Assembly: GCA_003574685.1 (NCBI GenBank)
Contig: QOCQ01000016.1
Location: forward strand, 62,001-126,000
DNA from: Rhodospirillaceae bacterium SYSU D60007
Lineage (GTDB): Bacteria > Pseudomonadota > Alphaproteobacteria > Reyranellales > Reyranellaceae
Direction: 5' to 3'
DNA length: 64,000 bases
In this document: positions 1-64,000 of the stretch, piece by piece
Numbering within the stretch: position 1 is the first letter of the stretch
Layout of the letters: every line of letters starts with the position of its first letter
The notes under the pieces: generated by a model
Told to the model about the DNA's origin: nothing
Database searches by the model: none
Seen by the model: only the letters and a program-made list of their open reading frames with translations
Made by a program: the position numbers and the translations under genes

Positions 1-567
1 CCCGCTCTGCAGCGAAACGATACCGCCGGGGCGCAGGGCGGAGCGACAGCTCCGATAGAACCGGTCCGAGAACAGCACCTCGCCGGGTCCGACCGGATCC
101 GTGGAGTCGATCACGATCAGGTCAAACTGCCGGCCGGTGTTCTCAACGTAGGCAGCCCCGTCGCCGATCGTGACCGTGACGCGCCGGTCACCGAAGGCGC
201 CGCCTGAAACGTCGGGAAAGAACTTCCGTGAGAGCGCAATCACTTCTGCATCCAGCTCGACCAGCACGACCGAGTCGACCGGATGCTTCAGCATTTCCTT
301 CAATGTACCGCCATCGCCGCCGCCAATGATGAGCACATCCCGGGGCATGCCATGCGCCATCGCGGGCACGTGCGCCACCATCTCGTGGTAGACATGGTTG
401 TCGAGTTCCGTGAGCTGCACGACCCCGTCCAGCGCCAGCACTTTGCCGAAAACCGGATTGGTGAAGATCAGCGCTTCCTGGTGGCCGGTATGCCCCGCGA
501 AAACAACCTCGTCGATCGACAGGGTCTGGCCGTGATCGCCATAGAGCGCTTCCTGAAAGACCTTCAC
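1..567 (-). CDS. speE: Spermidine synthase (polyamine aminopropyltransferase), C-terminus cut by window edge
   Basis: Transfers the aminopropyl group of decarboxylated S-adenosylmethionine to putrescine to give spermidine in the cytosol. The 189 visible codons show the SpeE fold: an N-terminal beta region (GHQEALIF..NPVFGKVLALDGVVQLTE), the glycine-rich loop IIGGGDGG near residue 88, the acidic VELD end of a beta strand and the catalytic VIDSTDPVGP segment. The GTG start at 567 overlaps the speD stop (GTGA), so the two genes are translationally coupled. About a third of the protein lies beyond position 1. Identification is firm; the exact amine substrate is inferred from the family and from speD next to it. 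Confidence 0.93.
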   Translation of the reverse strand, partial: MKVFQEALYGDHGQTLSIDEVVFAGHTGHQEALIFTNPVFGKVLALDGVVQLTELDNHVYHEMVAHVPAMAHGMPRDVLIIGGGDGGTLKEMLKHPVDSVVLVELDAEVIALSRKFFPDVSGGAFGDRRVTVTIGDGAAYVENTGRQFDLIVIDSTDPVGPGEVLFSDRFYRSCRSALRPGGIVSLQSG

Positions 568-1019
568 GGCACCAGTCCTCGCTTGTGCTCCAGCAGGGTG
601 ACCGTTTGCGGGCAGAAGGCCTGCCGGATCACATCCAGGGCCCTGTGCGGCCGTGCGTCGCCGCACATGAAGAGGTCGATCGCCGCATAGGAGCGCTCGG
701 GCCACGTGTGAATGGAAATGTGGCTCTCGGCGAGGATGGCAACGCCAGTGATGCCGCCGGTCGGCGGGAAACTGTGAAGATCGAGCCTGAGAAGCGTGGC
801 GCCGGCGACGTCCGCCGCTTGCCGCAGCGTATCCTCGACATGCGGCAGGTCGTCCAGTCCGGACGCATGCCACAGATCGAGGATCAGGTGCGTGCCGGCA
901 AACCTCAGCCCCTCCTGCTCGACAAAATGGTCGTTGACTGCCCGCGGCCGGACGACCGCCGTTCCAGCACGCCGGCCATCGATGGCGACAGCCCGGCTGT
1001 GCCGGCCAACATCAACCAT
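564..1019 (-). CDS. speD: S-adenosylmethionine decarboxylase proenzyme, prokaryotic class 1B
   Basis: Makes decarboxylated SAM, the aminopropyl donor for SpeE. The 151-residue product carries the self-cleavage motif AESHISIHTWPE around residues 97-108; the serine in ESH becomes the pyruvoyl cofactor in this family. DLFMCG follows, with the Cys known as a proton donor in homologues. An AGGAG site lies just before ATG 1019. The N-terminus is about 25 residues longer than the typical core, so an internal start is possible. It lies 33 bases downstream of the Rnk-type gene and overlaps speE by 4 bases, so rnk-speD-speE probably form one transcript. Confidence 0.93.
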   Translation of the reverse strand: MVDVGRHSRAVAIDGRRAGTAVVRPRAVNDHFVEQEGLRFAGTHLILDLWHASGLDDLPHVEDTLRQAADVAGATLLRLDLHSFPPTGGITGVAILAESHISIHTWPERSYAAIDLFMCGDARPHRALDVIRQAFCPQTVTLLEHKRGLVP

Positions 1020-1052
1020 TCACTCCTCCTCGCATGGATACGCCGCGTGCGC

Positions 1053-1463
1053 TCAGCGCACCGCAAGCACCGTAAGCTGCCGTGTCTCTCCCCCCGGCGT
1101 TTCCCAGCTCATGGAATCGCCGGCGTGCAGCCCGATCAATGCCGTGCCGACGGGCGTCAGCACCGAGATCCTGCCCTGGGAAATATCGGCATCCTGCGGG
1201 TAGACGAGCGTCACCTTCCTTGTCGTGCCATTGCCGTTGTCGCGGAACTCAACCTCACCGTTCATGCACACCACGTCCTCGGGATGCTGACCCGCCGCGA
1301 GCACCTCCGCACGGGCGATCTCGCTTGCCAGCTCGGCGGCGCGTTCCGGCAGCCTGGCCCGAACCGCATTGGCGAGCGCGGACAGCCGCTCGTAGTCCTC
1401 GGCAGAAAGGGTAAGCCTGGGCTTGACCCGGCTTTCGGATACCATCGCGCTTTCCATTACCAT
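1053..1463 (-). CDS. rnk: Rnk-type GreA/GreB-family regulator
   Basis: A 136-residue protein with a short helical N-terminal half (residues about 20-55) and a GreA/GreB C-terminal domain (VCMNGEVEFRDNGNG, VTLVYPQDADISQGRISVLTPVGTALIGLHAGDSM). This matches the 'regulator of nucleoside diphosphate kinase' family, which binds RNA polymerase near the secondary channel but lacks the long GreA coiled coil. ATG 1463 is preferred because an AAGGAG site stands 7 bases upstream; a GTG sits one codon earlier. It is first in a probable operon with speD and speE. Family placement is solid; the effect on nucleotide pools is known only for E. coli Rnk. Confidence 0.85.
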   Translation of the reverse strand: MVMESAMVSESRVKPRLTLSAEDYERLSALANAVRARLPERAAELASEIARAEVLAAGQHPEDVVCMNGEVEFRDNGNGTTRKVTLVYPQDADISQGRISVLTPVGTALIGLHAGDSMSWETPGGETRQLTVLAVR

Positions 1464-1916
1464 CACTGATCTCCTTGGTTTCTTCGCCGTAGCAAACGAG
1501 CCGCTTCGTCGCGCCCTCGCGGTGCGCGCCGGAACCGGCCCTTGTGTGGTGATTGCGCCTTGTCCAGGTCCCCTTCAGCAGGCGTTTCGTGCCGCTGTCA
1601 TGACCCACCTGGTTTGGAAATCCCCGAGTTCGCGCAGGCGCGCGCTGAACCCGGGGCTAGATGCCCGCGATCAGATTGCCTGCGTGGCACAGGCCACGTT
1701 CGAATTTCGCGCAGCTCAACATGCCACTGAAGCTATGTAGTTTCCGCGGAATGTCAAGACCACGGTCCCAATCTGCACATTGCCGGTGCGCGAGAACGCG
1801 TAAAGCCGGGCAGCCACCGCCACCCATGCCAATCCGGACTTGCCGCCGCCCGGACCGATCCACCATAAGGAAAAGGAACAGCGAATTCCTCCAGCAGATC
1901 GAGGTTGCAGGCGGAC
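1464..1916. other. Intergenic region between divergent rnk and mrp operons, no gene seen
   Basis: This 453-base stretch separates the minus-strand rnk-speD-speE group from the plus-strand Mrp operon. Open frames in it are short and have no recognisable motifs or ribosome-binding sites. It presumably holds the promoters of both operons, but I could not point to convincing -35/-10 pairs. Confidence 0.5.
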
Positions 1917-4841
1917 ATGCCGTACGAAGCCCTGCTCGTTGCTGTCCTGGCGCTTCCGTTTGCTGGCAGTTTCCTTGCTGCTCTCTTTCGCGCAAATGCG
2001 CGCAACGCGGAATCCTGGCTGGCCGGCGGAGTGGCGCTCGCCAGCCTTGCGCTGGCAGGCGCGGCGTACCCGCTGATGGCGGAAGGCGGCATAGCGCGAT
2101 ACAGCGCCGCGTGGGTTCCTGGCCTGGGGCTTGAGTTCGTCATACGGATGGACGGCCTGGCATGGGCGATGACCATGCTGATCGCCGGCATCGGCTTTCT
2201 GGTCGTGCTCTATGCCCGCTACTACATGTCGCCGGCCGATCCGGTACCGCGCTTCTTCTCGTTCCTGCTGGCTTTCATGGGCTCGATGTTCGGCATCGTG
2301 CTCTCGGGCAATCTCATCCAGCTCGTCTTCTTCTGGGAGCTGACCAGCCTCTTCTCCTTCCTGCTCATCGGCTATTGGCACCAGACGGCACAAGCCCGGG
2401 AAGGCGCGCGCATGGCCCTGATCGTGACGTCCGCGGGCGGCCTCTGCCTGTTCGCCGGTGTGCTGCTGCTTGGACATATGGCCGGCAGCTACGATCTGGA
2501 TCATGTGCTGGCAGCAGGCGACGCGATCCGTTCACATCGCCTCTATGTGCCAGCGCTGATCCTCGTTCTGCTCGGAGCGCTGACGAAGAGCGCCCAGTTT
2601 CCCTTTCATTTCTGGCTGCCGCACGCGATGGCAGCGCCCACCCCGGTCTCGGCCTATCTGCATTCCGCCACCATGGTGAAGGCTGGCGTATTCCTGCTGG
2701 TACGCCTGTGGCCGGCCATGGGAGGAACGCATGAATGGCTGTGGCTCGTCGGATCGGCCGGACTTGTCACGTTCATCCTTGGCGCATTCCTTGCCGTCTT
2801 TCAGCAGGACCTCAAGGGACTGCTGGCCCATTCGACCATCAGCCATCTCGGGCTGATCACGCTGCTCATCGGGCTCGACTCACCCCTGGGACAGGTGGCA
2901 GCGATCTTCCACATCATGAATCACGCCACCTTCAAGGCGTCCCTGTTCATGGCGGCCGGAATCATCGACCATGAAACCGGCACGCGCGACATAAGGCGCC
3001 TCAGCGGTCTGTGGCGGTTCATGCCGATTACCGGCACCCTGGCAATGGTCGCAGCAGCGGCCATGGCGGGCGTTCCCCTGCTGAACGGCTTCCTGTCCAA
3101 GGAGATGTTCTTCGCCGAGACGATCGAGATCCATGACGGCTCGCCGGTAGACCGCGCGCTGCCCTATGTCGTCACCGCGGCCAGCATGTTTACGGTCGCC
3201 TATTCGCTGCGCTTCATTCGCGACGTATTTTTTGGTCCGCCGCCGACCGGCCTGCCGCGCACACCGCATGAGCCGCCCACGCTCATGCGCTTGCCGGCCG
3301 AGGTTCTTGTGCTGGCCTGTCTCGTAGTCGGAATCGTGCCTGGCTACACGGTGGGCCCGATCCTGGAGACGGCGGTGCGGTCGGTGCTTGGCGCTGCGGT
3401 GCCCGAGTACAGCCTTGCCGTCTGGCATGGCTTCACGCCCGAGCTGCTGATGAGCGCATTTGCGATGGCAGGCGGCATCGCGGTCTATTTTCTGCTGCGC
3501 TCCTGGCTGCTGGTCTGCGAGGGCCCGCCGCTGTTCCGCCATATCAACGGCCGGCGGATCTTCGACCGCGTGCTCGTAACCCTGTCGTGGCGTCTGGCGC
3601 GGCGACTGGAGGAGATCTTCGGCTCGCGCCGTCTGCAGCCTCAGCTCCGGCTGCTGGCAGCCGTCGCCTTGCTGGCCGCGCTGGCGCCGTTTTACATGCA
3701 GGATCTGGTACCGCGCAGCATGGCGCGGCCGGAGCTCGATGCTGCCTTTGCCCTCGTATGGGCCGTGGGAATTGCCTGCGCGCTCGGCGCCGCCTGGCAA
3801 GCCAAGTTCCACCGGCTGGCGGCGTTGATCCTGCTTGGCGGTGCGGGCCTTGCCACCTGCATCACGTTTGTCTGGCTGTCTGCGCCGGACCTCGCACTGA
3901 CCCAGCTTGTCGTCGAAACGGTAACGACCGTGCTGCTCCTGCTCGGTCTGCGCTGGTTGCCCAAACGGCTCGAGGAGATCAGCCCTCCTGCGCGCATCCG
4001 CTGGTACCGTGGCAGCGATTTCGCCTTCGCGCTGGCTTCGGGCGCGGGTCTGGCGGCCCTCGCCTACGCGGCGATGACGCGCCCCTCGCCCGACAGCATT
4101 GCCGACTTCTTCGTCGAGAATGCCTATACCAAAGGAGGCGGCACCAATGTCGTGAACGTCATCCTGGTGGATTTCCGCGGCTTTGACACGTTCGGCGAGA
4201 TCACCGTGCTGGGCGCCGTCGCGCTCACCGTCTACGCCCTGTTGCGGCGTTTCCGCCCCGCCCCCGAGAGCGTGCCGGTCCCGGAGCAGCAGCGCGTTCA
4301 GGACATCGACGATGATGCCCATCCTGACCGCAAGAAGGGCGACACGGTCAGGAGCGCCATGGCCGTTCCCGGCCTCATCATGAGGTTGCTGTTTCCGGTC
4401 ATCGCGGTTGTCGCCGTCTACCTGCTGCTGCGTGGCCACGATCTGCCGGGCGGCGGCTTCGTTGCGGGCGTGACCATGGCTGTCGCCTTTATCCTTCAGT
4501 ACATGGCGCGCGGCACGACCTGGGTGGAGGACCGGCTGCGGATCCTGCCCGTGCGCTGGATGGCAACCGGGTTGCTCCTGGCCGGCGGCACCGGGTTGGG
4601 AGCGTGGCTGTTTGCCAAACCCTTCCTGACCTCATCGTTTTCCTACCTGGAGATTCCCCTGATCGGCGAGATACCGATGGCAAGCGCACTGCTGTTCGAC
4701 CTCGGCGTCTTCGCCCTCGTCGTTGGCGCGACCGTGCTCATCCTCATCGCGCTGGCCCACCAGTCCGTGCGCAGCCGCCGCGCGCCTCGCAGTCGCGAGG
4801 CCGAGGCCACGACACTGGCCCCGATGGCGGAGCTACGGTGA
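1917..4841 (+). CDS. mnhA: Mrp/Mnh/Pha cation:proton antiporter, fused subunits A and B
   Basis: Largest subunit of the multi-subunit Na+(K+)/H+ antiporter of the inner membrane. The 974 residues hold the NADH-dehydrogenase-like proton-channel domain (residues about 60-500; FFWELTSLFSFLLIG, KSAQFPFHFWLPHAMAAPTPVSAYLHSATMVKAG in pieces, LSKEMFF), an MrpA tail, and a C-terminal MnhB domain (after about residue 790; RGHDLPGGGFVAG is the MnhB signature). A fused A/B gene is typical of the six-gene PhaAB type. ATG 1917 is chosen because GAGG lies 12 bases upstream; TTG 1905 would leave no room. The stop overlaps mnhC (ATGA). Confidence 0.95.
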   Translation: MPYEALLVAVLALPFAGSFLAALFRANARNAESWLAGGVALASLALAGAAYPLMAEGGIARYSAAWVPGLGLEFVIRMDGLAWAMTMLIAGIGFLVVLYARYYMSPADPVPRFFSFLLAFMGSMFGIVLSGNLIQLVFFWELTSLFSFLLIGYWHQTAQAREGARMALIVTSAGGLCLFAGVLLLGHMAGSYDLDHVLAAGDAIRSHRLYVPALILVLLGALTKSAQFPFHFWLPHAMAAPTPVSAYLHSATMVKAGVFLLVRLWPAMGGTHEWLWLVGSAGLVTFILGAFLAVFQQDLKGLLAHSTISHLGLITLLIGLDSPLGQVAAIFHIMNHATFKASLFMAAGIIDHETGTRDIRRLSGLWRFMPITGTLAMVAAAAMAGVPLLNGFLSKEMFFAETIEIHDGSPVDRALPYVVTAASMFTVAYSLRFIRDVFFGPPPTGLPRTPHEPPTLMRLPAEVLVLACLVVGIVPGYTVGPILETAVRSVLGAAVPEYSLAVWHGFTPELLMSAFAMAGGIAVYFLLRSWLLVCEGPPLFRHINGRRIFDRVLVTLSWRLARRLEEIFGSRRLQPQLRLLAAVALLAALAPFYMQDLVPRSMARPELDAAFALVWAVGIACALGAAWQAKFHRLAALILLGGAGLATCITFVWLSAPDLALTQLVVETVTTVLLLLGLRWLPKRLEEISPPARIRWYRGSDFAFALASGAGLAALAYAAMTRPSPDSIADFFVENAYTKGGGTNVVNVILVDFRGFDTFGEITVLGAVALTVYALLRRFRPAPESVPVPEQQRVQDIDDDAHPDRKKGDTVRSAMAVPGLIMRLLFPVIAVVAVYLLLRGHDLPGGGFVAGVTMAVAFILQYMARGTTWVEDRLRILPVRWMATGLLLAGGTGLGAWLFAKPFLTSSFSYLEIPLIGEIPMASALLFDLGVFALVVGATVLILIALAHQSVRSRRAPRSREAEATTLAPMAELR

Positions 4842-5185
4842 TGGAGATCGTCCTTGCCCTCGGAATCGGAGCACTTGCGGGCTCCGGCGTCTGGCTGGTC
4901 CTGCGGCCGCGCACCTTCCAGGTGATCATCGGCCTGTCGCTGCTTTCCTACGCAGTCAACCTGTTCATCATCGCGATGGGACGCCTGACGCGCGAGGCGC
5001 CGCCTGTGCTCACGGCGCGCGCGCCTGGCGATCCGGCGCAATTGGCCGATCCGTTGCCACAGGCGCTTGTGCTGACGGCGATCGTCATCAGCTTCGCCAC
5101 CACCGCGCTGTTCCTCGTCGTGCTGCTCGCCTCGCGCGGGCTGACGGGCACCGACCATGTCGATGGACGGGAGCCAGACGCGTGA
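4841..5185 (+). CDS. mnhC: Mrp antiporter subunit C
   Basis: NuoK-like membrane subunit of 114 residues with three predicted helices (residues about 3-20, 27-47, 72-96). The segment GLSLLSYAVNLFIIAMG carries the family pattern, followed by the loop DPLPQALVLTAIVISFATTA conserved in MnhC. Its start overlaps the stop of the A/B subunit and its stop overlaps the GTG of mnhD, consistent with coupled translation of a stoichiometric complex. Length matches the family. Confidence 0.94.
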   Translation: MEIVLALGIGALAGSGVWLVLRPRTFQVIIGLSLLSYAVNLFIIAMGRLTREAPPVLTARAPGDPAQLADPLPQALVLTAIVISFATTALFLVVLLASRGLTGTDHVDGREPDA

Positions 5186-6819
5186 CCGCTCTGGCTGACC
5201 ACCTGATCATTGCCCCGGTGGTGCTGCCGTTGCTGGCCGGCGCGGCAATGCTTGCCTTCGGCGGCGACGGCCGCCGTCGCGTCAGTTCGGCGATCAATGT
5301 GACGTCAACCCTGGCGCTGGCCGGCATCGCACTCGCACTGCTGCTGGCCTGTGATGCCTCGCCGGCGGGCATGCTGGGCGTGTACCGCCTCGGCGACTGG
5401 CCGGCCCCGTTTGCAATCGTCCTCGTGGCAGACCGGCTGTCCACTCTCATGCTGCTGCTGACCAGCCTGCTGGCTACCGCTGCCGTGGTGTTCTCGCTGG
5501 CGCGCTGGCACCGGGCGGGTGCGCATTTCCATTCCTTGTTCCAGTTTCTGCTGACGGGGCTGAACGGCACATTCCTCACCGGCGATCTTTTCAACCTGTT
5601 CGTCTTCTTCGAGCTTCTCCTGGCCGCTTCCTACGGGCTGGCGCTGCATGGCTCGGGTCCGGCACGTGTGAGGGCCGGGCTGCACTATGTGGTGGTGAAT
5701 CTTGCGGCATCGCTGCTGTTTTTGATCGGCGTCAGCCTGATCTACGGCGTGTCGGGAACACTCAACATGGCCGATCTTGCGGCACGGATTCCGGCGATCC
5801 GCCCCGAGGATCGGGCATTGCTGGAGACCGGTGCCGGCCTTCTCGGCATTGCCTTCCTGGTGAAGGCGGGGATGTGGCCATTGTGCCTGTGGCTGCCGGC
5901 GACCTACGCCGCCGCCAGCCCGCCCGTTGCGTCAGTCTTCGCCATCCTGACGAAGGTAGGCGCCTACGTGGTGCTGCGGCTGTGGCTGCTGTTGTTTGGC
6001 GACGGGGCCGGATCCTCGGCACAGCTTGGCAGTGACTGGCTGCTGGTCGGCGGACTGGCGACCGTTGCGTTTGGCGCCATCTGTACCCTTGCCTCCCAAG
6101 ACATGCCGCGGCTCGCCGCCTCCTCCGTGCTTGTCTCGTCGGGAACGGTGCTCGCAGCGACTGGCATGGCCCAGGTCGACATTACGGGCGGCGTGCTCTT
6201 CTATATGGTGAGTTCCACGCTGGGCATCGGCGCGCTTTTCCTCCTGATCGAGCTGATCGAACGGGGCCGTGAACCGGGAGCCGATGTGATTGCCGTCACC
6301 CGCGAGGTTTACGGAGAGGACTTCGATTCCGAAGGAGAAGTCGAGGTTGTCGGTCTTGTGGTCCCCGCCACCATGGGAATGCTCGGCATCGCCTTCATCG
6401 GCTGCGGCCTTGTGATCGCGGGGTTGCCGCCGCTTTCGGGCTTTATTGCCAAGGTCGCCCTGCTTGGTGCGGCGCTCAGCCCGCCGGCGGCGTCAGAAGG
6501 CGCATCCGTGCCGGTGGCGTCGTGGGTATTGCTGATCGTGGTGATCGTATCCGGGCTGGCGGCACTGATTGCGATTACTCGTGCCGGCATTCGCACGTTC
6601 TGGGCCTCGCCCGACCGCGTGGTGCCGGACGTGCAGCTCGTCGAGGTGGCCCCGGTTGCCGCCCTTCTGCTGCTGTGCGTGATTCAGACGACCCATGCTG
6701 GCCCGATCATGCGCTTCATGGAATCCGCGGCCCAGTCCCTGCACGCCCCCGGTGACTACGTTCGTGGTGTCCTTGGCACGCCGGTGCTGCCGCGTGCACC
6801 TCAAGGGAGCGGTCGATGA
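5182..6819 (+). CDS. mnhD: Mrp antiporter subunit D
   Basis: NuoL/M/N-like antiporter subunit, about 545 residues and about 14 membrane helices. Visible family elements are LTGDLFNLFVFFELLLAASYGL, KAGMWPLCLWLPATYAAASPPVASVFAILTKVG (in parts) and the conserved lysine in KAG thought to act in proton translocation in homologues. The GTG at 5182 overlaps the mnhC stop (GTGA), which decides the start; longer upstream reading is only a shadow of mnhC. The segment around residues 370-390 is acidic (EVYGEDFDSEGEVEVV), a loop insertion I have no explanation for. Ends overlapping mnhE. Confidence 0.94.
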   Translation: MTALADHLIIAPVVLPLLAGAAMLAFGGDGRRRVSSAINVTSTLALAGIALALLLACDASPAGMLGVYRLGDWPAPFAIVLVADRLSTLMLLLTSLLATAAVVFSLARWHRAGAHFHSLFQFLLTGLNGTFLTGDLFNLFVFFELLLAASYGLALHGSGPARVRAGLHYVVVNLAASLLFLIGVSLIYGVSGTLNMADLAARIPAIRPEDRALLETGAGLLGIAFLVKAGMWPLCLWLPATYAAASPPVASVFAILTKVGAYVVLRLWLLLFGDGAGSSAQLGSDWLLVGGLATVAFGAICTLASQDMPRLAASSVLVSSGTVLAATGMAQVDITGGVLFYMVSSTLGIGALFLLIELIERGREPGADVIAVTREVYGEDFDSEGEVEVVGLVVPATMGMLGIAFIGCGLVIAGLPPLSGFIAKVALLGAALSPPAASEGASVPVASWVLLIVVIVSGLAALIAITRAGIRTFWASPDRVVPDVQLVEVAPVAALLLLCVIQTTHAGPIMRFMESAAQSLHAPGDYVRGVLGTPVLPRAPQGSGR

Positions 6820-7304
6820 CACGGCTGCTGCCTTATTCCCTCATGTGTGCCGGCCTCTTCGGTCTGTGGCTGCTGCTCAACCAGTCGCTGGCGCCAGGCC
6901 ACATCCTGCTCGGTGGCCTGATCGCCATGGCCGGCGGTTGGGCCCTGACCCGGGTGGAGTTACCGGCGGCGCACGTGCGGCGCCTGACCGCCATCCTCCA
7001 TCTGTCAGGCCTGGTCGTGGCCGACATCGTCCGGTCCAATATCGCTGTTCTGCGCATCATTCTCGGCGTGGCCGGGCATCAGCGGAGATCAGGCTTCGTC
7101 GACATTCCGCTCGAGCTGCGCAACCCGTACGGACTGGCGGCGCTCGCCTGCATCATCACGTCCACGCCCGGCACCTTGTGGGTCGACTTCGATGCGGCGC
7201 GCGGCGTACTGACCATACACGTCCTCGACCTGATCGATGACGAGGAATGGCGGTGCACCGTCAAGGGCAGGTATGAAAAGCTGCTGCTGGAGATCTTCGC
7301 ATGA
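6816..7304 (+). CDS. mnhE: Mrp antiporter subunit E
   Basis: 162-residue membrane protein with two or three N-terminal helices and the conserved soluble part PLELRNPYGLAALACIITSTPGTLWVDFD, the MnhE signature (NPYGL and TPGTL). It begins with an ATGA overlap with mnhD and ends overlapping mnhF by 4 bases. It is needed for assembly of the Mrp complex in characterised systems. Confidence 0.93.
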   Translation: MTRLLPYSLMCAGLFGLWLLLNQSLAPGHILLGGLIAMAGGWALTRVELPAAHVRRLTAILHLSGLVVADIVRSNIAVLRIILGVAGHQRRSGFVDIPLELRNPYGLAALACIITSTPGTLWVDFDAARGVLTIHVLDLIDDEEWRCTVKGRYEKLLLEIFA

Positions 7305-7579
7305 GCACGCTCCTCGCCTGGTCGATCACCGCAACCCTGCTGCTGCTGGGCCTCGCCATGGCATGCGCGGCTTTTCGCATGCTCCGGGGGCCTCGCGCAC
7401 AGGACCGTGTCGTCGGTTTCGACAGCCTGTACGTCAATGCCATGCTGCTGCTCGTGACGCTCGGTGTCCGGTCCGGCACCACATTCTACTTCGAGGCAGC
7501 CCTGGTCATTGGGCTGCTCGGATTCGTCGGCACCGTGGCGCTGGCCAAATTCCTGCTTCGCGGCGAGGTGATCGAATGA
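7301..7579 (+). CDS. mnhF: Mrp antiporter subunit F
   Basis: 92-residue three-helix membrane subunit. The pattern RMLRGPRAQDRVVGFDSLYVNAM around residues 26-48 is the MnhF signature (GP..DRV...D), followed by two hydrophobic helices and a short charged tail KFLLRGEVIE. Start and stop overlap mnhE and mnhG by 4 bases each. MnhF is linked to bile-salt/cholate efflux in some species, but nothing here tests that. Confidence 0.93.
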   Translation: MSTLLAWSITATLLLLGLAMACAAFRMLRGPRAQDRVVGFDSLYVNAMLLLVTLGVRSGTTFYFEAALVIGLLGFVGTVALAKFLLRGEVIE

Positions 7580-7929
7580 CGGAAACAGCGGAACTGCCGG
7601 CCTGGGTGGCCGCCCTGACGGCATTGCTCCTGCTGCTGGGCGCTGTCGTGACCCTGGTCGGTGCAGTGGGGCTGCTGCGGCTGCGGAGCTTCTACGAGCG
7701 CGTGCATGCGCCAACGCTCGGAACGACGCTGGGCACCGCGGCCATCGCACTGGCGTCGATGATCTGCTTCTCGGCCCTGGAAGGCCGTCCGGTGCTGCAC
7801 GCGCTGCTCATTGTTGTGTTCATCACGATAACGACGCCGGTCTCCCTGATGATCCTCGTGCGCGCCGCCTCGCTCCGCGACAAGGCCGAAGGCAAGCTGC
7901 AGGCCCCGGGGGCGGACAGCCCTGCGTGA
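7576..7929 (+). CDS. mnhG: Mrp antiporter subunit G
   Basis: 117-residue subunit with three predicted helices and the family pattern GAVGLLRLRSFYERVHAPTLGTTLG (seen in parts: LRL..FY.R.HAPT.G.T.G). It closes the six-gene operon mnhA/B-C-D-E-F-G, which is therefore complete. ATG 7576 overlaps the mnhF stop. The operon end is 54 bases before the arsR-type gene that starts a separate promoter. Confidence 0.93.
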   Translation: MTETAELPAWVAALTALLLLLGAVVTLVGAVGLLRLRSFYERVHAPTLGTTLGTAAIALASMICFSALEGRPVLHALLIVVFITITTPVSLMILVRAASLRDKAEGKLQAPGADSPA

Positions 7930-7947
7930 TCTCAGGCCTGCTGCCCG

Positions 7948-7988
7948 TTGACATGCATCCCTCAATTCGATAGTTTTCAAAATATGAA
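7948..7988 (+). promoter_or_regulatory. Probable arsR promoter with overlapping imperfect operator
   Basis: A perfect TTGACA (7948-7953), a 17-base spacer and TAGTTT (7971-7976) form a sigma-70-like promoter. An imperfect inverted repeat of the pattern TTC-ATA-TTTT/AAAA-AT-GAA spans 7966-7988, covers the -10 and runs into the ATG at 7984. This suits autorepression by the ArsR product. The predicted transcription start would fall within a base or two of the ATG, and no ribosome-binding site is visible, so the message may be leaderless. Confidence 0.5.
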
Positions 7989-8295
7989 ATCAAGTGAAGT
8001 CGTGCCCGCCCTGGCCGCGCTCGCCCAGGAGAACAGGCTCGACGTGTTCCGGCTGCTGGTCCAGGCGGGGCCGGGCGGATTGTCCGCGGGCCGCATTGCC
8101 GAACGGTTGGGCATCGTGGCGGCGACACTCTCCTTTCACCTGGCGCAGCTCAGGAACGCCGGCCTGATCCAGGTGCGCCGCGACGGGCGCTCGCTGATCT
8201 ATGCCGCGGACTACCGCCGCATGAACGCCCTCGTCGCGTATCTGACCGAGAATTGCTGCGGCCGGGACACTGTTGCGCAACGGAGGCTGCGATGA
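7984..8295 (+). CDS. arsR: ArsR-family metalloid-responsive repressor
   Basis: 103-residue winged-helix repressor with the family order ALAQENRLDVFRLLV, recognition helix region GIVAATLSFHLAQLRNAGLIQVRRDGRSLIY. A vicinal cysteine pair (NCCGRD) lies near the C-terminus, where the As(III)/Sb(III) site of the Acidithiobacillus-type ArsR proteins is found. The gene overlaps the following flavoprotein by ATGA. ATG 7984 is taken as start; a longer form from 7948 would cover the promoter. Role in metalloid sensing is inferred from the Cys pair and from its neighbours. Confidence 0.82.
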   Translation: MKSSEVVPALAALAQENRLDVFRLLVQAGPGGLSAGRIAERLGIVAATLSFHLAQLRNAGLIQVRRDGRSLIYAADYRRMNALVAYLTENCCGRDTVAQRRLR

Positions 8296-9662
8296 ACCCT
8301 GCACGGACGGTGGCGGTCCTCGGCGCGGGTCCGGTGGGTCTTGCCGCAGCGGCGCATGCGCTGGAGCGTGGTCTTGAACCTGTCGTGCTCGAAGCGGGAC
8401 CAGAGGCAGGCCATGCCGTGCGTCAGTGGAGCCATGTACGCATGTTCTCGCCGTGGCAGTACAATGTCGACCCGGCGGCCGCGCGCCTGCTTGCCGAGGT
8501 CGGATGGAACGCCCCGGACGCCGGCGAATATCCCACCGGCGGCGCGCTTTTGGGGCAGTACATCGAGCCGCTGGCGAAGCGTAGCCGGCTCAAGGATCGC
8601 ATCCGGTTTTCCAGCCGGGTAACGGCCGTGGGCCGCGCCGGCTTCGACAAGATGAAAGGCAATGGCCGCACGCTTGCGCCCTTCACCGTCCGCTACCGCA
8701 ATGGCGGTGGGCTCGAGCAGTTGCAGGCTGACGCGGTCATCGACGCGACGGGCACCTGGTTTGCGCCCAACCCGGCCGGCGCCGGCGGCCTGCCCGCCCT
8801 TGGCGAAGGGGACTCGCGGGACCGGATCGTCTACGGCATGCCCGACGTTCTTGGGGCTGATCGCGCGCGATATGCCGGCAAGGCCGTGGCGGTGCTGGGG
8901 GCCGGCCACTCGGCGATTGGAACACTGATCGACCTCGCGCGGCTTGCAGAAGAGGCACCGTCCACGCGCGCCATCTGGCTATTGCGTGGCGAGTCGCCGC
9001 AGAAGGCTTTCGGCGGCGGCAGCAACGACAAGCTCGCTGCGCGTGGCGCGCTTGGCATGGCCTTCGCCGCCCTGGTTGAATCGGGCAGGATCGCAGTCGA
9101 GACCGGCTTCCGGGTTTCGCATATCGCTCGGGATGCCAACGGGCTGAGGATTGCCACAGGGTCTCGAAGCTGTTGCCGTGGCGTGACTGTCGATGAGCTG
9201 GTGGTGGCGACGGGCTTCCGGCCCGACTTCTCCTTCCTGCGCGAAGTGCGGCTTGAGCTCGATCCGGCGGTCGAATGCCCGCCGGCGCTCGCGCCGCTGA
9301 TCGATCCCAACATCCATAGCTGCGGTACCGTGCGCCCACACGGCGCGCGCGAGCTCGCCCAGCCGGAGCCGGGATTCTACTTCGCCGGCATGAAAAGCTA
9401 TGGCCGCGCCCCCACCTTTCTGATGCTGACCGGTTACGAGCAGGTGCGTTCGATCATAGCCGAGCTCGCAGGCGACCATGAGGCCGCCCGCAACGTCGAG
9501 CTTGAACTCCCCGAGACCGGCGTGTGTTCAGGTCCGGGACCGACCGCGAACGCAGCCGACTCCGCAGCCGGATGCTGCGGCGGACCACCGCCCGCAGCGA
9601 AAGACGGGTGCTGCATCGCCGATGTGCAGGCCAGGGAAGCCGGCAGGGAGGGCTGCGGCTGA
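8292..9662 (+). CDS. ArsO-like flavin-dependent monooxygenase with Cys-rich C-terminal tail
   Basis: 456-residue FAD/NAD(P)H flavoprotein. The first Rossmann motif GAGPVGLAAA is at residues 8-17, WSHVRMFSPWQYNVD follows, a second nucleotide motif LGAGHSAIG is near residue 205 and VVATGFRPD near 302. This resembles the ArsO proteins found in arsenic operons, whose chemistry is not settled. The last 45 residues are unusual: vicinal pairs CCGG and GCC plus single Cys residues near a Cys-Gly terminus, suggesting thiol binding of As(III) or Sb(III). The start overlaps the arsR stop; an MFS exporter follows after 26 bases. Confidence 0.75.
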   Translation: MNPARTVAVLGAGPVGLAAAAHALERGLEPVVLEAGPEAGHAVRQWSHVRMFSPWQYNVDPAAARLLAEVGWNAPDAGEYPTGGALLGQYIEPLAKRSRLKDRIRFSSRVTAVGRAGFDKMKGNGRTLAPFTVRYRNGGGLEQLQADAVIDATGTWFAPNPAGAGGLPALGEGDSRDRIVYGMPDVLGADRARYAGKAVAVLGAGHSAIGTLIDLARLAEEAPSTRAIWLLRGESPQKAFGGGSNDKLAARGALGMAFAALVESGRIAVETGFRVSHIARDANGLRIATGSRSCCRGVTVDELVVATGFRPDFSFLREVRLELDPAVECPPALAPLIDPNIHSCGTVRPHGARELAQPEPGFYFAGMKSYGRAPTFLMLTGYEQVRSIIAELAGDHEAARNVELELPETGVCSGPGPTANAADSAAGCCGGPPPAAKDGCCIADVQAREAGREGCG

Positions 9663-9688
9663 TGTTGGCCGAGGCGCGCTGACGGCCG

Positions 9689-10855
9689 ATGGACAGAAGT
9701 CGCCTGGTCCCCGTCATCGTGCTGGGCTCAACCCAGACGCTGGCATGGGCATCGAGCTATTACCTCCCGGCCGTTCTCGCTGACGACATCGCGCGTGACA
9801 CGGGCGTATCGACCACGTGGCTGTTCGGTACGTTCTCGGTGTCGCTTGTCATCTCCGCGATTCTGGGGCCGCGCGTGGGCCGCATCATCGATCGCGGCGG
9901 CGGCAACACCGTGCTGGCGGCATCCAACCTGCTGTTCGCGGGCGGACTCGTGCTGCTGCAGCTCGCGCATTCGCTGCTGGTCCTGCAGGCGGCCTGGATC
10001 GTGCTGGGCATCGGCATGGGCCTTGGCCTCTATGACGCCGCCTTTGCCGTGCTGGGACGCATTTACGGTACGAGCGCGCGCGGGCCCATCACCGGCATCA
10101 CATTGATCGCCGGCTTCGCCTCGACTGTCGGATGGCCGCTCACCGCGTGGGGAGCATCCGCCATCGGCTGGCGCGATACGTGCCTTGCCTGGGCCGCCCT
10201 GCACGTGCTGGCGGGCCTGCCGATGAACTACTGGCTCATTCCACGCCCCACCATCGCGGCGGCAGAAAAGCGTCTGGCCAACGAAAAGGTGCCCATCGAC
10301 AGGCCGATGATCCTTCTGGCCTTCGCCTTCGCCGCGGCGTGGGTGGTGACCGCCGGCATGGCCGCGCATTTCCCGCGCATCCTTGAGATCTCGGGCGCCT
10401 CACAGACTGAAGCCATTGCCGCCGGCGCGCTGATCGGGCCCGCACAGGTGGCAGCGCGCCTGATGGAAGCAGGCCTACTTGCCCGCTTTCATCCGCTGGT
10501 TTCGGCACGGCTGGCCATGCTCGGTCATCCCGCGGGCGCCGTCCTGCTCATGGTCGCGGGCGGCAGCGGGGCAGCATCTTCCGCCTTCGCACTGCTGCAT
10601 GGCGCGGGCAACGGCATCATCACCATCGCACGAGGCACTGTCCCGCTGGCCCTCTTCGGGCCACAGAATTACGGCTATCGCCTGGGCCTGCTGGGCATGC
10701 CGTCGCGCTTCCTGTCGGCGCTGGCGCCGTTCGGTTTCGCGCTGCTCCTTGAGCGCCTCGGCACGCACATCCTGATCGTATCGACAGGTCTCAGCCTGGC
10801 GGCCCTCGCCGCGCTGTTCCTGGTGCGCCGCCCTGCAGAGAAGAACATTACTTAG
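9689..10855 (+). CDS. MFS transporter, candidate metalloid exporter
   Basis: 388-residue protein with about 12 hydrophobic segments in two halves of six. The N-terminal pattern GSTQTLAWASSYYLPAVLADDIARDTG and a charged loop GPRVGRIIDRGGG between helices 2 and 3 mark the major facilitator superfamily. It is last in the arsR-flavoprotein-MFS group, so an arsenical or antimonial substrate is a reasonable inference (MFS exporters such as ArsK and ArsJ exist), but the sequence itself does not fix the substrate. The stop codon lies inside the palindrome that probably regulates the next operon. Confidence 0.75.
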   Translation: MDRSRLVPVIVLGSTQTLAWASSYYLPAVLADDIARDTGVSTTWLFGTFSVSLVISAILGPRVGRIIDRGGGNTVLAASNLLFAGGLVLLQLAHSLLVLQAAWIVLGIGMGLGLYDAAFAVLGRIYGTSARGPITGITLIAGFASTVGWPLTAWGASAIGWRDTCLAWAALHVLAGLPMNYWLIPRPTIAAAEKRLANEKVPIDRPMILLAFAFAAAWVVTAGMAAHFPRILEISGASQTEAIAAGALIGPAQVAARLMEAGLLARFHPLVSARLAMLGHPAGAVLLMVAGGSGAASSAFALLHGAGNGIITIARGTVPLALFGPQNYGYRLGLLGMPSRFLSALAPFGFALLLERLGTHILIVSTGLSLAALAALFLVRRPAEKNIT

Positions 10856-10870
10856 GCATTGACCTAAGTA
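10849..10870. promoter_or_regulatory. Palindromic operator before the ArsR-SRPBCC pair
   Basis: Perfect inverted repeat TACTTAGG-CATTGA-CCTAAGTA: 8-base arms, 6-base spacer. It overlaps the MFS stop codon and lies 57 bases before the ArsR-type start. The placement suits autorepression by that regulator. Confidence 0.6.
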
Positions 10871-10927
10871 TCGGTTTGCCGTATAGCCCCATGCGCTCTC
10901 AAGGCAGGCAAGTTGCAACGCAACGCA

Positions 10928-11284
10928 ATGGCGCGTGTCACAACAACCACCCCGTCACCACAGGCGATCGACGGCATCTTCAAGGCGCTGTCGGATCCGA
11001 CGCGGCGCGATGTCGTTGAAAGGCTGAGTGCGGGGCAGGCATCGGTGAGCGAGCTGGCCGCGCGCTACAAGATGGCGCTTCCCTCCTTTATCGAGCATCT
11101 GCGCGTGCTGGAGGGATGCGGGCTGGTGCAATCGCGCAAGGTTGGCCGCGTCCGCACCTACCGGATCGCGTCGGAGCCACTGAAACTGGCGGAGGACTGG
11201 CTTGGCCGGCAGCGCAGGCTTTGGGAGCGACGGCTCGAAAGGCTCGACAACCATCTAATGGCCCTCAAGGAGAGTTCCAGATGA
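10928..11284 (+). CDS. ArsR-family HTH regulator paired with an SRPBCC protein
   Basis: 118-residue winged-helix protein: [20 protein letters not shown] then [39 protein letters not shown] and a C-terminal helix [19 protein letters not shown]. It belongs to the ArsR subgroup that is almost always followed by an AHSA1/SRPBCC gene, and that arrangement is seen here with an ATGA overlap. There is no cysteine cluster, so metal sensing is unlikely. ATG 10928 is preferred; a TTG at 10913 is closer to an AGGCAGG sequence and cannot be excluded. Confidence 0.82.
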
Positions 11285-11778
11285 CGTCATCCGTGATCAA
11301 GATCGATCCGAAGCTCGACCTGGTGCTCGAGCGCGACATCGACGTGCCGGTTGAACTGGTCTGGAAGGCCTGGACGACGCCCGAGCATCTTCGCGAGTGG
11401 TTCGTGCCCAAACCGTGGACAATCACCGCATGCGAGCTCGACCTGCGTCCTGGCGGCATATTCCGCACGGTCATGCGCTCGCCGGAGGGACAGGAATTCC
11501 CGAATCTCGGCTGCTATCTCGAAGTGATACCCAACGAGCGGCTGATTTTCACCGACACGCTCCTGCCGGGATACCGTCCGTCCCCCAAGCCGTTCTTCAC
11601 GGCCGTCCTGCAGCTTGAGCGCAAGGGCGCCGGAACCAGATACACGGCGATCGCCATTCATGGCGACGAAGCCGCGCGCAAGAACCACGAGGAAATGGGC
11701 TTCTACGACGGCTGGGGCACGGTGGTGGACCAGATGGTAGCCCACATCAAGGCGCACCCGCCTGTTCAGCAGCGATAG
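11281..11778 (+). CDS. SRPBCC (AHSA1-like) domain protein
   Basis: 165-residue START/Bet v1-like fold protein: [30 protein letters not shown] at the N-terminus, the glycine-rich [12 protein letters not shown] and the C-terminal helix [17 protein letters not shown]. Such proteins bind hydrophobic ligands and are commonly cotranscribed with an ArsR regulator, as here. The ligand is unknown. Its 3' end overlaps the convergent purT gene by 13 bases. Confidence 0.82.
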
Positions 11779-12947
11779 TCGATCCGTATCTTCGCGGCGG
11801 CGTCGCGGGCGGCGTCGCGTGCACGATCGGTATCGTCGTTGCGCGCCAGCGCCAGCGCCACGCCCATGCGGCGCCAGCGTCGCGCGGTCGGCTTGTTGAA
11901 GATGCGTACATCCACCTCGATGTCCGGCGCAGGCGGCGTGAGAGCCGCCTCGAGGCCCTCGATCGTGAAAACCCGCGAGTCGCGATCGGCGAGGATGACT
12001 GCCGAGGCGCTCGGTCCATGCTGCCGGATGACGGGGATGGGAAGGCCGAGCACCGCGCGCGCATGCAGGTCGAACTCGCTCAGGTTCTGCGAGATCAGCG
12101 TCACCATGCCTGTGTCATGCGGCCGCGGCGACAGCTCGGAAAAGATGACCTCCTCGCCCGCAACGAAAAATTCGACGCCAAAGAGGCCATAGCCGCCCAG
12201 ATTGTTGACTACGGCCCGCGCCTGTTGCTGTGCTGCCGCGATGGCACGCGGCGACATCGCAGCCGGCTGCCAGCTTTCCTGGTAGTCACCACGCTCCTGC
12301 CGATGACCAATGGGATCGCAGAAGATGATGCCGTCCCGCGTGCGGACGGTGAGCAGGGTGATCTCGTAGTCGAAATCCACGAAGGCCTCGACGATCACCC
12401 GCTTGCGATCGCCCCGCATGCCCTCGACGGCGTAGTTCCACGCGTCTTCGATGCCATCGGTGGCCCGCACCGTGCTCTGGCCCTTGCCGGACGAGGACAT
12501 GACCGGCTTCACGATGCAGGGAATGCCGATTGCCGCTACCGCCGCACGCATTTCCTCAAGTGATTCGGCATACCGGTATCCGGACGTCGGCAATCTCAAC
12601 TCGGTCGCGGCCACTTCTCGGATGCGGTCGCGGTTCATGGTCATGACCGTGGCCCGCGCCGATGGCACGACATTGAAACCACGGTCCTCGTACTCCTTCA
12701 GCACCTCGGTGCGGATCGCCTCCACTTCCGGCACGATGAAATCCGGCCGGTGCCGGTCAATGGCGGCAGGCAGCGCCGCGCCGTCGAGCATGGAAAAGAC
12801 TTCGGCCTCGTCGGCGAGTTGCATGGCGGGCGCGCCGGCATAGCTGTCGCAGGCGACGACATGCGCGCCCAGCCGTTTCGCGGAAATCACGAACTCGCGG
12901 CCCAGCTCTCCCGAGCCCAGCAGCATTATTCTGGCGATGGCGGTCAT
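11766..12947 (-). CDS. purT: Formate-dependent phosphoribosylglycinamide formyltransferase (GAR transformylase 2)
   Basis: ATP-grasp enzyme of purine synthesis that formylates GAR with formate and ATP, bypassing folate-dependent PurN. The 393 residues match the family length. Visible are the N-terminal [26 protein letters not shown], the ATP-grasp loop [12 protein letters not shown] around residue 150, and [28 protein letters not shown] containing the Glu metal ligand. It faces the SRPBCC gene tail to tail with a 13-base overlap. Monocistronic as far as can be seen. Confidence 0.96.
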
Positions 12948-12992
12948 CTGCCTTCTCTACCTGGTCAGCGCGACCCCTTCGTAGCAGGTCCT

Positions 12993-14051
12993 TCACACAT
13001 CCGGCAGGGTGAAGACGGCGCAGGGTGCTGCAATTCCGCGCAACCGGTGTTCGCCCAGCGGCACCAGCGGCATTGTGGTTTCTGCGGCCACCGCGCCGGA
13101 GATCAGCACCGGTCGGCCCAGCGATCGGCACAGACCTTCCAGTCGACTGACCAGGTTGACCGCTGGTCCGATGGCCGTAAAGTCCAGTCGGTCGGCGGCG
13201 CCGATGTTGCCCCACAGGATCTCGCCCAGGTGCAGCGCCGCGCCAAAGGGCAGTGGCGGCAGCGACTGCGCCTGGCGCACCGCATCGAGATGGGCCATGC
13301 CGGCACGGGCAGCGGTGATCGCGCGCAGTGCCGCCTCACAGGCTTCGGCCGGCGCACTGGTGACCGGAAAGATCGCCAATACGCCATCGCCGATGAACTT
13401 CAGCACTTCTCCGCCGAACGCGTGCACCGCCCCCGCCATGCGATCGAACCAGGCATCGAGGGCACCGATCACCGCCGCTGGCTCGGTCGCCTCGGACAAG
13501 GTGGTAAAGCCACGCAGATCGGCATAGAGCAGCGCGGCACGGATCGTCTCCCCCGTGCCGCGGCGCAACGCACCAGCCAATACCCGGGCGGCGCTGCGCC
13601 GGCCTAGATAGGCCTCGAGCAAGGCCGATATTGCCGAGCGTGCAGACAGGGCAGCCAGGGGCGCGGCGGCGAAACGTGAAATCTCGTGCAGCCGGCTGCC
13701 TTCCGCGGGACTGAATGGCCGGGTGCCCGCCCAGCCCAGCAGCGGACCATCGGGGGCGGCACCCATGGATTGCTCTTGCACCGGGCCGAGCCTGGCCAGC
13801 CAGTCGCGCCCCTCCTGGCTGAACGGACCGGCCGTAAAACCCAGCGCCTCGATTACCGCCCCGCTCTCTGCCCGCCACAGCCAGGTACGGCGGGCAATAA
13901 CCGGATGCGGCACGGCCAGCGTCAACGCGGCGCCGGCCAGCGGCAAACCCTCGGCCAGCAGCCGCCCGCCAAGGTCGGCCAGGAATCGATCAGGGCCGGG
14001 CGAAGCGCCGGCCTCGTCCACCAGCCAGGCGAGGGGCGCGGGCAAATCCAT
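12993..14051 (-). CDS. Class III adenylate/guanylate cyclase domain protein
   Basis: 352-residue protein. The C-terminal half (residues about 170-350) is a class III nucleotide cyclase: ALLYADLRGFTTLSE has the first metal Asp, GEVLKFIGDGVLAIFP has the substrate Lys and second Asp, and DFTAIGPAVNLVSRLEGLC the transition-state Asn/Arg. All catalytic positions look intact, so cAMP or cGMP synthesis is plausible. The N-terminal 160 residues look like an unassigned sensory domain without membrane segments. It lies 45 bases from purT in the same direction; a link to purine metabolism would be speculation. Confidence 0.88.
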   Translation of the reverse strand: MDLPAPLAWLVDEAGASPGPDRFLADLGGRLLAEGLPLAGAALTLAVPHPVIARRTWLWRAESGAVIEALGFTAGPFSQEGRDWLARLGPVQEQSMGAAPDGPLLGWAGTRPFSPAEGSRLHEISRFAAAPLAALSARSAISALLEAYLGRRSAARVLAGALRRGTGETIRAALLYADLRGFTTLSEATEPAAVIGALDAWFDRMAGAVHAFGGEVLKFIGDGVLAIFPVTSAPAEACEAALRAITAARAGMAHLDAVRQAQSLPPLPFGAALHLGEILWGNIGAADRLDFTAIGPAVNLVSRLEGLCRSLGRPVLISGAVAAETTMPLVPLGEHRLRGIAAPCAVFTLPDV

Positions 14052-14105
14052 ACCGCGATCATGCCGCTACACGCCCTCGCCTGTCATCCGCGCCACAGGG
14101 ATACT

Positions 14106-14555
14106 CTAGCCCGTGCGGCCGTGCATGGAGTCGGGGCCCGGATCGCGTCCGGCGGCCACCACCACCAGCCGACCGAGATAGTGTGCCCAGCCTTCTGCAT
14201 GGCCGGCGCATTGCTCCGCGTTGGGCAGACCGCTATGCGTGAGACGCAGCAGCGTCCCGTCAGGCTGCTCGATCAGGTCGATCTCGACCAGGCTCGATCC
14301 CGGTGGCACCGCATCGCTGCCATCCCAGCCGAAGCTGTAGGCCAGCCGGTGCACCGGCACCACCTCGCGGAAGGAGCCGCGGGCGAAGCGAGCCCCGGTG
14401 ACATTCACGAGATACAAGCCGCCGGGCTGCGGGTCGAGCTGCGCCTCCGTTCCCATCCAGCGCAGGATCTTCTCGGGATCGGTCAGCAGCGCAAACACCG
14501 CGGCGGGCGGCGCCGGAACGTGCGTCTCGCGGCGCACGACGAGAGCCTCTGGCAT
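14106..14555 (-). CDS. SRPBCC/AHSA1-like domain protein
   Basis: 149-residue START-like protein: RRETHVPAPPAAVFALLTDPEKILRWMGTEAQLDPQPGGLYLVNVTG, FREVVPVHRLAYSFGWDG and a C-terminal helix with GHAEGWAHYLGRLVVVAAG, the usual AHSA1 order. ATG 14555 is chosen because GAGGAG lies 6 bases upstream; this ribosome site overlaps the stop of the DUF899 gene just before it, so the two are probably coupled. Ligand unknown. Confidence 0.82.
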   Translation of the reverse strand: MPEALVVRRETHVPAPPAAVFALLTDPEKILRWMGTEAQLDPQPGGLYLVNVTGARFARGSFREVVPVHRLAYSFGWDGSDAVPPGSSLVEIDLIEQPDGTLLRLTHSGLPNAEQCAGHAEGWAHYLGRLVVVAAGRDPGPDSMHGRTG

Positions 14556-14566
14556 CGGTCTGCTCC

Positions 14567-15265
14567 TCAATACTGGTCGTGGCGGCGCACCCATTCCATC
14601 GGGAAGCTCAGGCTATCCTCATCGCGGCCCTTCGGTACAAGGTCGAGATAGTGGTAGGCGCCATTGAGCATGTCCACGCCGCGGGAGTAACAGGAATAGG
14701 TGTGAAACACCTCATCGTGCTCGTCCTTGTAGAAGACGCTGATCCCGACCTGTTCCGACACCCCGAGGGGCTGAATTTTGTAGTTGTAGTATCCCTTGTC
14801 TTCGGCGACCTGCTCGGGCGTGAACGAGGCCTGGTAGTCGAAATTGAAATCGCTGCCGTATGACGATACCCATGGGAAGCTCCAGCCCATGCGCTTTTTG
14901 TAGGTCTCGATCCTGGCCAGGGGTGCGCGCGAGACCGCAGTGAACGTTACGTCGCGATGGTTCAAATGGATTGGAATGCCGTTGAAATTGTCGGCCCAGA
15001 AGGAGCACGACTTGCACCCCTCCTCCCAGTCCGGACCAAGCATGAAGTGATAGACGATGAGCTGGGACCGCCCATCGAAGAGATCCGCGAGTGAGAGAGC
15101 GCCATCCAGCCCTTCGAACCGGTAAGGCTTTTCCACGCGCTCCCAGGGCATTGCCATGCGGCGGCGGGTCAGCGCATCGCGCTGGCGGGTGAACTCCTTC
15201 TCGGCCTCCAGCAGCTCAAGGCGTGCCTTCAGCCAGTCCTCGTGCGAAACAACCGGATTGCGCAT
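14567..15265 (-). CDS. DUF899 thioredoxin-fold family protein
   Basis: 232-residue member of the DUF899 (AhpC/TSA-like) family: HEDWLKARLELLEAEKEFTR at the N-terminus, MPWERVEKPYRFEG, then YHFMLGPDWEEGCKSCSFWADNFNG with a C-x-x-C pair in the place of the thioredoxin-like active site, and SFPWVSSYGSDFNFDYQ. The enzymatic role of the family is not established. ATG 15265 has AGGAG upstream; longer in-frame reading has no support. It starts a minus-strand pair with the SRPBCC gene, divergent from the regulator at 15362. Confidence 0.85.
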   Translation of the reverse strand: MRNPVVSHEDWLKARLELLEAEKEFTRQRDALTRRRMAMPWERVEKPYRFEGLDGALSLADLFDGRSQLIVYHFMLGPDWEEGCKSCSFWADNFNGIPIHLNHRDVTFTAVSRAPLARIETYKKRMGWSFPWVSSYGSDFNFDYQASFTPEQVAEDKGYYNYKIQPLGVSEQVGISVFYKDEHDEVFHTYSCYSRGVDMLNGAYHYLDLVPKGRDEDSLSFPMEWVRRHDQY

Positions 15266-15361
15266 AGTCAGGCTCCTGTCCGATGAGACAAGGTTATCGG
15301 CTGCGACACAGAGTGGGCCTGAAAATGCGAGGTGGGGAGTGACAAGTCTGACGGGATTCCG

Positions 15362-16582
15362 ATGGACTCGCTGATCACGGCCGCGGCGCGTGCACTGGCG
15401 GCGGGCGATCTGCTCGGCGCACTGAACCGCGTGGCGTTGCGCGATGATCCGCCTGCGCTGGCGCTTCGCGGAATCGCGATGGCACGGCTCGGCGACTTCG
15501 TGCGGGCCCGTGCCCTGCTGCGCCGCGCTGCGCGCGCCTTTGGCGCCAGGGAGGCCGTGGCGCGGTCGCGGTGCGTCGTCGCAGAAGCCGAGATTGCGCT
15601 GGCGTCGCGTGATCTCGGCTGGCCTGCAAAGGCGTTGGAGGGCGCACGGGCCGTGCTGGAACAGCGCGGCGACCGACTGAATGCCGCGCATGCCCGGCAT
15701 CTCCAGGCGCGGCGCCTTCTGCTGATCGGCCGGCTTGACGAAGCGGAGCGTGTGCTCGGCGAAATTGACGTTGCACCCTTTCCGCCGGCATTGAGAGCTG
15801 CCCACGAACTGGTCGTTGCCAGCATCGCCATGCGCCGCCTGCGATCAGGGGCGGCGCAGGCTGCACTGGCAAGGGCGGCGCGTGCCGCGCGCGAGGCCAA
15901 CATCCCGGCCCTGGCCGCGGAGGTCGAAGGCGCATCGCTTTTCCTGAACCAGCCCTCGGCGCGCCTCATTGCGCGTGGCAAGGAGCGGCTTCTGCGTCTC
16001 GCCGAGGTCGAGACCGTGCTGGACTCGGATGCCCTGGTCGTCGACGCATGCCGTCATGTCGTGCGCAAAGGATCCCTAGTGGTTTCACTCGCAACGCGGC
16101 CGGTGCTGTTCGCGCTGGTACGCGCACTCGGCGAAGCCTGGCCCGCGGATGTGCCGAGAGCGACGCTGATTGCGCGCGCTTTCCGGGCAAGGCACGCCGA
16201 TGACTCGCATCGAGCACGCTTGCGGGTCGAGATGGGACGTCTTCGCATGGAGCTCCACGCGCTTGCCGACGTATGCGCCACCCGGGATGGCTTTGCGCTG
16301 GCACCGCGGCGCGCCCGCGACGTCGTGATACTGGCGCCCCCTGCCGATCAACCGCATGCGGCGGTGCTCGCCTTGCTGGCTGATGGTGAAGCATGGTCAA
16401 GCTCGGCCATGGCCCTGGCGCTGGGTGTCAGCCCGCGCACGATCCAGCGATCGCTGGAGTCGCTTGAAGCGGCCGGCCAGGTACGGCCATTGGGCCGTGC
16501 CCGCGCCCGTCGCTGGATGAGCGCGCCGCTGCCGCAATTCCCGTCACTCTTGTTACTCCCCGCGCCGCTGCCGGGTGGCTAG
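15362..16582 (+). CDS. Putative transcriptional regulator with TPR-like N-terminus and C-terminal HTH
   Basis: 406-residue protein rich in Ala and Arg. The first half reads as helical hairpin repeats (ALAAGDLLGALNRVALRDDPPALALRGIAMARLGDFVRARALLRRAAR) typical of tetratricopeptide-like scaffolds. A central region resembles a winged helix (ATLIARAFRARHADDSHRARLRVEMGRLR), and the C-terminus has a clear HTH: SSAMALALGVSPRTIQRSLESLEAAGQVRPLGRARARRWM. It stands divergent from the DUF899-SRPBCC pair and 9 bases before a beta-propeller gene, so it probably controls this neighbourhood. No close named family was recognised. Confidence 0.7.
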   Translation: MDSLITAAARALAAGDLLGALNRVALRDDPPALALRGIAMARLGDFVRARALLRRAARAFGAREAVARSRCVVAEAEIALASRDLGWPAKALEGARAVLEQRGDRLNAAHARHLQARRLLLIGRLDEAERVLGEIDVAPFPPALRAAHELVVASIAMRRLRSGAAQAALARAARAAREANIPALAAEVEGASLFLNQPSARLIARGKERLLRLAEVETVLDSDALVVDACRHVVRKGSLVVSLATRPVLFALVRALGEAWPADVPRATLIARAFRARHADDSHRARLRVEMGRLRMELHALADVCATRDGFALAPRRARDVVILAPPADQPHAAVLALLADGEAWSSSAMALALGVSPRTIQRSLESLEAAGQVRPLGRARARRWMSAPLPQFPSLLLLPAPLPGG

Positions 16583-16591
16583 GATCGCGGC

Positions 16592-17233
16592 ATGAAAAAC
16601 GCACCAGTCGAAATCCTTCGTGAGTATGGCCCGTTTCCGGGTCTCGATCAGGTCCATGGCGTGACGTTCGACGGCCAGCACGTCTGGTTCGCGACCGGCG
16701 ACAAGCTGAACGCCCTGGACCCCGCGAGCGGCAAGACCGTACGCGCCATCGATGTTGCTGCGGATGCCGGAACCGCCTTCGACGGCCGGCACCTGTTCCA
16801 GATCGCCGAGGATCGCATCCAGAAGATTGATCCAGCGAGCGGGCGTGTGCTGGCCACGATCCCGGCGCCGGGCGGCGGTTGCGACTCGGGCCTGGCCTGG
16901 GCTGAAGGCGCGCTCTGGGTGGGCAACTATCAGGGGCGAAAGATCCACCAGATCGATCCCGAAAGCGGCGCTGTCCTGCGCACCATTGAATGCAACCGCA
17001 TGGTCACAGGGGTCACATGGATCGACGGTGAACTCTGGCATGGCACCTGGGAAGGCGACGAGAGCGATCTGAGGCGAATCGACCCGCGAACCGGCGAGGT
17101 CCTGGAGCGGCTTGAGATGCCGCCCGGAACGGGTGTGTCCGGGCTCGAATCCGACGGCGGTGATCAGTTCTTCTGCGGCGGCGGCAACAGCGGCAAGGTA
17201 AGGGCTGTACGCCGTCCCCGGAAACGCTCCTGA
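16592..17233 (+). CDS. Beta-propeller (YncE/glutaminyl-cyclase-like) protein
   Basis: 213-residue cytosolic protein built of repeats of about 45 residues with the pattern DG.H.WF..GDKLNALDPASGK, DG.HLFQIAEDRIQKIDPASGR, AEGALWVGNYQGRKIHQIDPESGA and DGELWHGTWEGDESDLRRIDPRTGE, i.e. four to five blades. There is no signal peptide. It resembles Vgb/glutamine-cyclotransferase-like propellers, but catalytic residues were not identified. The start is 9 bases after the regulator stop, so it is likely cotranscribed and may bind its effector. Confidence 0.72.
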   Translation: MKNAPVEILREYGPFPGLDQVHGVTFDGQHVWFATGDKLNALDPASGKTVRAIDVAADAGTAFDGRHLFQIAEDRIQKIDPASGRVLATIPAPGGGCDSGLAWAEGALWVGNYQGRKIHQIDPESGAVLRTIECNRMVTGVTWIDGELWHGTWEGDESDLRRIDPRTGEVLERLEMPPGTGVSGLESDGGDQFFCGGGNSGKVRAVRRPRKRS

Positions 17234-17317
17234 TCCCCTTCCGGCCTTCCCCCGATCAGAGGATCGCCGTCGGCGCGCGCACAGCCGCTAATGGCGATCC
17301 TCCATCCACTGCGCTCC

Positions 17318-18439
17318 TCACTGCCTTTCGCCAAGCCTGGTCAGTCGCTCGATGAATCTTCCCTTCTTCTCGTGCCGCGTTCGAATCGAGTCGAGGCGAC
17401 GTTTGAATTCATCCTCACTTCCCTCTTCAACGGCCAGCACCTGGAGATCGGAAAGAAGGCCTGCCGCCCGGTCATAGGCCAGCGGGCTGCGGCGTTCGAT
17501 TTCCGACTCGATCTCGCGCCAGACCCGCTCGCCGCGCTGCCTGATGGACTGGAGATGTGTGCGGCGCTCCTTCTCGGCACGCTCGGCCTGCTGGCGCTGT
17601 TCCGCTTCCCTGCGCTCAGCCGCCGCACGCTCTCGCGCTTCGGCAAGCTCCTGTGCCTGCCTTCGCAAGGTGCCGGCTGTGCGGGGTGCCGCAACCCCCG
17701 GGCCGGCTTTTCGAAATTTCTTCCTGAGTTCGGCGGCCACGAGTGAATCACCAGCCGCGACGCGCACCAGCAACTCCGTCTTCTCCCCGTCAGGGATGGC
17801 GGCCAGGGCTTCACGCAGATCATCCCCGGACGGCGTCAGGTCTGCGCCGCGTTCGGCGGCCACCTGCACAAGATCGGCATCGATGCAGAAAAATTCTGCG
17901 AACGCTTCGAGTGCACCGGTCAATGGAGCGATACCCGGCAGCGGCTCGGGATCCTCATCCGCAACCCACCCTTCCTGGACTGCCGCAAGCCACAGCAGAT
18001 AGAATAGCCTGAGGTCGCCCGAAAGCACATCGGCACGCAGCGGTGCGAGCGGGGCAAGCCAGCCGGAACCATCGTCCAGGCCATCGTAGTCTTCCACGTC
18101 CTCGCGGAAGATGTCGACGATCACGGTGTCGCCAGACGTCCACACCTCGACCCAGTCCAGTTGGCGAAGAAAGGCAACCGTGCCGGCACGGTCCAGAAAG
18201 CGAGAGGGGACGCGCATCATCAACCGCCGCGTACCCCAGTTCGTGAAATAGAGGTGCAGGTCGAACCACTGCTCCATGAATTCGCGCGGGTCGCCCTTGA
18301 GGTCGCCCCATTCGTAGTGGTTTATGAAGCTGGTTGCCGTAATCCGGCCGCGCGACGAAATCTCCCGAAGCGCCTCCTGGGCAGCCTCGTCGAGAGGCCG
18401 ATCAACAGCCAGAAACTCGTAGTACTGGTACTCGCTCAT
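17318..18439 (-). CDS. Conserved hypothetical protein with charged coiled-coil C-terminal half
   Basis: 373-residue soluble protein I cannot name. Residues 1-120 begin MSEYQYYEFLAVDRPLDE and contain WGDLKGDPREFMEQWFDLHLYFTNWGTRRLMMRVP, a pattern I associate with conserved bacterial hypotheticals. Residues 150-235 are mixed helical. Residues about 250-320 are a very charged heptad-like coil (QELAEARERAAAERREAEQRQQ and onward), then a helical tail. No signal peptide or membrane segment. Monocistronic, preceded by a GGATCTTC/GAAGATCC inverted repeat. Confidence 0.72.
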   Translation of the reverse strand: MSEYQYYEFLAVDRPLDEAAQEALREISSRGRITATSFINHYEWGDLKGDPREFMEQWFDLHLYFTNWGTRRLMMRVPSRFLDRAGTVAFLRQLDWVEVWTSGDTVIVDIFREDVEDYDGLDDGSGWLAPLAPLRADVLSGDLRLFYLLWLAAVQEGWVADEDPEPLPGIAPLTGALEAFAEFFCIDADLVQVAAERGADLTPSGDDLREALAAIPDGEKTELLVRVAAGDSLVAAELRKKFRKAGPGVAAPRTAGTLRRQAQELAEARERAAAERREAEQRQQAERAEKERRTHLQSIRQRGERVWREIESEIERRSPLAYDRAAGLLSDLQVLAVEEGSEDEFKRRLDSIRTRHEKKGRFIERLTRLGERQ

Positions 18440-18453
18440 ACGTATGACCCAAG

Positions 18454-18482
18454 GGATCTTCCCGGCGGCGGCAAGAAGATCC
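18454..18482. repeat. Inverted repeat just upstream of the hypothetical gene
   Basis: GGATCTTC (18454-18461) and GAAGATCC (18475-18482) are perfect 8-base arms around a 13-base GC-rich loop. It sits 15-43 bases before the ATG at 18439, in the likely 5' untranslated region, so it could be an operator or an RNA hairpin. Nothing further supports either. Confidence 0.4.
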
Positions 18483-18532
18483 TCCGCCGCGCTCTGGATG
18501 ATAGAAGGTGCTGTTAGTGGTGGGACACGACG

Positions 18533-19408
18533 TTAGCTGCTGGGGGCCAGCTTGTCCTGCGTGCGCAGTTCGAAGTCGCTGGCGTCGTGGCGTTCGTGAA
18601 GCTGGTTTGCCGGATCGCCCTGGAGGCGGTTGACGATGCGCCCGCGGCGCACCGCCGGGCGTGCGGCGATCGTATCTGTCCAGCGCTGGACGTTCTTGTA
18701 GTCCTGCACCGACAGGAACTCACCTGCGCCATAGAGCAATCCCTTGGCGAGGCCGCCATACCATGGCCACACCGCGATATCCGCAATGGTGTATTCGTCG
18801 CCGGCCAGATATTTGCTTTCCGCCAGCCGCCTGTCGAGCACATCGAGCTGCCGCTTGGTTTCCATCGCGAAGCGGTCGATGGCGTACTCGATCTTGACCG
18901 GTGCGTAGGCATAGAAGTGGCCGAACCCGCCGCCCAGATAAGGCGCACTGCCCATCTGCCAGAACAGCCAGGACAGACACTCCGCCCGCGCGGCACCCTC
19001 CTTCGGCAGAAGCGCGCCGAACTTTTCGGCAAGATGCACCAGGATCGCGCCGGACTCGAACACGCGTATGGGCGTGGCACCGCTGCGATCGACCAGCGCC
19101 GGGATCTTGGAGTTGGGGTTCACCGCGACGAAGCCGCTGCCAAACTGCTCGCCTTCCCCGATCCGGATCAGCCACGCATCGTACTCCGCGCCGCTGTGGC
19201 CCAGCGCCAGCAGCTCCTCGAGCATGATGGTGACCTTCTGCCCGTTGGGCGTGCCCAGCGAATAGAGTTGCATGGGGTGACGGCCCACCGGCAGCTCCTT
19301 CTCATGGGTGGGCCCTGCAATCGGACGATTGATGTTGGCGAAGCGGCCGCCGCTCGGCTTGTTCCAGCCCCAGACCTTGGGCGGCGTGTAGTCGGCTGTG
19401 CTGCTCAT
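18533..19408 (-). CDS. yghU: YghU-type glutathione S-transferase / disulfide-bond oxidoreductase
   Basis: 291-residue nu-class GST homologue. The N-terminal extension DYTPPKVWGWNKPSGGRFANINRP is diagnostic for YghU; the thioredoxin domain contains LYSLGTPNGQKVTIMLEE with the Thr-Pro-Asn glutathione-contact region, NPNSKIPALVDR and VFESGAILVHLAEK; the C-terminal helical domain has YLAGDEYTIADIAVWPWYGG. YghU binds two glutathiones and reduces disulfides rather than conjugating. Length agrees with E. coli YghU. Confidence 0.92.
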   Translation of the reverse strand: MSSTADYTPPKVWGWNKPSGGRFANINRPIAGPTHEKELPVGRHPMQLYSLGTPNGQKVTIMLEELLALGHSGAEYDAWLIRIGEGEQFGSGFVAVNPNSKIPALVDRSGATPIRVFESGAILVHLAEKFGALLPKEGAARAECLSWLFWQMGSAPYLGGGFGHFYAYAPVKIEYAIDRFAMETKRQLDVLDRRLAESKYLAGDEYTIADIAVWPWYGGLAKGLLYGAGEFLSVQDYKNVQRWTDTIAARPAVRRGRIVNRLQGDPANQLHERHDASDFELRTQDKLAPSS

Positions 19409-19642
19409 GCTCTAAGTCCTCTCGAGAGTTCCTGTCCCGGGCGGCACTCCAGTAGAGGTCGCGCGCGCAATCAAGCGAGACTTTTGAGGGCGCCTGCTAA
19501 TGAACCTCAACCGACATGCAGCGCGGCATTGCGCCCCATGGCTTCGCACCTCGGAATGACGGCGATGTCGGCGGTTGCCAGCATGCGCCGGGTCTGGCCT
19601 TGCTGTCGCCTGCATACCTGCATGACGGATGAGAGCGACACT

Positions 19643-21178
19643 ATGCCTGACTCGCTGACGACGACCTCCGCGATCGCGCAAGCGGCCGACACCACGATGA
19701 AGGCGAGTGCGGCGCCGGTCGAGCATTTCGACGTGGTGATCGTGGGCGCCGGCATCTCGGGCATCGGCGGCGCGTATCACCTCACAACCCAGAGCCCCGG
19801 CACCCGCTTCGTAGTGCTGGAAGCGCAGGAGAGCTTTGGCGGGACCTGGCTGACCCACCAATACCCTGGCATCCGCTCGGACAGCGATCTCTACACGTTC
19901 GGTTATCGTTTCAAACCCTGGACAGGCCGGCCCATTGCAACGGCCGACGAGATCCGCACCTACATGGGCGAGGTGATCGCCGAGAACGGCCTGGCGCGGC
20001 ATATCCGCTACGGCCATCGCATCCGTTCGGCGCAATGGTCGAGTGCCGAGAATGCGTGGATTGTCGAGGCGGTGCGCGCTGACACGGGCGAAACCGTGCG
20101 GATCGGCGCGACCTTCCTCTGGATGTGTCAGGGATACTACCGGCACGACGAGGGTTACACGCCGGACTGGCCGGGCATGGAGGCGTTTGCGGGCCGCATC
20201 GTGCATCCGCAGACCTGGCCGGCCGACCTCAACTACGCGGGCAAGAAGGTGATCGTGATCGGCTCCGGTGCGACGGCCGCGACGCTGGTGCCGGCCATCG
20301 CCGGCGACTGCGCGCACGTGACCATGCTGCAGCGCTCACCGACGTACTTCATACCGGCGCGCAACGCCAACGTGCTGGCCGAGACCTTGCGCGAGCTGCA
20401 GATCGATGAAACGTGGATCCACGAGATCGTGCGCCGCAAGATCCTGTTCGACCAGGCGACCTTCACGCGCCGTTCGTTTGAAGAACCGGAGGCGGTGAAG
20501 AACGAGCTGCTGGCCGGGGTGCGCGCCCATCTCGGACCGGACTTCGACATCGATACGCACTTCACCCCTGGCTACCGGCCCTGGCGGCAGCGCATTGCCT
20601 ATGTGCCGGACGGCGATCTGTTCAAGAGCGTCCGCGCCGGCAAGGCCTCCGTCGTGACAGACGAGATCGAGCGCTTCACCAGGAAGGGCATCCTTCTCAA
20701 GTCCGGCCGCGAGCTCGAGGCGGATATCATCGTGACGGCTACCGGCTTTCATCTGAACGTGCTGGGCGATATTGCGTTAACCATCGACGGCAAGCCGCTG
20801 GTGTTCTCCGACTCAGTAACCTACCGCGGCATGATGTTTACCGGCGTCCCCAACATGGCCTGGGTGTTCGGCTATTTCCGCGCAAGCTGGACGTTGCGCG
20901 CCGACCTGATCGCCGACTTCGTCTGCCGTCTGTTGGCGCATATGAAGAAGAAGGGCGCGCGCCGCGTCGAGGTGGCGCTGCGTCCGGAAGACAGGGACAT
21001 GAAGCTGCTGCCCTGGATCGACGCCGAGAATTTCAATCCGGGCTACCTCATGCGCGGCATGCACCTGCTGCCCAAACGCGGCGACAAGCCGGAATGGCAG
21101 CACACCCAGGACTACTGGACGGAGAAGGATGTCTTCCCGGCCATCGATCTCGACGACGCGGCATTCGTTTACGGCTGA
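19643..21178 (+). CDS. Baeyer-Villiger-type flavin monooxygenase
   Basis: 511-residue FAD/NADPH enzyme that would insert oxygen next to a carbonyl (ketone to ester). Seen in order: VIVGAGISGIGGAYHL (FAD Rossmann), FGGTWLTHQYPGIRSDSD, the Baeyer-Villiger fingerprint FAGRIVHPQTWP near residue 182 (F-x-G-x3-H-x3-W-P), IGSGATAATLVP (NADPH Rossmann) and VTATGFHLNVLG. ATG 19643 follows GGATGAGAG with suitable spacing; ATG 19622, seven codons earlier, is possible. The substrate cannot be told. It stands alone between YghU and a cupin gene on the opposite strand. Confidence 0.9.
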   Translation: MPDSLTTTSAIAQAADTTMKASAAPVEHFDVVIVGAGISGIGGAYHLTTQSPGTRFVVLEAQESFGGTWLTHQYPGIRSDSDLYTFGYRFKPWTGRPIATADEIRTYMGEVIAENGLARHIRYGHRIRSAQWSSAENAWIVEAVRADTGETVRIGATFLWMCQGYYRHDEGYTPDWPGMEAFAGRIVHPQTWPADLNYAGKKVIVIGSGATAATLVPAIAGDCAHVTMLQRSPTYFIPARNANVLAETLRELQIDETWIHEIVRRKILFDQATFTRRSFEEPEAVKNELLAGVRAHLGPDFDIDTHFTPGYRPWRQRIAYVPDGDLFKSVRAGKASVVTDEIERFTRKGILLKSGRELEADIIVTATGFHLNVLGDIALTIDGKPLVFSDSVTYRGMMFTGVPNMAWVFGYFRASWTLRADLIADFVCRLLAHMKKKGARRVEVALRPEDRDMKLLPWIDAENFNPGYLMRGMHLLPKRGDKPEWQHTQDYWTEKDVFPAIDLDDAAFVYG

Positions 21179-21199
21179 CGCGGTCCGGAGATCGGTACT

Positions 21200-21595
21200 T
21201 CACCGCAGGCGGTGCTCCGTCCCGAGCCCCGCCGTGATGAACAGGGCCGTGGCACGGCCGGTAACGTCCGCCGTATGCCAGGTGCCGCGCGGGTTGATGG
21301 CATACTCGCCCGCGCGCAGCGGGATGCGCCGTGCTCCGTCCGGCCGTTCCTGGATCAGCGTCATTTCCCCCGCGACGCAGATCACCGCCTCATCGCCCGC
21401 CGGGTGCATCTCCCAGCTCGTCCAGCTTTCGCCGAAGCTGTAGAGCGACACGAGGCGGCCTTCGCTCCCGTCGCCGGCATGGCGCTCGGCATAGGCCGCG
21501 TACCACTCCATGCCCGTGAATTCAGGTTCGGGCACGGCACGCGCGCCGAGGCCGAGATGGAGCGGGAAACGTTCCAGCGTGAAGCGTTCGGTCAT
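21200..21595 (-). CDS. Small cupin-domain protein
   Basis: 131-residue single-domain cupin: SFGESWTSWEMHPAGDEAVICVAGEMTLIQERPDG (cupin motif 1, with one His and a Glu) and LRAGEYAINPRGTWHTADVTG (motif 2, with the second His). This is the size of small sugar/metal cupins of unknown function. ATG 21595 is chosen because residues before it do not look coding; its tail faces the monooxygenase tail. Confidence 0.8.
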   Translation of the reverse strand: MTERFTLERFPLHLGLGARAVPEPEFTGMEWYAAYAERHAGDGSEGRLVSLYSFGESWTSWEMHPAGDEAVICVAGEMTLIQERPDGARRIPLRAGEYAINPRGTWHTADVTGRATALFITAGLGTEHRLR

Positions 21596-21767
21596 GGAAT
21601 CACCTTGGCAAGGGACTGTCGTTCGCCTGATGCGGCAGCCTCGTGAACGGGCACATGGACGGGCTGTGCGTTCGATGCTAACGGTGTCGATGCGCCGACT
21701 TCCTCCGGTTGAGGGAGGGCGCGCCACAATAATGCCGATCTTGATCGATCGGCGAAGCACCAGCAAT

Positions 21768-22421
21768 ATGCCGGTCATGGCGAATCCGTCGGTGACTGAC
21801 AACGAGAAGACGCAAAAGGCGCCGGCAACCCTGGGCGATGTGCTGTACGCCCGCTCCCCTCCGCCGGTATCGGAGCAGGAGTGGGTAGTGCTCGTGCGAT
21901 CGATCGCCGCGGGTGACCAGCTCGCGCTGCATGCGCTCTACGAGCGGGCGCATCGCGTGGTCTTCACCTATGTCATGCGGATCACGGCCAACCGGGAACT
22001 TGCCGAAGAGCTTACCATCGACGTGTTCCATGACATCTGGCGGCGGGCGTCGGGTTACGACGCCGCAAACGGTACCGTGCTGGGCTGGATCATGAACCAG
22101 GCACGCTCGCGGGCGATCGACCGGCTGCGTTTCGAAAACCGGAAAAAGCGCGGCGCTGGTGATGTGGAGCCGCTGGCCGAGATGCCCGCCGATCCGCGCG
22201 ACGTCCTCGAGCTGCGCGAGCAGGGTGAATCGCTGCGCGCAGCCCTGGCGCTGCTCACGGCGGACGAGCGCCTGGCGATCGAAACCACCTTCTTCGCGGG
22301 TCTCACGCATGCCGAGGCCGCGGCGCGGCTCAACCAGCCACTCGGCACGATCAAGACCCGCATTCGTTCAGGACTGCACAAATTGCGGCACGCGCTGACC
22401 GCGGAAGCGGGGAAGCCATGA
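21768..22421 (+). CDS. ECF sigma factor paired with ChrR-like anti-sigma factors
   Basis: About 217 residues. Sigma region 2 is ALHALYERAHRVVFTYVMRITANRELAEELTIDVFHDIWRRASGYDAANGTVLGWIMNQARSRAIDRLRFENRKK; region 4 is LTADERLAIETTFFAGLTHAEAAARLNQPLGTIKTRIRSGLHKLRHAL. (These are quoted here only as landmarks: DVFHDIW and GTIKTRIRSGL.) Region 3 is absent, as in the RpoE/ECF class that partners ChrR. Several in-frame ATG codons (21732, 21768, 21777) are possible. The stop overlaps the first anti-sigma gene by 4 bases. Confidence 0.88.
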   Translation: MPVMANPSVTDNEKTQKAPATLGDVLYARSPPPVSEQEWVVLVRSIAAGDQLALHALYERAHRVVFTYVMRITANRELAEELTIDVFHDIWRRASGYDAANGTVLGWIMNQARSRAIDRLRFENRKKRGAGDVEPLAEMPADPRDVLELREQGESLRAALALLTADERLAIETTFFAGLTHAEAAARLNQPLGTIKTRIRSGLHKLRHALTAEAGKP

Positions 22422-22996
22422 CGACGTCCCATCAAAATCCCTGTGCTCAGAGCGAGGCGACATGCGCCTACGCCGCGCAGGCGCTGGCGCCCGGCGAGCT
22501 TGCCGCAGCCGAAGCCCATATCGCCGCATGCCCGGATTGTCAGCGCGAACTGGAGAGCCTGCGTCCGGTGGTCGACCGATTCGTCGCCTGGCCCACCGAT
22601 GTGTTGCGCCCGACAGCGTCCCTTCAGGGGCGCCTTGCACTGCGTATTGCTCGGGACACCGGGAAGGAGGCGGTGCGGCCGCCTGCACCGCAATGGTCAG
22701 AGCCGGAATGGGAGCAGGTGGCGCCCGGGATCGAGTGCAAGCTGCTGGCAACCGACACCGAACGGCACCGGATCAGCATGCTGGTCCGCCTGGCGCCCGG
22801 CGCGAGCTATCCACCGCATACCCATGCCGGCGTCGAAGAGCTGCATCTGCTCGAGGGTGAGCTGTGGATCGACGAGCGCAAGCTCTTCCCGGGCGACTAC
22901 AATTACGGCGCGCCCGGCGCGGGGGACGACCGCGTCTGGAGCGAGACGGGCTGCACCTGCATTCTCGTCACCAGTACCAGGGACATCCTGCGCTGA
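22418..22996 (+). CDS. ChrR-like zinc anti-sigma factor with cupin domain, copy 1
   Basis: 192 residues. The N-terminal anti-sigma domain has the zinc motif H-x3-C-x2-C (HIAACPDC, residues about 35-42) after an upstream Cys, as in ChrR. The C-terminal cupin has VRLAPGASYPPHTHAGVEELHLLEGELW with metal-binding His/Glu and ends in GCTCILVTSTRD with two cysteines. In Rhodobacter, ChrR releases RpoE under singlet oxygen stress; that role is only an analogy here. It overlaps the sigma gene by ATGA and is followed 84 bases later by a near-copy. Confidence 0.87.
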   Translation: MTTSHQNPCAQSEATCAYAAQALAPGELAAAEAHIAACPDCQRELESLRPVVDRFVAWPTDVLRPTASLQGRLALRIARDTGKEAVRPPAPQWSEPEWEQVAPGIECKLLATDTERHRISMLVRLAPGASYPPHTHAGVEELHLLEGELWIDERKLFPGDYNYGAPGAGDDRVWSETGCTCILVTSTRDILR

Positions 22997-23080
22997 ACCG
23001 CTTTTGTCATCGAGACACATATTTTTCTGTGCCGCCGGCCTCGGACCAATCCAAAAGCGCGCAAATGACGTTTCAGGGGT

Positions 23081-23671
23081 ATGCGAGTCTCGCATTCCCC
23101 TGCGTCCGGTAATGTTTGCGACAGGTCAGAGCTGACGTGCGTCCACGCCCTGGGGGCGCTTTCCGCGCGCGAAGTGCCTGCGCTGCAGGCACACATCGCC
23201 GCCTGCGCGGATTGCCAGCGCGAACTGGAGAGCCTGCGGCCGCTGATCGACCTGTTCATCGCCTGGCCCGCCGACATCCTGCGTCCGGCGACGTCGCTGC
23301 AGGCCCGGCTTGCAAGCCGTGTTGCCGCGGAGACCGGCAAGGAACCGGTGTCGCCGCCGGCGCGGCAGTGGTCCGAACCGGAATGGCAGCCTGTGGCGCC
23401 CGGGATCGAGTGCAAGCTGCTGGCGAGCGACACCGAACGGGACCGGATCAGCATGCTGGTCCGCCTGGCCCCCGGCGCCAGCTACCCACCGCATACGCAT
23501 GCCGGCGTGGAAGAGCTGCATCTGCTCGCCGGCGAGCTGTGGATCGACGAGCGCAAGCTCTTGCCGGGCGACTACAACTACGGCCCGCCCGGCGCCACCG
23601 ACAAGCTTGTCTGCAGCGAAACCGGCTGCACCTGCCTTCTCATCACCAGCACCCGGGATGTTCTGCGATGA
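23081..23671 (+). CDS. ChrR-like zinc anti-sigma factor with cupin domain, copy 2
   Basis: 196 residues, a tandem paralogue of the gene before it. The zinc motif HIAACADC, the phrase CQRELESLRP and the whole cupin (PGIECKLLA.DTER.RISMLVRLAPG, then ASYPPHTHAGVEELHLL) are nearly the same, while the first 25 residues differ. Both domains look intact, so it is not an obvious pseudogene. Its stop overlaps the histidine kinase ATG. An AGGGG is very close to ATG 23081, so translation initiation may be weak. Duplication by unequal crossing-over is the simplest inference. Confidence 0.86.
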   Translation: MRVSHSPASGNVCDRSELTCVHALGALSAREVPALQAHIAACADCQRELESLRPLIDLFIAWPADILRPATSLQARLASRVAAETGKEPVSPPARQWSEPEWQPVAPGIECKLLASDTERDRISMLVRLAPGASYPPHTHAGVEELHLLAGELWIDERKLLPGDYNYGPPGATDKLVCSETGCTCLLITSTRDVLR

Positions 23672-24768
23672 CCACAACGAACCTGTCCCATGTCCCGAGA
23701 GGCAACAGCATGTCCGTTGAATGCAGCGCAGATAACGGGAATGCCGCGATGATGGGCCAGACCGGAACAGGTCACACCGTGCAGGCGAGGACCCTGGCAG
23801 ACTTGCGTATGCTCCTCGACTCCGCCGCGGAAGGGCTTTGTTCAATCGATCGCCAGGGCGCCATTATACTTTGCAACGCGTCCTTCCTGCGCATGACCGG
23901 ATTTCGGCGCAATGACGAGGTGCTGGGCAAGGATCTGCGCCGGCTGATCCGTCATTCGCGAACGGACGGCTCGTCCTTGCACGGTGATTGCCCGATTCTG
24001 AAAACGGCACAAACCGGGCTTCATGCGCACGTCACGGACCAGGTCTTTTACCGCGCCGACGGGACGAGTTTTCCGGTCGAGTACTGGGTGCGTCCGATCA
24101 TCCGCGAGGGCCGGATCGAAGGTGCCGCCTGCACCTTCGTGGACATCACGGAACGCAAGCAGGCGGAAGCGCGCCAGCAGCTTCTCAATCACGAGCTTGT
24201 GCATCGGGTGAAGAATACGCTGGCGGTGGTGCAGGCGATCGTCGGCCAGACGTTGCGCAACAGCGGTGCACCCAGGGATGCCATCCAGGCCATCGGTGCG
24301 CGGCTGGTTGCGCTCAGCCGGGCACACGATGTGCTCATGCGCACGCGCTGGGACGAGGCACCCATCGCCGACGTCATTGCAAGCGGCATGGCAGTGCATG
24401 GCTCGGAAAATTCGCGCGTCCGGCTTGACGGTCCCCGGATCGACGTGGGCCCCCGGGCAGCGCTCGCGCTCACGATGGCCCTTCATGAACTCTGCACCAA
24501 TGCGATCAAGTATGGTGCGCTGTCCAGCAACAGCGGAAACGTCGTTGTGACCTGGCTGCTTGGTGGACGCGGTAGCGACGCCCGGTTCCAGCTTCGATGG
24601 AAGGAAAGCGGCGGACCGCTCGTGACGGCGCCGGCCCGCACGGGCTTTGGCTCGTGGATCATCGGCGAACACTGCCAGTCGGAGCTGGAAGGGGTTGCGG
24701 TGCTGTCGTTCCCACCCGATGGCGCGGAGTGGACCCTGGACGCGCCGATGCGTTCCATGGCGAAGTGA
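23668..24768 (+). CDS. PAS-domain HWE-family sensor histidine kinase
   Basis: 366 residues, cytosolic (no membrane helices). A PAS domain covers residues about 45-165 (LLDSAAEGLCSIDRQGAIILCNASFLRMTGF, ending FVDITERKQAE). The kinase core has the H-box HELVHRVKNTLAVVQAIV, the N-box HELCTNAIKYGAL and the W-x-E of the HWE subfamily (RWKESGGP), closing with GFGSWIIGEHC. ATG 23668 overlaps the second anti-sigma stop, so a sensor kinase is translationally coupled to a sigma/anti-sigma pair. HWE kinases often feed PhyR-type general stress pathways; no response regulator is seen here. Confidence 0.88.
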   Translation: MTTTNLSHVPRGNSMSVECSADNGNAAMMGQTGTGHTVQARTLADLRMLLDSAAEGLCSIDRQGAIILCNASFLRMTGFRRNDEVLGKDLRRLIRHSRTDGSSLHGDCPILKTAQTGLHAHVTDQVFYRADGTSFPVEYWVRPIIREGRIEGAACTFVDITERKQAEARQQLLNHELVHRVKNTLAVVQAIVGQTLRNSGAPRDAIQAIGARLVALSRAHDVLMRTRWDEAPIADVIASGMAVHGSENSRVRLDGPRIDVGPRAALALTMALHELCTNAIKYGALSSNSGNVVVTWLLGGRGSDARFQLRWKESGGPLVTAPARTGFGSWIIGEHCQSELEGVAVLSFPPDGAEWTLDAPMRSMAK

Positions 24769-24891
24769 TCCCGTCCCCGCCTGCGCGGGACCGGGCACAG
24801 TAGAGGCGCCCCAGCGCCTGATATTCCCGGACAGAAGAAACGGTCGCGAAATCATGCGGGCAGGATAGAGTGCGGTCCCGGGAGGACCGCC

Positions 24892-25353
24892 ATGCAGATC
24901 AACGGTGTTGCGCACACTTTCATCACTGTCGGCAATTTCCAGACCGCGCGCGCGTTCTACGCCCGGCTTCTGCCGTTTCTCGGCATGACCATCGTGGCGG
25001 ACACGGGCAATACCTTCTACGGCGTGGGCGGCCGTACGGGGTTCGGCATCCATGCGCCGTCGCCCGAGGTCGCCGGACAGAAGTTCCGCCAGGGCGCAAT
25101 CGGCCTGCACCACCACTGCTTTCGTGCGCGCGAACGGGCCGATGTGGACGAGGCCCATGCCTTCCTGGTGGAGATCGGCGCGCGCATCGTCCATCCGCCG
25201 CGCGAGGACAGGTTCGCCCCAGGCTACTATTCGGTGCTGTTCGAGGATCCCGACGGCACGCGGCTGGAGATCAACCACGTGCCCGGCAAGGGCTTGCTGG
25301 CGCCCGGCACCCGCATCGGCGGCGGCTACGAGGACGGCACGCAGAACGGCTAG
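24892..25353 (+). CDS. VOC-family (glyoxalase/dioxygenase fold) protein
   Basis: 153-residue single vicinal-oxygen-chelate domain: GVAHTFITVGNFQTARAFYARLLPFLGM at the start (His ligand), IGLHHHCFRARERADVD in the middle (His), and GYYSVLFEDPDGTRLEINHVPG near the end (Glu ligand). It resembles lactoylglutathione-lyase-like proteins of unknown substrate. A GGGAGGACC ribosome site precedes ATG 24892. The GFA gene follows after 36 bases in the same direction. Confidence 0.83.
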   Translation: MQINGVAHTFITVGNFQTARAFYARLLPFLGMTIVADTGNTFYGVGGRTGFGIHAPSPEVAGQKFRQGAIGLHHHCFRARERADVDEAHAFLVEIGARIVHPPREDRFAPGYYSVLFEDPDGTRLEINHVPGKGLLAPGTRIGGGYEDGTQNG

Positions 25354-25389
25354 CAGGGCATCCCCGCCCGACGATGCAGTGAGAGGGCC

Positions 25390-25821
25390 ATGGACGACGG
25401 GCACACGGGTGGCTGCGTTTGCGGCGCCATCCGGTTCGAAACCAGCGGCGAGCCGCTCAGGGTCACCATCTGTCATTGCACGTGGTGTCAGCGCCGGACC
25501 GGCACCGCGTTCGGCACCGAGGTGGTGTTCGAGACCCATCAGGTTCGCTTCACGGGTGCCGCGGCGTCGCGCTACCGGCACGTCTCGGACGAGTCCGGCC
25601 GATGGCTCGACGTCGCGTTCTGTCCCACATGCGGCAGCAATCTCGGCTTCACGCTGGAGGCCGCACCCGGCCTGCGCACGCTGCCGGCGGGCATTTTCGA
25701 CGATCCGGCCTGGATCCGTGCGGACCGCCATACGTTCCGCCATGTCTGGCTGCGATCGCGGCGGGACTGGTCCGACCTCTCCGACACGGTCGAGAAGTAC
25801 GAGAGGCACTTCCGGAGCTGA
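25390..25821 (+). CDS. GFA-family zinc protein (glutathione-dependent formaldehyde-activating-like)
   Basis: 143 residues with all three cysteine motifs of the family: GGCVCGAIRFE, CHCTWCQRRTGTAFG and FCPTCGSNLGF. These ligate two zinc ions in the Mss4-like beta fold. Proteins of this type are usually annotated as formaldehyde-activating enzymes, but most have no proven substrate. It is codirectional with the VOC gene and meets the truncated kpsC tail to tail with only 6 bases between. Confidence 0.85.
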   Translation: MDDGHTGGCVCGAIRFETSGEPLRVTICHCTWCQRRTGTAFGTEVVFETHQVRFTGAAASRYRHVSDESGRWLDVAFCPTCGSNLGFTLEAAPGLRTLPAGIFDDPAWIRADRHTFRHVWLRSRRDWSDLSDTVEKYERHFRS

Positions 25822-25827
25822 CACGCA

Positions 25828-27442
25828 TCACAGGACCGGCCGCGGCGCCAGCGAACGGGCCAGGCGGCGCATCCTCGCGCGCAGGCGCTGGCCGAATGAA
25901 TGCGGACTGGCGCTCAAATGGAACTGCGTTGTGGTACGCCTCAGCTCGATGAGCGCCTCCAGGTAGTCTTCAATGCTGCAAGGCACGCCCGACACGGGCT
26001 CGATGTAACGCGGGTACACGATCAGTGCGGCGGCGATCAGCGTCTCCAGATCGACCTTGCGACGCCGGCGTTCGCAGGGCTGCATGTCGGTGGTGAGCCC
26101 CCAACCGGCGTAGAATGGCAGTCCCCAGCAGGTGACGGGGATGCCTCTGACGAGCGCCTCGAATCCGGTAAGCGAGGCAAGAACGTGAACCTCGTCGACC
26201 ATCGCCAGCAACGCCGCCATGCTCGAATCCTGCAGCACGCAATCGGCATAGGCAGCGATCTGCTCCGTCTGGCGGTCCTTGCGCCTGGTCCGCGCGACCA
26301 GATCGGGGTGCTGCTTGTAGACGAGGCAGGCTTCGGGATGCCGCTCGCGGACGGCCCTGACCAGGGACAGATTGTCAGCAATGCCGCGGGCCCCGAGCAC
26401 GACGGACGCATCGTCGGGTACCTGGCCAGGAACGAGGACAATGCGCCGGCCGCGCGCCAGCTTCCGCAGGTCTGGCGGTTCGCTGGCGAGGTTGTACTTG
26501 GTGATCTGGTCGGCGATCAGACGCTCGCGAAGGCTGCCGGCGCGCCGGAGCAGTTGCGCGTCAGGTTCGAGACTCGCGATCAATTCTTCAAGCGCGCTGG
26601 GCCGCGCGGCGTCGAAATGCATGGCAAGAGAGTCCACCACCACAGAACCCGGTTCGATGAGGCGGCTGCCCAGGCCGGGCGAGCGGACAAACCCGTCCTC
26701 GACCCTGTCGAAAGCGAAGCCCGCTGCCCGGCACTGCTCCTCGAACGCACGCGGCCCGCGCATGCCCCAGACACAAATGCTGTCGGCGGGTTTTGCCGAC
26801 CGGGGAATGCGCCATCGTCTGTGGAAGTTGACCGTGCCACTGAATCCGCCGAGGAATCTTCGGGTCGCGCGCTGCTTCCACGACGAGAAGCCGAAGCAAT
26901 GGACCGTCCGTCCCCGCAGCGGCTCGTCACGCAGCCGCCAGTCCAGCAGACGGTCGATGGCGCCATGGATGTCGATGCGGCGCCTCGTGACCGGATCGGC
27001 ATACCGGGTGTAATGAACGTACGCAGCAGAAAAAACCGCGGTCAGATCCCGCCTTCTGGTCCTCCTGGACCTTGCCGCATCCGCAACCACGCCTTCGGCA
27101 AGATCCCGGGTCAATCCCCACCCACCATAGAACGGCATGCCAAACGTGGTCACGGGGACACCGCGCATCGCTGCTTCCAGGCCGAGCTGGCTTGAGACGG
27201 TCCACACCTCCTCGACGCATTCAAGCAGGCTGATCGGGTCAATCTCCTCCGGGATGAGCGTCACACCACGCTGCCTTGCCTCGGAGGCCAGAAACCCTTT
27301 GGCCAGCCCGCGTGCCACATCGGGATGCACGCGTACGGCAATCCGGTCGGAGCCCACCTCGGCGATCGCCCGATCCAGCATCCGCAAGAACGTTGCGGCC
27401 GATGCACCGCTTCCGGCGACCGATTGACAGTTGCTTGTGCTC
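25828..27442 (-). pseudogene. kpsC: 5'-truncated kpsC (capsular polysaccharide beta-Kdo transferase)
   Basis: The open frame runs intact for about 538 codons and carries the end of the first and all of the second KpsC half: SVAGSGASAATFLRMLDRA, IAVRVHPDVARGLAKGFL, GMPFYGGWGLTRD, then in the second half DGFVRSPGLGSRL, LVYKQHPDLVARTR and GLPFYAGWGLTTD. KpsC builds the Kdo linker of group 2-type capsules. The homology starts abruptly at about 27440, exactly where the terminase-like gene ends, so the start codon and the N-terminal part are gone. Upstream in-frame residues are a shadow of the HTH gene. A functional fragment cannot be excluded, since the second glycosyltransferase domain is complete. 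Confidence 0.75.
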
Positions 27443-28279
27443 TCAGGGGAGGTGGTCCTTGGTGCTGCTGGCGCTGGCTGGCCTGAGGAGGGCCCACTCC
27501 GGCCTGTAGGCGGCAGCCTCGGCGAGGATATGCCGCACCTCCCTGAAGCGGTGCTTGCGCTCGGCCGGTGGACAGCGTGAGACAGATAGACGGCACCTTG
27601 TTTCGAAATCTGTCTCTGTCTCCGATGGCCCGGGCGCGTCCCCCGCCTCGAACTGGTTCCTGCCCGCATCGATACCGGCTGCCTCCAGCTCTTCCAACGC
27701 CTCTTCCTCCTCCTCTTCGTTCTTGCCGAAGAGCTCTTCCTTGTCATACGGCAGGACGACCTGAACCGGCTCCTCAGACGCCGGCGCCTCGCCCTCGGGC
27801 GTCGCCCCGGCCCGGTCGCGCCGCAGTGCCGCCACCTCCTGCGTGAGCTCCGCGATGCGCTGATCACACTTGCCGAGCGCGTCAACGAGATCGCCGATGA
27901 AGACGTCGTTCTCCTGGGTGTCGAAGAACCGCTCCTCGGCATCGGGCTCGCGCACCGGCCGGCGCCGCTGCAACAGCAGCATCAGCAGGCGGTTGTCATA
28001 GGTTCGGACCACGCCCACCGTCTCACCCCGGTAGAACACCGGCTTATCCACCCCCGCCAGCGCGCGGCGCATGGCCTCGTCCTCCAGCCGGTCGGTGCCG
28101 ACTTCCGCGGCCAGCCGCCAGGCGGCAGCAAAGGCGCGGTCGTGCTCGCGCCACCGGTACACCAGGCTGCGGGAGATGCCGGCGGCTTCCGCCGCGCCGG
28201 CCGCCGACATGCCTTGCTCCAGCCCCTTGAGAAACGCCACCCGCCGCTTGTCGCCCGCCAGCCCGTCATTCGCAGCCAT
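27443..28279 (-). CDS. Phage terminase small subunit-like HTH protein
   Basis: 278 residues. The N-terminal part has an HTH, FLKGLEQGMSAAGAAEAAGISRSLVYRWREHDRAFAAAW (landmarks GISRSLVYRWR), followed by RLEDEAMRRALAGVDKPVFYRG, VRTYDNRLLMLLLQRRRP, a phrase typical of prophage small terminase/DNA-packaging proteins. A coiled coil (residues about 125-150) and a Glu-rich stretch (six Glu) follow. ATG 28279 has GGAG 7 bases upstream. No large terminase or other phage gene is present, so it is an orphan. A strong promoter with a palindrome lies just upstream. Confidence 0.7.
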   Translation of the reverse strand: MAANDGLAGDKRRVAFLKGLEQGMSAAGAAEAAGISRSLVYRWREHDRAFAAAWRLAAEVGTDRLEDEAMRRALAGVDKPVFYRGETVGVVRTYDNRLLMLLLQRRRPVREPDAEERFFDTQENDVFIGDLVDALGKCDQRIAELTQEVAALRRDRAGATPEGEAPASEEPVQVVLPYDKEELFGKNEEEEEEALEELEAAGIDAGRNQFEAGDAPGPSETETDFETRCRLSVSRCPPAERKHRFREVRHILAEAAAYRPEWALLRPASASSTKDHLP

Positions 28280-28298
28280 TGACATGCTCCATCGTCTA

Positions 28299-28339
28299 CT
28301 ATACGATAAGCGTATAGATAAATTCTTATGGTAAGTCAA
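28299..28339 (-). promoter_or_regulatory. Promoter with -10-overlapping palindromic operator for the terminase-like gene
   Basis: On the minus strand TTGACT (28339-28334), a 17-base spacer and TATACG (28316-28311) form a good sigma-70 promoter. The -10 lies in a perfect inverted repeat CTATACG-CTTAT-CGTATAG (28317-28299). Such an overlap is typical of autorepression by an HTH protein; the next gene, with its HTH, is the obvious candidate. Confidence 0.62.
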
Positions 28340-28449
28340 CATCATTGATAGGTAGATCAACCCATTTGGTGGCCGCAGCAACCTATTAAGCGCCACAGGC
28401 CCAGTCTAAACAAAGCTTCCAGCGGTACTTTTGTACCGGGTCTGTCGGG

Positions 28450-28566
28450 CTATCGACGGAAACAATATTTTGGAAGCGGCATCCGGGCTGCGATGGCCAC
28501 CTCATATGGGCGATAGCGACGCCCGCTATAACGAGGGCAGTCCCTACCAAGACCAGCAGCTAGCCA
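28450..28566 (-). pseudogene. Fragment: 3' end of a staphylococcal-nuclease-like gene (second copy)
   Basis: The last 38 codons read LAAGLGRDCPRYSGRRYRPY...MPLPKYC..R then TAG. This is almost the same as the C-terminus of the broken nuclease gene at 28693-29118 (LVAAGLGRDCPRWSGGRYARFE...MPLPRYC). The nuclease core is missing upstream; instead a kpsC fragment is joined to it. It is therefore a partial duplicate with no coding function expected. Confidence 0.68.
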
Positions 28567-28597
28567 TTTCGACGTGCCAGAGATCGCGTTAAGCGAT

Positions 28598-28690
28598 ACA
28601 TCCTCGCCGCCCAGCCGCCAGTCTAGCAGGCGATTAATGGCGCCATTGATGTCATGCAGCGTCCAGTTACAGGGTCCGCATAACACGTTG
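28598..28690 (-). pseudogene. Short frameshifted kpsC-like fragment
   Basis: In one frame it reads YADPVTGR and, after a shift, DINGAINRLLDWRL. The intact counterpart in the truncated kpsC is RYADPVTRRRIDIHGAIDRLLDWRL (near 26935-27010). The nucleotide match is clear over about 80 bases but the frame is broken. It lies between the two nuclease pieces, evidence of local duplication and rearrangement. Confidence 0.62.
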
Positions 28691-28692
28691 TG

Positions 28693-29118
28693 TTACCGGC
28701 CAGCGCAATACCTTGGCAAAGGCATGGTTGCAGCTTCCGGCCGCTCAAATCTCGCATAGCGTCCGCCGCTCCAGCGCGGACAATCTCGCCCGAGCCCTGC
28801 AGCAACAAGCTGCGCGGCCAAGTCGCCGCTACTGTTGCGGCAGATCCCAACGAGGCGGTCGTGTGTCCGGTCCCCGTTGAGTTGGCATACAATCAACTGG
28901 CCATTCGTGTGTTCGATCATCCATGCGCGCGCCTGCGGACCGCCCGGCTCATTCAGCTCCGGCGCGTGCAGGCCGTTCAGTCAGATCGGCGTGCCAGCCA
29001 CCTCGATAGTATCGCCGTCGCGAACACGCGTCACGGCGCCAACTAGTTGGCCTCCGTCCCTGGCCTCCGCCGACACCGCGATGACTAAGAGGATCGAGAG
29101 GAGTAGGCGTAAACTCAT
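28693..29118 (-). pseudogene. Secreted thermonuclease (SNase-like) gene with internal stop
   Basis: From ATG 29118 the frame gives a signal peptide (MSLRLLLSILLVIAVSAEA), then GAVTRVRDGDTIEVAGTPI, a TGA at 28983-28981 (codon 46), and continues in the same frame LNGLHAPELNEPGGPQARAW, GQLIVCQLNGDRTHDRLVGIC, LAAQLVAAGLGRDCPR to TAA. SNase proteins have Arg at the stop position (I-R-L-x-G), so a single CGA to TGA change explains it. Apart from this codon it is intact. Readthrough is conceivable but not supported. Confidence 0.72.
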
Positions 29119-29152
29119 CTTGACATTGCTCGATAGAGGACGAGTCGCGTTA

Positions 29153-29512
29153 TCACCGCGAAAGCCCCATTCGCTTTCGTAGACGGTTTACAAAAGCCAA
29201 TTGCTCATCTGTAGGGGCAAGAGCACTAGGGTCGCCCGAAAGTATCCTCCCGGCGATAGTAGCTCGGATGGCGTTCAACGGCCCATAGTCTCGGAACGTC
29301 TTTTGCTGCTCTTTAGTAAGATCGAATTGAGGACACAGATCCGGATACCTTCTCATAACTATCCTAGCCGCCTCGTTCAGAGCAACTGCTTCGCGCTGTC
29401 GATCTGACAAGCCGGAGTATGGATTTAGAACGACGTAACCATCGTCAGAGGCAAGTCCTGCAACGGCCGGGCGTAGGGCCAAATGACGCCTGTGTGGTTT
29501 CCCAGCGACCAT
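29153..29512 (-). CDS. Small hypothetical protein overlapping the membrane protein gene
   Basis: 119 residues from ATG 29512, unrecognised. The sequence is soluble and charged: GLASDDGYVVLNPYSGLSDRQREAVALNEAARIVMRRYPDLCPQFDLTKEQQKTF is its centre (landmarks NPYSGLSDRQREAV, FDLTKEQQKTF) and RKRMGLSR its end. It overlaps the preceding membrane protein gene by 68 bases in another frame, an unusually long overlap with only a weak ribosome site, so the two may be one frameshifted gene. It is last in the thioredoxin/Cys-repeat block. Confidence 0.5.
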   Translation of the reverse strand: MVAGKPHRRHLALRPAVAGLASDDGYVVLNPYSGLSDRQREAVALNEAARIVMRRYPDLCPQFDLTKEQQKTFRDYGPLNAIRATIAGRILSGDPSALAPTDEQLAFVNRLRKRMGLSR

Positions 29513-30242
29513 GGCTCTCGTCAAATACCACCAGCCCAATTGGCACGACTGGAATCAGCACGGTGGAGGCTGCCCCTATCAAAATCGCTATTGCAATCCA
29601 AACAACCTTCCTCAAGCCGAGCAAATCTCGCTGCGGAGCGATTGCGAGAGCGGCGGCACCAACTGGTACTAGAGCAATCGCTGCCCGAAAGACGGGAGCC
29701 GTAAAGGTGGCATGGGTCATCCACCGCGCCGCAGCTTGGTCAAGCAACACGAGAGTCGTTGCCGCAGCAAATAGGAGGCAAATTGATGAGCGCCAACCGA
29801 TTAGAACCCCATGAACCCCAATGACCACGAGCGTCGGCACAAGCAAAAATGCTGCGGAGCCACCTTCGATAGCGTTACCCTTTAGAGGCGGCAAACACTG
29901 GAGGTGATGCGCTAGAAACGCCGAAGCCGCTAATCCGATACAAGTTCTGACCGACTGTTCGGGCAGACCAAGAAGCAGAAAGGTTGCCGGCACAGCTACG
30001 AGAAGCGCCGGAGACCCACCGAATGTTGCCACCAGGGCAATTGCACAAAGGCATAGGCGCTTTGGGATACTGGCTTGCGAGGGAGCAATAGCAACTCCAA
30101 TAGCAACGATGTAGAGAGCTATAGCGTTGTCTTCTACTAACGCGAGCGCCGACATAGCTGTCAGCAGCATGCTCCAAACGCAGACGACCCGGCTTGTTGA
30201 CCGGGTCATCGCGGCTATGGACTCTTCTCGGAAGAGGCTCAT
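29445..30242 (-). CDS. Polytopic membrane protein of the Cys-repeat block
   Basis: 265 residues, not recognised. About eight hydrophobic segments run from residue 18 to 235 with few polar loops; three prolines/cysteines stand out (LQCLPPLKGN). After the last helix comes GLVVFDESHGRWETTQASFG, the only conserved-looking soluble motif. ATG 30242 overlaps the stop of the Cys-repeat peptide (ATGA), so the two are translationally coupled. It could be a transporter, a maturation or a sorting protein for the peptide; the sequence does not decide. Confidence 0.6.
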   Translation of the reverse strand: MSLFREESIAAMTRSTSRVVCVWSMLLTAMSALALVEDNAIALYIVAIGVAIAPSQASIPKRLCLCAIALVATFGGSPALLVAVPATFLLLGLPEQSVRTCIGLAASAFLAHHLQCLPPLKGNAIEGGSAAFLLVPTLVVIGVHGVLIGWRSSICLLFAAATTLVLLDQAAARWMTHATFTAPVFRAAIALVPVGAAALAIAPQRDLLGLRKVVWIAIAILIGAASTVLIPVVPIGLVVFDESHGRWETTQASFGPTPGRCRTCL

Positions 30243-30586
30243 CTACATCCGTAAGAGCATCCAGACGAGCAACCCGAGGAGCAACCCATTGAGCACCCAG
30301 TCGAGCAACCCGTGGAGCAACCGTAGCTTCGCTGGGCTATCTGGTTTTTCCCTTGATCACCGAGGGTGTTGCTCTTGGAAAGTTGATCCACGCTCACCGT
30401 CCCTGATGGGTCTACGGACGCGAGGAGAAAGGCGGAGTCAGGCTCTCCCAAGCCGGCGATCTCAGCCGCCAACACCACATTGGCTCTAGCTACCAAGCCT
30501 CGGTCCTGCGCCTGAACGGACGCGGCACCCATGGTCATCACAGCTAGCGCGACTACCGCAACCAGCAATCGGTTTATGAGCTTCAT
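30239..30586 (-). CDS. Secreted small protein ending in seven regularly spaced cysteines
   Basis: 115 residues. ATG 30586 has GGAG 6 bases upstream (a start six codons earlier lacks this). A classical signal peptide, MKLINRLLVAVVALAVMTMG then AASVQA, cuts before QDRG. A neutral middle part follows (AEIAGLGEPDSAFLLASVDP, LGDQGKNQIAQRS). The last 28 residues (bases 30242-30325) are a strict tetrapeptide repeat: seven Gly-Cys pairs spaced by Ser and one variable residue (T, T, M, S, S, Y), ending in Arg. The DNA is a 12-base tandem repeat. It looks like a precursor with leader and core, or a metal/thiol-binding tail. No named family recognised. A TlpA-like thioredoxin lies 90 bases upstream on the same strand. 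Confidence 0.72.
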   Translation of the reverse strand: MKLINRLLVAVVALAVMTMGAASVQAQDRGLVARANVVLAAEIAGLGEPDSAFLLASVDPSGTVSVDQLSKSNTLGDQGKNQIAQRSYGCSTGCSTGCSMGCSSGCSSGCSYGCR

Positions 30587-30676
30587 TCCTGTCTCCCTTA
30601 TCAAACCCTAGCTCTTAGCTGCACTCCGACGCAAATTTATATCGTGCAGACATCCGCCACGCAAGGGATGGTTAAC

Positions 30677-31225
30677 TTAGCGGCTAGGCTGCTCAACCAT
30701 TCCGGTGAGGTACCGGACAACGTCTCCCGCGTCCCAATCTAAAGGACCCTCTACTCTCGCTATAGTAGCGCCACTGGGGTCGATGATGAATGTAGTAGGT
30801 AGACCCCGGACGCCAAAATCTCGAAAAAGTCGACCAGACGGATCAGCAAAGATCTTCAGTTTTTGAAGTGCCAGTCGCATCAAGAATGGCGTCACAACCG
30901 CACTCCCACCTTTGTCTTGGCTCACTGCAAGCACAACCAGCCGATCACTCTCGAAGCGGCTTGCGAGCCGGTCCAACGAGGGCATTTCCGTTACACAAGG
31001 GGCACACCAGGTGGCCCACAGATTGAGAACGACGACCTTTCCTCTGAAAAACTTAAGCGAGATTGGATCGCCATTGACGTTGCTGAACAAGGTGGGCGGA
31101 GCTTGGGGCTTGCCCTGAACCAAATCGAATCCTTGTGGTACGGTGGTTTTTTGTGCGGCCGTTGAACCGCAACCTGCAAAGGACAGTCCTATGACTGAAA
31201 CCGCCAGAAGTAAGAAGTGGGGCAT
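30677..31225 (-). CDS. TlpA-like thioredoxin-fold lipoprotein
   Basis: 182 residues from ATG 31225. The signal peptide MPHFLLLAVSVIGLSFAGC ends in a lipobox-like FAGC, so it is probably a lipoprotein in the periplasm. The thioredoxin domain has KFFRGKVVVLNLWATWCAPCVTEMPSLDRL with the WCAPC active site, DKGGSAVVTPFLMRLALQKL in the AhpC/TSA-like insertion and GVRGLPTTFIIDPSG with the cis-Pro. This is the TlpA/ResA type of thiol reductase. An upstream ATG (31252) would give a longer N-terminus. It precedes the Cys-repeat gene by 90 bases, which suggests the cysteines there are its substrate. Confidence 0.8.
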   Translation of the reverse strand: MPHFLLLAVSVIGLSFAGCGSTAAQKTTVPQGFDLVQGKPQAPPTLFSNVNGDPISLKFFRGKVVVLNLWATWCAPCVTEMPSLDRLASRFESDRLVVLAVSQDKGGSAVVTPFLMRLALQKLKIFADPSGRLFRDFGVRGLPTTFIIDPSGATIARVEGPLDWDAGDVVRYLTGMVEQPSR

Positions 31226-31512
31226 GGTCGTTCTTGCGCAGGTTGCGAACATTGCAATGTTCCAAAGCGTCCCAAATCGGCCGGGCGGTTCTTGGCAGGC
31301 ATAGCCGCTGCGGGTGCATAGGACCACATGGAATTGCACCTTATCGGTTCCATCGGAGTTCACTTGGGTACGGATGAGGATCACCTGAGTCCTGCATTAC
31401 CTACTTCCTGACCTATCCCAGTGCGCGTCTGGTCCTGATTGCAGCGGCAAGCCGCGCTTCCACTGGTGGGACGCCGCCGCGCAAAGGCTGGTGCTGGTCT
31501 CCTGAGCTGCGG

Positions 31513-32232
31513 TCAGCCGCTTGCGCCGCGGAAGCCGGTGGCGACGACGAACATCTCAGCCGAATCGCTGCGGCTGGCCGGCGGCTTGACGTGCTTCACC
31601 GTCCTGAAATCCTGCTTCAGCCTCTCCAGCAGGCCGCGCTCGGTGCCGCCGCGCAGCACCTTGGCGACGAAGGTGCCGCCGGGCTTCAGCACCTCGCGCG
31701 CGAAATCGTGCGCAGCTTCCGCCAGCGCCATGATGCGGAGATGATCGGTCTGCGGATGGCCGGTTGCGGGCGCGGCCATGTCGCTCAGCACAGCGTCCGC
31801 CGGACCGTCCAGGGCGGCCTTCAGCAGGGCGGGCGCCGCCTCGCTCATGAAGTCGCCCAGCAGGATGGTGGCGCCGGCGATGGGCTCGACCGGCGTCAGG
31901 TCGATGCCGACCACGCGGCCGCCGGTTTCCAGCGGACGGCTGCGCTGCACCGCCACCTGGCACCAGCCGCCCGGCGCGCAGCCCAGATCGACCACGCGCG
32001 CGCCCGGCCGCAGGAAGCGGAACTGGTCGTCGATCTCGGCCAGCTTGAAGGCGGCGCGCGAGCGGTAACCGCGCCGCTTCGCCTCGTGCACGTAGGGATC
32101 GTTGAGCTGCCGCTCCAGCCAGCGCGCCGACGACACGGTACGGCCGCGCGCCGTTTTCACCCGCACCGCCTGGCGGCGGCCGGCGATGGTGCCGCCGCGG
32201 CCGGAGCGGTTGCCGCCTGCTGTCTTCGCCAT
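31513..32232 (-). CDS. rlmE: 23S rRNA 2'-O-methyltransferase RlmE (FtsJ/RrmJ)
   Basis: 239-residue SAM-dependent enzyme that methylates U2552 of 23S rRNA. Seen: [27 protein letters not shown] with the first catalytic Lys, [15 protein letters not shown] (SAM motif I), [25 protein letters not shown] with the catalytic Asp, [12 protein letters not shown] with the second Lys and [16 protein letters not shown]. The N-terminus is a basic extension. ATG 32232 is preferred to the GTG one codon earlier. It is 13 bases after the ppx/gppA gene and probably cotranscribed, as in many alphaproteobacteria. Confidence 0.95.
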
Positions 32233-32245
32233 CACTGCCAGCAGA

Positions 32246-33334
32246 TCACAGGACGGGCGCCGCCGTCTCGTCCCAGCGCCGCGTCAGGGGATCGCACTCG
32301 CGGTCGGCCTCGCGCATCAGGTCCACCAGCACGCCCTCGCGCAGGCCGCGGTCGGCGACCACCACCCGGTTCACCGGCCATTGCCGGCACACCGCCTCCA
32401 GGATCGCGCCGCCGGCCAGCGCCAGCTCGGCGCGCTCCCAGCCGATGCAGGGCAGCTCCGCCAGCTCGGCGACCGACATGCGCGCCACCCGCGCGCCGAT
32501 GCGCAGGATGGTGTCGCGGTCGACGGTGGTGCCGTCCACCGTGGCCCGGTGATAGCGCTTCAGCCCCATGCTGTAGGCGGCAACCGTGGTCACCGTGCCG
32601 GACGCGCCGATCATCTGCACGGTGCCGGCGGCCACCTTCTCGCGCACGCCGTTGCGCGCACAGAACGGGCCCAGCGCCTCCATGATGTGCGCGACGAGCT
32701 GCTCATAGACCGCAGCCGGCAGCGGCTCGCAGCGCGCGCGGCCGGCCAGCCGCGCTTCCGTCAGCGTGACCACGCCCCAGGGCACGGACACCATGTCGAG
32801 GATGGAGAGCTCGGCGCCACAGGGACCCTGGTCGCGTGGCCGGGACGCCACCCACACGACCTGGGTCGAGCCGCCGCCGATATCGACCAGCAGCACGTGA
32901 GTGGCCCGCCGGTCGATCAACGCCTCGCAGCTTGCCAGCGCCAGCCGGGCTTCCTCGCGCGGCGGTATAATCTGGAAGGCGAGCCCCGTGCGCTCCCGCA
33001 CCCGGGCAAGGAAATCGGCGCCGTTGATCGCCCGCCGGCAGGCCTCGGTGGCGATATGGCGCTGGCGGGTGACGCCGGCCTTGCGGATTTTTGCGGCGCA
33101 GGCCTCCAGCGCCTCCAGCGTGCGCTCGATGGCATCCGTGCACAGCGCCTGCTGGGAGGCCACGCCCTCGCCCAGCCGCACGGGCCGCGAATACGAATCC
33201 ATAACGTCGAACCCGGTGGCCGATGCACGTGCCACCAGCAAACGGCAGTTGTTCGTTCCGAGGTCGATGGACGCGAAAGTGTGCGCAAACCGCCCACAAC
33301 GCCACCCGCCGACGCCCGTGCCCGCCTCCGACAT
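32246..33334 (-). CDS. Exopolyphosphatase / pppGpp phosphatase family protein
   Basis: 362-residue ASKHA-fold Ppx/GppA protein: [16 protein letters not shown] (phosphate 1 motif), [40 protein letters not shown] (phosphate 2 motif) and [18 protein letters not shown]. It lacks the C-terminal HD domain of long Ppx proteins, as usual for this short class. Acts on polyphosphate or on pppGpp in the stringent response; sequence alone does not separate these. It is upstream of rlmE on the same strand. Confidence 0.9.
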
Positions 33335-33475
33335 TGCCCGCCTCTCCCGCGACCAATGCTAGCGGAGCGGGTGCCGGCGGGCGAGCGGAATCCCCGCCCC
33401 GGCGGACCGGCCCGTGCTTGCCAAGGCAGGCCGGCGCCGCTAAATGATCGCCTGCCGCCCGGCCGGCCATCCCGT

Positions 33476-33549
33476 TGGGGGATAGTTTAACGGTAGAACG
33501 ACGGGTTCTGACCCCGTTAGTCTAGGTTCGAATCCTAGTCCCCCAGCCA
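33476..33549 (+). tRNA. tRNA-Gln (anticodon CTG)
   Basis: A full cloverleaf: acceptor TGGGGGA (33476-33482) pairs with TCCCCCA (33539-33545), followed by G and an encoded CCA (33547-33549). The D arm has TAGTTTAACGGTAGA, the anticodon stem ACGGG/CCCGT encloses TTCTGAC (anticodon CTG), and the T arm is CTAGGTTCGAATCCTAG. The U1-G73 start/discriminator typical of tRNA-Gln is present. Confidence 0.96.
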
Positions 33550-33686
33550 ACCCTTCTCTACGAAATCAAGCGGTTGGCGCAACACAGTCATAGCACTGGT
33601 TGACGGTCCACCATGTCATGACGCGCCTTGCTATCTCCTCGATAGCCAGCCCTGCAGTCAGCAAGGCCAATAGCACCAGGAAAGGG

Positions 33687-33914
33687 CTACGGGTCATCAC
33701 TCATTATGCGAGCGCCGGCGCGCGACACATCCCTTGCCGCTGAGACGAGAGCGCCGACCAAGGTCTTAGACTGCCGTGCGAAGTCCAGGACGATGACGCC
33801 CTTCTGAAAGGAAATCGTCGCATCATCGCAGCCCGCGGCAAAGAAGCGACCGGCAAAGTCCGGCGCGTCGGGATCCAGGCCGCTGGCGATGATGGTGAAT
33901 TCAAAGGTCTTCAC
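33687..33914 (-). CDS. Small conserved protein, probably truncated regulator or antitoxin-like
   Basis: 75 residues from GTG 33914: VKTFEFTIIASGLDPDAPDFAGRFFAAGCDD, then ATISFQKGVIVLDFARQS and ARDVSRAGARIMSDDP (landmarks ASGLDP, GCDDATISF, VIVLDF). This resembles small proteins that continue into a short HTH; here a stop comes right after SDDP, and downstream another frame reads GLAIEEIARRV, like the missing HTH helix. So the gene is probably broken by a frameshift. Function unknown. Confidence 0.5.
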   Translation of the reverse strand: MKTFEFTIIASGLDPDAPDFAGRFFAAGCDDATISFQKGVIVLDFARQSKTLVGALVSAARDVSRAGARIMSDDP

Positions 33915-34040
33915 GTCACCGATCCCAACGATGGAAGTGCACGCACTGGTTAACGGCGAGTCAGGCGACCTGTTGATATTTGTCAACCGACGATACGATT
34001 TCAATCATTTGTAGCGACGCAAATTGGTCCTCAATCGCAG

Positions 34041-34068
34041 AAGGCCTGCAGCGGATGCTGCAGGCCTT
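34041..34068. terminator. Strong hairpin after nirK, probable terminator
   Basis: AAGGCCTGCAGC and GCTGCAGGCCTT form a perfect 12-base-pair stem with a GGAT loop, 17 bases beyond the nirK stop on the minus strand. There is no long U-tract, so it may stabilise the 3' end rather than terminate by itself. Confidence 0.6.
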
Positions 34069-34085
34069 GAACATTTCAAGGTGCG

Positions 34086-35144
34086 TCAGAAGCCGACCTG
34101 TTTGACGCCTTCGCGGAAGAGGTCGGGGCGTGGCGGGCCTTCTACGACCAGCTTGCCGGCCAGGCCGCGGGCGACGCGCGAGAGCGCGTGGTCGACCAGG
34201 ACGTAGTCGCCGGGGACCTCGAGCTTCATGTCCACCGCCACGGCGCCGCCCGGCGGCACCGTGATGGTCTGGACATCCTTCAGCGGCGCACTGGTCAGCG
34301 AGGCAAGGTTGTAGACCTTGTCGAAGATCTCGCCGATCACGTGGAAGCTCGACGTCTTGTTCGGGCCGCCGACGCCGAAATAAATCCGGACCGTCTCGCC
34401 GGCCTTGGCCTTGAGAGCCCTGTCGCCGGTGAGGGCTTCGACGGCGCCGTTGAACACGTAGTACTCGGGCTGCTCGTTCATGAGCTTGTCGAAGCTCTCC
34501 GTGAGATGGCCGCGCGTACCGAACGGCTGCTCCGTATAGAGCTCGCCCTGCATGACGTAGAACTCACGGTCGACCGGCGGCAAGCCACCCTCCGGCTCGA
34601 CCAGGATCATGCCGTACATGCCGTTGGCGATGTGCTGCGCGGCCATCGGAATGGCGCAGTGATAGACGTACAGGCCGGCGTTGAGGGCCTTGAACGTGAA
34701 GCCCTTCTGCTCTCCGGGCGCCGCCTCGGTGGCGTGTCCCCCACCATGCAGACCGGTGACCGCATGAAAGTCGACATTGTGCACCATCGTGCTGTCCGGG
34801 TGGTTCTCGAGCACCACCTCGACGGTGTCGCCCACGCGAACCCGGAAGAATGGACCGGGCACTTTCCGGTTGAAGGTCCAGTAGTGATAGGTGGTGCCGT
34901 CCGCAAGCTTGCCGGTCACCTCGACGGTTTCCAGGCCGATCCGCACGGTACGCGGTCCGCGCTTGCCGATCGCGGCGGGCAGATCGGTGGGAGAGCGGAC
35001 GATATCGACAGGCGCGTCCGCTCCCGGACCGCTCGCATGCTCATGCGGCCTGGCCTGGGCGAGGACCGGACCGGAACCCATCACGCCTGCCGCGGCGAAT
35101 GTTGCCCCGGCAACTGTCGCAAGCAGGTGTCTGCGCGTGGTCAT
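34086..35144 (-). CDS. nirK: Copper-containing nitrite reductase
   Basis: 352-residue periplasmic enzyme reducing nitrite to nitric oxide. The start at 35144 (AGGAAG upstream) gives a twin-arginine signal, TTRRHLLATVAG, then two cupredoxin domains. Copper ligands are visible: STMVHNVDFHAVTG (type 1 and 2 His), GLYVYHCAIPMAAQHIANGMYGM (His, Cys, His and Met ligands) and SSFHVIGEIFDK (type 2 His). Pseudoazurin, its usual electron donor, is encoded at 38343. Divergent from a membrane protein gene with two Dnr/Fnr-like boxes in between. Confidence 0.96.
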   Translation of the reverse strand: MTTRRHLLATVAGATFAAAGVMGSGPVLAQARPHEHASGPGADAPVDIVRSPTDLPAAIGKRGPRTVRIGLETVEVTGKLADGTTYHYWTFNRKVPGPFFRVRVGDTVEVVLENHPDSTMVHNVDFHAVTGLHGGGHATEAAPGEQKGFTFKALNAGLYVYHCAIPMAAQHIANGMYGMILVEPEGGLPPVDREFYVMQGELYTEQPFGTRGHLTESFDKLMNEQPEYYVFNGAVEALTGDRALKAKAGETVRIYFGVGGPNKTSSFHVIGEIFDKVYNLASLTSAPLKDVQTITVPPGGAVAVDMKLEVPGDYVLVDHALSRVARGLAGKLVVEGPPRPDLFREGVKQVGF

Positions 35145-35207
35145 CTGCGTCTTCCTTTCGACGGCAATTTCACGAGGCTTATGTTGGTGAGCCGCAGCAA
35201 ACGTTCT

Positions 35208-35221
35208 TTGCAATTGCACAA
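35208..35221. promoter_or_regulatory. Dnr/Fnr-type box TTG-N8-CAA (nirK-proximal)
   Basis: TTGCAATTGCACAA fits the TTG-N8-CAA core recognised by the Fnr/Dnr/NnrR regulators. It is 64 bases upstream of the nirK ATG, and its inner TGCAATTGCA is itself palindromic. Confidence 0.55.
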
Positions 35222-35263
35222 AGAGAAGCGCGCCCAACGGCGCTGCCGCAACGGACGTGCAGC

Positions 35264-35277
35264 TTGATCAAGCACAA
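35264..35277. promoter_or_regulatory. Dnr/Fnr-type box TTG-N8-CAA (membrane-protein-proximal)
   Basis: TTGATCAAGCACAA has a perfect left half site TTGAT and a partial right half. It is 34 bases before ATG 35311, so it would suit the divergent membrane protein gene. Confidence 0.55.
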
Positions 35278-35310
35278 AGAGCAGTACCGTCAGCGTGGCA
35301 TCCTTTATCG

Positions 35311-36669
35311 ATGGTGCAGGGTGCGACGCTGTCCCGCTGGACGATGACCTGGTTTGCCACCGCCCTCGTCTTTCTCATCGGGGCCGAGGCATTGATGGCC
35401 GCCGGCTATGGCTTCCCCGCGGTCTCCGCTGAAGCGCCGGAAAGCCTCGTTCTGGTCCACATGATCGCGATTGGCTGGCTGAGCCTGCTGATGTGCGGCG
35501 CCCTCTTCCAGTTCGTGCCGGTTCTGGTCGGCAGGCGCCTGCGCGCCCCCGGGCTGGTGTTGCCGGCACTGGTCGGGCTCGTCCTCGGGCTGGGCTGTCT
35601 GCTGGGCGGATTTCTCCAGCTTGCCGGCACCCTGGAGCTGGACGTTTCCCTGCTCGCGCCGGCTGGCGTGCTGTTGCCCCTCGGGTTCGCGCTGGCAGCC
35701 TGGGCGATCGGCTGCACCTTGTGGGAGGGACGGCCGCTGGCACCGGCTGCCCGGTTCGTGGCCGGCGGGCTTGCGTGCCTGGCGGCCACCGCGGCGCTGG
35801 GAGTCCTGCTGGTCTGCGTCCTTTCGGGTATGGTGACGACCTTCGAGCTGGTGGCGCTGCGGGCACGGCTGCTGCCATTCCATATCGCCGCCGGCCTTGG
35901 CGGCTGGCTTGGCTTCACGGCGATCGGCGTCAGCTACCGGTTGCTGCCGATGTTCCTGCTGTCGCCTGAAGCCCGCAAGAGCACCAGCGGCGCCGTCTGG
36001 GCGTGCGGCGGTGCCGCCCTCCTGCTGCTTGTCGTCGTCGCACCGCTTGCGCTCGTGGTCGGGGCCGGCACGGATATCATTGTGGCAGTCGCGCTCCTGC
36101 TGGCCGCTGCCGCGCTGGTGTTCTATGGCGCCGACGTTCTCTTCTTCTACCGCCACCGCAGGCGCAAGAATGTCGAGCTGAACAGCAAGGCCGCGGTCTG
36201 CGCCTTCGCCATGCTGTTCCTGTCTGCGCTGCTGGCCGCCGCCCTGCTGGCGAGCGGCTCAATGGCCCGGCACGCCGGCGCGCTCCTCTATCTGGTGGCT
36301 TTCGGCTGGCTTACCGGCCTTGGATTGTCGCAGCTCTACAAGATTGTGCCGTTCCTCACATGGCTTGAGTGCTACGGCCCGGTGATGGGCCGCAAGCCGA
36401 CACCGCGCGTTCAGGATCTGGTGGTCGAACCGCGCGGCAAAGTGTGGTTCGTCCTCTATTTCGTGAGTGTGCTGGCCGGGACGGGTGCGCTTCTGATGAA
36501 CTGGGACAGCCTCTTTCGCATCACCGCGGCGGGCACCCTCGCGGCGACAATCGCCATCATCGGCGAGCTTGTCCTGGCCCGGCTGCTTGTCAATGTTGCC
36601 ACTGAACGGCGGCTGCCGGCCGGCGCGTCACGGCCCCACCTGTTCCTCCCGCCCCTGCGTCACGGTTGA
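35311..36669 (+). CDS. Large membrane protein of the denitrification cluster, unassigned
   Basis: 452 residues with about 12 hydrophobic helices. Conserved-looking His-containing helices are LVHMIAIGWLSLLMCGALFQFVPVL, LLPFHIAAGLGGWLGFTAIGVSYRLLPMF and GLSQLYKIVPFLTWLECYG. The shape recalls NnrS or a haem-copper oxidase subunit I-like protein, but the full set of metal-binding His residues was not found. It is divergent from nirK and 12 bases before the DUF2249 gene. ATG 35311 has no clear ribosome site; ATG 35344 is an alternative. Role in nitrogen-oxide metabolism is inferred from context. Confidence 0.65.
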   Translation: MVQGATLSRWTMTWFATALVFLIGAEALMAAGYGFPAVSAEAPESLVLVHMIAIGWLSLLMCGALFQFVPVLVGRRLRAPGLVLPALVGLVLGLGCLLGGFLQLAGTLELDVSLLAPAGVLLPLGFALAAWAIGCTLWEGRPLAPAARFVAGGLACLAATAALGVLLVCVLSGMVTTFELVALRARLLPFHIAAGLGGWLGFTAIGVSYRLLPMFLLSPEARKSTSGAVWACGGAALLLLVVVAPLALVVGAGTDIIVAVALLLAAAALVFYGADVLFFYRHRRRKNVELNSKAAVCAFAMLFLSALLAAALLASGSMARHAGALLYLVAFGWLTGLGLSQLYKIVPFLTWLECYGPVMGRKPTPRVQDLVVEPRGKVWFVLYFVSVLAGTGALLMNWDSLFRITAAGTLAATIAIIGELVLARLLVNVATERRLPAGASRPHLFLPPLRHG

Positions 36670-36681
36670 CCGGAGTTAGCC

Positions 36682-37200
36682 ATGCCCCTGCCACCCTACG
36701 ATCTGGACGTCCGACCGATCCTGAAGAGCGGCGGCGCGCCCTTTGGCGTCATCATGGAAGCCGTCGCCGCGCTCGCGCCCGGCCAGAGCTTGCGGCTGCT
36801 GGCGCCCTTCAAGCCTGTTCCGCTCTTTCAGGCGCTGGGCGCCCGCGGCTTCCAGCCTGCGGCGCGGGAAATCGGAAACGGCGACTGGGAAGTGACCTTC
36901 AGCCCCGTTGATTCGCCGGCGCCGGAATCGAAGGCCGCGTCCGGCGAGGCCGATTGGCCTGAGCCACGCCTGTGCCTGGACAATCGCGATCTCGAACCGC
37001 CGGAGCCGATGGTGAAGACGCTCGAAGCCCTGGAGACCCTCGCACCGGGCGAAACGCTGGCCGCGCTGGTGCCGCGCGAGCCGCTGTTCCTGTTCGACCA
37101 GCTCCGGGACCGCGGCCACGCCTGGCGCGGCAGCTTCGAGGCGGATGGTTCCTACCGCATCGTCATCCGCGCGGGCGGCTTGCCAGGAAAGCCGGCATGA
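36682..37200 (+). CDS. Double DUF2249 protein
   Basis: 172 residues with two copies of the DUF2249 fold: LDVRPILKSGGAPFGVIMEAVAALAPGQSLRLLAPFKPVPLFQALGARGF (landmarks LDVRPI, LLAPFKPVPLF) and LDNRDLEPPEPMVKTLEALETLAPGETLAALVPREPLFLFDQLRDRG (landmarks LDNRDLEPPEPM, REPLFLF). A linker of about 25 residues joins them. DUF2249 proteins are SirA/TusA-like and occur with hemerythrins and denitrification genes; the function is not established. It overlaps the DUF59 gene by ATGA. Confidence 0.82.
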   Translation: MPLPPYDLDVRPILKSGGAPFGVIMEAVAALAPGQSLRLLAPFKPVPLFQALGARGFQPAAREIGNGDWEVTFSPVDSPAPESKAASGEADWPEPRLCLDNRDLEPPEPMVKTLEALETLAPGETLAALVPREPLFLFDQLRDRGHAWRGSFEADGSYRIVIRAGGLPGKPA

Positions 37201-37505
37201 CAGGCGAAGCGGACAGCGGCTTGGCCAATGACGTGCGCGACGGGCTGCGCATGGTGATCGACCCCGAGCTGGGCGAAAACGTCGTTGACCTCGGCTTGAT
37301 CTATGACCTCGAGGTTGAGGCAAGCGTGGCACGCATCACGATGACAACGACAATGCCTGGCTGCCCGGCAACCGATTATCTCCGGGACGCCGTGCAGGCA
37401 GCCGCGCTGTCCGTGCCGGGAATCACCGGCGCCGACGTGCATATGACGTACGAGCCGCCCTGGAGCCCGGACATGATCAGCGAAGCGGCCAGACGCCTGG
37501 CGTAG
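37197..37505 (+). CDS. DUF59/MIP18-family Fe-S assembly factor
   Basis: 102 residues, a SufT/PaaD-like domain: VRDGLRMVIDPELGENVVDLGLIYDLEVEASVARITMTTTMPGCPATDYLRD (landmarks DPELGENVVDLGL, TMPGCP with the conserved Cys). Members assist iron-sulfur or related metal cofactor assembly. The 4-base overlap with the DUF2249 gene suggests a joint role, possibly repair of nitrosylated clusters or maturation of a denitrification enzyme (inference). Confidence 0.85.
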   Translation: MTGEADSGLANDVRDGLRMVIDPELGENVVDLGLIYDLEVEASVARITMTTTMPGCPATDYLRDAVQAAALSVPGITGADVHMTYEPPWSPDMISEAARRLA

Positions 37506-37538
37506 CCTGATATATCGGACCTCCCAGCCGGGGTCTGA

Positions 37539-38231
37539 TCAGTCGCCCTGCGCGAGCCGGGAGAGACGGTCCGGCTCGACGACCGTCACCTTCTGGCGCC
37601 CACTCTTGACCAGACCCTGCTCCTCCCACGCCGTGAGGAGGCGGCTGACTGTATGCAGGGTGGTTCCGGTCATTTCGGCTATGTCCTGGCGCGACAGGGG
37701 CAGGTCGATCAGAATACCGTCGCTGGTTTTCTTGCCGGCCTGATCCGCCAGCCGCAACAGCGCATGGGCAACCCGGTTGTGGACCTGCCGGGTCGCCAGC
37801 TCAATGACACGTGCCTGTGTTTCCTGCAGCCTCGTCCCCACGGTCTTGTAGGCGTTTGTGCCGAACTCCGGATACCTCATCGTGAACTCGCTCCAGAGAT
37901 CGCTTGGCCAGGCGAGCACCACGCAATCGACAGCAGCGATGGCACTGGCCGGGTAGGTGGTGCGCCCCAGCGCCCGCGCGATCCCCATGAGTTCGCCGGG
38001 GCTGATGTAGCGCACGATGATCTGTTGACCGTCCGGGGTCGTCTTCACAACCCGCACGTGGCCGTCGAGCAGCAGGAAGAACGCGTGCGCCTGGGCCTCC
38101 TGTTCGAAGACCGGCTGGTCCTTCGGCACACGCTGCGAACGGGCATGCTCAAGCATGCGGTCGAGATCGGCCGGCGCCAGCCCTTCGAAGGGCGGAAGTC
38201 CCGCCAGCAGCGAGCGGTCGAGTCGGGCCAA
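37539..38231 (-). CDS. Crp/Fnr-family regulator of the Dnr type
   Basis: 230 residues from TTG 38231, chosen because GGAGG stands 5 bases upstream; no ATG start is suitable. The cNMP-like sensory domain (FLLLDGHVRVVKTTPDGQQIIVRYISPGELMGI; landmark GQQIIVRYI) is followed by the long dimer helix and the winged HTH LPLSRQDIAEMTGTTLHTVSRLLTAWEEQGLV. There is no N-terminal cysteine cluster of Fnr, which fits NO-responding Dnr/NnrR. Divergent from pseudoazurin with a TTG-N8-CAA box between. Confidence 0.87.
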   Translation of the reverse strand: MARLDRSLLAGLPPFEGLAPADLDRMLEHARSQRVPKDQPVFEQEAQAHAFFLLLDGHVRVVKTTPDGQQIIVRYISPGELMGIARALGRTTYPASAIAAVDCVVLAWPSDLWSEFTMRYPEFGTNAYKTVGTRLQETQARVIELATRQVHNRVAHALLRLADQAGKKTSDGILIDLPLSRQDIAEMTGTTLHTVSRLLTAWEEQGLVKSGRQKVTVVEPDRLSRLAQGD

Positions 38232-38275
38232 GGCATCCTCCAGCAAGAAAGCAGGCAACAGGTTCGCGGAATCGT

Positions 38276-38289
38276 TTGCGGTGCAGCAA
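38276..38289. promoter_or_regulatory. Dnr/Fnr-type box TTG-N8-CAA before pseudoazurin
   Basis: TTGCGGTGCAGCAA matches the TTG-N8-CAA core. It lies 54 bases upstream of the pseudoazurin ATG and 45 bases upstream of the regulator start, in the divergent intergenic region, so either or both may be controlled by it. Confidence 0.5.
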
Positions 38290-38342
38290 CGTTCCGGCTC
38301 CACCCCGACAATACATACACAACGCAAAGGAGGTAGTGGACC

Positions 38343-38783
38343 ATGCGATCCCATCTTGTAACAGCGACAGCGCTGGGTCTTGTGCTGCTCGCGGGTGCAG
38401 CCCAGGCAGCCGATCACCAGGTCCGGATGCTGAACAGGGGTGACAAGGGCATGATGGTGTTTCAGCCGGACTTCATCGAGGCGGCTCCCGGAGACACCGT
38501 CACTTTCGTGCCCACCGACAAGTCGCACAATGCCGAGGCCATCAACGGTATGATTCCCGAGGGCGCCACGTCGTTCAAAGGAAAGATGAACGAGCCGATT
38601 ACCGTGCGCTTCGACAAGGAAGGCGCCTATGGCGTCAAGTGCACGCCGCATTATGGCATGGGCATGGTGGCGCTGATCGTTGTCGGCAAGCCCGTCAACC
38701 TGGAAGAGGCAAAGGCCGTCAAGCAGCCCGGCAAGGCACAGAAGGTCTTCGAGCAGCTCTTCTCCGGCGCCGCCGGGCAGTAA
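38343..38783 (+). CDS. Pseudoazurin (type 1 copper protein)
   Basis: 146-residue periplasmic electron carrier that donates to NirK. A signal peptide ([20 protein letters not shown]) precedes the mature [20 protein letters not shown]. The copper site is complete: SHNAEAI gives the N-terminal His, [13 protein letters not shown] gives Cys, His and Met. An AAAGGAGG site lies upstream of ATG 38343. An intrinsic terminator follows at 38804. Confidence 0.95.
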
Positions 38784-38803
38784 CGAGCGCAGCAACCATC
38801 CTT

Positions 38804-38837
38804 CCCGCCGGAGGGCCCTTCCGGGGGGAATTTTTTT
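38804..38837 (+). terminator. Rho-independent terminator after pseudoazurin
   Basis: A GC-rich hairpin around CCGGAGGG/CCCTTCCGG is followed by AATTTTTTT (38829-38837), 20 bases after the stop codon. Confidence 0.75.
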
Positions 38838-38840
38838 GGG

Positions 38841-39106
38841 TCAGTGGGCGATCAGCACCGGGACGGTCATGCTGGCCAGCAAGGTCCGGCTGGCGCCGCC
38901 GAGAACCATCTCGCGCAGACCCGTAGGCACGATAAAACGCTCCGCCGGCAATCCGGCGCCTCCATGGATCGCCGGCTCAAACCGCGGGTGCACCTGAAGG
39001 CCGACCAGGTGTGCCTCGAAGCGCCGCGCCAGTCCGCTCGCGACCGCCAGGCGCTGCGCCATTATCGGGCCGGATCGCAATGAACGAGAATCGTCTTGTA
39101 GCTCAT
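38841..39106 (-). pseudogene. Degenerate universal stress protein gene
   Basis: From ATG 39106 the frame reads MSYKTILVHCDPAR then stops; in another frame it continues MAQRLAVASGLARRFEAHLVGLQVHP and later LREMVLGGASRTLLASMTVPVLIAH, the classic UspA C-terminal phosphate-binding end. The middle of the protein (well over 100 residues compared with tandem or full-length Usp proteins) is missing. A frameshift plus internal deletion have therefore destroyed it. Usp genes often sit in denitrification islands. Confidence 0.72.
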
Positions 39107-39254
39107 CTGAACGCTCCCGGACGAAGGCAGCGACGGAAATCAGGCCTGCTCACTGCAATCCGTCTCACAGGCGAACACCAGGCGTTTTGATCCAGGTCAT
39201 GGCACGGCGTGCGGAAAGGGCCTTTCTGATTTTCGAGCTGATGGGAGAGAGGCC

Positions 39255-39554
39255 ATGGGCATTGCCTATCGCGTGAGCTTCTTCAACGACCTCACGAACT
39301 GCTACGGCAAATCGTTCAGGGTGTGTCAGCGGTCGATTGTCATACGCTTCGCCCGCAACCGGGAACGTGCCATTGAAGCAGCCAAGATCCGCTTCGCGCG
39401 TCTGGAACACGTTGGCAAATGGACCTTGCGCGCCAGAAGCATCGAGGTGGATCCGCTGCCACCCGCGCGATGCTCCAGGCAACAAACCCGGACCGTCAGG
39501 GGACGTGGCGCGCCGGCCAGGGAACTTATAAGCGAGGGCGTCGCTGCTGGCTGA
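39255..39554 (+). CDS. Small conserved hypothetical protein
   Basis: 99 residues. The first 65 look real: YRVSFFNDLTNCYGKSFRVCQRSIVIRFARNRERAIEAAKIRFARLEHVGKWTLRARSIEVD (landmarks YRVSFFNDL, ERAIEAAKIRFARLE, WTLRARSIEVD), which I recognise as a small family of unknown function. The last 30 residues are probably junk, as they extend toward the putA 3' end. A GGAGAGAGG site precedes ATG 39255. Alternatively the true stop has been lost by a small indel. Confidence 0.55.
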   Translation: MGIAYRVSFFNDLTNCYGKSFRVCQRSIVIRFARNRERAIEAAKIRFARLEHVGKWTLRARSIEVDPLPPARCSRQQTRTVRGRGAPARELISEGVAAG

Positions 39555-39571
39555 CGCGCCAGGAGTCGAAC

Positions 39572-42500
39572 CTAGCTGTCGGCGAGCGAAACCAGGGTGG
39601 CGTTGCCGCCGGCGGCGGCCGTGTTGATCGACAGCGTCCGTTCGGTGGCAAAGCGTGGCAGGTAGTGCGGACCGCCGGCCTTGGGACCGGTACCGCTCAA
39701 CCCTTCGCCGCCGAAGGGCTGCACGCCGACGACAGCGCCGATCATGTTGCGGTTGACATAGGCGTTTCCGACCGGAAGGCGGTTCACGATCGTCTCGACC
39801 GTGCGGTCGATGCGGCTGTGCACTCCCAGCGTCAGACCGAACCCCGTGGCCTCGATGGCCTCCAGCACCGAGTCCAGCCGCCCGCCGTCGTAACGCACCA
39901 TGTGCAGCACCGGGCCAAAGACCTCGCCCGTCAGTCGCGACAGGGAATCGATCTCGTAAGCGCGCGGCGCAAACCAGTGGCCACGCGGCAAGTCCCTGGA
40001 CAGCGGCGTCTCGGCAACCAGCCGGGCCTCCCTGGCCATGCGCGCAGCGTGCGCCCCCAGTGCCGACCGGGCTTCGGCATCGATCACCGACCCCACGTCG
40101 CTGGCAAGCTCCATCGGATCGCCGACCACCAGCTCCCGGGCGGCGCCGGCGATCATCTCGATGATGCGATCGGCGACGTCGTCCTGCACGAAGAGCACAC
40201 GCAATGCCGAGCATCGCTGGCCGGCGGAACGGAATGCGCTGGTGATGACATCGTCGACCACCTGCTCGGGCAGGGCCGAGGAGTCGACCAGCATGGCGTT
40301 CTGACCGCCAGTCTCGGCAATCAGCGGCGCGATCGGCGCCTGCCGTGCCGCGAGCGCACGGTTGATGGCCCATGCCGTCTCCACCGAGCCGGTGAAGGCA
40401 ACGCCGGTGATGCGCGTATCGCTGCACAGCGCCGCGCCCACCTTGCCGTCGCCCGGCAGCAGATGCAGCACGTCCTGCGGCACGCCGGCGCGATGCAGCA
40501 GCGCCACCGCGCGTGCTGCAACCAGCGGCGTCTGCTCCGCCGGCTTGGCCAGCACGGCATTGCCGGCCAGCAGCGCCGCCGCGATCTGGCCCGTGAAGAT
40601 CGCCAGCGGAAAATTCCACGGGCTGATGCAGGCAAAGACGCCGCGGCCGCGCAGGCCCAGCGTGTTACGTTCGCCCGTCGGACCCGCGAGTTCCACCGGT
40701 TCTGCAAACTGGCGCCGCGCCTCGGCAGCGTAGTAGCGGCAGAAATCGACCGCCTCGCGCACTTCCGCCAGGGCATCGGGAATGGTGCGGCCGCCCTCGC
40801 GCACGATCAGCGCCATGAACGCAGCACGCTCGGCCTCGATCAGGTCGGCGGCACGATCGAGCACCCTTGCCCGCTGTTCCGCTGGCGTGCGTTCCCAGGC
40901 GGGGAATCCGGCCACCGCTGCGGCCAATGCCCGATGCACTGTGGCCGTGTCGGCATCCACGACAGAGCCATTGACGCGATCCAGATTGGCGGGATCATGC
41001 ACGTTGTGCGGCGTGCCTTTGACCACAGCACCGCCCACCACGGGCGCGGCGCTCCATGCCGTGTCGGCCGCCGCGTGCATCGCGCTTAGCAGCTTCTCAG
41101 TGGCCCGGCGATCGGCCAGATCGATTCCGCGGGAATTGGCCCGTGCCGGACGGAACAGGTCGACCGGCAGGGGGATCTTGGGATGCGGCGTTGATGCATG
41201 GCGGGACATGATCTCGGCCGGGTCGCGGACCAGGTCTTCGGCCGCGACGTGCTCGTCCACGATCCGGTTGACGAACGAGGTGTTGGCCCCGTTCTCCAGC
41301 AGGCGTCGCACGAGATAGGCCAGCAGATCGCGATGGCCGCCCACCGGCGCATAGATCCGGCACGGCACTTTGTGCGCGCTGCCGCGGCCAACCACCTGAT
41401 GGTAGAGCGGTTCGCCCATGCCGTGCAGACGCTGGAATTCGTAGCCGCCGCCGGCGCCGGCCAGTTCCATGACGGCCGCAACCGTATGCGCGTTATGGGT
41501 CGCAAAGCAGGGATAGAGGGTGTCGCGCGCCGCCAGAAGCTGCGCCGCGCACACGATGAAGGACAGGTCCGTGGCGGCCTTGCGCGTGAACACGGGAAAG
41601 GCGTCGAAGCCCCGCTCCTGTGCCCGCTTGATCTCGCTGTCCCAGTAGGCGCCCTTCACCAGCCGGACCATGAGCCGGCGCCGGTGCGCCCGTGCCGCCC
41701 GGATGACCCGCTCCGTCACGGCGGGTGCGCGCGTCTGGTAGGCCTGGATGGCGAGACCGAAGCCTTGCCAATCCGCCGGCAGTCCGTCGCCGAGCACCGC
41801 TTCGAACACATCCAGCGACAGGTCGAGCCGGTCAGCCTCTTCGGCATCGACCGTGAGCGCCATGTTCGCTGCCGCGGCCCTGTGTGCCAGCGCCGACAAA
41901 CGCGGCACCAGCTCGCGCAACACGCGTGCCCGCTGGGCCTCTTCGTAACGTGGATGCAGGGCAGACAACTTGACGGAAATGCCCGGGCCCTCGACAGGGC
42001 CACGGCCGCGCATGGTCCGGCCGATAGCCTCGATCGCCTCGCCGTACGATTCCATATAGCGGTCGGCGTCCGCCATGGTGCGGGCGCCCTCGCCCAGCAT
42101 GTCGAAGGAATGGCGGTAGCCCAGCGCCTCGTCGTCGCGCGCCCTGTCGAGGGCCGCCTCGATGGTTTCTCCCATGACGAACTGCCGGCCCAGAATGCGC
42201 ATCGCCTGGCGCATGGCGAGCCGGATCGCGGGCTCGCCGGCCTTTGCCACCAGGCGGCGCAACAGCGTCGAGGGCCTGCCCGGATCATCCAGTGTCACGA
42301 CGCGGCCGGTCAGCATCAGCCCCCACGTGGCGGCATTGACGAACAGGGAGTCGGCGTGGCCCAGATGCCTGTCCCAGTCGGCAGCGCCGATCTTGTCCTC
42401 GATCAGCGCATCGGCTGTTTCGGAGTCCGGGATGCGCAGCAGCGCCTCCGCGAGGCACATCAGCGCCACGCCTTCGCGCGTGGTCAGCCCGAATTCCTGC

Positions 42501-42676
42501 AGGAACTCGTCGATGCCGCCAAACCGCTTGCGGCTGGCGCGCATACCCCTTGTGAGGGTCACGGCGCGGCGGCGCACCCGTTCCCGGGCTTCCCCGTGCA
42601 GCGGATAGGCGCCGAGCAGGCGCTCCACGGCATCGGCCTCGGGCAGAGATGCCCCGGAATTGCCACCGTCAGCCAT
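39572..42676 (-). CDS. putA: Bifunctional proline dehydrogenase / glutamate-semialdehyde dehydrogenase
   Basis: 1034 residues, the small-PutA size without an N-terminal DNA-binding domain. Oxidises proline to P5C (FAD) and then to glutamate (NAD). The PRODH barrel has VEGPGISVKLSALHPRYEEAQR, VDAEEADRLDLSLDVFE and RLVKGAYWDSEIKRAQERG. The aldehyde dehydrogenase part has ISPWNFPLAIFTGQIAAALLAGN, VAFTGSVETAWAINR, AETGGQNAMLVDSSA with the Glu and FRSAGQRCSALRVLFVQ with the catalytic Cys. Divergent from the uracil-catabolism operon. Confidence 0.97.
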   Translation of the reverse strand: MADGGNSGASLPEADAVERLLGAYPLHGEARERVRRRAVTLTRGMRASRKRFGGIDEFLQEFGLTTREGVALMCLAEALLRIPDSETADALIEDKIGAADWDRHLGHADSLFVNAATWGLMLTGRVVTLDDPGRPSTLLRRLVAKAGEPAIRLAMRQAMRILGRQFVMGETIEAALDRARDDEALGYRHSFDMLGEGARTMADADRYMESYGEAIEAIGRTMRGRGPVEGPGISVKLSALHPRYEEAQRARVLRELVPRLSALAHRAAAANMALTVDAEEADRLDLSLDVFEAVLGDGLPADWQGFGLAIQAYQTRAPAVTERVIRAARAHRRRLMVRLVKGAYWDSEIKRAQERGFDAFPVFTRKAATDLSFIVCAAQLLAARDTLYPCFATHNAHTVAAVMELAGAGGGYEFQRLHGMGEPLYHQVVGRGSAHKVPCRIYAPVGGHRDLLAYLVRRLLENGANTSFVNRIVDEHVAAEDLVRDPAEIMSRHASTPHPKIPLPVDLFRPARANSRGIDLADRRATEKLLSAMHAAADTAWSAAPVVGGAVVKGTPHNVHDPANLDRVNGSVVDADTATVHRALAAAVAGFPAWERTPAEQRARVLDRAADLIEAERAAFMALIVREGGRTIPDALAEVREAVDFCRYYAAEARRQFAEPVELAGPTGERNTLGLRGRGVFACISPWNFPLAIFTGQIAAALLAGNAVLAKPAEQTPLVAARAVALLHRAGVPQDVLHLLPGDGKVGAALCSDTRITGVAFTGSVETAWAINRALAARQAPIAPLIAETGGQNAMLVDSSALPEQVVDDVITSAFRSAGQRCSALRVLFVQDDVADRIIEMIAGAARELVVGDPMELASDVGSVIDAEARSALGAHAARMAREARLVAETPLSRDLPRGHWFAPRAYEIDSLSRLTGEVFGPVLHMVRYDGGRLDSVLEAIEATGFGLTLGVHSRIDRTVETIVNRLPVGNAYVNRNMIGAVVGVQPFGGEGLSGTGPKAGGPHYLPRFATERTLSINTAAAGGNATLVSLADS

Positions 42677-42760
42677 CCCCGATCCTTCGAAGGTTCTTCA
42701 TAAATTGTCCACAGAGTGATAATATGCCTCGCTTTCCACGGTACTCGTACTGGAAAGCTC

Positions 42761-44059
42761 ATGACCACGGCACTGCCGCCGTCTTCCAAGCCAGAAGCTG
42801 TCATTTCCAACGCTCCGCGCGCCCATCGTCACATCCGGCTGACGTCCCACCCCGCACGCGGTAACGGCAAGCCGCCGGCCATCCAGTGGGATGCCGCAGC
42901 CGCCGCCGAGCGAGGCCCTGTCGTGGCCACCGTCACCCACCCCGAGCATCGCAACGCCATTGGCGTGCATGCAGGCGGCTATGGCGTTTACCGGGCGTTG
43001 GCGATTGCCGCACAAACGCTGGCGCCGGACCACCGCCCCGATCTCACGGACACCGCACCGGCTGCGCCCATCGGCCCTTTTCCCCAATGGGCGGAGCCGG
43101 ACAGGATCGTGTCGTTCGATCCGTGGGGGCATCTCGTGGCCGAGGTCTTTGCCGACCGCCTGGCTGCCGGCTGGGACATCCGGCCCACCATCGCGGTGAC
43201 CCGGGCGCGCGTGTCGATGCCCGAGGTCAAGGATGCGGTTGAGGCAGGCCGGCTGGTTCCGGATGGCCAAATTCTGCTGCCCGGCGGCGATGTGCGGGTA
43301 ACCAAGGCGGCCATCGAGCCGGTCTGGTGGCTGCCTGGCGTGGCGCGACGCTTTGAGGTCGCCGAGACGACTTTGCGCCGGGTTCTCTTCGAACAGACCG
43401 GCGGCATGTATCCAGAGTTGGTGACGCGCCCGGACCTGAAGGTCTTTCTGCCGCCGATTGGCGGCATGTCGCTCTACTTCTTCGGCGATCTTGGCAAGCT
43501 CGGTCAGATCGATACGAAGATCGCCTGCCGCGTTCATGACGAATGCAATGGTTCCGACGTGTTCGGTTCCGACATCTGCACGTGCCGGCCCTACCTGGCG
43601 CATGGCGTTGAGCTCTGCATCGGCATGGCCCAGCAAGGCGGCATCGGCCTCGTGGTCTACAACCGCAAGGAGGGCCGGGCGCTGGGCGAGGTCACCAAGT
43701 TTCTGGTCTACAACGCGCGCAAGCGCCAGCAGGGTGGCGACAGCGCGGCGCAGTATTTCGCGCGCACGGAGTGCGTGGCGGGCGTCCAGGACATGCGCTT
43801 TCAGCAGCTCATGCCCGACGTCTTCCACTGGCTGGGCATCGCCCGCATCGACCGCTTCGCCTCGATGAGCAACTTGAAGTCGGAGGCGCTGAAGTCGCTG
43901 GGAATTGACATCGTCGAGCAGGTGCCGATTCCCGAGGCGCTGATCCCGCCGGATGCGCAGGTCGAGATGGATGCCAAGAAGGCGGCGGGCTATTTCAGTC
44001 CCGACAAGCCGGATGCCGCCGAGCTGAGCCGGGCCAAGGGGCGAGGACTGGCAGAGTGA
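42761..44059 (+). CDS. URC1-like GTP cyclohydrolase II-family protein (uracil catabolism)
   Basis: 432 residues. The C-terminal half is GTP cyclohydrolase II-like with the zinc site HDECNGSDVFGSDICTCRPYL (three Cys) and GIGLVVYNRKEGRALGEVTKF. The N-terminal half, ATVTHPEHRNAIGVHAGGYGVYRALA, is absent from riboflavin RibA. Together with DUF1688 (URC4) and upp right behind it, this is the URC1 component of the non-canonical uracil degradation pathway known from Lachancea. So riboflavin synthesis is unlikely to be its role. ATG 42761 is chosen over an unsupported upstream start. Confidence 0.85.
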   Translation: MTTALPPSSKPEAVISNAPRAHRHIRLTSHPARGNGKPPAIQWDAAAAAERGPVVATVTHPEHRNAIGVHAGGYGVYRALAIAAQTLAPDHRPDLTDTAPAAPIGPFPQWAEPDRIVSFDPWGHLVAEVFADRLAAGWDIRPTIAVTRARVSMPEVKDAVEAGRLVPDGQILLPGGDVRVTKAAIEPVWWLPGVARRFEVAETTLRRVLFEQTGGMYPELVTRPDLKVFLPPIGGMSLYFFGDLGKLGQIDTKIACRVHDECNGSDVFGSDICTCRPYLAHGVELCIGMAQQGGIGLVVYNRKEGRALGEVTKFLVYNARKRQQGGDSAAQYFARTECVAGVQDMRFQQLMPDVFHWLGIARIDRFASMSNLKSEALKSLGIDIVEQVPIPEALIPPDAQVEMDAKKAAGYFSPDKPDAAELSRAKGRGLAE

Positions 44060-44096
44060 TGCCACGTCGCGCCAGCGTGCACGCTGGCTGGCCCGC

Positions 44097-45350
44097 ATGA
44101 TCTCCCGGTCACTGACGACGCCTGCTGACGCCATCGCCTGGCTGCGTACGCCGCAGGCCATTCGCGAGCGGGCAAAGCTCATCGGGCGCCTTGTCGAGAA
44201 CGGCGAATCCCGCTGGTTCGCCATTGACCAGGATGGCCTGGAGGCTGCGGTACAGGCGACACTCGACGTAGTGCGCGAACGCTTTGCCGATCCGCAAGCG
44301 GTGCCCTACCACGCCCGCTGGCGGCATTTTGAGGCAGGCGGGCGAAACCGCTGGCATGGCCTCGCCGCGCTGCTGCCCTCCGGCCTGGCGCTCGAAGAAC
44401 GTGCGCGGCGGCGGTTCGACCTGGCGATTGTCTCGGTGTTGCTGGATGCCGGCTCAGGACCGGATTGGCGCTATCGCGAGGCTGCCACCGGCGAGGTCTA
44501 CGCGCGGTCCGAGGGACTTGCCCTCGCCTCGCTGCACATGTTCGCCGCGGGCGCCTTCAGTCGCGATCCCACTGATCCCCTGCGGGCAGACGCCGATGTG
44601 CTGGCACGCATCGAGGGCCCGGTGTTGGCCGCCGGATTTCAGGTTGCCGCGCATAATCCTCTGGTCGGGCTGGACGGACGCATCGGCCTGCTGCGCCGGC
44701 TCGGTGAAACCGTGCTGGCGCGCCCCGGCCTGTTTGGCGCGCACGATGCCCGGCCGGGGCATCTGTTCGATCATCTTGTCGCGCAAGTCTCGGGACGAAC
44801 CCTGCCTGCGGCCGCCGTCCTCCAGGCGCTGCTTGAGGCGTTCACGCCAATCTGGCCATCGCGCCTCAGCATCGCTGGCGAACCACTGGGCGACGTCTGG
44901 CGGCATCCGGCCATCCGTACGCGCGACCTCACCGATGGGCTGGTGCCGTTTCACAAGCTCTCACAGTGGCTCACCTATTCGCTTGTGGAGCCGCTGGAGG
45001 AAGTCGGGATTTCCGTGACGAACCTCGACGCGCTCACCGGGCTTCCGGAATACCGCAACGGCGGCCTCTTCATCGATAGTGGCGCACTGCGCCCGAAACG
45101 CCGCGAAATCCTCGACCGCGCCTGGACGCCTGGCGAGGAGGTCATTGTCGAGTGGCGGGCGCTGACAGTGCTGCTGCTGGACCAGGTGGCACAGCATGTG
45201 CGCGCGCATCTTGGCCTGGACGCCGGTGCGCTGCCGCTGGCGAAGGTACTGGAAGGCGGCACATGGCTGGCGGGGCGCCGGCTGGCTGCGCAACGCCGGC
45301 CCGGCGGCACGCCGCCCATCGCCATCGAAAGCGATGGCACTGTCTTCTGA
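44097..45350 (+). CDS. DUF1688 family protein (URC4-like)
   Basis: 417 residues. Family phrases: [91 protein letters not shown] and [20 protein letters not shown] (cited as landmarks: [10 protein letters not shown]-type and SEGLALAS). DUF1688 is the URC4 protein, essential for uracil use in yeast, with chemistry not settled. It starts 37 bases after the URC1-like gene and is 14 bases before upp. Confidence 0.86.
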
Positions 45351-45364
45351 AGGGGGAGGAAGCC

Positions 45365-45991
45365 ATGACCATCACCGTCGTTGACCATCCTCTTGTCCAG
45401 CACAAGCTGTCGCTGATGCGCGACCGGGAAACAGGAACCGCCAACTTCCGCCGGCTGCTGCGCGAGATCGCCATGCTGCTGGGCTACGAAGTGACGCGCG
45501 ATCTTCCGCTCGAAAAGCGCCACATAGAAACGCCGCTGGCCGGCACGGAGGCGCCATTCATCGAGGGGAAGAAGCTGGTGGTGGTGCCGATCCTGCGTGC
45601 CGGCCTGGGACTGGCCGACGGCCTGCTCGAGCTGATGCCGCAGGCGCGCGTCGGGCATGTGGGGCTATACCGCGATCCCGAGACGCGGGCGGCGGTCGAG
45701 TACTACTGCAAACTGCCAGAGGATATCGCCGACCGCCTCGTCGTAGTCTGCGATCCGATGCTGGCCACGGCCAACTCGGCAATTGCCGCTGTTGACCTGC
45801 TCAAGCGCGCGGGTGCCCCGCGCATCAAGTTCATGTGCCTGCTGGCGGCGCCGGAAGGCGTCAGGGCGTTCACCGAGGTTCACCCCGACGTGCCGCTATG
45901 GACCGCCGCGATTGATCGTAAACTCGACGATCATGCCTACATCCTGCCTGGCCTCGGTGACGCCGGCGACCGCCTGTACGGAACCAAGTAA
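45365..45991 (+). CDS. upp: Uracil phosphoribosyltransferase
   Basis: 208 residues, makes UMP from uracil and PRPP; this is the URC6 step in the same pathway. Seen are [70 protein letters not shown], the PRPP loop [22 protein letters not shown] and [17 protein letters not shown]. The PRPP loop has ATANSA where ATGGSA is usual, a possible change in PRPP contact. GGAGGAAG precedes ATG 45365. Third gene of the operon. Confidence 0.95.
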
Positions 45992-46004
45992 TCTATCCTC
46001 GGGT

Positions 46005-47042
46005 TCAGTTCCCCGGGCCCCGTTCCATGGAGTAAGGCTGCCAGCGCACGAGGGGTGACTTCTCCAGCACCGAGGGATTGACGCAGCTCCGCGGCCAGCG
46101 GCCGCCCAGCACGGCGGCCAGCTCCTGCCCTACGCGACGGCGTCGCGCCGGATCGAATCGCGCCGAGGCAGAAGCCACATGCGCGGTCAGGATCACGTTA
46201 TCCATCTTCAGCAGCGGGTTGTCGGGCTTGACCGGCTCCACCTCCAGCACGTCGAGACCCGCCGCAGCGATCCAGCCCTCCTGCAAGGCCTTGATGAGGG
46301 CGCTTTCGTCTACCGTGGGTCCGCGGCCGGTGTTGATGAAGAGCGCGGTGCGCTTCATGGCGCGGAAGTGCGGCTCGCGCAGCATGTGGTGCGCTTCGGC
46401 CGTGGCCGGCGCGTGCATGGAGATGATGTCAGACTGCGCCAGCACCTCATCGAGGCTGGCCGGCAGCACGCCATGATCGCTCATGACGAGCTCCTCGACG
46501 AAGGGATCATAGGCCATCAGCCGCAGCCCGAACGGGGCGGCGCGGCGCGCGACAGCACGCGCGACATGGCCGAAGGCGATGAAGCCCAGCGTCTGGCCCA
46601 TCAGCCGCGGGAACTGGTAGAGCATCGGCCGGCCCTCACGCCAGCGGCCGTCGCGCACCAGCCGGTCCTGCACCACCAGACGGCGGAATGTCGCCAGGAT
46701 CAGCATCATGGCGTGATCGGCCACCTCCTCGATGAAGGTGTCGGGCACGTTGGTGACCGGGATGCCGCGGCGGGTGGCGGCCGCAACGTCCACCGAATCG
46801 ACGCCGACGCTGCCCAGCGAGATCACCCTGCAGCGCTCCAGCCCGTCGATGATGCGGGCGCTGATCGGTCTGCCCTTGGCGTAGAGGGCATCGGCATCAT
46901 GCGCCGCGGCGATGAACTCGTTTTCCGAGGGCGCATCGATCTCGACGATCTCGGCGTCGATGGCCGACAGCGCTTCCATCTCGTAGCTGTAGCCCGGCCC
47001 GCTGGTGCCTCCCGGCGCGGTGACGATCCTGAACTTGCCCAT
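46005..47042 (-). CDS. D-2-hydroxyacid dehydrogenase family protein
   Basis: 345-residue NAD(P)-dependent oxidoreductase of the phosphoglycerate/C-terminal-binding-protein type. Catalytic and binding positions: LGSVGVDSVDVAAATRRGIPVTNVP, FIAFGHVARAVARRAAPFG (Rossmann loop, variant GxxxxG), NTGRGPTVDESAL with the catalytic Arg region, DVLEVEP with Glu and TAHVASASARF with the His. Substrate unknown. It is convergent with upp (13 bases between), so it is probably not part of the uracil operon. Confidence 0.86.
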   Translation of the reverse strand: MGKFRIVTAPGGTSGPGYSYEMEALSAIDAEIVEIDAPSENEFIAAAHDADALYAKGRPISARIIDGLERCRVISLGSVGVDSVDVAAATRRGIPVTNVPDTFIEEVADHAMMLILATFRRLVVQDRLVRDGRWREGRPMLYQFPRLMGQTLGFIAFGHVARAVARRAAPFGLRLMAYDPFVEELVMSDHGVLPASLDEVLAQSDIISMHAPATAEAHHMLREPHFRAMKRTALFINTGRGPTVDESALIKALQEGWIAAAGLDVLEVEPVKPDNPLLKMDNVILTAHVASASARFDPARRRRVGQELAAVLGGRWPRSCVNPSVLEKSPLVRWQPYSMERGPGN

Positions 47043-47113
47043 GCGTTTCCTCCGTTGCCGGGGCCGCAGTGAACCGATTGCGCCGAGCTCTTGTCAATCC
47101 GAACCGGCGCTGC

Positions 47114-47770
47114 TCACGCGAGAACGATTTCGAAAGTGCCGGACAAGGCGCCAGGTTCGGGTCCACCGGAAGGCGACAGCGACACGATGACGTTTTGCCG
47201 CTGACGCTCATCGCGGATGGCGCGCAGCACGCCGTCGCGTTCGTTGCCGGTTTCACCGGCGACGTACATCTGCGTCGTCAGCCGGCGCCCGTCCGCTGCG
47301 ACGATACGGAAGTGGATGTGCGGCGTCCGTCCGGCATAGGCAACGGGCCGGATGGTGCGAAAACGCCAGCTGCCGTCGGCGCCAGTCGTCGTCTGGCCGA
47401 AGCCCTGAAAGCCCGCATCGCGCCGCGCCCGCTCCCGCCCCTCGCCCGGATGGTCGTAGATGCCGTGCACGTCACATTGCCAGATCTGGACCTGGGCGCC
47501 TGCCAGCAGCCGGCCCGAAGTGTCACGCACACGGCCGCTGACGTAAGTCACGACGCCTCGCGCTGCCGCCGGCGCGCCGCGCACCGTGACCAGATCGCTG
47601 TCGCTGTCGGCCGGCATCGCCACCGGATAGAACGGTCCCTCGGTCTGCGCGGGCGTGGGGACCAGCGTTTCGGCACGCACCAATGACGGTGCAGCTACAA
47701 GCAGCGAAAGGCCGGCGCCGGCACGCACGAACCGCCGGCGATGCACCGCAAGCGTTGACGGCGGGGACAT
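47114..47770 (-). CDS. Exported intradiol ring-cleavage dioxygenase family protein
   Basis: 218 residues. Start 47770 has GGAGG 5 bases upstream. The N-terminus HRRRFVRAGAGLSLLVAAPSLVRA is a probable twin-arginine signal, so the protein is exported. The Fe(III) site of protocatechuate 3,4-dioxygenase-type enzymes is visible: QTEGPFYP, CDVHGIYDHPGEG (Tyr), RPVAYAGRTPHIHFRI (Tyr, His, His). A cell-surface catechol-cleaving or aromatic-binding role is inferred; the substrate is not known. Next to a lipoprotein gene, 22 bases apart in the same direction. Confidence 0.85.
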   Translation of the reverse strand: MSPPSTLAVHRRRFVRAGAGLSLLVAAPSLVRAETLVPTPAQTEGPFYPVAMPADSDSDLVTVRGAPAAARGVVTYVSGRVRDTSGRLLAGAQVQIWQCDVHGIYDHPGEGRERARRDAGFQGFGQTTTGADGSWRFRTIRPVAYAGRTPHIHFRIVAADGRRLTTQMYVAGETGNERDGVLRAIRDERQRQNVIVSLSPSGGPEPGALSGTFEIVLA

Positions 47771-47792
47771 GCGCGCCTCCATCCTGGCTGGT

Positions 47793-48512
47793 CTAGTCAA
47801 TTCCCAGCCACCGCTTGAGCTTGTTGCTCCAGCTCTCGGCGTAGACGATATCCGCCCTGATCTCGTAGGGCACGCCGGGCGTCTGCCGAACCAGGGCAAT
47901 CAGCGGCAGCTTCCATGTCACCTTGCGGCCGTCGGCTTGTACCTCGCCGGTGGCGTTCTCGATGCGCGCCGCCGAGACGCTCAACGTGACATAGCGATTG
48001 GCGGTCATGGCGAGCAGCATGGCATTGGCGGCCAGATCCTCGCCGGGTTTTCGACTGCCTGATGCCGGATCGTCCATCGGCTTGAAATCGCCGGTCAGCC
48101 GGTAGACGCCTTCGCGCAGCCGCTCGATCTTCAACTGCGACTTGTTGAGGCCGCCCAACCCGCGACTACCACCCTGTCTCTGACGCTGGGCCTCGGAGGC
48201 GAGAACCGGGTCGGACACTTGAACCACATAGGTGCACAGCGCCATGTCGCCGCGTTGGCTGCGCTTTCCTTTGATCGAGGTCACGCCGGCAGGAAGCGTG
48301 TCGGCCGGCCGCTCCTTCTCGCAATCGGCCAGAAAGTCCGGCTGCCCCGGCTTGCCCTGGCTGGCAAGCACCGCCGCAAGCTGTGTCGATATCCCCAGTT
48401 CCGCGGTAACTTGCGCGGTCCCGTCGGGTCGAAACACGCCGTCGGCAGTTACATCGAAACAGCCCGCCAGAAGACTTGCGGCCGCTCCCAGCGCCAGTAC
48501 CCGCAATCTCAT
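47793..48512 (-). CDS. Putative lipoprotein (LppM-like)
   Basis: 239 residues from ATG 48512. The signal MRLRVLALGAAASLLAGC has a perfect lipobox (LAGC). The mature part has DVTADGVFRPDGTAQVTAELGIS, a hydrophilic middle, and the C-terminal EIRADIVYAESWSNKLKRWLG; the 'dV..dGtg.v...l' pattern resembles LppM-type DUF3153 lipoproteins. No membrane helix at the C-terminus. Its 5' region faces the kinase gene. Confidence 0.72.
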   Translation of the reverse strand: MRLRVLALGAAASLLAGCFDVTADGVFRPDGTAQVTAELGISTQLAAVLASQGKPGQPDFLADCEKERPADTLPAGVTSIKGKRSQRGDMALCTYVVQVSDPVLASEAQRQRQGGSRGLGGLNKSQLKIERLREGVYRLTGDFKPMDDPASGSRKPGEDLAANAMLLAMTANRYVTLSVSAARIENATGEVQADGRKVTWKLPLIALVRQTPGVPYEIRADIVYAESWSNKLKRWLGID

Positions 48513-48658
48513 CCTTCCCCCCTCCGGCATCCGTACCGCACAGCATGCCGCCGGCCGGTGTCAGAAAGATGGTAGGCACCCGGCAGGCCCGGGCACAAGG
48601 CGGCTGCATCCAGAAGACGCCTGGCACCGTATTCAGGGGTATTCGTGACGAGGAGCGG

Positions 48659-50347
48659 ATGACCGACAAGGCCGATCCCTTTGCGCCGACCCGCCTGATT
48701 GCGCCAAGTGATGATGAACAACGCACCAGCCTGTTGCAGCCCGGCGCCCTTCTCAACAGCTCGCACCGTATCGAGGCGTTGATCGGTCGCGGTGGCATGG
48801 GCGAAGTCTACCGCGCAACCAACGTTCACACAGGCGACCAGGATGCGATCAAGGTCATCCGTCGCGACCTCGCCGGCGATCCGCAGATCCGCGAGCTGTT
48901 CCGCCGCGAGGCCGGCGCCCTGCGCAAGATGCGGCACCCGGCTGTGGTTTCGTACCAGGGCGTTTTCGGAGATGAGTCCGGGCGGCTGTTTCTGGTCATG
49001 GAGTACGTCGAGGGCCCTTCTCTGGCTTCGGTCATTTCGAATGCGCCGCTGTTGTCGGTCAAAGTGCGCCGGCTCGGTGCGTGGATCGCGGAAGGGCTGG
49101 GCGCCGCCCATGCCGGTGGTGTCGTGCATCGCGATCTCTCGCCGGACAACATCGTGCTGCGCGGCGGCGATCTCGGTCAGGCCGTGCTGATCGATTTCGG
49201 TGTCGCCAAGAGGCTGGACAGGGTCAGCACGCTCATCGGCGATGGCTTTGCCGGCAAGCTGGATTACTGCTCACCCGAACAGTGCGGCCTGTACGGTAGC
49301 GTCATCGACCATCGTACCGACATTTACAGTCTCGGGCTCGTTCTGGCGGCTGCCGCCAGCGGCAAGCCCTTGCCCATGGGCTCGTCGCTGGCCGGGGCGG
49401 TGAAGGCGCGCGAATCCCGACCTGATCTGAGCGGCGTACCTGACGATCTGCGTTGCGACCTGGCTCGGCTTCTGGAACCCGACCCGGCGCGACGCGTGCA
49501 AAGCATGCGCGAGGTTGCGGCCCTGTTGAGTTGCGGCGTGGACCGTGCCTTGCCTGCCCCGACGCCTGCGCAAACGGGATTGTTGCGCCGCCTTGCCTGG
49601 GTTGCCGGCGGCGCGGCCGCCCTTCTGCTGGTGGGCATCGACGTTCCGGACACGCCGGCTCCGGCGCCAACATTCGATAGCGCTTTTCCGATACCGCAGG
49701 CCGTCGAGGAGGCAAGATCCGGCGGGGACGAAGAGGAAGCACGTGCTGAAGCCGAAAGGCGGCGTCTGGCGGATGAGGCACAGGTCAAGGCCGAGATCGA
49801 AAGACGTCGCGCCGAGGAGACGCAGCGCAAGGTTAAGGTTGAAGCGGACAGGCGCGCCGCAGAAGCCGCACAACGCAGGGCAGACGAAGAGCGGCGCAGG
49901 GACGAAGAGCGGCGCAGGGACGAAGAGCGGCGCAGGGCAGCCGAACAGCAGCCTGTCGCGGTTTCTGGCCCGTTACCGCGGCAATCGGGTCCGGAAGTCA
50001 CCGGCTTGTCACAGTCGCGGCTGCCGGATGTGGACGGCGCATGGCGCGGAACCATCTGCTACCGCCGTATCGGGTTGACCCGCGGGAACGAGACATGCGG
50101 GCCTATGTCCGTTCTGGTGGCCGGAGGCACCGTCACGGGCAACTGGACGGTCCACGGCATCACCTACGGCATCTCGGGTGCCCTCGCGGGCGATGGTGGC
50201 AGGCTGACACTGGAAATGCCGCCGGCAGGCCGGGGCGCGTCGCTGGGCGCGAAGTTCACCCTGCCCGTGCGGCTGGCCGAGCGTGCCATGCATGGCGAGG
50301 GTTATACGATCAGCAACGTGCTGGTGATGCTGGGCGCCTCCCGTTGA
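48659..50347 (+). CDS. Serine/threonine protein kinase with coiled-coil and C-terminal extracytoplasmic domain
   Basis: 562 residues. Kinase domain (about 30-290): IGRGGMGEVYRATN, DAIKVIRRDL (Lys), VVHRDLSPDNIVLRGG (catalytic loop; S in place of K after HRDL), LIDFGVAKRL, YCSPEQCG. One hydrophobic helix (RRLAWVAGGAAALLLVGID) follows, then an Arg/Glu-rich coiled coil with an RRRDEE repeat encoded by three 18-base units, and a C-terminal 110-residue domain starting DVDGAWRGTICYRR. The outer part may be a sensor. Start 48659 with AGGAG upstream. Divergent from the lipoprotein. Confidence 0.85.
   Translation: MTDKADPFAPTRLIAPSDDEQRTSLLQPGALLNSSHRIEALIGRGGMGEVYRATNVHTGDQDAIKVIRRDLAGDPQIRELFRREAGALRKMRHPAVVSYQGVFGDESGRLFLVMEYVEGPSLASVISNAPLLSVKVRRLGAWIAEGLGAAHAGGVVHRDLSPDNIVLRGGDLGQAVLIDFGVAKRLDRVSTLIGDGFAGKLDYCSPEQCGLYGSVIDHRTDIYSLGLVLAAAASGKPLPMGSSLAGAVKARESRPDLSGVPDDLRCDLARLLEPDPARRVQSMREVAALLSCGVDRALPAPTPAQTGLLRRLAWVAGGAAALLLVGIDVPDTPAPAPTFDSAFPIPQAVEEARSGGDEEEARAEAERRRLADEAQVKAEIERRRAEETQRKVKVEADRRAAEAAQRRADEERRRDEERRRDEERRRAAEQQPVAVSGPLPRQSGPEVTGLSQSRLPDVDGAWRGTICYRRIGLTRGNETCGPMSVLVAGGTVTGNWTVHGITYGISGALAGDGGRLTLEMPPAGRGASLGAKFTLPVRLAERAMHGEGYTISNVLVMLGASR
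49883..49936 (+). repeat. Three perfect 18-base tandem repeats inside the kinase gene
   Basis: GACGAAGAGCGGCGCAGG occurs three times in a row and encodes a repeated RRDEE(R) unit in the coiled coil. In-frame copy changes would alter coil length without breaking the gene, a typical slippage site. Confidence 0.85.
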
Positions 50348-50587
50348 CCGGCACTGGCCCCTTCGCCGCTCCGCGCGCCCAATCGAGAGCTTGTGACTGT
50401 CCGGCGTGTTCCACGGGCGGCGATGGGTGTATGATCCCTGCCGGCTGGCCTGAGTTTCAGGTCGCGGCAAAACAACCATCAATGGCGTCCCTGGACTCGG
50501 ACTGGCATGCGGCACCTTTGGGTTGCCGCAGCGTTCCAGATGTGGGTCAGCATGACCCTGAGCGTGTTACGCGCATCGGAGGATGCC

Positions 50588-51001
50588 ATGGAACACAGGA
50601 CGCTGGATGAACTCAGGCGTACGGCTCTGACGGCCCCGCTGCCGCTTTCTTCCCGGATGACCCGGCGGGAGAAACTCGAGCGGTGGGCGACCCTTCTCGA
50701 ACGGCATACCGGGCCACTGATGCCGCTGATGCGGGTGGAATACCTCCCCGAGCAGGCCCGCCGGATGCTGCGCGGCGACGAGACACCGCTCAGCGTCGCG
50801 TACAAGGACCCGGTGTTTCAGGCGGAAGGCCTGAAGAGCGACAGGCTGGGCGACGGCATGGCGTTCTTCGAGCTGAGCGACCAGGAAGCGCACCACCTGC
50901 TCTGCGACTGCCACTACTGCGGAACGATGACGGGTGAGAGCGTCGCTGCGCGCGCCCGCTTCACGGCCAACGGCCCCGGCGCCCGCGGGCTCTGGGACTA
51001 G
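50588..51001 (+). CDS. Conserved hypothetical soluble protein
   Basis: 137 residues from ATG 50588, which has GGAGG 5 bases upstream (an earlier in-frame ATG has none). It contains PLSSRMTRREKLERWATLLERHTGPLMPLMRVEYLP, then a C-terminal CDCHYCGTMTGESVAARARFTAN with three closely spaced cysteines (C-x-C-x2-C) that could bind a metal. The function is not known to me. It is codirectional with the DsbA-like gene, 80 bases ahead of it. Confidence 0.68.
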   Translation: MEHRTLDELRRTALTAPLPLSSRMTRREKLERWATLLERHTGPLMPLMRVEYLPEQARRMLRGDETPLSVAYKDPVFQAEGLKSDRLGDGMAFFELSDQEAHHLLCDCHYCGTMTGESVAARARFTANGPGARGLWD

Positions 51002-51081
51002 GGACCAGCGCTCCGGAAAGCAGTTGGCGGCCATGACCGGCGATGGCAAGTTGTCATCGACTTGCCATCCCGGAGTTCGTC

Positions 51082-51735
51082 ATGGCCGCAAGGGTCGAGT
51101 TCTTCTTCGACTGCTCAAGTCCATGGACCTATCTGGCGTTTCACGCGATCCAGCCGCTCGCCCGCGAAACCGGAGCGGAGCTCGTCTGGAAGCCAATCCT
51201 GGTGGGCGGCGTCTTCAACACCGTCAATGACACGGTCTACAAGAGCCGGGAGCACCCCAACGAGCGCAAGCTCGCCTACGCTAAAAAGGACATGGCCGAC
51301 TGGGCGCGGCTTTACGGCCTGCGGATCAAGATGAGGCCGACCGTGTTCCCCGTGAACAGCGTGAAATGCATGCGTGGCGCGCTGGTCGCCCTCGATGCCG
51401 GCAAGCTGGTGCCCTATGCCTACGCGGCCTTCGACATTTACTGGGGCGACGACAAGGATATTTCCAAAGACGATGTTCTGGCCGAGGCGGTGGACCGGGC
51501 CGGGCTGGATCGCGCCGAGTTCTTCGCCCGGATCAGCGAGCAGGCATACAAGGATCGCCTCAAGGCCAATACAGACGAGGTGATCGCCCGCGGCGGCTTT
51601 GGCTCGCCGACCATGTTCCTGAACACCAGTGACATGTACTTCGGCAATGACCGGCTGCCGCTGTTGCGCGATGCGATCCAGCGGTCGGCCGGCAGCGAAG
51701 CCGCACGCGTGCAAACGGCCGCCGCAGGGTTGTGA
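51082..51735 (+). CDS. 2-hydroxychromene-2-carboxylate isomerase family (DsbA/GSTK-like)
   Basis: 217 residues, a kappa-GST-like thioredoxin-fold protein: VEFFFDCSSPWTYLAFHAIQPLA (active Ser-Pro-Trp region in place of CxxC), WKPILVGGVFNTVN, FPVNSVKCMRGALVALDAGKLVPYA and the C-terminal RGGFGSPTMFLNTSDMYFGNDRLP with the cis-Pro. Such enzymes use glutathione to isomerise hydroxychromene intermediates of naphthalene breakdown, but most family members act on unknown substrates. ATG 51082 follows GGAG. Confidence 0.87.
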   Translation: MAARVEFFFDCSSPWTYLAFHAIQPLARETGAELVWKPILVGGVFNTVNDTVYKSREHPNERKLAYAKKDMADWARLYGLRIKMRPTVFPVNSVKCMRGALVALDAGKLVPYAYAAFDIYWGDDKDISKDDVLAEAVDRAGLDRAEFFARISEQAYKDRLKANTDEVIARGGFGSPTMFLNTSDMYFGNDRLPLLRDAIQRSAGSEAARVQTAAAGL

Positions 51736-51789
51736 TCCCTCCGGCCACAAACCCCCTGAAAAGTGGGCGGATGGCTCTTCCGCGGGGCG

Positions 51790-51835
51790 GTCAAATTGAT
51801 ATAACCGACGGCAGGCTGGCCAAATCCATATAACC
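51790..51835 (+). repeat. Two near-identical 17-base direct repeats
   Basis: GTCAAATTGATATAACC (51790-51806) and GCCAAATCCATATAACC (51819-51835) agree in 14 of 17 positions with 29-base spacing. They lie 20-65 bases before a lipoprotein gene. Could be tandem operator sites on one face of the helix or a repeated promoter -10-like element. Confidence 0.45.
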
Positions 51836-51854
51836 AGGCCGGCTTCTGCGCGTC

Positions 51855-52421
51855 ATGAGGTTCCAAACGATGCCCCCTTCGTTCTTCCGCGCCGCGGCGG
51901 TGGCCGCGGTGGCTACCGCTGCGCTTAGTGCTTGCGAGAAGAGAGCGGCGACGGCCTTGCCACCGCCATCGACCGCTTACGCCAAGACGTCGACCGCACA
52001 GGCCCCGGGACGGGGCGCGTGCCTGACGCCTGACGAAATGCAGGCCGTTCGCAACGAGATTACGTGGCAGCAATTCTACAACGCCGCGATCCAGTGCCGG
52101 GCAGGCACGCCGGCCTTCGCCAGCGACTACACAGCCTTCCGCAACAAGTTTCGGGCAGACAACGAGCTCAACTCGGCGCCGCTGCAACGCGTCGCGGCCA
52201 AGCGTCGGGCGAACATTCACGCCTTCAAGACCGAAATTGCCAATCGCGATGGCGCCATGGCCGGCGGAAACCCCAACTACTGCGCCAATGCCTACGCCGC
52301 CTTCCGCTGGGCCCTTTCCAGCCAGGTGACGAGTATCTCACAGGTGCCGCCGATGTTCGACTTTTTGCCCGAAATGGGCGTATCCACCTGCGGCGCGCCG
52401 GGTGCCACTTCGAAGAAATAG
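51855..52421 (+). CDS. Small lipoprotein of unknown function
   Basis: 188 residues. The signal (FFRAAAVAAVATAALSAC) ends in a lipobox LSAC, so it is likely lipidated. The mature part has a Pro/Ala-rich linker and then QAPGRGACLTPDEMQAVRNEITWQQFYNAAIQC and a Tyr/Cys-containing C-terminus (NPNYCANAYAAFRW), with four cysteines that may form disulfides. I do not recognise it. An ATG at 51870 is an alternative start. Two direct repeats precede it. Confidence 0.65.
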   Translation: MRFQTMPPSFFRAAAVAAVATAALSACEKRAATALPPPSTAYAKTSTAQAPGRGACLTPDEMQAVRNEITWQQFYNAAIQCRAGTPAFASDYTAFRNKFRADNELNSAPLQRVAAKRRANIHAFKTEIANRDGAMAGGNPNYCANAYAAFRWALSSQVTSISQVPPMFDFLPEMGVSTCGAPGATSKK

Positions 52422-52468
52422 CGAATCCCCGCCCGCCGCCTGGCGGCCGTGGGATCCACACAAAAAAG

Positions 52469-52494
52469 AAACGGCCGGGAAATCCCGGCCGTTT
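52469..52494 (-). terminator. Intrinsic terminator of the OmpA-type porin gene
   Basis: AAACGGCCGGG-AAAT-CCCGGCCGTTT is a perfect 11-base-pair hairpin, 20 bases beyond the porin stop. On the minus strand it is followed by a T-run (complement of AAAAAA at 52462-52467). It may also stop the plus-strand lipoprotein gene. Confidence 0.82.
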
Positions 52495-52514
52495 CCGTCT
52501 GGTTGCAGGAAAGC

Positions 52515-53423
52515 TTACTGCAACACGATCTCGACGCGGCGGTTCTGCGGCTCACGCACGCCATCCGCGGTCGGTACCAGCGGCTGGCTCTCGCCGCGAC
52601 CCACAACGGTGATGCCCGTGGCCGGGATGCCTTCGCGTACCAGCTGGTCCTTCACAGCGTTCGCACGACGCAGCGACAGGGCCATGTTGTAGGCGTCGGA
52701 GCCCGAGCGGTCGGCGTGGCCGGTGACGCCAATGCGCGTCCGGTTGCCGGCCTTGGCGGCAGCGGCGGCCTGCTTGATCGTGGTGACCGCCTGTGCCGTC
52801 AGCGTGGCGCGGTCGAAGTCAAAGAACACGATGTAGCTGGCAGTCGTCGGCGGGGTCGGCGGCGGCGGCGCGACCGGCGCCGGCGGCGCGAACTTGTAGC
52901 CCAGGGTCACCAGCACGGTGTGGTTCTGGAAGTCCTTGCCCTTGGCGAAGGTATTCATGAACCGATAGTCGAGGTTCGCAAAGAAGCCGTCGGTCAGACG
53001 CAAGCCGATACCGGCGATGCCCTGCATCGCGAAGTCTTCGGTGCTTACGTGGGCATACTCCCAGAAGTTGACGCCGGCGCCGATACCGAGATACGGCGTA
53101 AACGACTCACCCGGCAGGAAGTCGTACAGTACGTTCACCATCGGCGTGTACTGGTACATGTTCTTGCCGACGCCCTTGTTCTTGTTCTGGCGATACAAGA
53201 ACTCCAGCTCAACGCGAGGGCCGACGAAATCGTAACCGGCGACACCACCGACAGCGAAGCCGAGCTTCTCCTTGGTGCTGCCCAGGGTGGAGAAATTCAT
53301 GAAGTTCAAGCCACCGAGAGCGCCGACGTAAAAGCCGGGCAAACTCATTGTCTGCGCATTCGCGGCGGCCAGAGGTGCCGCTACAAGAGCCGCAGCAACA
53401 GCAGCTCCGAGTTTCGTCTTCAT
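52515..53423 (-). CDS. OmpA-family outer membrane protein
   Basis: 302 residues. A signal peptide (GAAVAAALVAAPLAAANAQ) leads into an eight-strand beta-barrel region (MSLPGFYVGALGGLNFMNF ... NFWEYAHVSTEDF ... LTDGFFANLDYRFM), a Pro-rich hinge (APPAPVAPPPPTPP) and a C-terminal peptidoglycan-binding OmpA domain: YIVFFDFDRATLTAQA, ITVVGRGESQPLVPTADG and NRRVEIVLQ, with the Asp and Arg peptidoglycan contacts (GHADRSGS). Structural link between outer membrane and wall. Confidence 0.93.
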   Translation of the reverse strand: MKTKLGAAVAAALVAAPLAAANAQTMSLPGFYVGALGGLNFMNFSTLGSTKEKLGFAVGGVAGYDFVGPRVELEFLYRQNKNKGVGKNMYQYTPMVNVLYDFLPGESFTPYLGIGAGVNFWEYAHVSTEDFAMQGIAGIGLRLTDGFFANLDYRFMNTFAKGKDFQNHTVLVTLGYKFAPPAPVAPPPPTPPTTASYIVFFDFDRATLTAQAVTTIKQAAAAAKAGNRTRIGVTGHADRSGSDAYNMALSLRRANAVKDQLVREGIPATGITVVGRGESQPLVPTADGVREPQNRRVEIVLQ

Positions 53424-53664
53424 TTGGTATCCCCTCTCTAGGTCAAATACTCACATGACGAAGTGGCGGGGTTGGACACGGCACCAACTTCGTACTCGAC
53501 TATATACAAAGATGTCGGCCTCGCAATGGGCCGCGCCCCGTTGCTGAGTCGATATTCGAACCCTGTGGCTTTCGCGCAACACCGCCGATTTCATCACAGA
53601 CATGAATTATTTTTATTCTACAAATACTTCGCAGGCTTCATGACACCACGGCCGGGGGTGCCGC

Positions 53665-54147
53665 CTACGGTTTGATCTTGTAGGAGAGCCCCACCACCCC
53701 GCCATCATCGCGAGCCCAGATCATCGGTGACGGGCGGTTGGACTGCGGCTCGCCACGGGGCAGCGGCATGGTGAGCAGGTCCGGCGGCAGCGGCGCTGCA
53801 CCACCGGAAGCCGTGCGCGGCACACCGGTCCGGTCGATCCGGCCATAACGGGCTGCGGCGTCAATACTGCCACGTATGGCGTCGGGCCCGAACCGTTCAA
53901 AGCCCAAAAGGCGCCGACGGGCCGGCGCCGGTGCTACCGGAGGACGAGATGCCTCCTCGACTGCCGCAGCATCCTGCGGTCCGCCGGACGGATTCCCATT
54001 GAGGTGGCCTGGCGCGTCGAACTGTGCGCCCGACGAATGGCTGACCCCCAGCCCAATGCCTGCATAACGGGAGCCGTCCATGGCATGTGCGGGCAGCAGA
54101 TAGCCTGCCAGCAGCGCCAGACCCACGACGAGGCTCCCTGCGCGCAT
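53665..54147 (-). CDS. Exported hypothetical protein
   Basis: 160 residues from ATG 54147: a signal peptide (GSLVVGLALLAGYLLPAHA) and a low-complexity mature part (APGHLNGNPSGGPQDAAAVEEASRPPVAPAPARRR) with a conserved-looking end PSPMIWARDDGGVVGLSYKIKP. The ending resembles the last strand of an outer-membrane or periplasmic repeat protein. Family not recognised. Confidence 0.55.
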   Translation of the reverse strand: MRAGSLVVGLALLAGYLLPAHAMDGSRYAGIGLGVSHSSGAQFDAPGHLNGNPSGGPQDAAAVEEASRPPVAPAPARRRLLGFERFGPDAIRGSIDAAARYGRIDRTGVPRTASGGAAPLPPDLLTMPLPRGEPQSNRPSPMIWARDDGGVVGLSYKIKP

Positions 54148-54319
54148 TACATCGCTACTCCAACGCTCGACTACTAGATATTCCACCCACGGACCAACGA
54201 CCATACATTTCCTTGGACGCAGTCACAAGCGGGAATGGCGTCCCGAAGCCTTGACGGGGCAGCTAAAACCCCCAGCATGGGCCGGCTGATACAACTTCCG
54301 GAGAAAGTGGAGAAACGCC

Positions 54320-55111
54320 ATGGGCCAGTACAGCACGGTTGCAACCGACGGCCGCCTGATGACCGTCACCATCAATCGGCCAGAGGTCTACAACGCGTGT
54401 CATCCCATGGCCAATCAGGAGCTCTCGGATGCCTTCGATACCTTTGCCGACAATCCGGACCTATGGGTGGCCATCATTACCGGCGCCGGCGACAAGGCGT
54501 TCTGCGCCGGCAACGACCTCAAGTATCATGCAGAGCAGCAGGCCAGGACCGGCAAGCGGCCGGTCCATCCGCCCAAGGGCTTTGGCGGCCTGACCAACCG
54601 CCTTGACCTCGACAAGCCGATCATCGCTGCCGTCAACGGCGTGGCCATGGGTGGCGGCTTCGAGATTGCCCTTGCTTGCGACATCATCCTCGCATCCGAC
54701 AAGGCGACCTTTGCCCTGCCCGAGCCGCGCGTGGGACTGGCCGCCGGCGCCGGCGGCATGCAGCGGCTCGCCCGCATGATCCCGCTGAAGAAGGCGATGG
54801 GCATGATGCTGACTGGCCGCCACGTATCGGCGCAGGAAGGCCATGAGCTTGGTTTCGTCACGGCAGTGGTGCCGCACGAGAAGCTGATGGACGAAGCGCG
54901 CCGATGGGCCGGGCTGATCCTCGAGTGTTCGCCCATGAGCGTGCGCGCGACCAAGCAGGTCGTGATGCGCTCGCTCGACGTGCCGGCGCTGCAGACCGCC
55001 ATGCACAACGCGCACTATCCGGCGTTCGTCGCCATGGCGAACAGCGAGGATACCGTCGAAGGGCCCAAGGCTTTTGCCGAGAAGCGCAAGCCCAACTGGA
55101 AAGGCCGCTAG
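54320..55111 (+). CDS. Enoyl-CoA hydratase/isomerase family protein
   Basis: 263-residue crotonase-fold protein. Seen: ITGAGDKAFCAGNDLKYHAE (oxyanion hole Gly-Asn), NGVAMGGGFEIALACDIILAS (second oxyanion Gly; GGGFE), and LPEPRVGLAAGAGGMQRLARMIPLKKAM. The catalytic Glu in FE and the later Pro-Glu region suit a hydratase. First gene of a three-gene plus-strand group (crotonase, CoA-transferase, hydratase) with spacings of 4 bases, so a carboxylic acid catabolic operon. Substrate unknown. Confidence 0.9.
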   Translation: MGQYSTVATDGRLMTVTINRPEVYNACHPMANQELSDAFDTFADNPDLWVAIITGAGDKAFCAGNDLKYHAEQQARTGKRPVHPPKGFGGLTNRLDLDKPIIAAVNGVAMGGGFEIALACDIILASDKATFALPEPRVGLAAGAGGMQRLARMIPLKKAMGMMLTGRHVSAQEGHELGFVTAVVPHEKLMDEARRWAGLILECSPMSVRATKQVVMRSLDVPALQTAMHNAHYPAFVAMANSEDTVEGPKAFAEKRKPNWKGR

Positions 55112-55115
55112 GGAA

Positions 55116-56327
55116 ATGACAGCCCGGGAAGACGGCGGCGCGCTGGCCGGTCTGAAAGTCATCGACCTGTCACGTGTGCTGGGCGGTCCCTATTGCGCCC
55201 AGATGCTGGCGGATCACGGCGCCGACGTCATCAAGGTCGAGCCGCCCCAGGGCGACGAGACCCGCGGCTGGGGTCCGCCGTTCGATGCCGAAGGAATCTC
55301 CGCCTACTTTGCCGGTATCAACCGCAACAAGCGCACGATCGCCCTGGATCTGACCAGGCCCAGGGCGCGGGATGTGCTGCTGACGCTGCTCGCCAGCGCC
55401 GATGTGCTGATCGAGAACTTCAAGACCGGCACGATGGAGAAATGGGGTCTGGGGTACACGGAAACCCTGGCCCGCAAATTTCCACGACTGATCCACGCCC
55501 GCGTCACCGGCTTCGGCGCCGATGGCCCCATGGGCGGCTATCCTGGCTATGACGCGATGGTGCAGGCTTGGGCCGGGCTCGTCTCGGTCAATGGAGCGCC
55601 CGAGAGCGGACCGGTGCGCATCGGCGTACCGGTCGTGGACCTCGCTACCGGCATGAACGCCTGCATGGGCATTCTCATGGCGCTATACGAACGTAGCCTT
55701 TCCGGCAAGGGCCAGTTCATCGACGCCACGCTGTATGACAGCGCGGTGGCGCTGCACCAGCCGCATGCGCCCAACTATTTCATGGGCGGTCTGAAGCCGC
55801 AGCTCTTCGGCAACAGTCATGGCAACCTCGCGCCCTACGCCAACTTCCCGACGAGGGGGCGCAACATCGTGGTCGGCGCGGGCAACGACGCGCAGTTCCG
55901 CAAGCTGACGCAACTGCTGGGCAAGCCGGAACTGGCCGATGATCCCCGGTTCCGCACGAACAAGGATCGCATCGCCAACAAGCCGGCGCTGGAAGCCGAA
56001 TTGCGTGTGCTCACAGCCGAACGCGACGGCGAGCGTTTTGCCACCGAGCTGATGACGAACGGCGTGCCCTCCGGGGCAGTGCTCGAGGTGCCGGACGTCA
56101 TGGAGCACCCCCATACCCGGCATCGCGGCATGGTGTGGGAGAAGGACGGCTATCGCAATGTCGGCAATCCAGTGAAGCTCTCGCGCACGCCGCCGCAAGT
56201 GCGCAGCAAACCCCGAACGTTCGGCCACGATACGCGCGCCGTGCTGAAGGAGCATGGCTTCGCCGACGCCGACATAGAGGCGATGATCAGCGAAGGCATC
56301 GCGCTTGTAGAAGCCAGAAAGGCATAG
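55116..56327 (+). CDS. CaiB/BaiF family III CoA-transferase
   Basis: 403 residues. Family landmarks: LAGLKVIDLSRVLGGPYCAQMLADHGADVIKVEPP, GDETRGWGPPF, FAGINRNKRTIALDLTRP, ENFKTGTMEKWGLGY, GYPGYDAMVQAWAGLVSVNG and the aspartate in ATLYDSAVALHQPHA. It moves CoA between carboxylic acids by a Ping-Pong mechanism with an Asp nucleophile. Its start follows AGGGAA just after the crotonase stop, indicating tight coupling with it. Confidence 0.92.
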   Translation: MTAREDGGALAGLKVIDLSRVLGGPYCAQMLADHGADVIKVEPPQGDETRGWGPPFDAEGISAYFAGINRNKRTIALDLTRPRARDVLLTLLASADVLIENFKTGTMEKWGLGYTETLARKFPRLIHARVTGFGADGPMGGYPGYDAMVQAWAGLVSVNGAPESGPVRIGVPVVDLATGMNACMGILMALYERSLSGKGQFIDATLYDSAVALHQPHAPNYFMGGLKPQLFGNSHGNLAPYANFPTRGRNIVVGAGNDAQFRKLTQLLGKPELADDPRFRTNKDRIANKPALEAELRVLTAERDGERFATELMTNGVPSGAVLEVPDVMEHPHTRHRGMVWEKDGYRNVGNPVKLSRTPPQVRSKPRTFGHDTRAVLKEHGFADADIEAMISEGIALVEARKA

Positions 56328-56331
56328 CGAC

Positions 56332-57087
56332 ATGGCACAAGCTGATATCGACCGGATCGCCGCTGCCCTGCTCGATGCGCGCCGCCGTGGCGTACAAATC
56401 CCGCCGCCCGGCGCGACGCCCGGAAATGTCGAGGAAGTCTACGCCATACAGGACAAGGTTGCCGCCACGGCCGGCGCGCCCGATGGCTGGAAGGTGGGGG
56501 CAAAGACGCCGACGGCTACGCCGACCTGTGCCCCGCTGCTGGCCCGGCACGTCGTGCCCGGTCCGGCCAGTTTCGAAAGCAGGTCCATGCACATGCTGGG
56601 CGTCGAGGCGGAAGTCGCGTTCCGCTTCGGCCGCAGCCTGCCGGCTGCGGCGAGCGCGCCCGACGCTGCCACCGTGCTGGATGCTGTTGCCAGCGCGCAT
56701 GTGGTGATGGAAGTGGTGGACACGCGCCTGCGCGACTGGAAGAGCCTCGACCCGTTCTGGCCGCTGGCCGACAACGGCATGAACAAGGCGCTGGTGGTCG
56801 GCCCCGCCTTCGAAGGCTGGCGCAGCCTCGATTACGACCGCCAGCCCGTGAAGCTTCTGGTCAACGGCAAGGCCATCGTCGAACGCGCGGGCGGCAATAC
56901 CGGCGGCTCACCGCTGCGCCTGCTGACCTGGCTGGCCGGCCACGTCGTCATCTCGCGCGGTGGCCTGCGCGCCGGCCAGATCGTGACCACCGGCTCGTGG
57001 GTAGGCTTGCAATTCGTCGAGCCCAGAGCCGAGGTGGTGGCGCAGTTCCCGGGCCTGGGCGAAACAACGCTTTCGTTCACCGCTTGA
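56332..57087 (+). CDS. 2-keto-4-pentenoate hydratase / fumarylacetoacetate hydrolase-family protein
   Basis: 251 residues: GATPGNVEEVYAIQDKVAATAGAPDGWKVGAKTPTA (landmark DGWKVGAKTP), the acidic metal-binding cluster GVEAEVAFRFG, and the C-terminal GGSPLRLLTWLAGHVVISRGGLRAGQIVTTGSWVG with the fumarylacetoacetase-like turn. This is the MhpD/FAH superfamily, which hydrates dienoates or cleaves acylpyruvates. It closes the operon 4 bases after the CoA-transferase gene. Confidence 0.86.
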   Translation: MAQADIDRIAAALLDARRRGVQIPPPGATPGNVEEVYAIQDKVAATAGAPDGWKVGAKTPTATPTCAPLLARHVVPGPASFESRSMHMLGVEAEVAFRFGRSLPAAASAPDAATVLDAVASAHVVMEVVDTRLRDWKSLDPFWPLADNGMNKALVVGPAFEGWRSLDYDRQPVKLLVNGKAIVERAGGNTGGSPLRLLTWLAGHVVISRGGLRAGQIVTTGSWVGLQFVEPRAEVVAQFPGLGETTLSFTA

Positions 57088-57093
57088 ACGCCC

Positions 57094-59004
57094 TTAGCCT
57101 GCGTTGCCCGGGGTGACGATGTCGAACATCATCTCGAAATCGTCGAGCATGGCGAACAGAGTCGGCAGGATTTGAGGGTCGCCCTCGATGGCGAGGGTAC
57201 CGGCATCCATCGCTGCTGCCGGCGACGTACGCTTCAGGACCAGTTCCTCCAGGCATTCGCGTGTCGTGGCGATGGAGGCCGCGGCAGCAGGATCCTGCTT
57301 GCGCATGACGTGCGTGAGCGTCGCGTTCTCAAGGTTCAGAGCAAGCGTTTCGCCGGTGTCGGTCAGCCGCCAGTTCACGACAAAGCGATGACCGGTCGCC
57401 CGCGCTGCATTCAGGCGCACCGCGATAAAGTCGAACAGGATATCGGTCGTGACGGCGCGCAGCAGATCGGGACTCAGCACCGGACGCGGCGGCAGCTTCA
57501 TCACGCCCTCGCGCAACTCGCGCGCTGCGTATAGGCACGCGTTCCGCCAGGTCGCCGACTCGGCCTGATATCCAAGTTGCTCCAGCGCATCGGCGCTCAG
57601 CTCGCGCGCTTCGCGGCTGGCGGGATCGGCAAAGATGACCTGCTTCATCACCTCCGCCACCCAGCGATACTCTCCGCGTGCGAAGTCGGCGCGGGCCTGC
57701 TCTATGACCTTGTCCGCGCCACCCATGTACGCGACGGTCTTGCGCGCGCTCTCGACAGGCGGCAGCGGGTTGAGGTTCGCCGGATTACCGTCGTACCAGC
57801 TCAGGTAGCGCTGAAAGACAGCCTTGGCATTGTGGCTGAGCGTGCCGTAGTAGCCGCGCACCGACCATTCGCGCGACAGCTCGGGCGGCAAGGTCAGCCG
57901 CTCGGCGATTTCGGCTGGACGCAGGCCAAGATTCATCATGCGTACCGACTGGTCGTGCACATGCTTGTAGAGGTCGCGCTGCTTGGCAAGAAAGTCGATG
58001 ACCCGCTCGCGCCCCCAGGTGGGCCAATGATGTTGCGCGATCAGCACGTCGGTACGCGAACCGAACATCTCCATCGCCAGCGACAGGTAACCCGACCACA
58101 GGCGTGGATCGCGTGCGACAGCGCCGCGCAGGGGGATGAAATTGTGCAGGTGCCGGGTGGCGTTCTCGGCCATGTCGAGCACGCGGAACTGCGGGAAGTA
58201 CATGTGCATCTCGGCCGGCGCCTCGCTGTCGGGCGCAAGCTGAAAGACGATCTCGATGCCGTCGATGGTTCGCGTCTCCAGCGGCTCGGCAATCAGCATC
58301 GTGGGCGGTATCAGGGTCACCGTTCCCCGCGCCGTCACCTTGCCCAGCCCGGCATCGACCTGGCCGCGCTCGCCCGGCGGCAGCAGGGAGCCGAACTGGA
58401 ACTGCGCGCGCCGGGTCATGGCATTGCCGGCAAGGATGTTCTCGCCGCCCACCGCTTCCATGAAACCCTGCGGCGCGACCACGCTCACCCGGCCCGCGCG
58501 TACGTCTTCCGCGCTCGCCACGCCCTTCGCGCCGCCGAAATGGTCGACATGGCTGTGGCTGTAGATGACGGCCGTCACGGGCTTGTGTGGCCGATGCGCG
58601 TAGTAGAGCGCCAACCCGGCGGCCGCCACCTCGCGCGTGGTCAACGGATCAATGACGATCAGGCCGGTATCGCCCTCGATGATCGTCATGTTGGCAAGAT
58701 CGAGGCCGCGGATCTGGTAGATCCCCTCCACCACCCTGAACAGCCCGTTCTCGAGGTTGAGCTGCGCCATGCGCCAGAGGCTGGGATTGACGGTCGGCGG
58801 CGCGTTCCGGCCGTCGAGGAAATCGTAGGCCCGCAGGTTCCACAGAACGCTGCCGCCCTGGCCGCGGATCACGCCGTCCGGCAGGCGCGCGATCAGGCCG
58901 CGTCGGGCATCCTCGAAATCCTGACGATCCTCAAACGGCAACGCTTCAAGCACGGCCGCGTTCGCGCGTTGTGTTGCTGGCTCGGCGTCTTGCGGTGCAG
59001 TCAT
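57094..59004 (-). CDS. Alkylsulfatase (metallo-beta-lactamase superfamily, SdsA1/BDS1-like)
   Basis: 636 residues. The metal-binding HSHVDHFGGAKG (near residue 155), EAVGGENILAGNAMTRRAQFQFG (second metal region), and HNFIPLRGAVARDPRLWSGYLSLAMEMFG, ADVLIAQHHWPTWG-type segment with the third His set are all as in SdsA1. A C-terminal SCP2-like domain (ILFDFIAVRLNAARATGHRFVVNWRLTDTGE) completes the family layout. It hydrolyses primary alkyl sulfates to alcohols. No signal peptide is obvious here. Divergent from the dienoyl-CoA reductase-like SDR. Confidence 0.9.
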   Translation of the reverse strand: MTAPQDAEPATQRANAAVLEALPFEDRQDFEDARRGLIARLPDGVIRGQGGSVLWNLRAYDFLDGRNAPPTVNPSLWRMAQLNLENGLFRVVEGIYQIRGLDLANMTIIEGDTGLIVIDPLTTREVAAAGLALYYAHRPHKPVTAVIYSHSHVDHFGGAKGVASAEDVRAGRVSVVAPQGFMEAVGGENILAGNAMTRRAQFQFGSLLPPGERGQVDAGLGKVTARGTVTLIPPTMLIAEPLETRTIDGIEIVFQLAPDSEAPAEMHMYFPQFRVLDMAENATRHLHNFIPLRGAVARDPRLWSGYLSLAMEMFGSRTDVLIAQHHWPTWGRERVIDFLAKQRDLYKHVHDQSVRMMNLGLRPAEIAERLTLPPELSREWSVRGYYGTLSHNAKAVFQRYLSWYDGNPANLNPLPPVESARKTVAYMGGADKVIEQARADFARGEYRWVAEVMKQVIFADPASREARELSADALEQLGYQAESATWRNACLYAARELREGVMKLPPRPVLSPDLLRAVTTDILFDFIAVRLNAARATGHRFVVNWRLTDTGETLALNLENATLTHVMRKQDPAAAASIATTRECLEELVLKRTSPAAAMDAGTLAIEGDPQILPTLFAMLDDFEMMFDIVTPGNAG

Positions 59005-59058
59005 CGACGCCTCCTCCTGTTTCCGGCAATCTCAGAGTGTTCCCGAAGGAGAGGTGAG

Positions 59059-59913
59059 ATGTTCCAGCCCGATCTGCTGAAAGGCAAACGCATTCTCGTG
59101 ACCGGCGGCGGCACCGGTCTGGGCCAGAGCATGGGGAAGAGGTTCCTGGAGCTGGGTGCCGAGCTGGTGATCTGTGGGCGGCGTGCCGAGGTGCTTGAGA
59201 AGACCGCCGAAGAGTTCCGCCAGCAGATTGCCGGTGCCTCGGTCGAAACCCACAGCGTCGATGTGCGCGTGGCCGACGCGGTCGAGCAGATGATGGAGCG
59301 CATCTGGGAACGCCGGCCGCTGGACATCCTGGTCAACAACGCCGCCGGCCAGATCCTGGCGCAGACCCACCGGCTGTCGACGCGCGCTATCGACTCGGTG
59401 CTCAACATCGTGCTGCACGGTTCGGCGTATTGCACGGTGGCGGCCGGCCGGCGGTGGATTGCCGCGGGCGACACCGGCAAGGTCGTGCTCTCCATCCTCA
59501 CCGTGTCCTCGCTGACCGGCGCGCCGTTCACCGTGCCCTCCGCGATGGCCAAGGCCGGCGTGCTCGCCATGACGAAGAGTCTTGCCGTCGAGTGGGGACC
59601 GAAGGGCATCCGCACCTGCGCCGTCGTGCCGGGGCCGTTTCCGACACCGGGTGCCTGGGAGCGGCTGATGCCGAAGGAACGCGGTGGCAATGAGGAGCTG
59701 GTCAAGACCATCCCGCTGCGACGCGTCGGCGAGCACGCCGAGCTGGCCAACCTCGCCGCGTTCCTTGTCTCGGATGGTGCCGCCTATATCAACGGCGATG
59801 CTGTGGTCATCGATGGCGGCAAGATGCTGCAATCCGGCGGCGGCGGCGCGAACACGTCCGCGATGCTCGACTGGACGGACGCGCAGTGGGACGCCATTCG
59901 CCCCAAAAGATGA
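59059..59913 (+). CDS. 2,4-dienoyl-CoA reductase-like short-chain dehydrogenase
   Basis: 284 residues. The Rossmann motif TGGGTGLGQSM, NNAAG, and the SDR core are present, but the usual Tyr of YxxxK is replaced: PSAMAKAGVLAMTKSLAVEWGPKGIRTCAVVPGPFPT has S-x3-K. This, with GPF.TPGAW and ANLAAFLVSDGAAYING, is typical of the mitochondrial DECR1-like subgroup that reduces 2,4-dienoyl-CoA with NADPH. ATG 59059 follows GGAGAGG. A role in unsaturated fatty acid breakdown is inferred. Confidence 0.83.
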   Translation: MFQPDLLKGKRILVTGGGTGLGQSMGKRFLELGAELVICGRRAEVLEKTAEEFRQQIAGASVETHSVDVRVADAVEQMMERIWERRPLDILVNNAAGQILAQTHRLSTRAIDSVLNIVLHGSAYCTVAAGRRWIAAGDTGKVVLSILTVSSLTGAPFTVPSAMAKAGVLAMTKSLAVEWGPKGIRTCAVVPGPFPTPGAWERLMPKERGGNEELVKTIPLRRVGEHAELANLAAFLVSDGAAYINGDAVVIDGGKMLQSGGGGANTSAMLDWTDAQWDAIRPKR

Positions 59914-59916
59914 GCG

Positions 59917-60750
59917 TCAGACCATAACGACCCTGCTGCCGCGCGCCACGTCCTCGGCGGGGTAGCCCCACTGGTGGCTGACCACGCGCGTGGCGCCAAT
60001 GCGATAATCGACGTTGTAGTGCGTATGGCCGTGCACCCACAGGCTGGGCGCATGCCGCTCCATGAGCGCCGTCAGGTCCGATGCGAAGGCAGGCGAGAGG
60101 CTGTCGTCACGGAATCGCGGCTCGACCGACTCTGGCCCCGGCGCATGGTGCGTCACCACAATGGTCGTGCCATTGACACCTGACGACAGGCGCGTCGCGA
60201 ACCAGTCAGCCGCCTTCATATGAAGCTGCCGTGCGTCCTCGGCGCGGAAAGGCCCGTCGCCCATCGTGATCCGCCGGTGATCGTACATCAGCTCCTCAGC
60301 GCGGCGCATGGCCTCGCCGGCGACGCCTGCGCCATAAAGCTGGTAGTCGGTCCAGGCCGTGCAGCCCAGCACGCGCACATGGCGGCCCTTCAAGGACAGA
60401 TCGACCTCGTCCTGCTCGAGGAAGCCGACATTATCCGTGGCTGCGGCGGCGTCGCGCAACTGGCCGACGAGCCTGCCATGCTCATGGCGGTAGAACTCGT
60501 GGTTGCCGGCAACGTACAGCACCGGCAGCGATCGGAATGTCGCTGCCGCCCAGGTCACGCCAGCGGTTCCAGCATCGATGTCACCGGCCACGATGACCAG
60601 ATCGGCGCCGGCCGCGCCTTCGCGTGCCGCATCGGCGAGCCGGGCCATCGAGGCGTTGCAGGTGGCCTCATCGCAGCCGTCGCGCAGCAGATGACGCCGG
60701 CGAATGTCCAGATGCAGGTCCGACAGAAGAGCGACACGAATGTCCGACAT
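59917..60750 (-). CDS. Calcineurin-like metallophosphoesterase
   Basis: 277 residues with the five metal motifs: DLHLD (Asp, His), GDID (Asp), GNHEFYR (Asn, His), THHAPGPESV (His) and HGHTHYNVDY (His, His). The layout matches the purple acid/Icc-like class of soluble phosphoesterases without a signal peptide. Its substrate is not known. It is the last gene of a minus-strand operon, three bases after the cytochrome c gene. Confidence 0.89.
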   Translation of the reverse strand: MSDIRVALLSDLHLDIRRRHLLRDGCDEATCNASMARLADAAREGAAGADLVIVAGDIDAGTAGVTWAAATFRSLPVLYVAGNHEFYRHEHGRLVGQLRDAAAATDNVGFLEQDEVDLSLKGRHVRVLGCTAWTDYQLYGAGVAGEAMRRAEELMYDHRRITMGDGPFRAEDARQLHMKAADWFATRLSSGVNGTTIVVTHHAPGPESVEPRFRDDSLSPAFASDLTALMERHAPSLWVHGHTHYNVDYRIGATRVVSHQWGYPAEDVARGSRVVMV

Positions 60751-60753
60751 GGA

Positions 60754-61173
60754 TCAAGGCGCGCTCTGGCTGCGGAGCCAGGCGATGATGTCGGCGCGAT
60801 CCTGGGGGGCCGGGACGCGGAACCCCATCGTGGTTCCCGGCACGAGCGCGATCGGGTTCGCGAGCCATCGGTCGAGCATGTCAGCATCCCAGATGAAAGA
60901 GCGCTTGCGCAACGCCGGACTGTAGCGAAAGTCGCTCACCGATGCGACCCGGCGCCCGAACACGCCGCGATGTCGAGGGCCGACGCGGTTCGCGTCCAGC
61001 GAATGGCACGCGCCGCACCGGCTTTGGTAGAGCTGTTCGCCGCGCGCGGCATCGCCACCCGCCGGTGCGCGTGAAATCTGGACCGGCGACTGGGCGGCAG
61101 CGGGAATGGCCAATGCCAGGATTGCTGCGGCCATCAACGCTACCGCCATGCCGCGCCAGACCGGATCCTCCAT
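60754..61173 (-). CDS. Periplasmic c-type cytochrome
   Basis: 139 residues. A signal peptide (AVALMAAAILALAIPAAAQ) leads to a mature cytochrome with GEQLYQSRCGACHSLDANRVGPRHRGVFGRRVASVSDF (CxxCH haem site, then the GPRHRGVFGR phrase of class I cytochromes) and MGFRVPAPQDRADIIAWLRSQ with a Met ligand (TTMGF). It looks like a cytochrome c556/c2-type monohaem carrier. It follows the ferritin-like gene after 8 bases. Confidence 0.92.
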   Translation of the reverse strand: MEDPVWRGMAVALMAAAILALAIPAAAQSPVQISRAPAGGDAARGEQLYQSRCGACHSLDANRVGPRHRGVFGRRVASVSDFRYSPALRKRSFIWDADMLDRWLANPIALVPGTTMGFRVPAPQDRADIIAWLRSQSAP

Positions 61174-61181
61174 GGGGCCAG

Positions 61182-61769
61182 CTAGGCTCCGAACATCAGG
61201 CCGTCGGCGGGGATCGGCTCGCCCAGCGCATTGCCGAGGATTGCGGCATGGAACGCCTCGTCGCCCGCCATGCGCGCGGCGAGCTGGTGCTGGTGCGCGG
61301 TGCTGAGCGAGGGAATCAGGCCCAGATAGGCGTTGGCAGCTCCACGTTCCAGCCTGAGCGCCAGACGCAACACATCGGTCTGGTTCTTCAGTGTCGCGGC
61401 ATTGAGCGCCTTCGCGTATTCGGCATCGCTGTGCGCTGCTGCCGGCTTGCCGCCCAGCGCCGTGACGGCGCGGATCAGCTCGTCGCGATGCCGTTGATGG
61501 TGGCCGCGGAAGGTGACGCCGATCTTGACCACGGCGGGCTGCAACAGGCCGCTGCCGGCAGCGATCGTGTAGGCCGCAATGCCCTCGTGTTCGAGCGCGA
61601 TGGCGGCATTCAGCAGACCCACGTCCTGGCCGGCGTTGGCGTTACGCTTCTGGGCCAACGCGGCGCCTTGCGATCCGAGCAATGCCGTCACCCCCGCGAT
61701 GGTGAGCACGCCGGCGCTGCCGCGCAAAAGCTGACGCCGAGGTGCCAGGACCCTGTCGGTACTCCTCAT
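61182..61769 (-). CDS. Tat-exported ferritin-like domain protein
   Basis: 195 residues. A twin-arginine leader (PRRQLLRGSAGVLTIAGVTALLG) precedes a four-helix ferritin-like domain with DVGLLNAAIALEHEGIAAYTIAAGSGL, VTFRGHHQRHRDELIRAVTALGG, LRLALRLERGAANAYLGLIPSL and DEAFHAAILGNALG. Glu/His positions (EHEGI, GHHQRHRDE, LERGAANAY, DEAFH) can form a diiron or mononuclear site. Its ATG overlaps the sigma gene stop. Such proteins accompany cytochromes in exported stress systems; function unknown. Confidence 0.82.
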   Translation of the reverse strand: MRSTDRVLAPRRQLLRGSAGVLTIAGVTALLGSQGAALAQKRNANAGQDVGLLNAAIALEHEGIAAYTIAAGSGLLQPAVVKIGVTFRGHHQRHRDELIRAVTALGGKPAAAHSDAEYAKALNAATLKNQTDVLRLALRLERGAANAYLGLIPSLSTAHQHQLAARMAGDEAFHAAILGNALGEPIPADGLMFGA

Positions 61770-62503
61770 GACCCTTCTCCCTTCTGTCGTTCCAAAAGCC
61801 GGGCGATCACACGCTCGGTCAGGGCCGCGCAGCGCTCGCCGCCGAACGGAAAGGCTTCCTGCAGCGCCGCCCGTAACTCTGGCTCCAGGATCTGCTGCAA
61901 CCGGCGCCGGGCGCGGAACAGACGCGTCTTGATGATCTGCACCGGAACGCCCATCGCGCTCGCCGCCTCCTCAATGCTGAGGCCCTCGACGTCGCGCAGC
62001 ACGAAGACGGTCCGGTACGCCTCCGGAAGCCGGGCGACGGCGCGTTGCAGGCGTTGCGCGATCTCGGCACGCGCCGCGCTCTCTTCCGGCGACGCATGGC
62101 TGACGGGCCCATCCGCAAGGCGTGCGCGATACTCGGCCATCTCGGTAATTCCCTGACCTTCGAGCAGGCGCGCCCGTCGTTCTGCCGCGCGCCGGCGTTC
62201 AAGTGCCTCGTTGATGGCAATACGCGCGAGCCACGTGGCATAGGACGCGCGGCCGTCGAATGGCGCGCCTGCCGTGAAGGCCTTGATCCAGGCATCCTGG
62301 ACCGCCTCCTCGGAGTCAGCCCCGTTCCGCAGGATTCCCCAGGCGATCCGGTAGAGTCGCTGGTTGTAGCGTTGCGTCAGGGTGCGGATGGCCGCTTCGT
62401 CGCCTCGCAGTGCCAGCCCGTGAAGCTCGATATCGCTCAGCGCCGCGACATCCCGAAGCGCCTGACTACCCGATGGCATCGCCTGTCCCCCGGCCATTGT
62501 CAT
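61766..62503 (-). CDS. ECF-type RNA polymerase sigma factor
   Basis: 245 residues. Region 2: AIRTLTQRYNQRLYRIAWGILRNGADSEEAVQDAWIKAFTAGAPFDGRASYATWLARIAINEALERRR (landmarks QRLYRIAWGILRN, VQDAWIKAF, FDGRASYATWL). Region 4: LPEAYRTVFVLRDVEGLSIEEAASAMGVPVQIIKTRLFRARRRL. The C-terminal 35 residues (CAALTERVIARLL) form an extra helix. No anti-sigma factor is adjacent; instead an exported ferritin-like protein, cytochrome c and phosphoesterase follow in an operon. First gene of that operon. Confidence 0.9.
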   Translation of the reverse strand: MTMAGGQAMPSGSQALRDVAALSDIELHGLALRGDEAAIRTLTQRYNQRLYRIAWGILRNGADSEEAVQDAWIKAFTAGAPFDGRASYATWLARIAINEALERRRAAERRARLLEGQGITEMAEYRARLADGPVSHASPEESAARAEIAQRLQRAVARLPEAYRTVFVLRDVEGLSIEEAASAMGVPVQIIKTRLFRARRRLQQILEPELRAALQEAFPFGGERCAALTERVIARLLERQKGEGS

Positions 62504-62594
62504 ACTGATCAGATGGTATGACTCAGGGAAAAGTTTCAGCCGGCGATAACGTCGCGCTACCTACCGAATGAAACCCGACTCCGGGACGGAGAGC

Positions 62595-63086
62595 CTACTG
62601 CGCCCGCTTGCCGCCCATCCGGGCGATGATGTCGTCGGGAATGCGCTGGGCCGTGAGTCGGCCAGGTGCGGCCGGATCGTTGGTTGTCCAGCATCGGGTT
62701 TCATGCCCGTGCGCCACGACCTTGCCGTCGCGCGCCAGCACACGATGCGCGATACGGAAGGAACTGTTGCCCCATCGTTCGACCCGGCTCTCGACCACCA
62801 GCCTGTCGCCCGGCGTCACCGGGCTCTCGAAGTTGCCAGCCGCGTTCAGGATGGGCATCTCCATGTTGCCCATCTCGTCGCGCATGATGCGCCGGTCGAG
62901 GCCGATGGCCCAGAACAGCCGCCACGTGCCCTGGTCCCACCATTTGAAATAGGTGGGGTAGTAGATAATGCCCGCCGCGTCGCAATTGCCCCACTCGACG
63001 GTCACGGCATGGCGCACCAGCAGCCCCTCCTCAGTGTCCGTCGCCGTCGTATCTGGCGGCAGGGAATCCTCCTCATTCAGCGGCAC
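62595..63086 (-). CDS. 4-hydroxybenzoyl-CoA-thioesterase-like (YbgC/FcbC type) acyl-CoA thioesterase
   Basis: 163 residues from GTG 63086, chosen because GCAGGAG lies 7 bases upstream; longer reading overlaps the preceding gene too far. The hotdog fold has HAVTVEWGNCDAAGIIYYPTYFKWWDQGTWRLFW (DAAGIIYYP with the catalytic Asp), a conserved Glu later, and RVLARDGKVVAHGHETRCW. It is the last gene of the oxidoreductase group. Substrate is probably an aromatic acyl-CoA (inference from the family and context). Confidence 0.85.
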   Translation of the reverse strand: MPLNEEDSLPPDTTATDTEEGLLVRHAVTVEWGNCDAAGIIYYPTYFKWWDQGTWRLFWAIGLDRRIMRDEMGNMEMPILNAAGNFESPVTPGDRLVVESRVERWGNSSFRIAHRVLARDGKVVAHGHETRCWTTNDPAAPGRLTAQRIPDDIIARMGGKRAQ

Positions 63087-64000
63087 GTGGCATCTCCTGC
63101 GTATGGCGGGCGATCTCGCCAAGTGCGCGCGCCAGCGACTCGCCTTCCGGATCGGCCAGAGCGGCAACCCGCGCGCTGGCAGTCGCATCGACGGCCACTG
63201 ACGGCGTCATCGTCCCTGCCAGCGCGGGCGCAATCACCGCCGCCTCGATGCGCGCGAAGTTACCCAGGCCGCGCTTGTGCGTATCGCCGTAACCCTTGAT
63301 CAGTCGCGCGCACTCCGCGATTTCGCGTGCCAGCGTGAGGCTGAGCGGTGCCGCACGTTGAATCTGGTCAAGCCAGCGTTCGATCTGCGCCTGCTCCCCG
63401 GCGAAGCGGAAGGTGCGGGGCCGCCACCAGCGCAATCGGGACAGCAGCCACAGGCGCGTAAACCCCGACACCGTCGTCGTGCGCACGTGCATGGACCAGT
63501 ACCATTTGCCGAGACGCCCCTTCCGCTCTGCCCAGGCCAATACCCGTCGCGCCAGGGTGGGCGGCAGCAGCGCACAGATCTCCTCGATGCCGGGCTTGAA
63601 GTGCTCCGTGATGACGAGTGGCTCGCCCTCCCTGGCGCGCACCTCGGTCCGCACGCGGGCGAGGCGGTCGGCACCGGTCTTCACCTGTGCCACGCGGATC
63701 ACGTCCTCGAACGACATGCGGACCGCCAGATGCCGGGCCGTTTCGCCCAGCAGCGCACCATCGCCGCCTGCGTCCTTCTCGCTCCCCCACACCCGGTCAA
63801 GACGATCGAGGTAAAGCTCTGCGTATCCACGATCCTGATAGCCGGCCAGCCGCCGGATGCCTTCCTCGATCACAGGCTGCGCACCGGCCGGAAATGACCG
63901 GCGGCCGCGTTCCAGCAAGTCTTCAACGCCGCGTGCCTCCGCCTGCCGTTTCTGATGCAGGCGTACGGTCTGTTCCAGCTCGCCGCAGGCATGCGCCCGG
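63073..64000 (-). CDS. Indolepyruvate ferredoxin oxidoreductase-like protein, DUF6537 C-terminal part (5' end outside window)
   Basis: The frame is open from 64000 to the TGA at 63073 and gives about 309 codons. It is the C-terminal part of a larger protein: LDRLDRVWGSEKDAGGDGALLGETARHLAVRMSFEDVIRVAQVKT, then RLRWWRPRTFRFAGEQAQIERWLDQI and LAREIAECARLIKGYGDTHKRGLGNFARI (landmarks MSFEDVIRVAQ, RPRTFRFAGEQ, KGYGDTHKRG). This tail is known from the long indolepyruvate oxidoreductase beta proteins of alphaproteobacteria. The stop overlaps the thioesterase start by 14 bases. Confidence 0.75.
   Translation of the reverse strand, partial: RAHACGELEQTVRLHQKRQAEARGVEDLLERGRRSFPAGAQPVIEEGIRRLAGYQDRGYAELYLDRLDRVWGSEKDAGGDGALLGETARHLAVRMSFEDVIRVAQVKTGADRLARVRTEVRAREGEPLVITEHFKPGIEEICALLPPTLARRVLAWAERKGRLGKWYWSMHVRTTTVSGFTRLWLLSRLRWWRPRTFRFAGEQAQIERWLDQIQRAAPLSLTLAREIAECARLIKGYGDTHKRGLGNFARIEAAVIAPALAGTMTPSVAVDATASARVAALADPEGESLARALGEIARHTQEMPRAAE

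Follow-up and report, generated by a model that had tools for sequence, protein, structure and literature searches.

The window (the entire 64,000-nucleotide stretch of DNA that was analyzed) carries a gene for a small protein, P0001, that begins with a predicted signal peptide and ends in a tail of regularly spaced Gly-Cys pairs. Tails of the same design were found in three peptides from one other phylum, all encoded directly upstream of genes for membrane proteins. We tentatively take P0001 to be an unnamed kind of Sec-type exported tail peptide that would work with the membrane proteins encoded downstream, most likely as a periplasmic thiol array. Still more tentatively, the loci may represent a new envelope system, consisting of a Sec-exported (Gly-Cys-Ser-x)n thiol-tail peptide and a dedicated membrane pair (one member being of the DUF4350/GldG class), probably present in two phyla and with a thioredoxin added in the lineage of the window. 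We class the cluster among the secreted Cys-rich peptide systems and see a fair chance that it is something new. The block in the window comprises the following features.

30677..31225, minus strand: P0002, a TlpA/ResA-like thioredoxin-fold lipoprotein of 182 aa with WCAPC (Pfam and structure match).
30239..30586, minus strand: P0001, a signal-peptide protein of 115 aa with a C-terminal (Gly-Cys-Ser-x)6-Gly-Cys-Arg tail (sequence, relatives L006, L014 and L015, synonymous repeat differences).
30239..30331, minus strand: DNA of the Cys tail, from R-S-Y through the stop, with a 12-nt period (Tandem Repeats Finder period 12 at 30255-30322; unit table).
29445..30242, minus strand: P0003, a multi-helix membrane protein of 265 aa ending in VVFDESHGRW plus a short tail (ATGA overlap, hydrophobic spans, model).
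29153..29512, minus strand: P0004, a small soluble ORF of 119 aa that overlaps the end of P0003 (ORF; no family match).

The reading frame of P0001 starts with ATG, just downstream of AAGGGAGACAGGA, a likely ribosome-binding site. Residues 1-27 are hydrophobic and constitute the predicted signal peptide; signal peptides were judged from hydrophobicity alone throughout. Seven GC pairs are spaced in a four-residue register over residues 89-114, and the seven cysteines that they contain are the only ones in the protein. The 115-residue signal-peptide protein with seven Gly-Cys pairs in strict tetrapeptide register that was described from the sequence alone is therefore borne out. The six complete GCSx units differ in their G, C and S codons only at the third position, always synonymously, and use several Gly and Ser codons. 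Differences in first and second positions (6 of 63 comparisons each) all come from the last unit, GCR. Because the differences over the six units are synonymous, the repeat is no fresh microsatellite; drift confined to third positions is as expected if the amino acids of the tail are kept while the DNA drifts. The sequence-only reading had named a microsatellite expansion found only here as grounds for abandoning the idea of a system. The repeat is not private to the window, however, since comparable tails occur in three other genomes in addition to the synonymous drift seen here.

A scan of species genomes with P0001, seeded by six exact eight-residue stretches and thus bound to have missed much, gave two confirmed loci from 460 candidate stretches. 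Only L006, from the genome of an uncultured member of Verrucomicrobiales (G726), is genuine. With a two-sequence peptide profile, three of the 337 genomes from the phylum of L006 then gave a match: G726 (itself a row of the profile) and the newly found G852 (L014) and G919 (L015). The three relatives are built from a signal-peptide-like start, a linker, R-S-T and a C-terminal (GCSx)n. In a four-sequence alignment, the window peptide and all three relatives have both the signal-peptide-like start and the tail signature R-S-[TY]-(GCSx)n-GC, with the R-S ahead of the repeat invariant (4/4). The linkers of the three relatives are related to one another (0, 1 and 7 of 2000 shuffles score as high), with a motif around S-G-D. 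Comparison of the window linker with those of the three relatives is at shuffle level (1243, 864 and 933 of 2000 shuffles score no worse). As the window linker cannot be aligned to theirs, common descent may not extend to the whole peptide. The tail units of L014 and of L015 have almost the same DNA sequence and those of L006 show some third-position differences, so the argument for constraint at the protein level rests on the window copy and, to a lesser degree, on L006.

Gene order at L006, L014 and L015 is peptide, Mem1, Mem2 in each case. By the listed starts, the peptide and Mem1 genes are separated by 53 nt (L006) or 12 nt (L014) or overlap by 16 nt (L015), and the Mem1 and Mem2 genes overlap at all three loci. 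In the same order, Mem1 is 481, 532 and 503 aa long and Mem2 617, 688 and 636 aa; identities to the L006 row are 28 and 33% for Mem1 and 23 and 34% for Mem2. No Pfam family scored above its cut-off for Mem1 (the single-sequence model of P0006 has a mean pLDDT of 40.5). All three Mem2 proteins pass the 30.4-bit cut-off of DUF4350 (PF14258), with 31.9 bits for P0007, 36.1 for P0012 and 30.6 for P0015, and the DUF4350 region lies between two groups of hydrophobic spans. Since the peptide profile on its own led to L014 and L015, their common Mem1 and Mem2 neighbors are independent evidence that the genes form one unit. The search proposed earlier for a recurring neighborhood of peptide and membrane protein thus found one, in three other genomes with the membrane genes directly downstream. 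Like these loci, the window encodes a peptide with the R-S-[TY]-(GCSx)n-GC end, directly coupled to a membrane protein. The window is set apart by its linker, its TlpA gene and the short P0003, which lacks significant similarity to Mem1 or Mem2.

Wider searches were run on genome samples that overlap and are not exhaustive. With the four-sequence profile, 13 of 336 genomes in the order of G726 gave 17 rows, of which only those of G726 and G919 were taken as real. For the other 15 rows (11 genomes), a scripted check for a four-unit repeat in frames of at least 25 aa left eight without a repeat. The seven with one (L017, L020, L022, L024, L028, L030 and L031) have no visible signal-peptide start; note that L022, L024, L028, L030 and L031 run off a contig edge and could be judged in part only. 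Neither the 76 genomes searched in the window's order nor the 6 in the order of G852 yielded a further credible case with this profile, and the peptide was found in none of 75 other genomes of the window's order. Marginal matches in G004 and G005 contain stops and no repeat. The two-sequence profile, applied to 398 genomes of the window's phylum, returned the window genome and two false cases only. In 239 genomes of one order, a Mem1 profile matched G726 and G919 only, both of which are rows of the profile and have Mem1 beside the peptide. The other 237 gave no match, and thus no case of Mem1 apart from the peptide; Mem1 was likewise not found in viral contigs or plasmids.

P0001 alone gave no match in viral contigs. 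BLAST found P0001 in neither plasmids nor phages and P0013 not in phages, where the low-complexity filter could hide matches to the tail only; PHROG 6085 matches the P0001 tail with E 0.003. The papers searched contain none of the four tail strings. Several candidates were rejected on inspection of the opposite strand: L007 is the antisense of an EQPV repeat within a 1,384-aa ORF, L008 and L009 are antisense to TTQP and AVEH repeats, and L010 is antisense to an ORF that by eye is M23-like, and has no GCSx repeat. Among 11 loci from viral contigs, ten repeats are overlapped by a longer frame on the opposite strand and the remaining locus (L051) lacks such a repeat.

TlpA-type proteins reduce periplasmic disulfides. 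P0002 has the lipobox LSFAGC and the sequence ATWCAPC and is encoded upstream of P0001, with 90 nt between the end of its gene and the P0001 start; this confirms the TlpA-like lipoprotein reported from the sequence alone. It exceeds the Pfam cut-offs for AhpC-TSA (PF00578, E 1.6e-20) and Redoxin (PF08534, E 1.5e-15) and likewise those for PF13905 and PF00085, which places it in the thioredoxin fold with a CxxC. The top-scoring solved chain is 1jfu_A, TlpA (E 5.6e-26). P0002 does not reach the cut-off of any NCBIfam model listed (the best being NF047696, 123.4 versus 230 bits) and hence belongs to no named TlpA subfamily. A thioredoxin motif in a credible ORF was found at none of L006, L014 and L015 in the DNA read, which upstream covered ∼8 kb at L006 and ∼9.4 kb at L014; the contig of L015 ends ∼540 nt from the peptide. 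The link between TlpA and peptide is therefore seen only in the window as far as the DNA was read, and the conserved TlpA neighbor that had been proposed as support for a system did not materialize.

In the mechanism that we favor, the working part of P0001 would be its C-terminal tail, with six or seven Gly-Cys-Ser-x units following an Arg-Ser-Thr/Tyr junction. The peptide would cross the membrane through Sec, and the tail cysteines would be kept reduced, in the source genome by the adjacent TlpA-like P0002. The reduced tail would hold soft metal ions or would go to the membrane partner for assembly or outward passage, with the peptide presumably contacting the membrane protein.

The start codon of P0003 lies inside the P0001 stop (ATGA). 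A single-sequence model (mean pLDDT 57.2, too low for comparing folds, as is the 40.5 of P0006) predicts approximately eight or nine helices followed by a short strand at residues 238-241, in agreement with the ATGA-coupled, eight-helix membrane protein seen earlier. No Pfam family, DUF4350 included, was matched at E up to 1, and NCBIfam gave five chance-level PriA-type matches far below cut-off. Contrary to the expectation that the same membrane protein would be conserved beside the peptide, no clear relative of P0003 was found in 74 other genomes of the family, 288 other genomes of a class sample or 72,556 plasmids. Two marginal matches (E 3.3e-4 and 4.2e-4, 31-35% identity) each have one internal stop, and viral contigs gave none.

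Scored against the profiles from the related loci, P0003 is similar to neither Mem2 (E 0.46) nor Mem1 (E 0.48) at a significant level. After its last helix come hydrophobic residues and G-x-W, and all three Mem2 proteins are alike at this point, where the DUF4350 region starts; the G and W are invariant in the Mem2 alignment, and the three Mem1 proteins lack such a string. This likeness is a hint, noticed post hoc: the pattern appears in 381 of 20000 shuffled P0003 tails, and the string also occurs elsewhere in Mem2. A GldG-like protein encoded elsewhere in the source genome has a comparable strand, FVEGHGE, at the start of its DUF4350 region, and P0003 ends approximately where a DUF4350 domain would begin. 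P0003 may thus be a shortened Mem2 relative of the DUF4350 type, which is the weakest step in our reading. If so, the window copy may be reduced or partly decayed, and its membrane partner would have lost the extracellular domain. The block has no counterpart of Mem1. P0004 has no match in Pfam, NCBIfam, PHROGs or plasmids. An ORF for the small soluble protein reported after the membrane protein is present, overlapping the end of P0003, but it is possibly not a gene in its own right. Judging from the reading frames, P0003 and P0004 might be joined by a frameshift, an idea that was dropped because P0004 resembles nothing.

As had been claimed, the block is less GC-rich than its surroundings (G+C of 0.551 versus 0.656 for the window), and its value is the lowest of the 64 kb: only 1 of 620 sliding 2,073-nt windows is equally low, and that one overlaps the block. 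Acquisition is plausible because of this low G+C and because the peptide occurs in 0 of 75 other genomes of the window's order. The 'pseudogene debris' cited in the same context was not corroborated, as both short ORFs tested (2/2) gave no Pfam match. An HTH ORF near the block matches an Sf6-type small terminase at E 1.5e-4, which is below cut-off.

The low-G+C island, the missing Mem1 and the terminase-like match also bear on a second explanation, in which the block is a degenerate remnant of an acquired locus: the peptide would survive beside a membrane partner without its extracellular domain, and the system would be dead here. P0003 stops shortly past the strand with which a DUF4350 region would be expected to open, and P0004 crosses this point in another frame, both of which are consistent with decay. 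We nevertheless consider this somewhat unlikely, since P0001 and P0002 are intact and the codon differences in the tail are synonymous only over six units.

Alternatively, the product could be a disulfide-linked structural or surface peptide, with tails cross-linked among themselves or with the envelope and a Mem2-type protein acting in a secretion or assembly complex. A Gly/Ser-rich tail holding every cysteine of P0001 would suit such a role, as would the position of the Mem2 DUF4350 region between groups of hydrophobic spans, probably facing outward. DUF4350 proteins have been proposed, in the excerpt available of PMC5898192, as parts of a GldG-related secretion complex; the vWA and AAA ATPase partners given in that excerpt are not among the proteins scanned here. 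The adjacent reductase-type TlpA fits a reduced tail better, though a TlpA could serve isomerization. On balance we regard cross-linked tails as unlikely, and return to the thiol array as the preferred reading.

A RiPP-like precursor was among the possibilities raised from the sequence alone. Here the peptide would be exported by Sec, its tail would be modified by an enzyme encoded elsewhere, and cutting near Arg-Ser, the pair that is invariant in all four peptides, would release a Cys-rich product. MNIO bufferins are a known example of Cys-rich precursors that carry a Sec signal (PMC12452194, in excerpt). Likeness to the targets of Cxxx radical-SAM enzymes is sub-threshold: P0001 scores 14 bits with TIGR04117 (E 0.04) and the L006 peptide (P0005) 10.1 bits with TIGR04118 (E 0.63), far below the cut-offs of 50 and 35 bits, so that neither belongs to these families (searched at E up to 1). 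P0010 and P0013 do not match either model at E up to 0.1. TIGR04117 has no match in the source genome; none of 14 controls matched either, so this negative carries little weight. Neither accession occurs in the papers searched.

Maturases were sought around all four loci. No maturase family was found among the proteins scanned, and no neighboring radical-SAM gene was seen. When ORFs of at least 150 aa from the window, L006, L014 and L015 were searched for CxxxCxxC, three strings turned up, all of them in frames that a longer ORF overlaps. Pfam detected no MNIO (DUF692) protein among P0001-P0004, the operon proteins of the relatives and 20 flanking or nearby ORFs. With no maturase candidate of either kind among the proteins examined, we judge a RiPP-like system to be improbable.

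The repeat could in principle be an artefact, (GCSx)n being the antisense of an (EQPx)n repeat with no real protein tail: the opposite strand of the window reads EHPDEQPEEQPIEHPVEQPVEQP, 14 rejected database matches have a longer open frame on the opposite strand, and the antisense EQP frame is open in the relatives for 60 (L006), 43 (L014) and 112 codons (L015, approximately the length of the peptide). We disfavor this as very improbable, because the window antisense frame has just 23 codons between stops and P0001 has a likely ribosome-binding site, a predicted signal peptide and a coupled downstream gene; in the relatives, where the antisense frames are open, the strand is settled not by frame length but by the common linker sequence and downstream genes, all on the peptide strand. 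Six-frame matches to (GCSx)n should be treated with caution, as they are often the antisense of Glu-Gln-Pro-type repeats. If the preferred reading is correct, an otherwise anonymous Cys-repeat peptide would gain a partner gene set. The DUF4350-class membrane proteins, for which the excerpted part of PMC5898192 gives a predicted role only, would gain a concrete substrate candidate.

Compared with known systems, P0002 is like TlpA, ResA and DsbE thioredoxins in fold, WCAPC and lipobox, and differs from them in fitting no named NCBIfam subfamily. Mem2 of the three relatives resembles the DUF4350/GldG-type proteins (PF14258; PMC5898192, in excerpt) in exceeding the Pfam cut-off, but has extra N-terminal hydrophobic spans and a gene coupled to those of Mem1 and a Cys-tail peptide; P0003 differs in having no detectable DUF4350 domain. 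The Cxxx-repeat radical-SAM targets (TIGR04117 and TIGR04118) are likewise small proteins with a cysteine at every fourth residue, here near the C-terminus, whereas the scores of our peptides are far below cut-off and no radical-SAM gene lies beside the four loci. MNIO-modified bufferins, as described in the excerpt of PMC12452194, are likewise small and Cys-rich, with a Sec signal peptide and with genes that neighbor those of membrane proteins; in the present case the Cys register is different and no MNIO/DUF2063-type partner was found among the proteins scanned. Finally, the TIGR04222 membrane proteins described in the same excerpt (PMC12452194) have a Gly/Ser-rich, Cys-studded C-terminal tail that is predicted to be periplasmic. 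In those proteins the tail and the membrane protein form one chain, whereas here the tail is carried by a separate peptide.

The (Gly-Cys-x-x)n strings in three matches from the Cys-tail searches (L007, L008 and L009) and in the viral-contig loci L041-L050 were rejected as candidates, with longer open frames lying on the opposite strand, several of which encode repeats of the Glu-Gln-Pro type. Note that (Gly-Cys-x-x)n strings antisense to longer frames are a general false positive in searches for Cys repeats.

Several features around the low-G+C block that holds the Cys-tail peptide gene were recorded in the window.

Features in the surroundings of the low-G+C block
21510-22421, ECF sigma-factor ORF, preceding both cupin ORFs
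22418-22996, plus, ORF with ChrR-type cupin domain (Cupin_7, E 1.6e-16)
23081-23671, plus, ORF with ChrR-type cupin domain (Cupin_7, E 2.6e-18)
25828-27942, capsule-synthesis ORF (Capsule_synth, E 1.4e-55)
27443-28396, minus, HTH ORF (HTH_23, over cut-off)
28450-28920, minus, two short ORFs sharing the stretch AAGLGRDCPR
33476-33549, plus, tRNA-Gln (ctg)
34086-35237, minus, multicopper-oxidase ORF (Cu-oxidase_3, E 1.3e-13)

The tRNA gene, a possible integration site, lies ∼2.2 kb from the block, and ∼2.9 kb separate the thioredoxin-like lipoprotein (TlpA) gene from the multicopper-oxidase ORF. The two short ORFs, for which a Pfam search returned no matches, appear to be debris left by a single gene family. 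The HTH ORF, possibly a phage remnant, overlaps the capsule-synthesis ORF in a different frame; its match to the Sf6-type small terminase is weak (E 1.5e-4, below cut-off). The cupin ORFs are neighbours, closely alike, and appear to have arisen when an anti-sigma gene was duplicated in tandem.

Elsewhere in the same genome, locus L034 (C23:41423-42106) encodes a GldG-like protein of DUF4350, the family of one of the two membrane proteins (Mem2) encoded next to the Cys-tail peptide in three related loci. It adjoins a frame that, judged by eye, resembles an ABC permease, and is a system separate from the block in the window.
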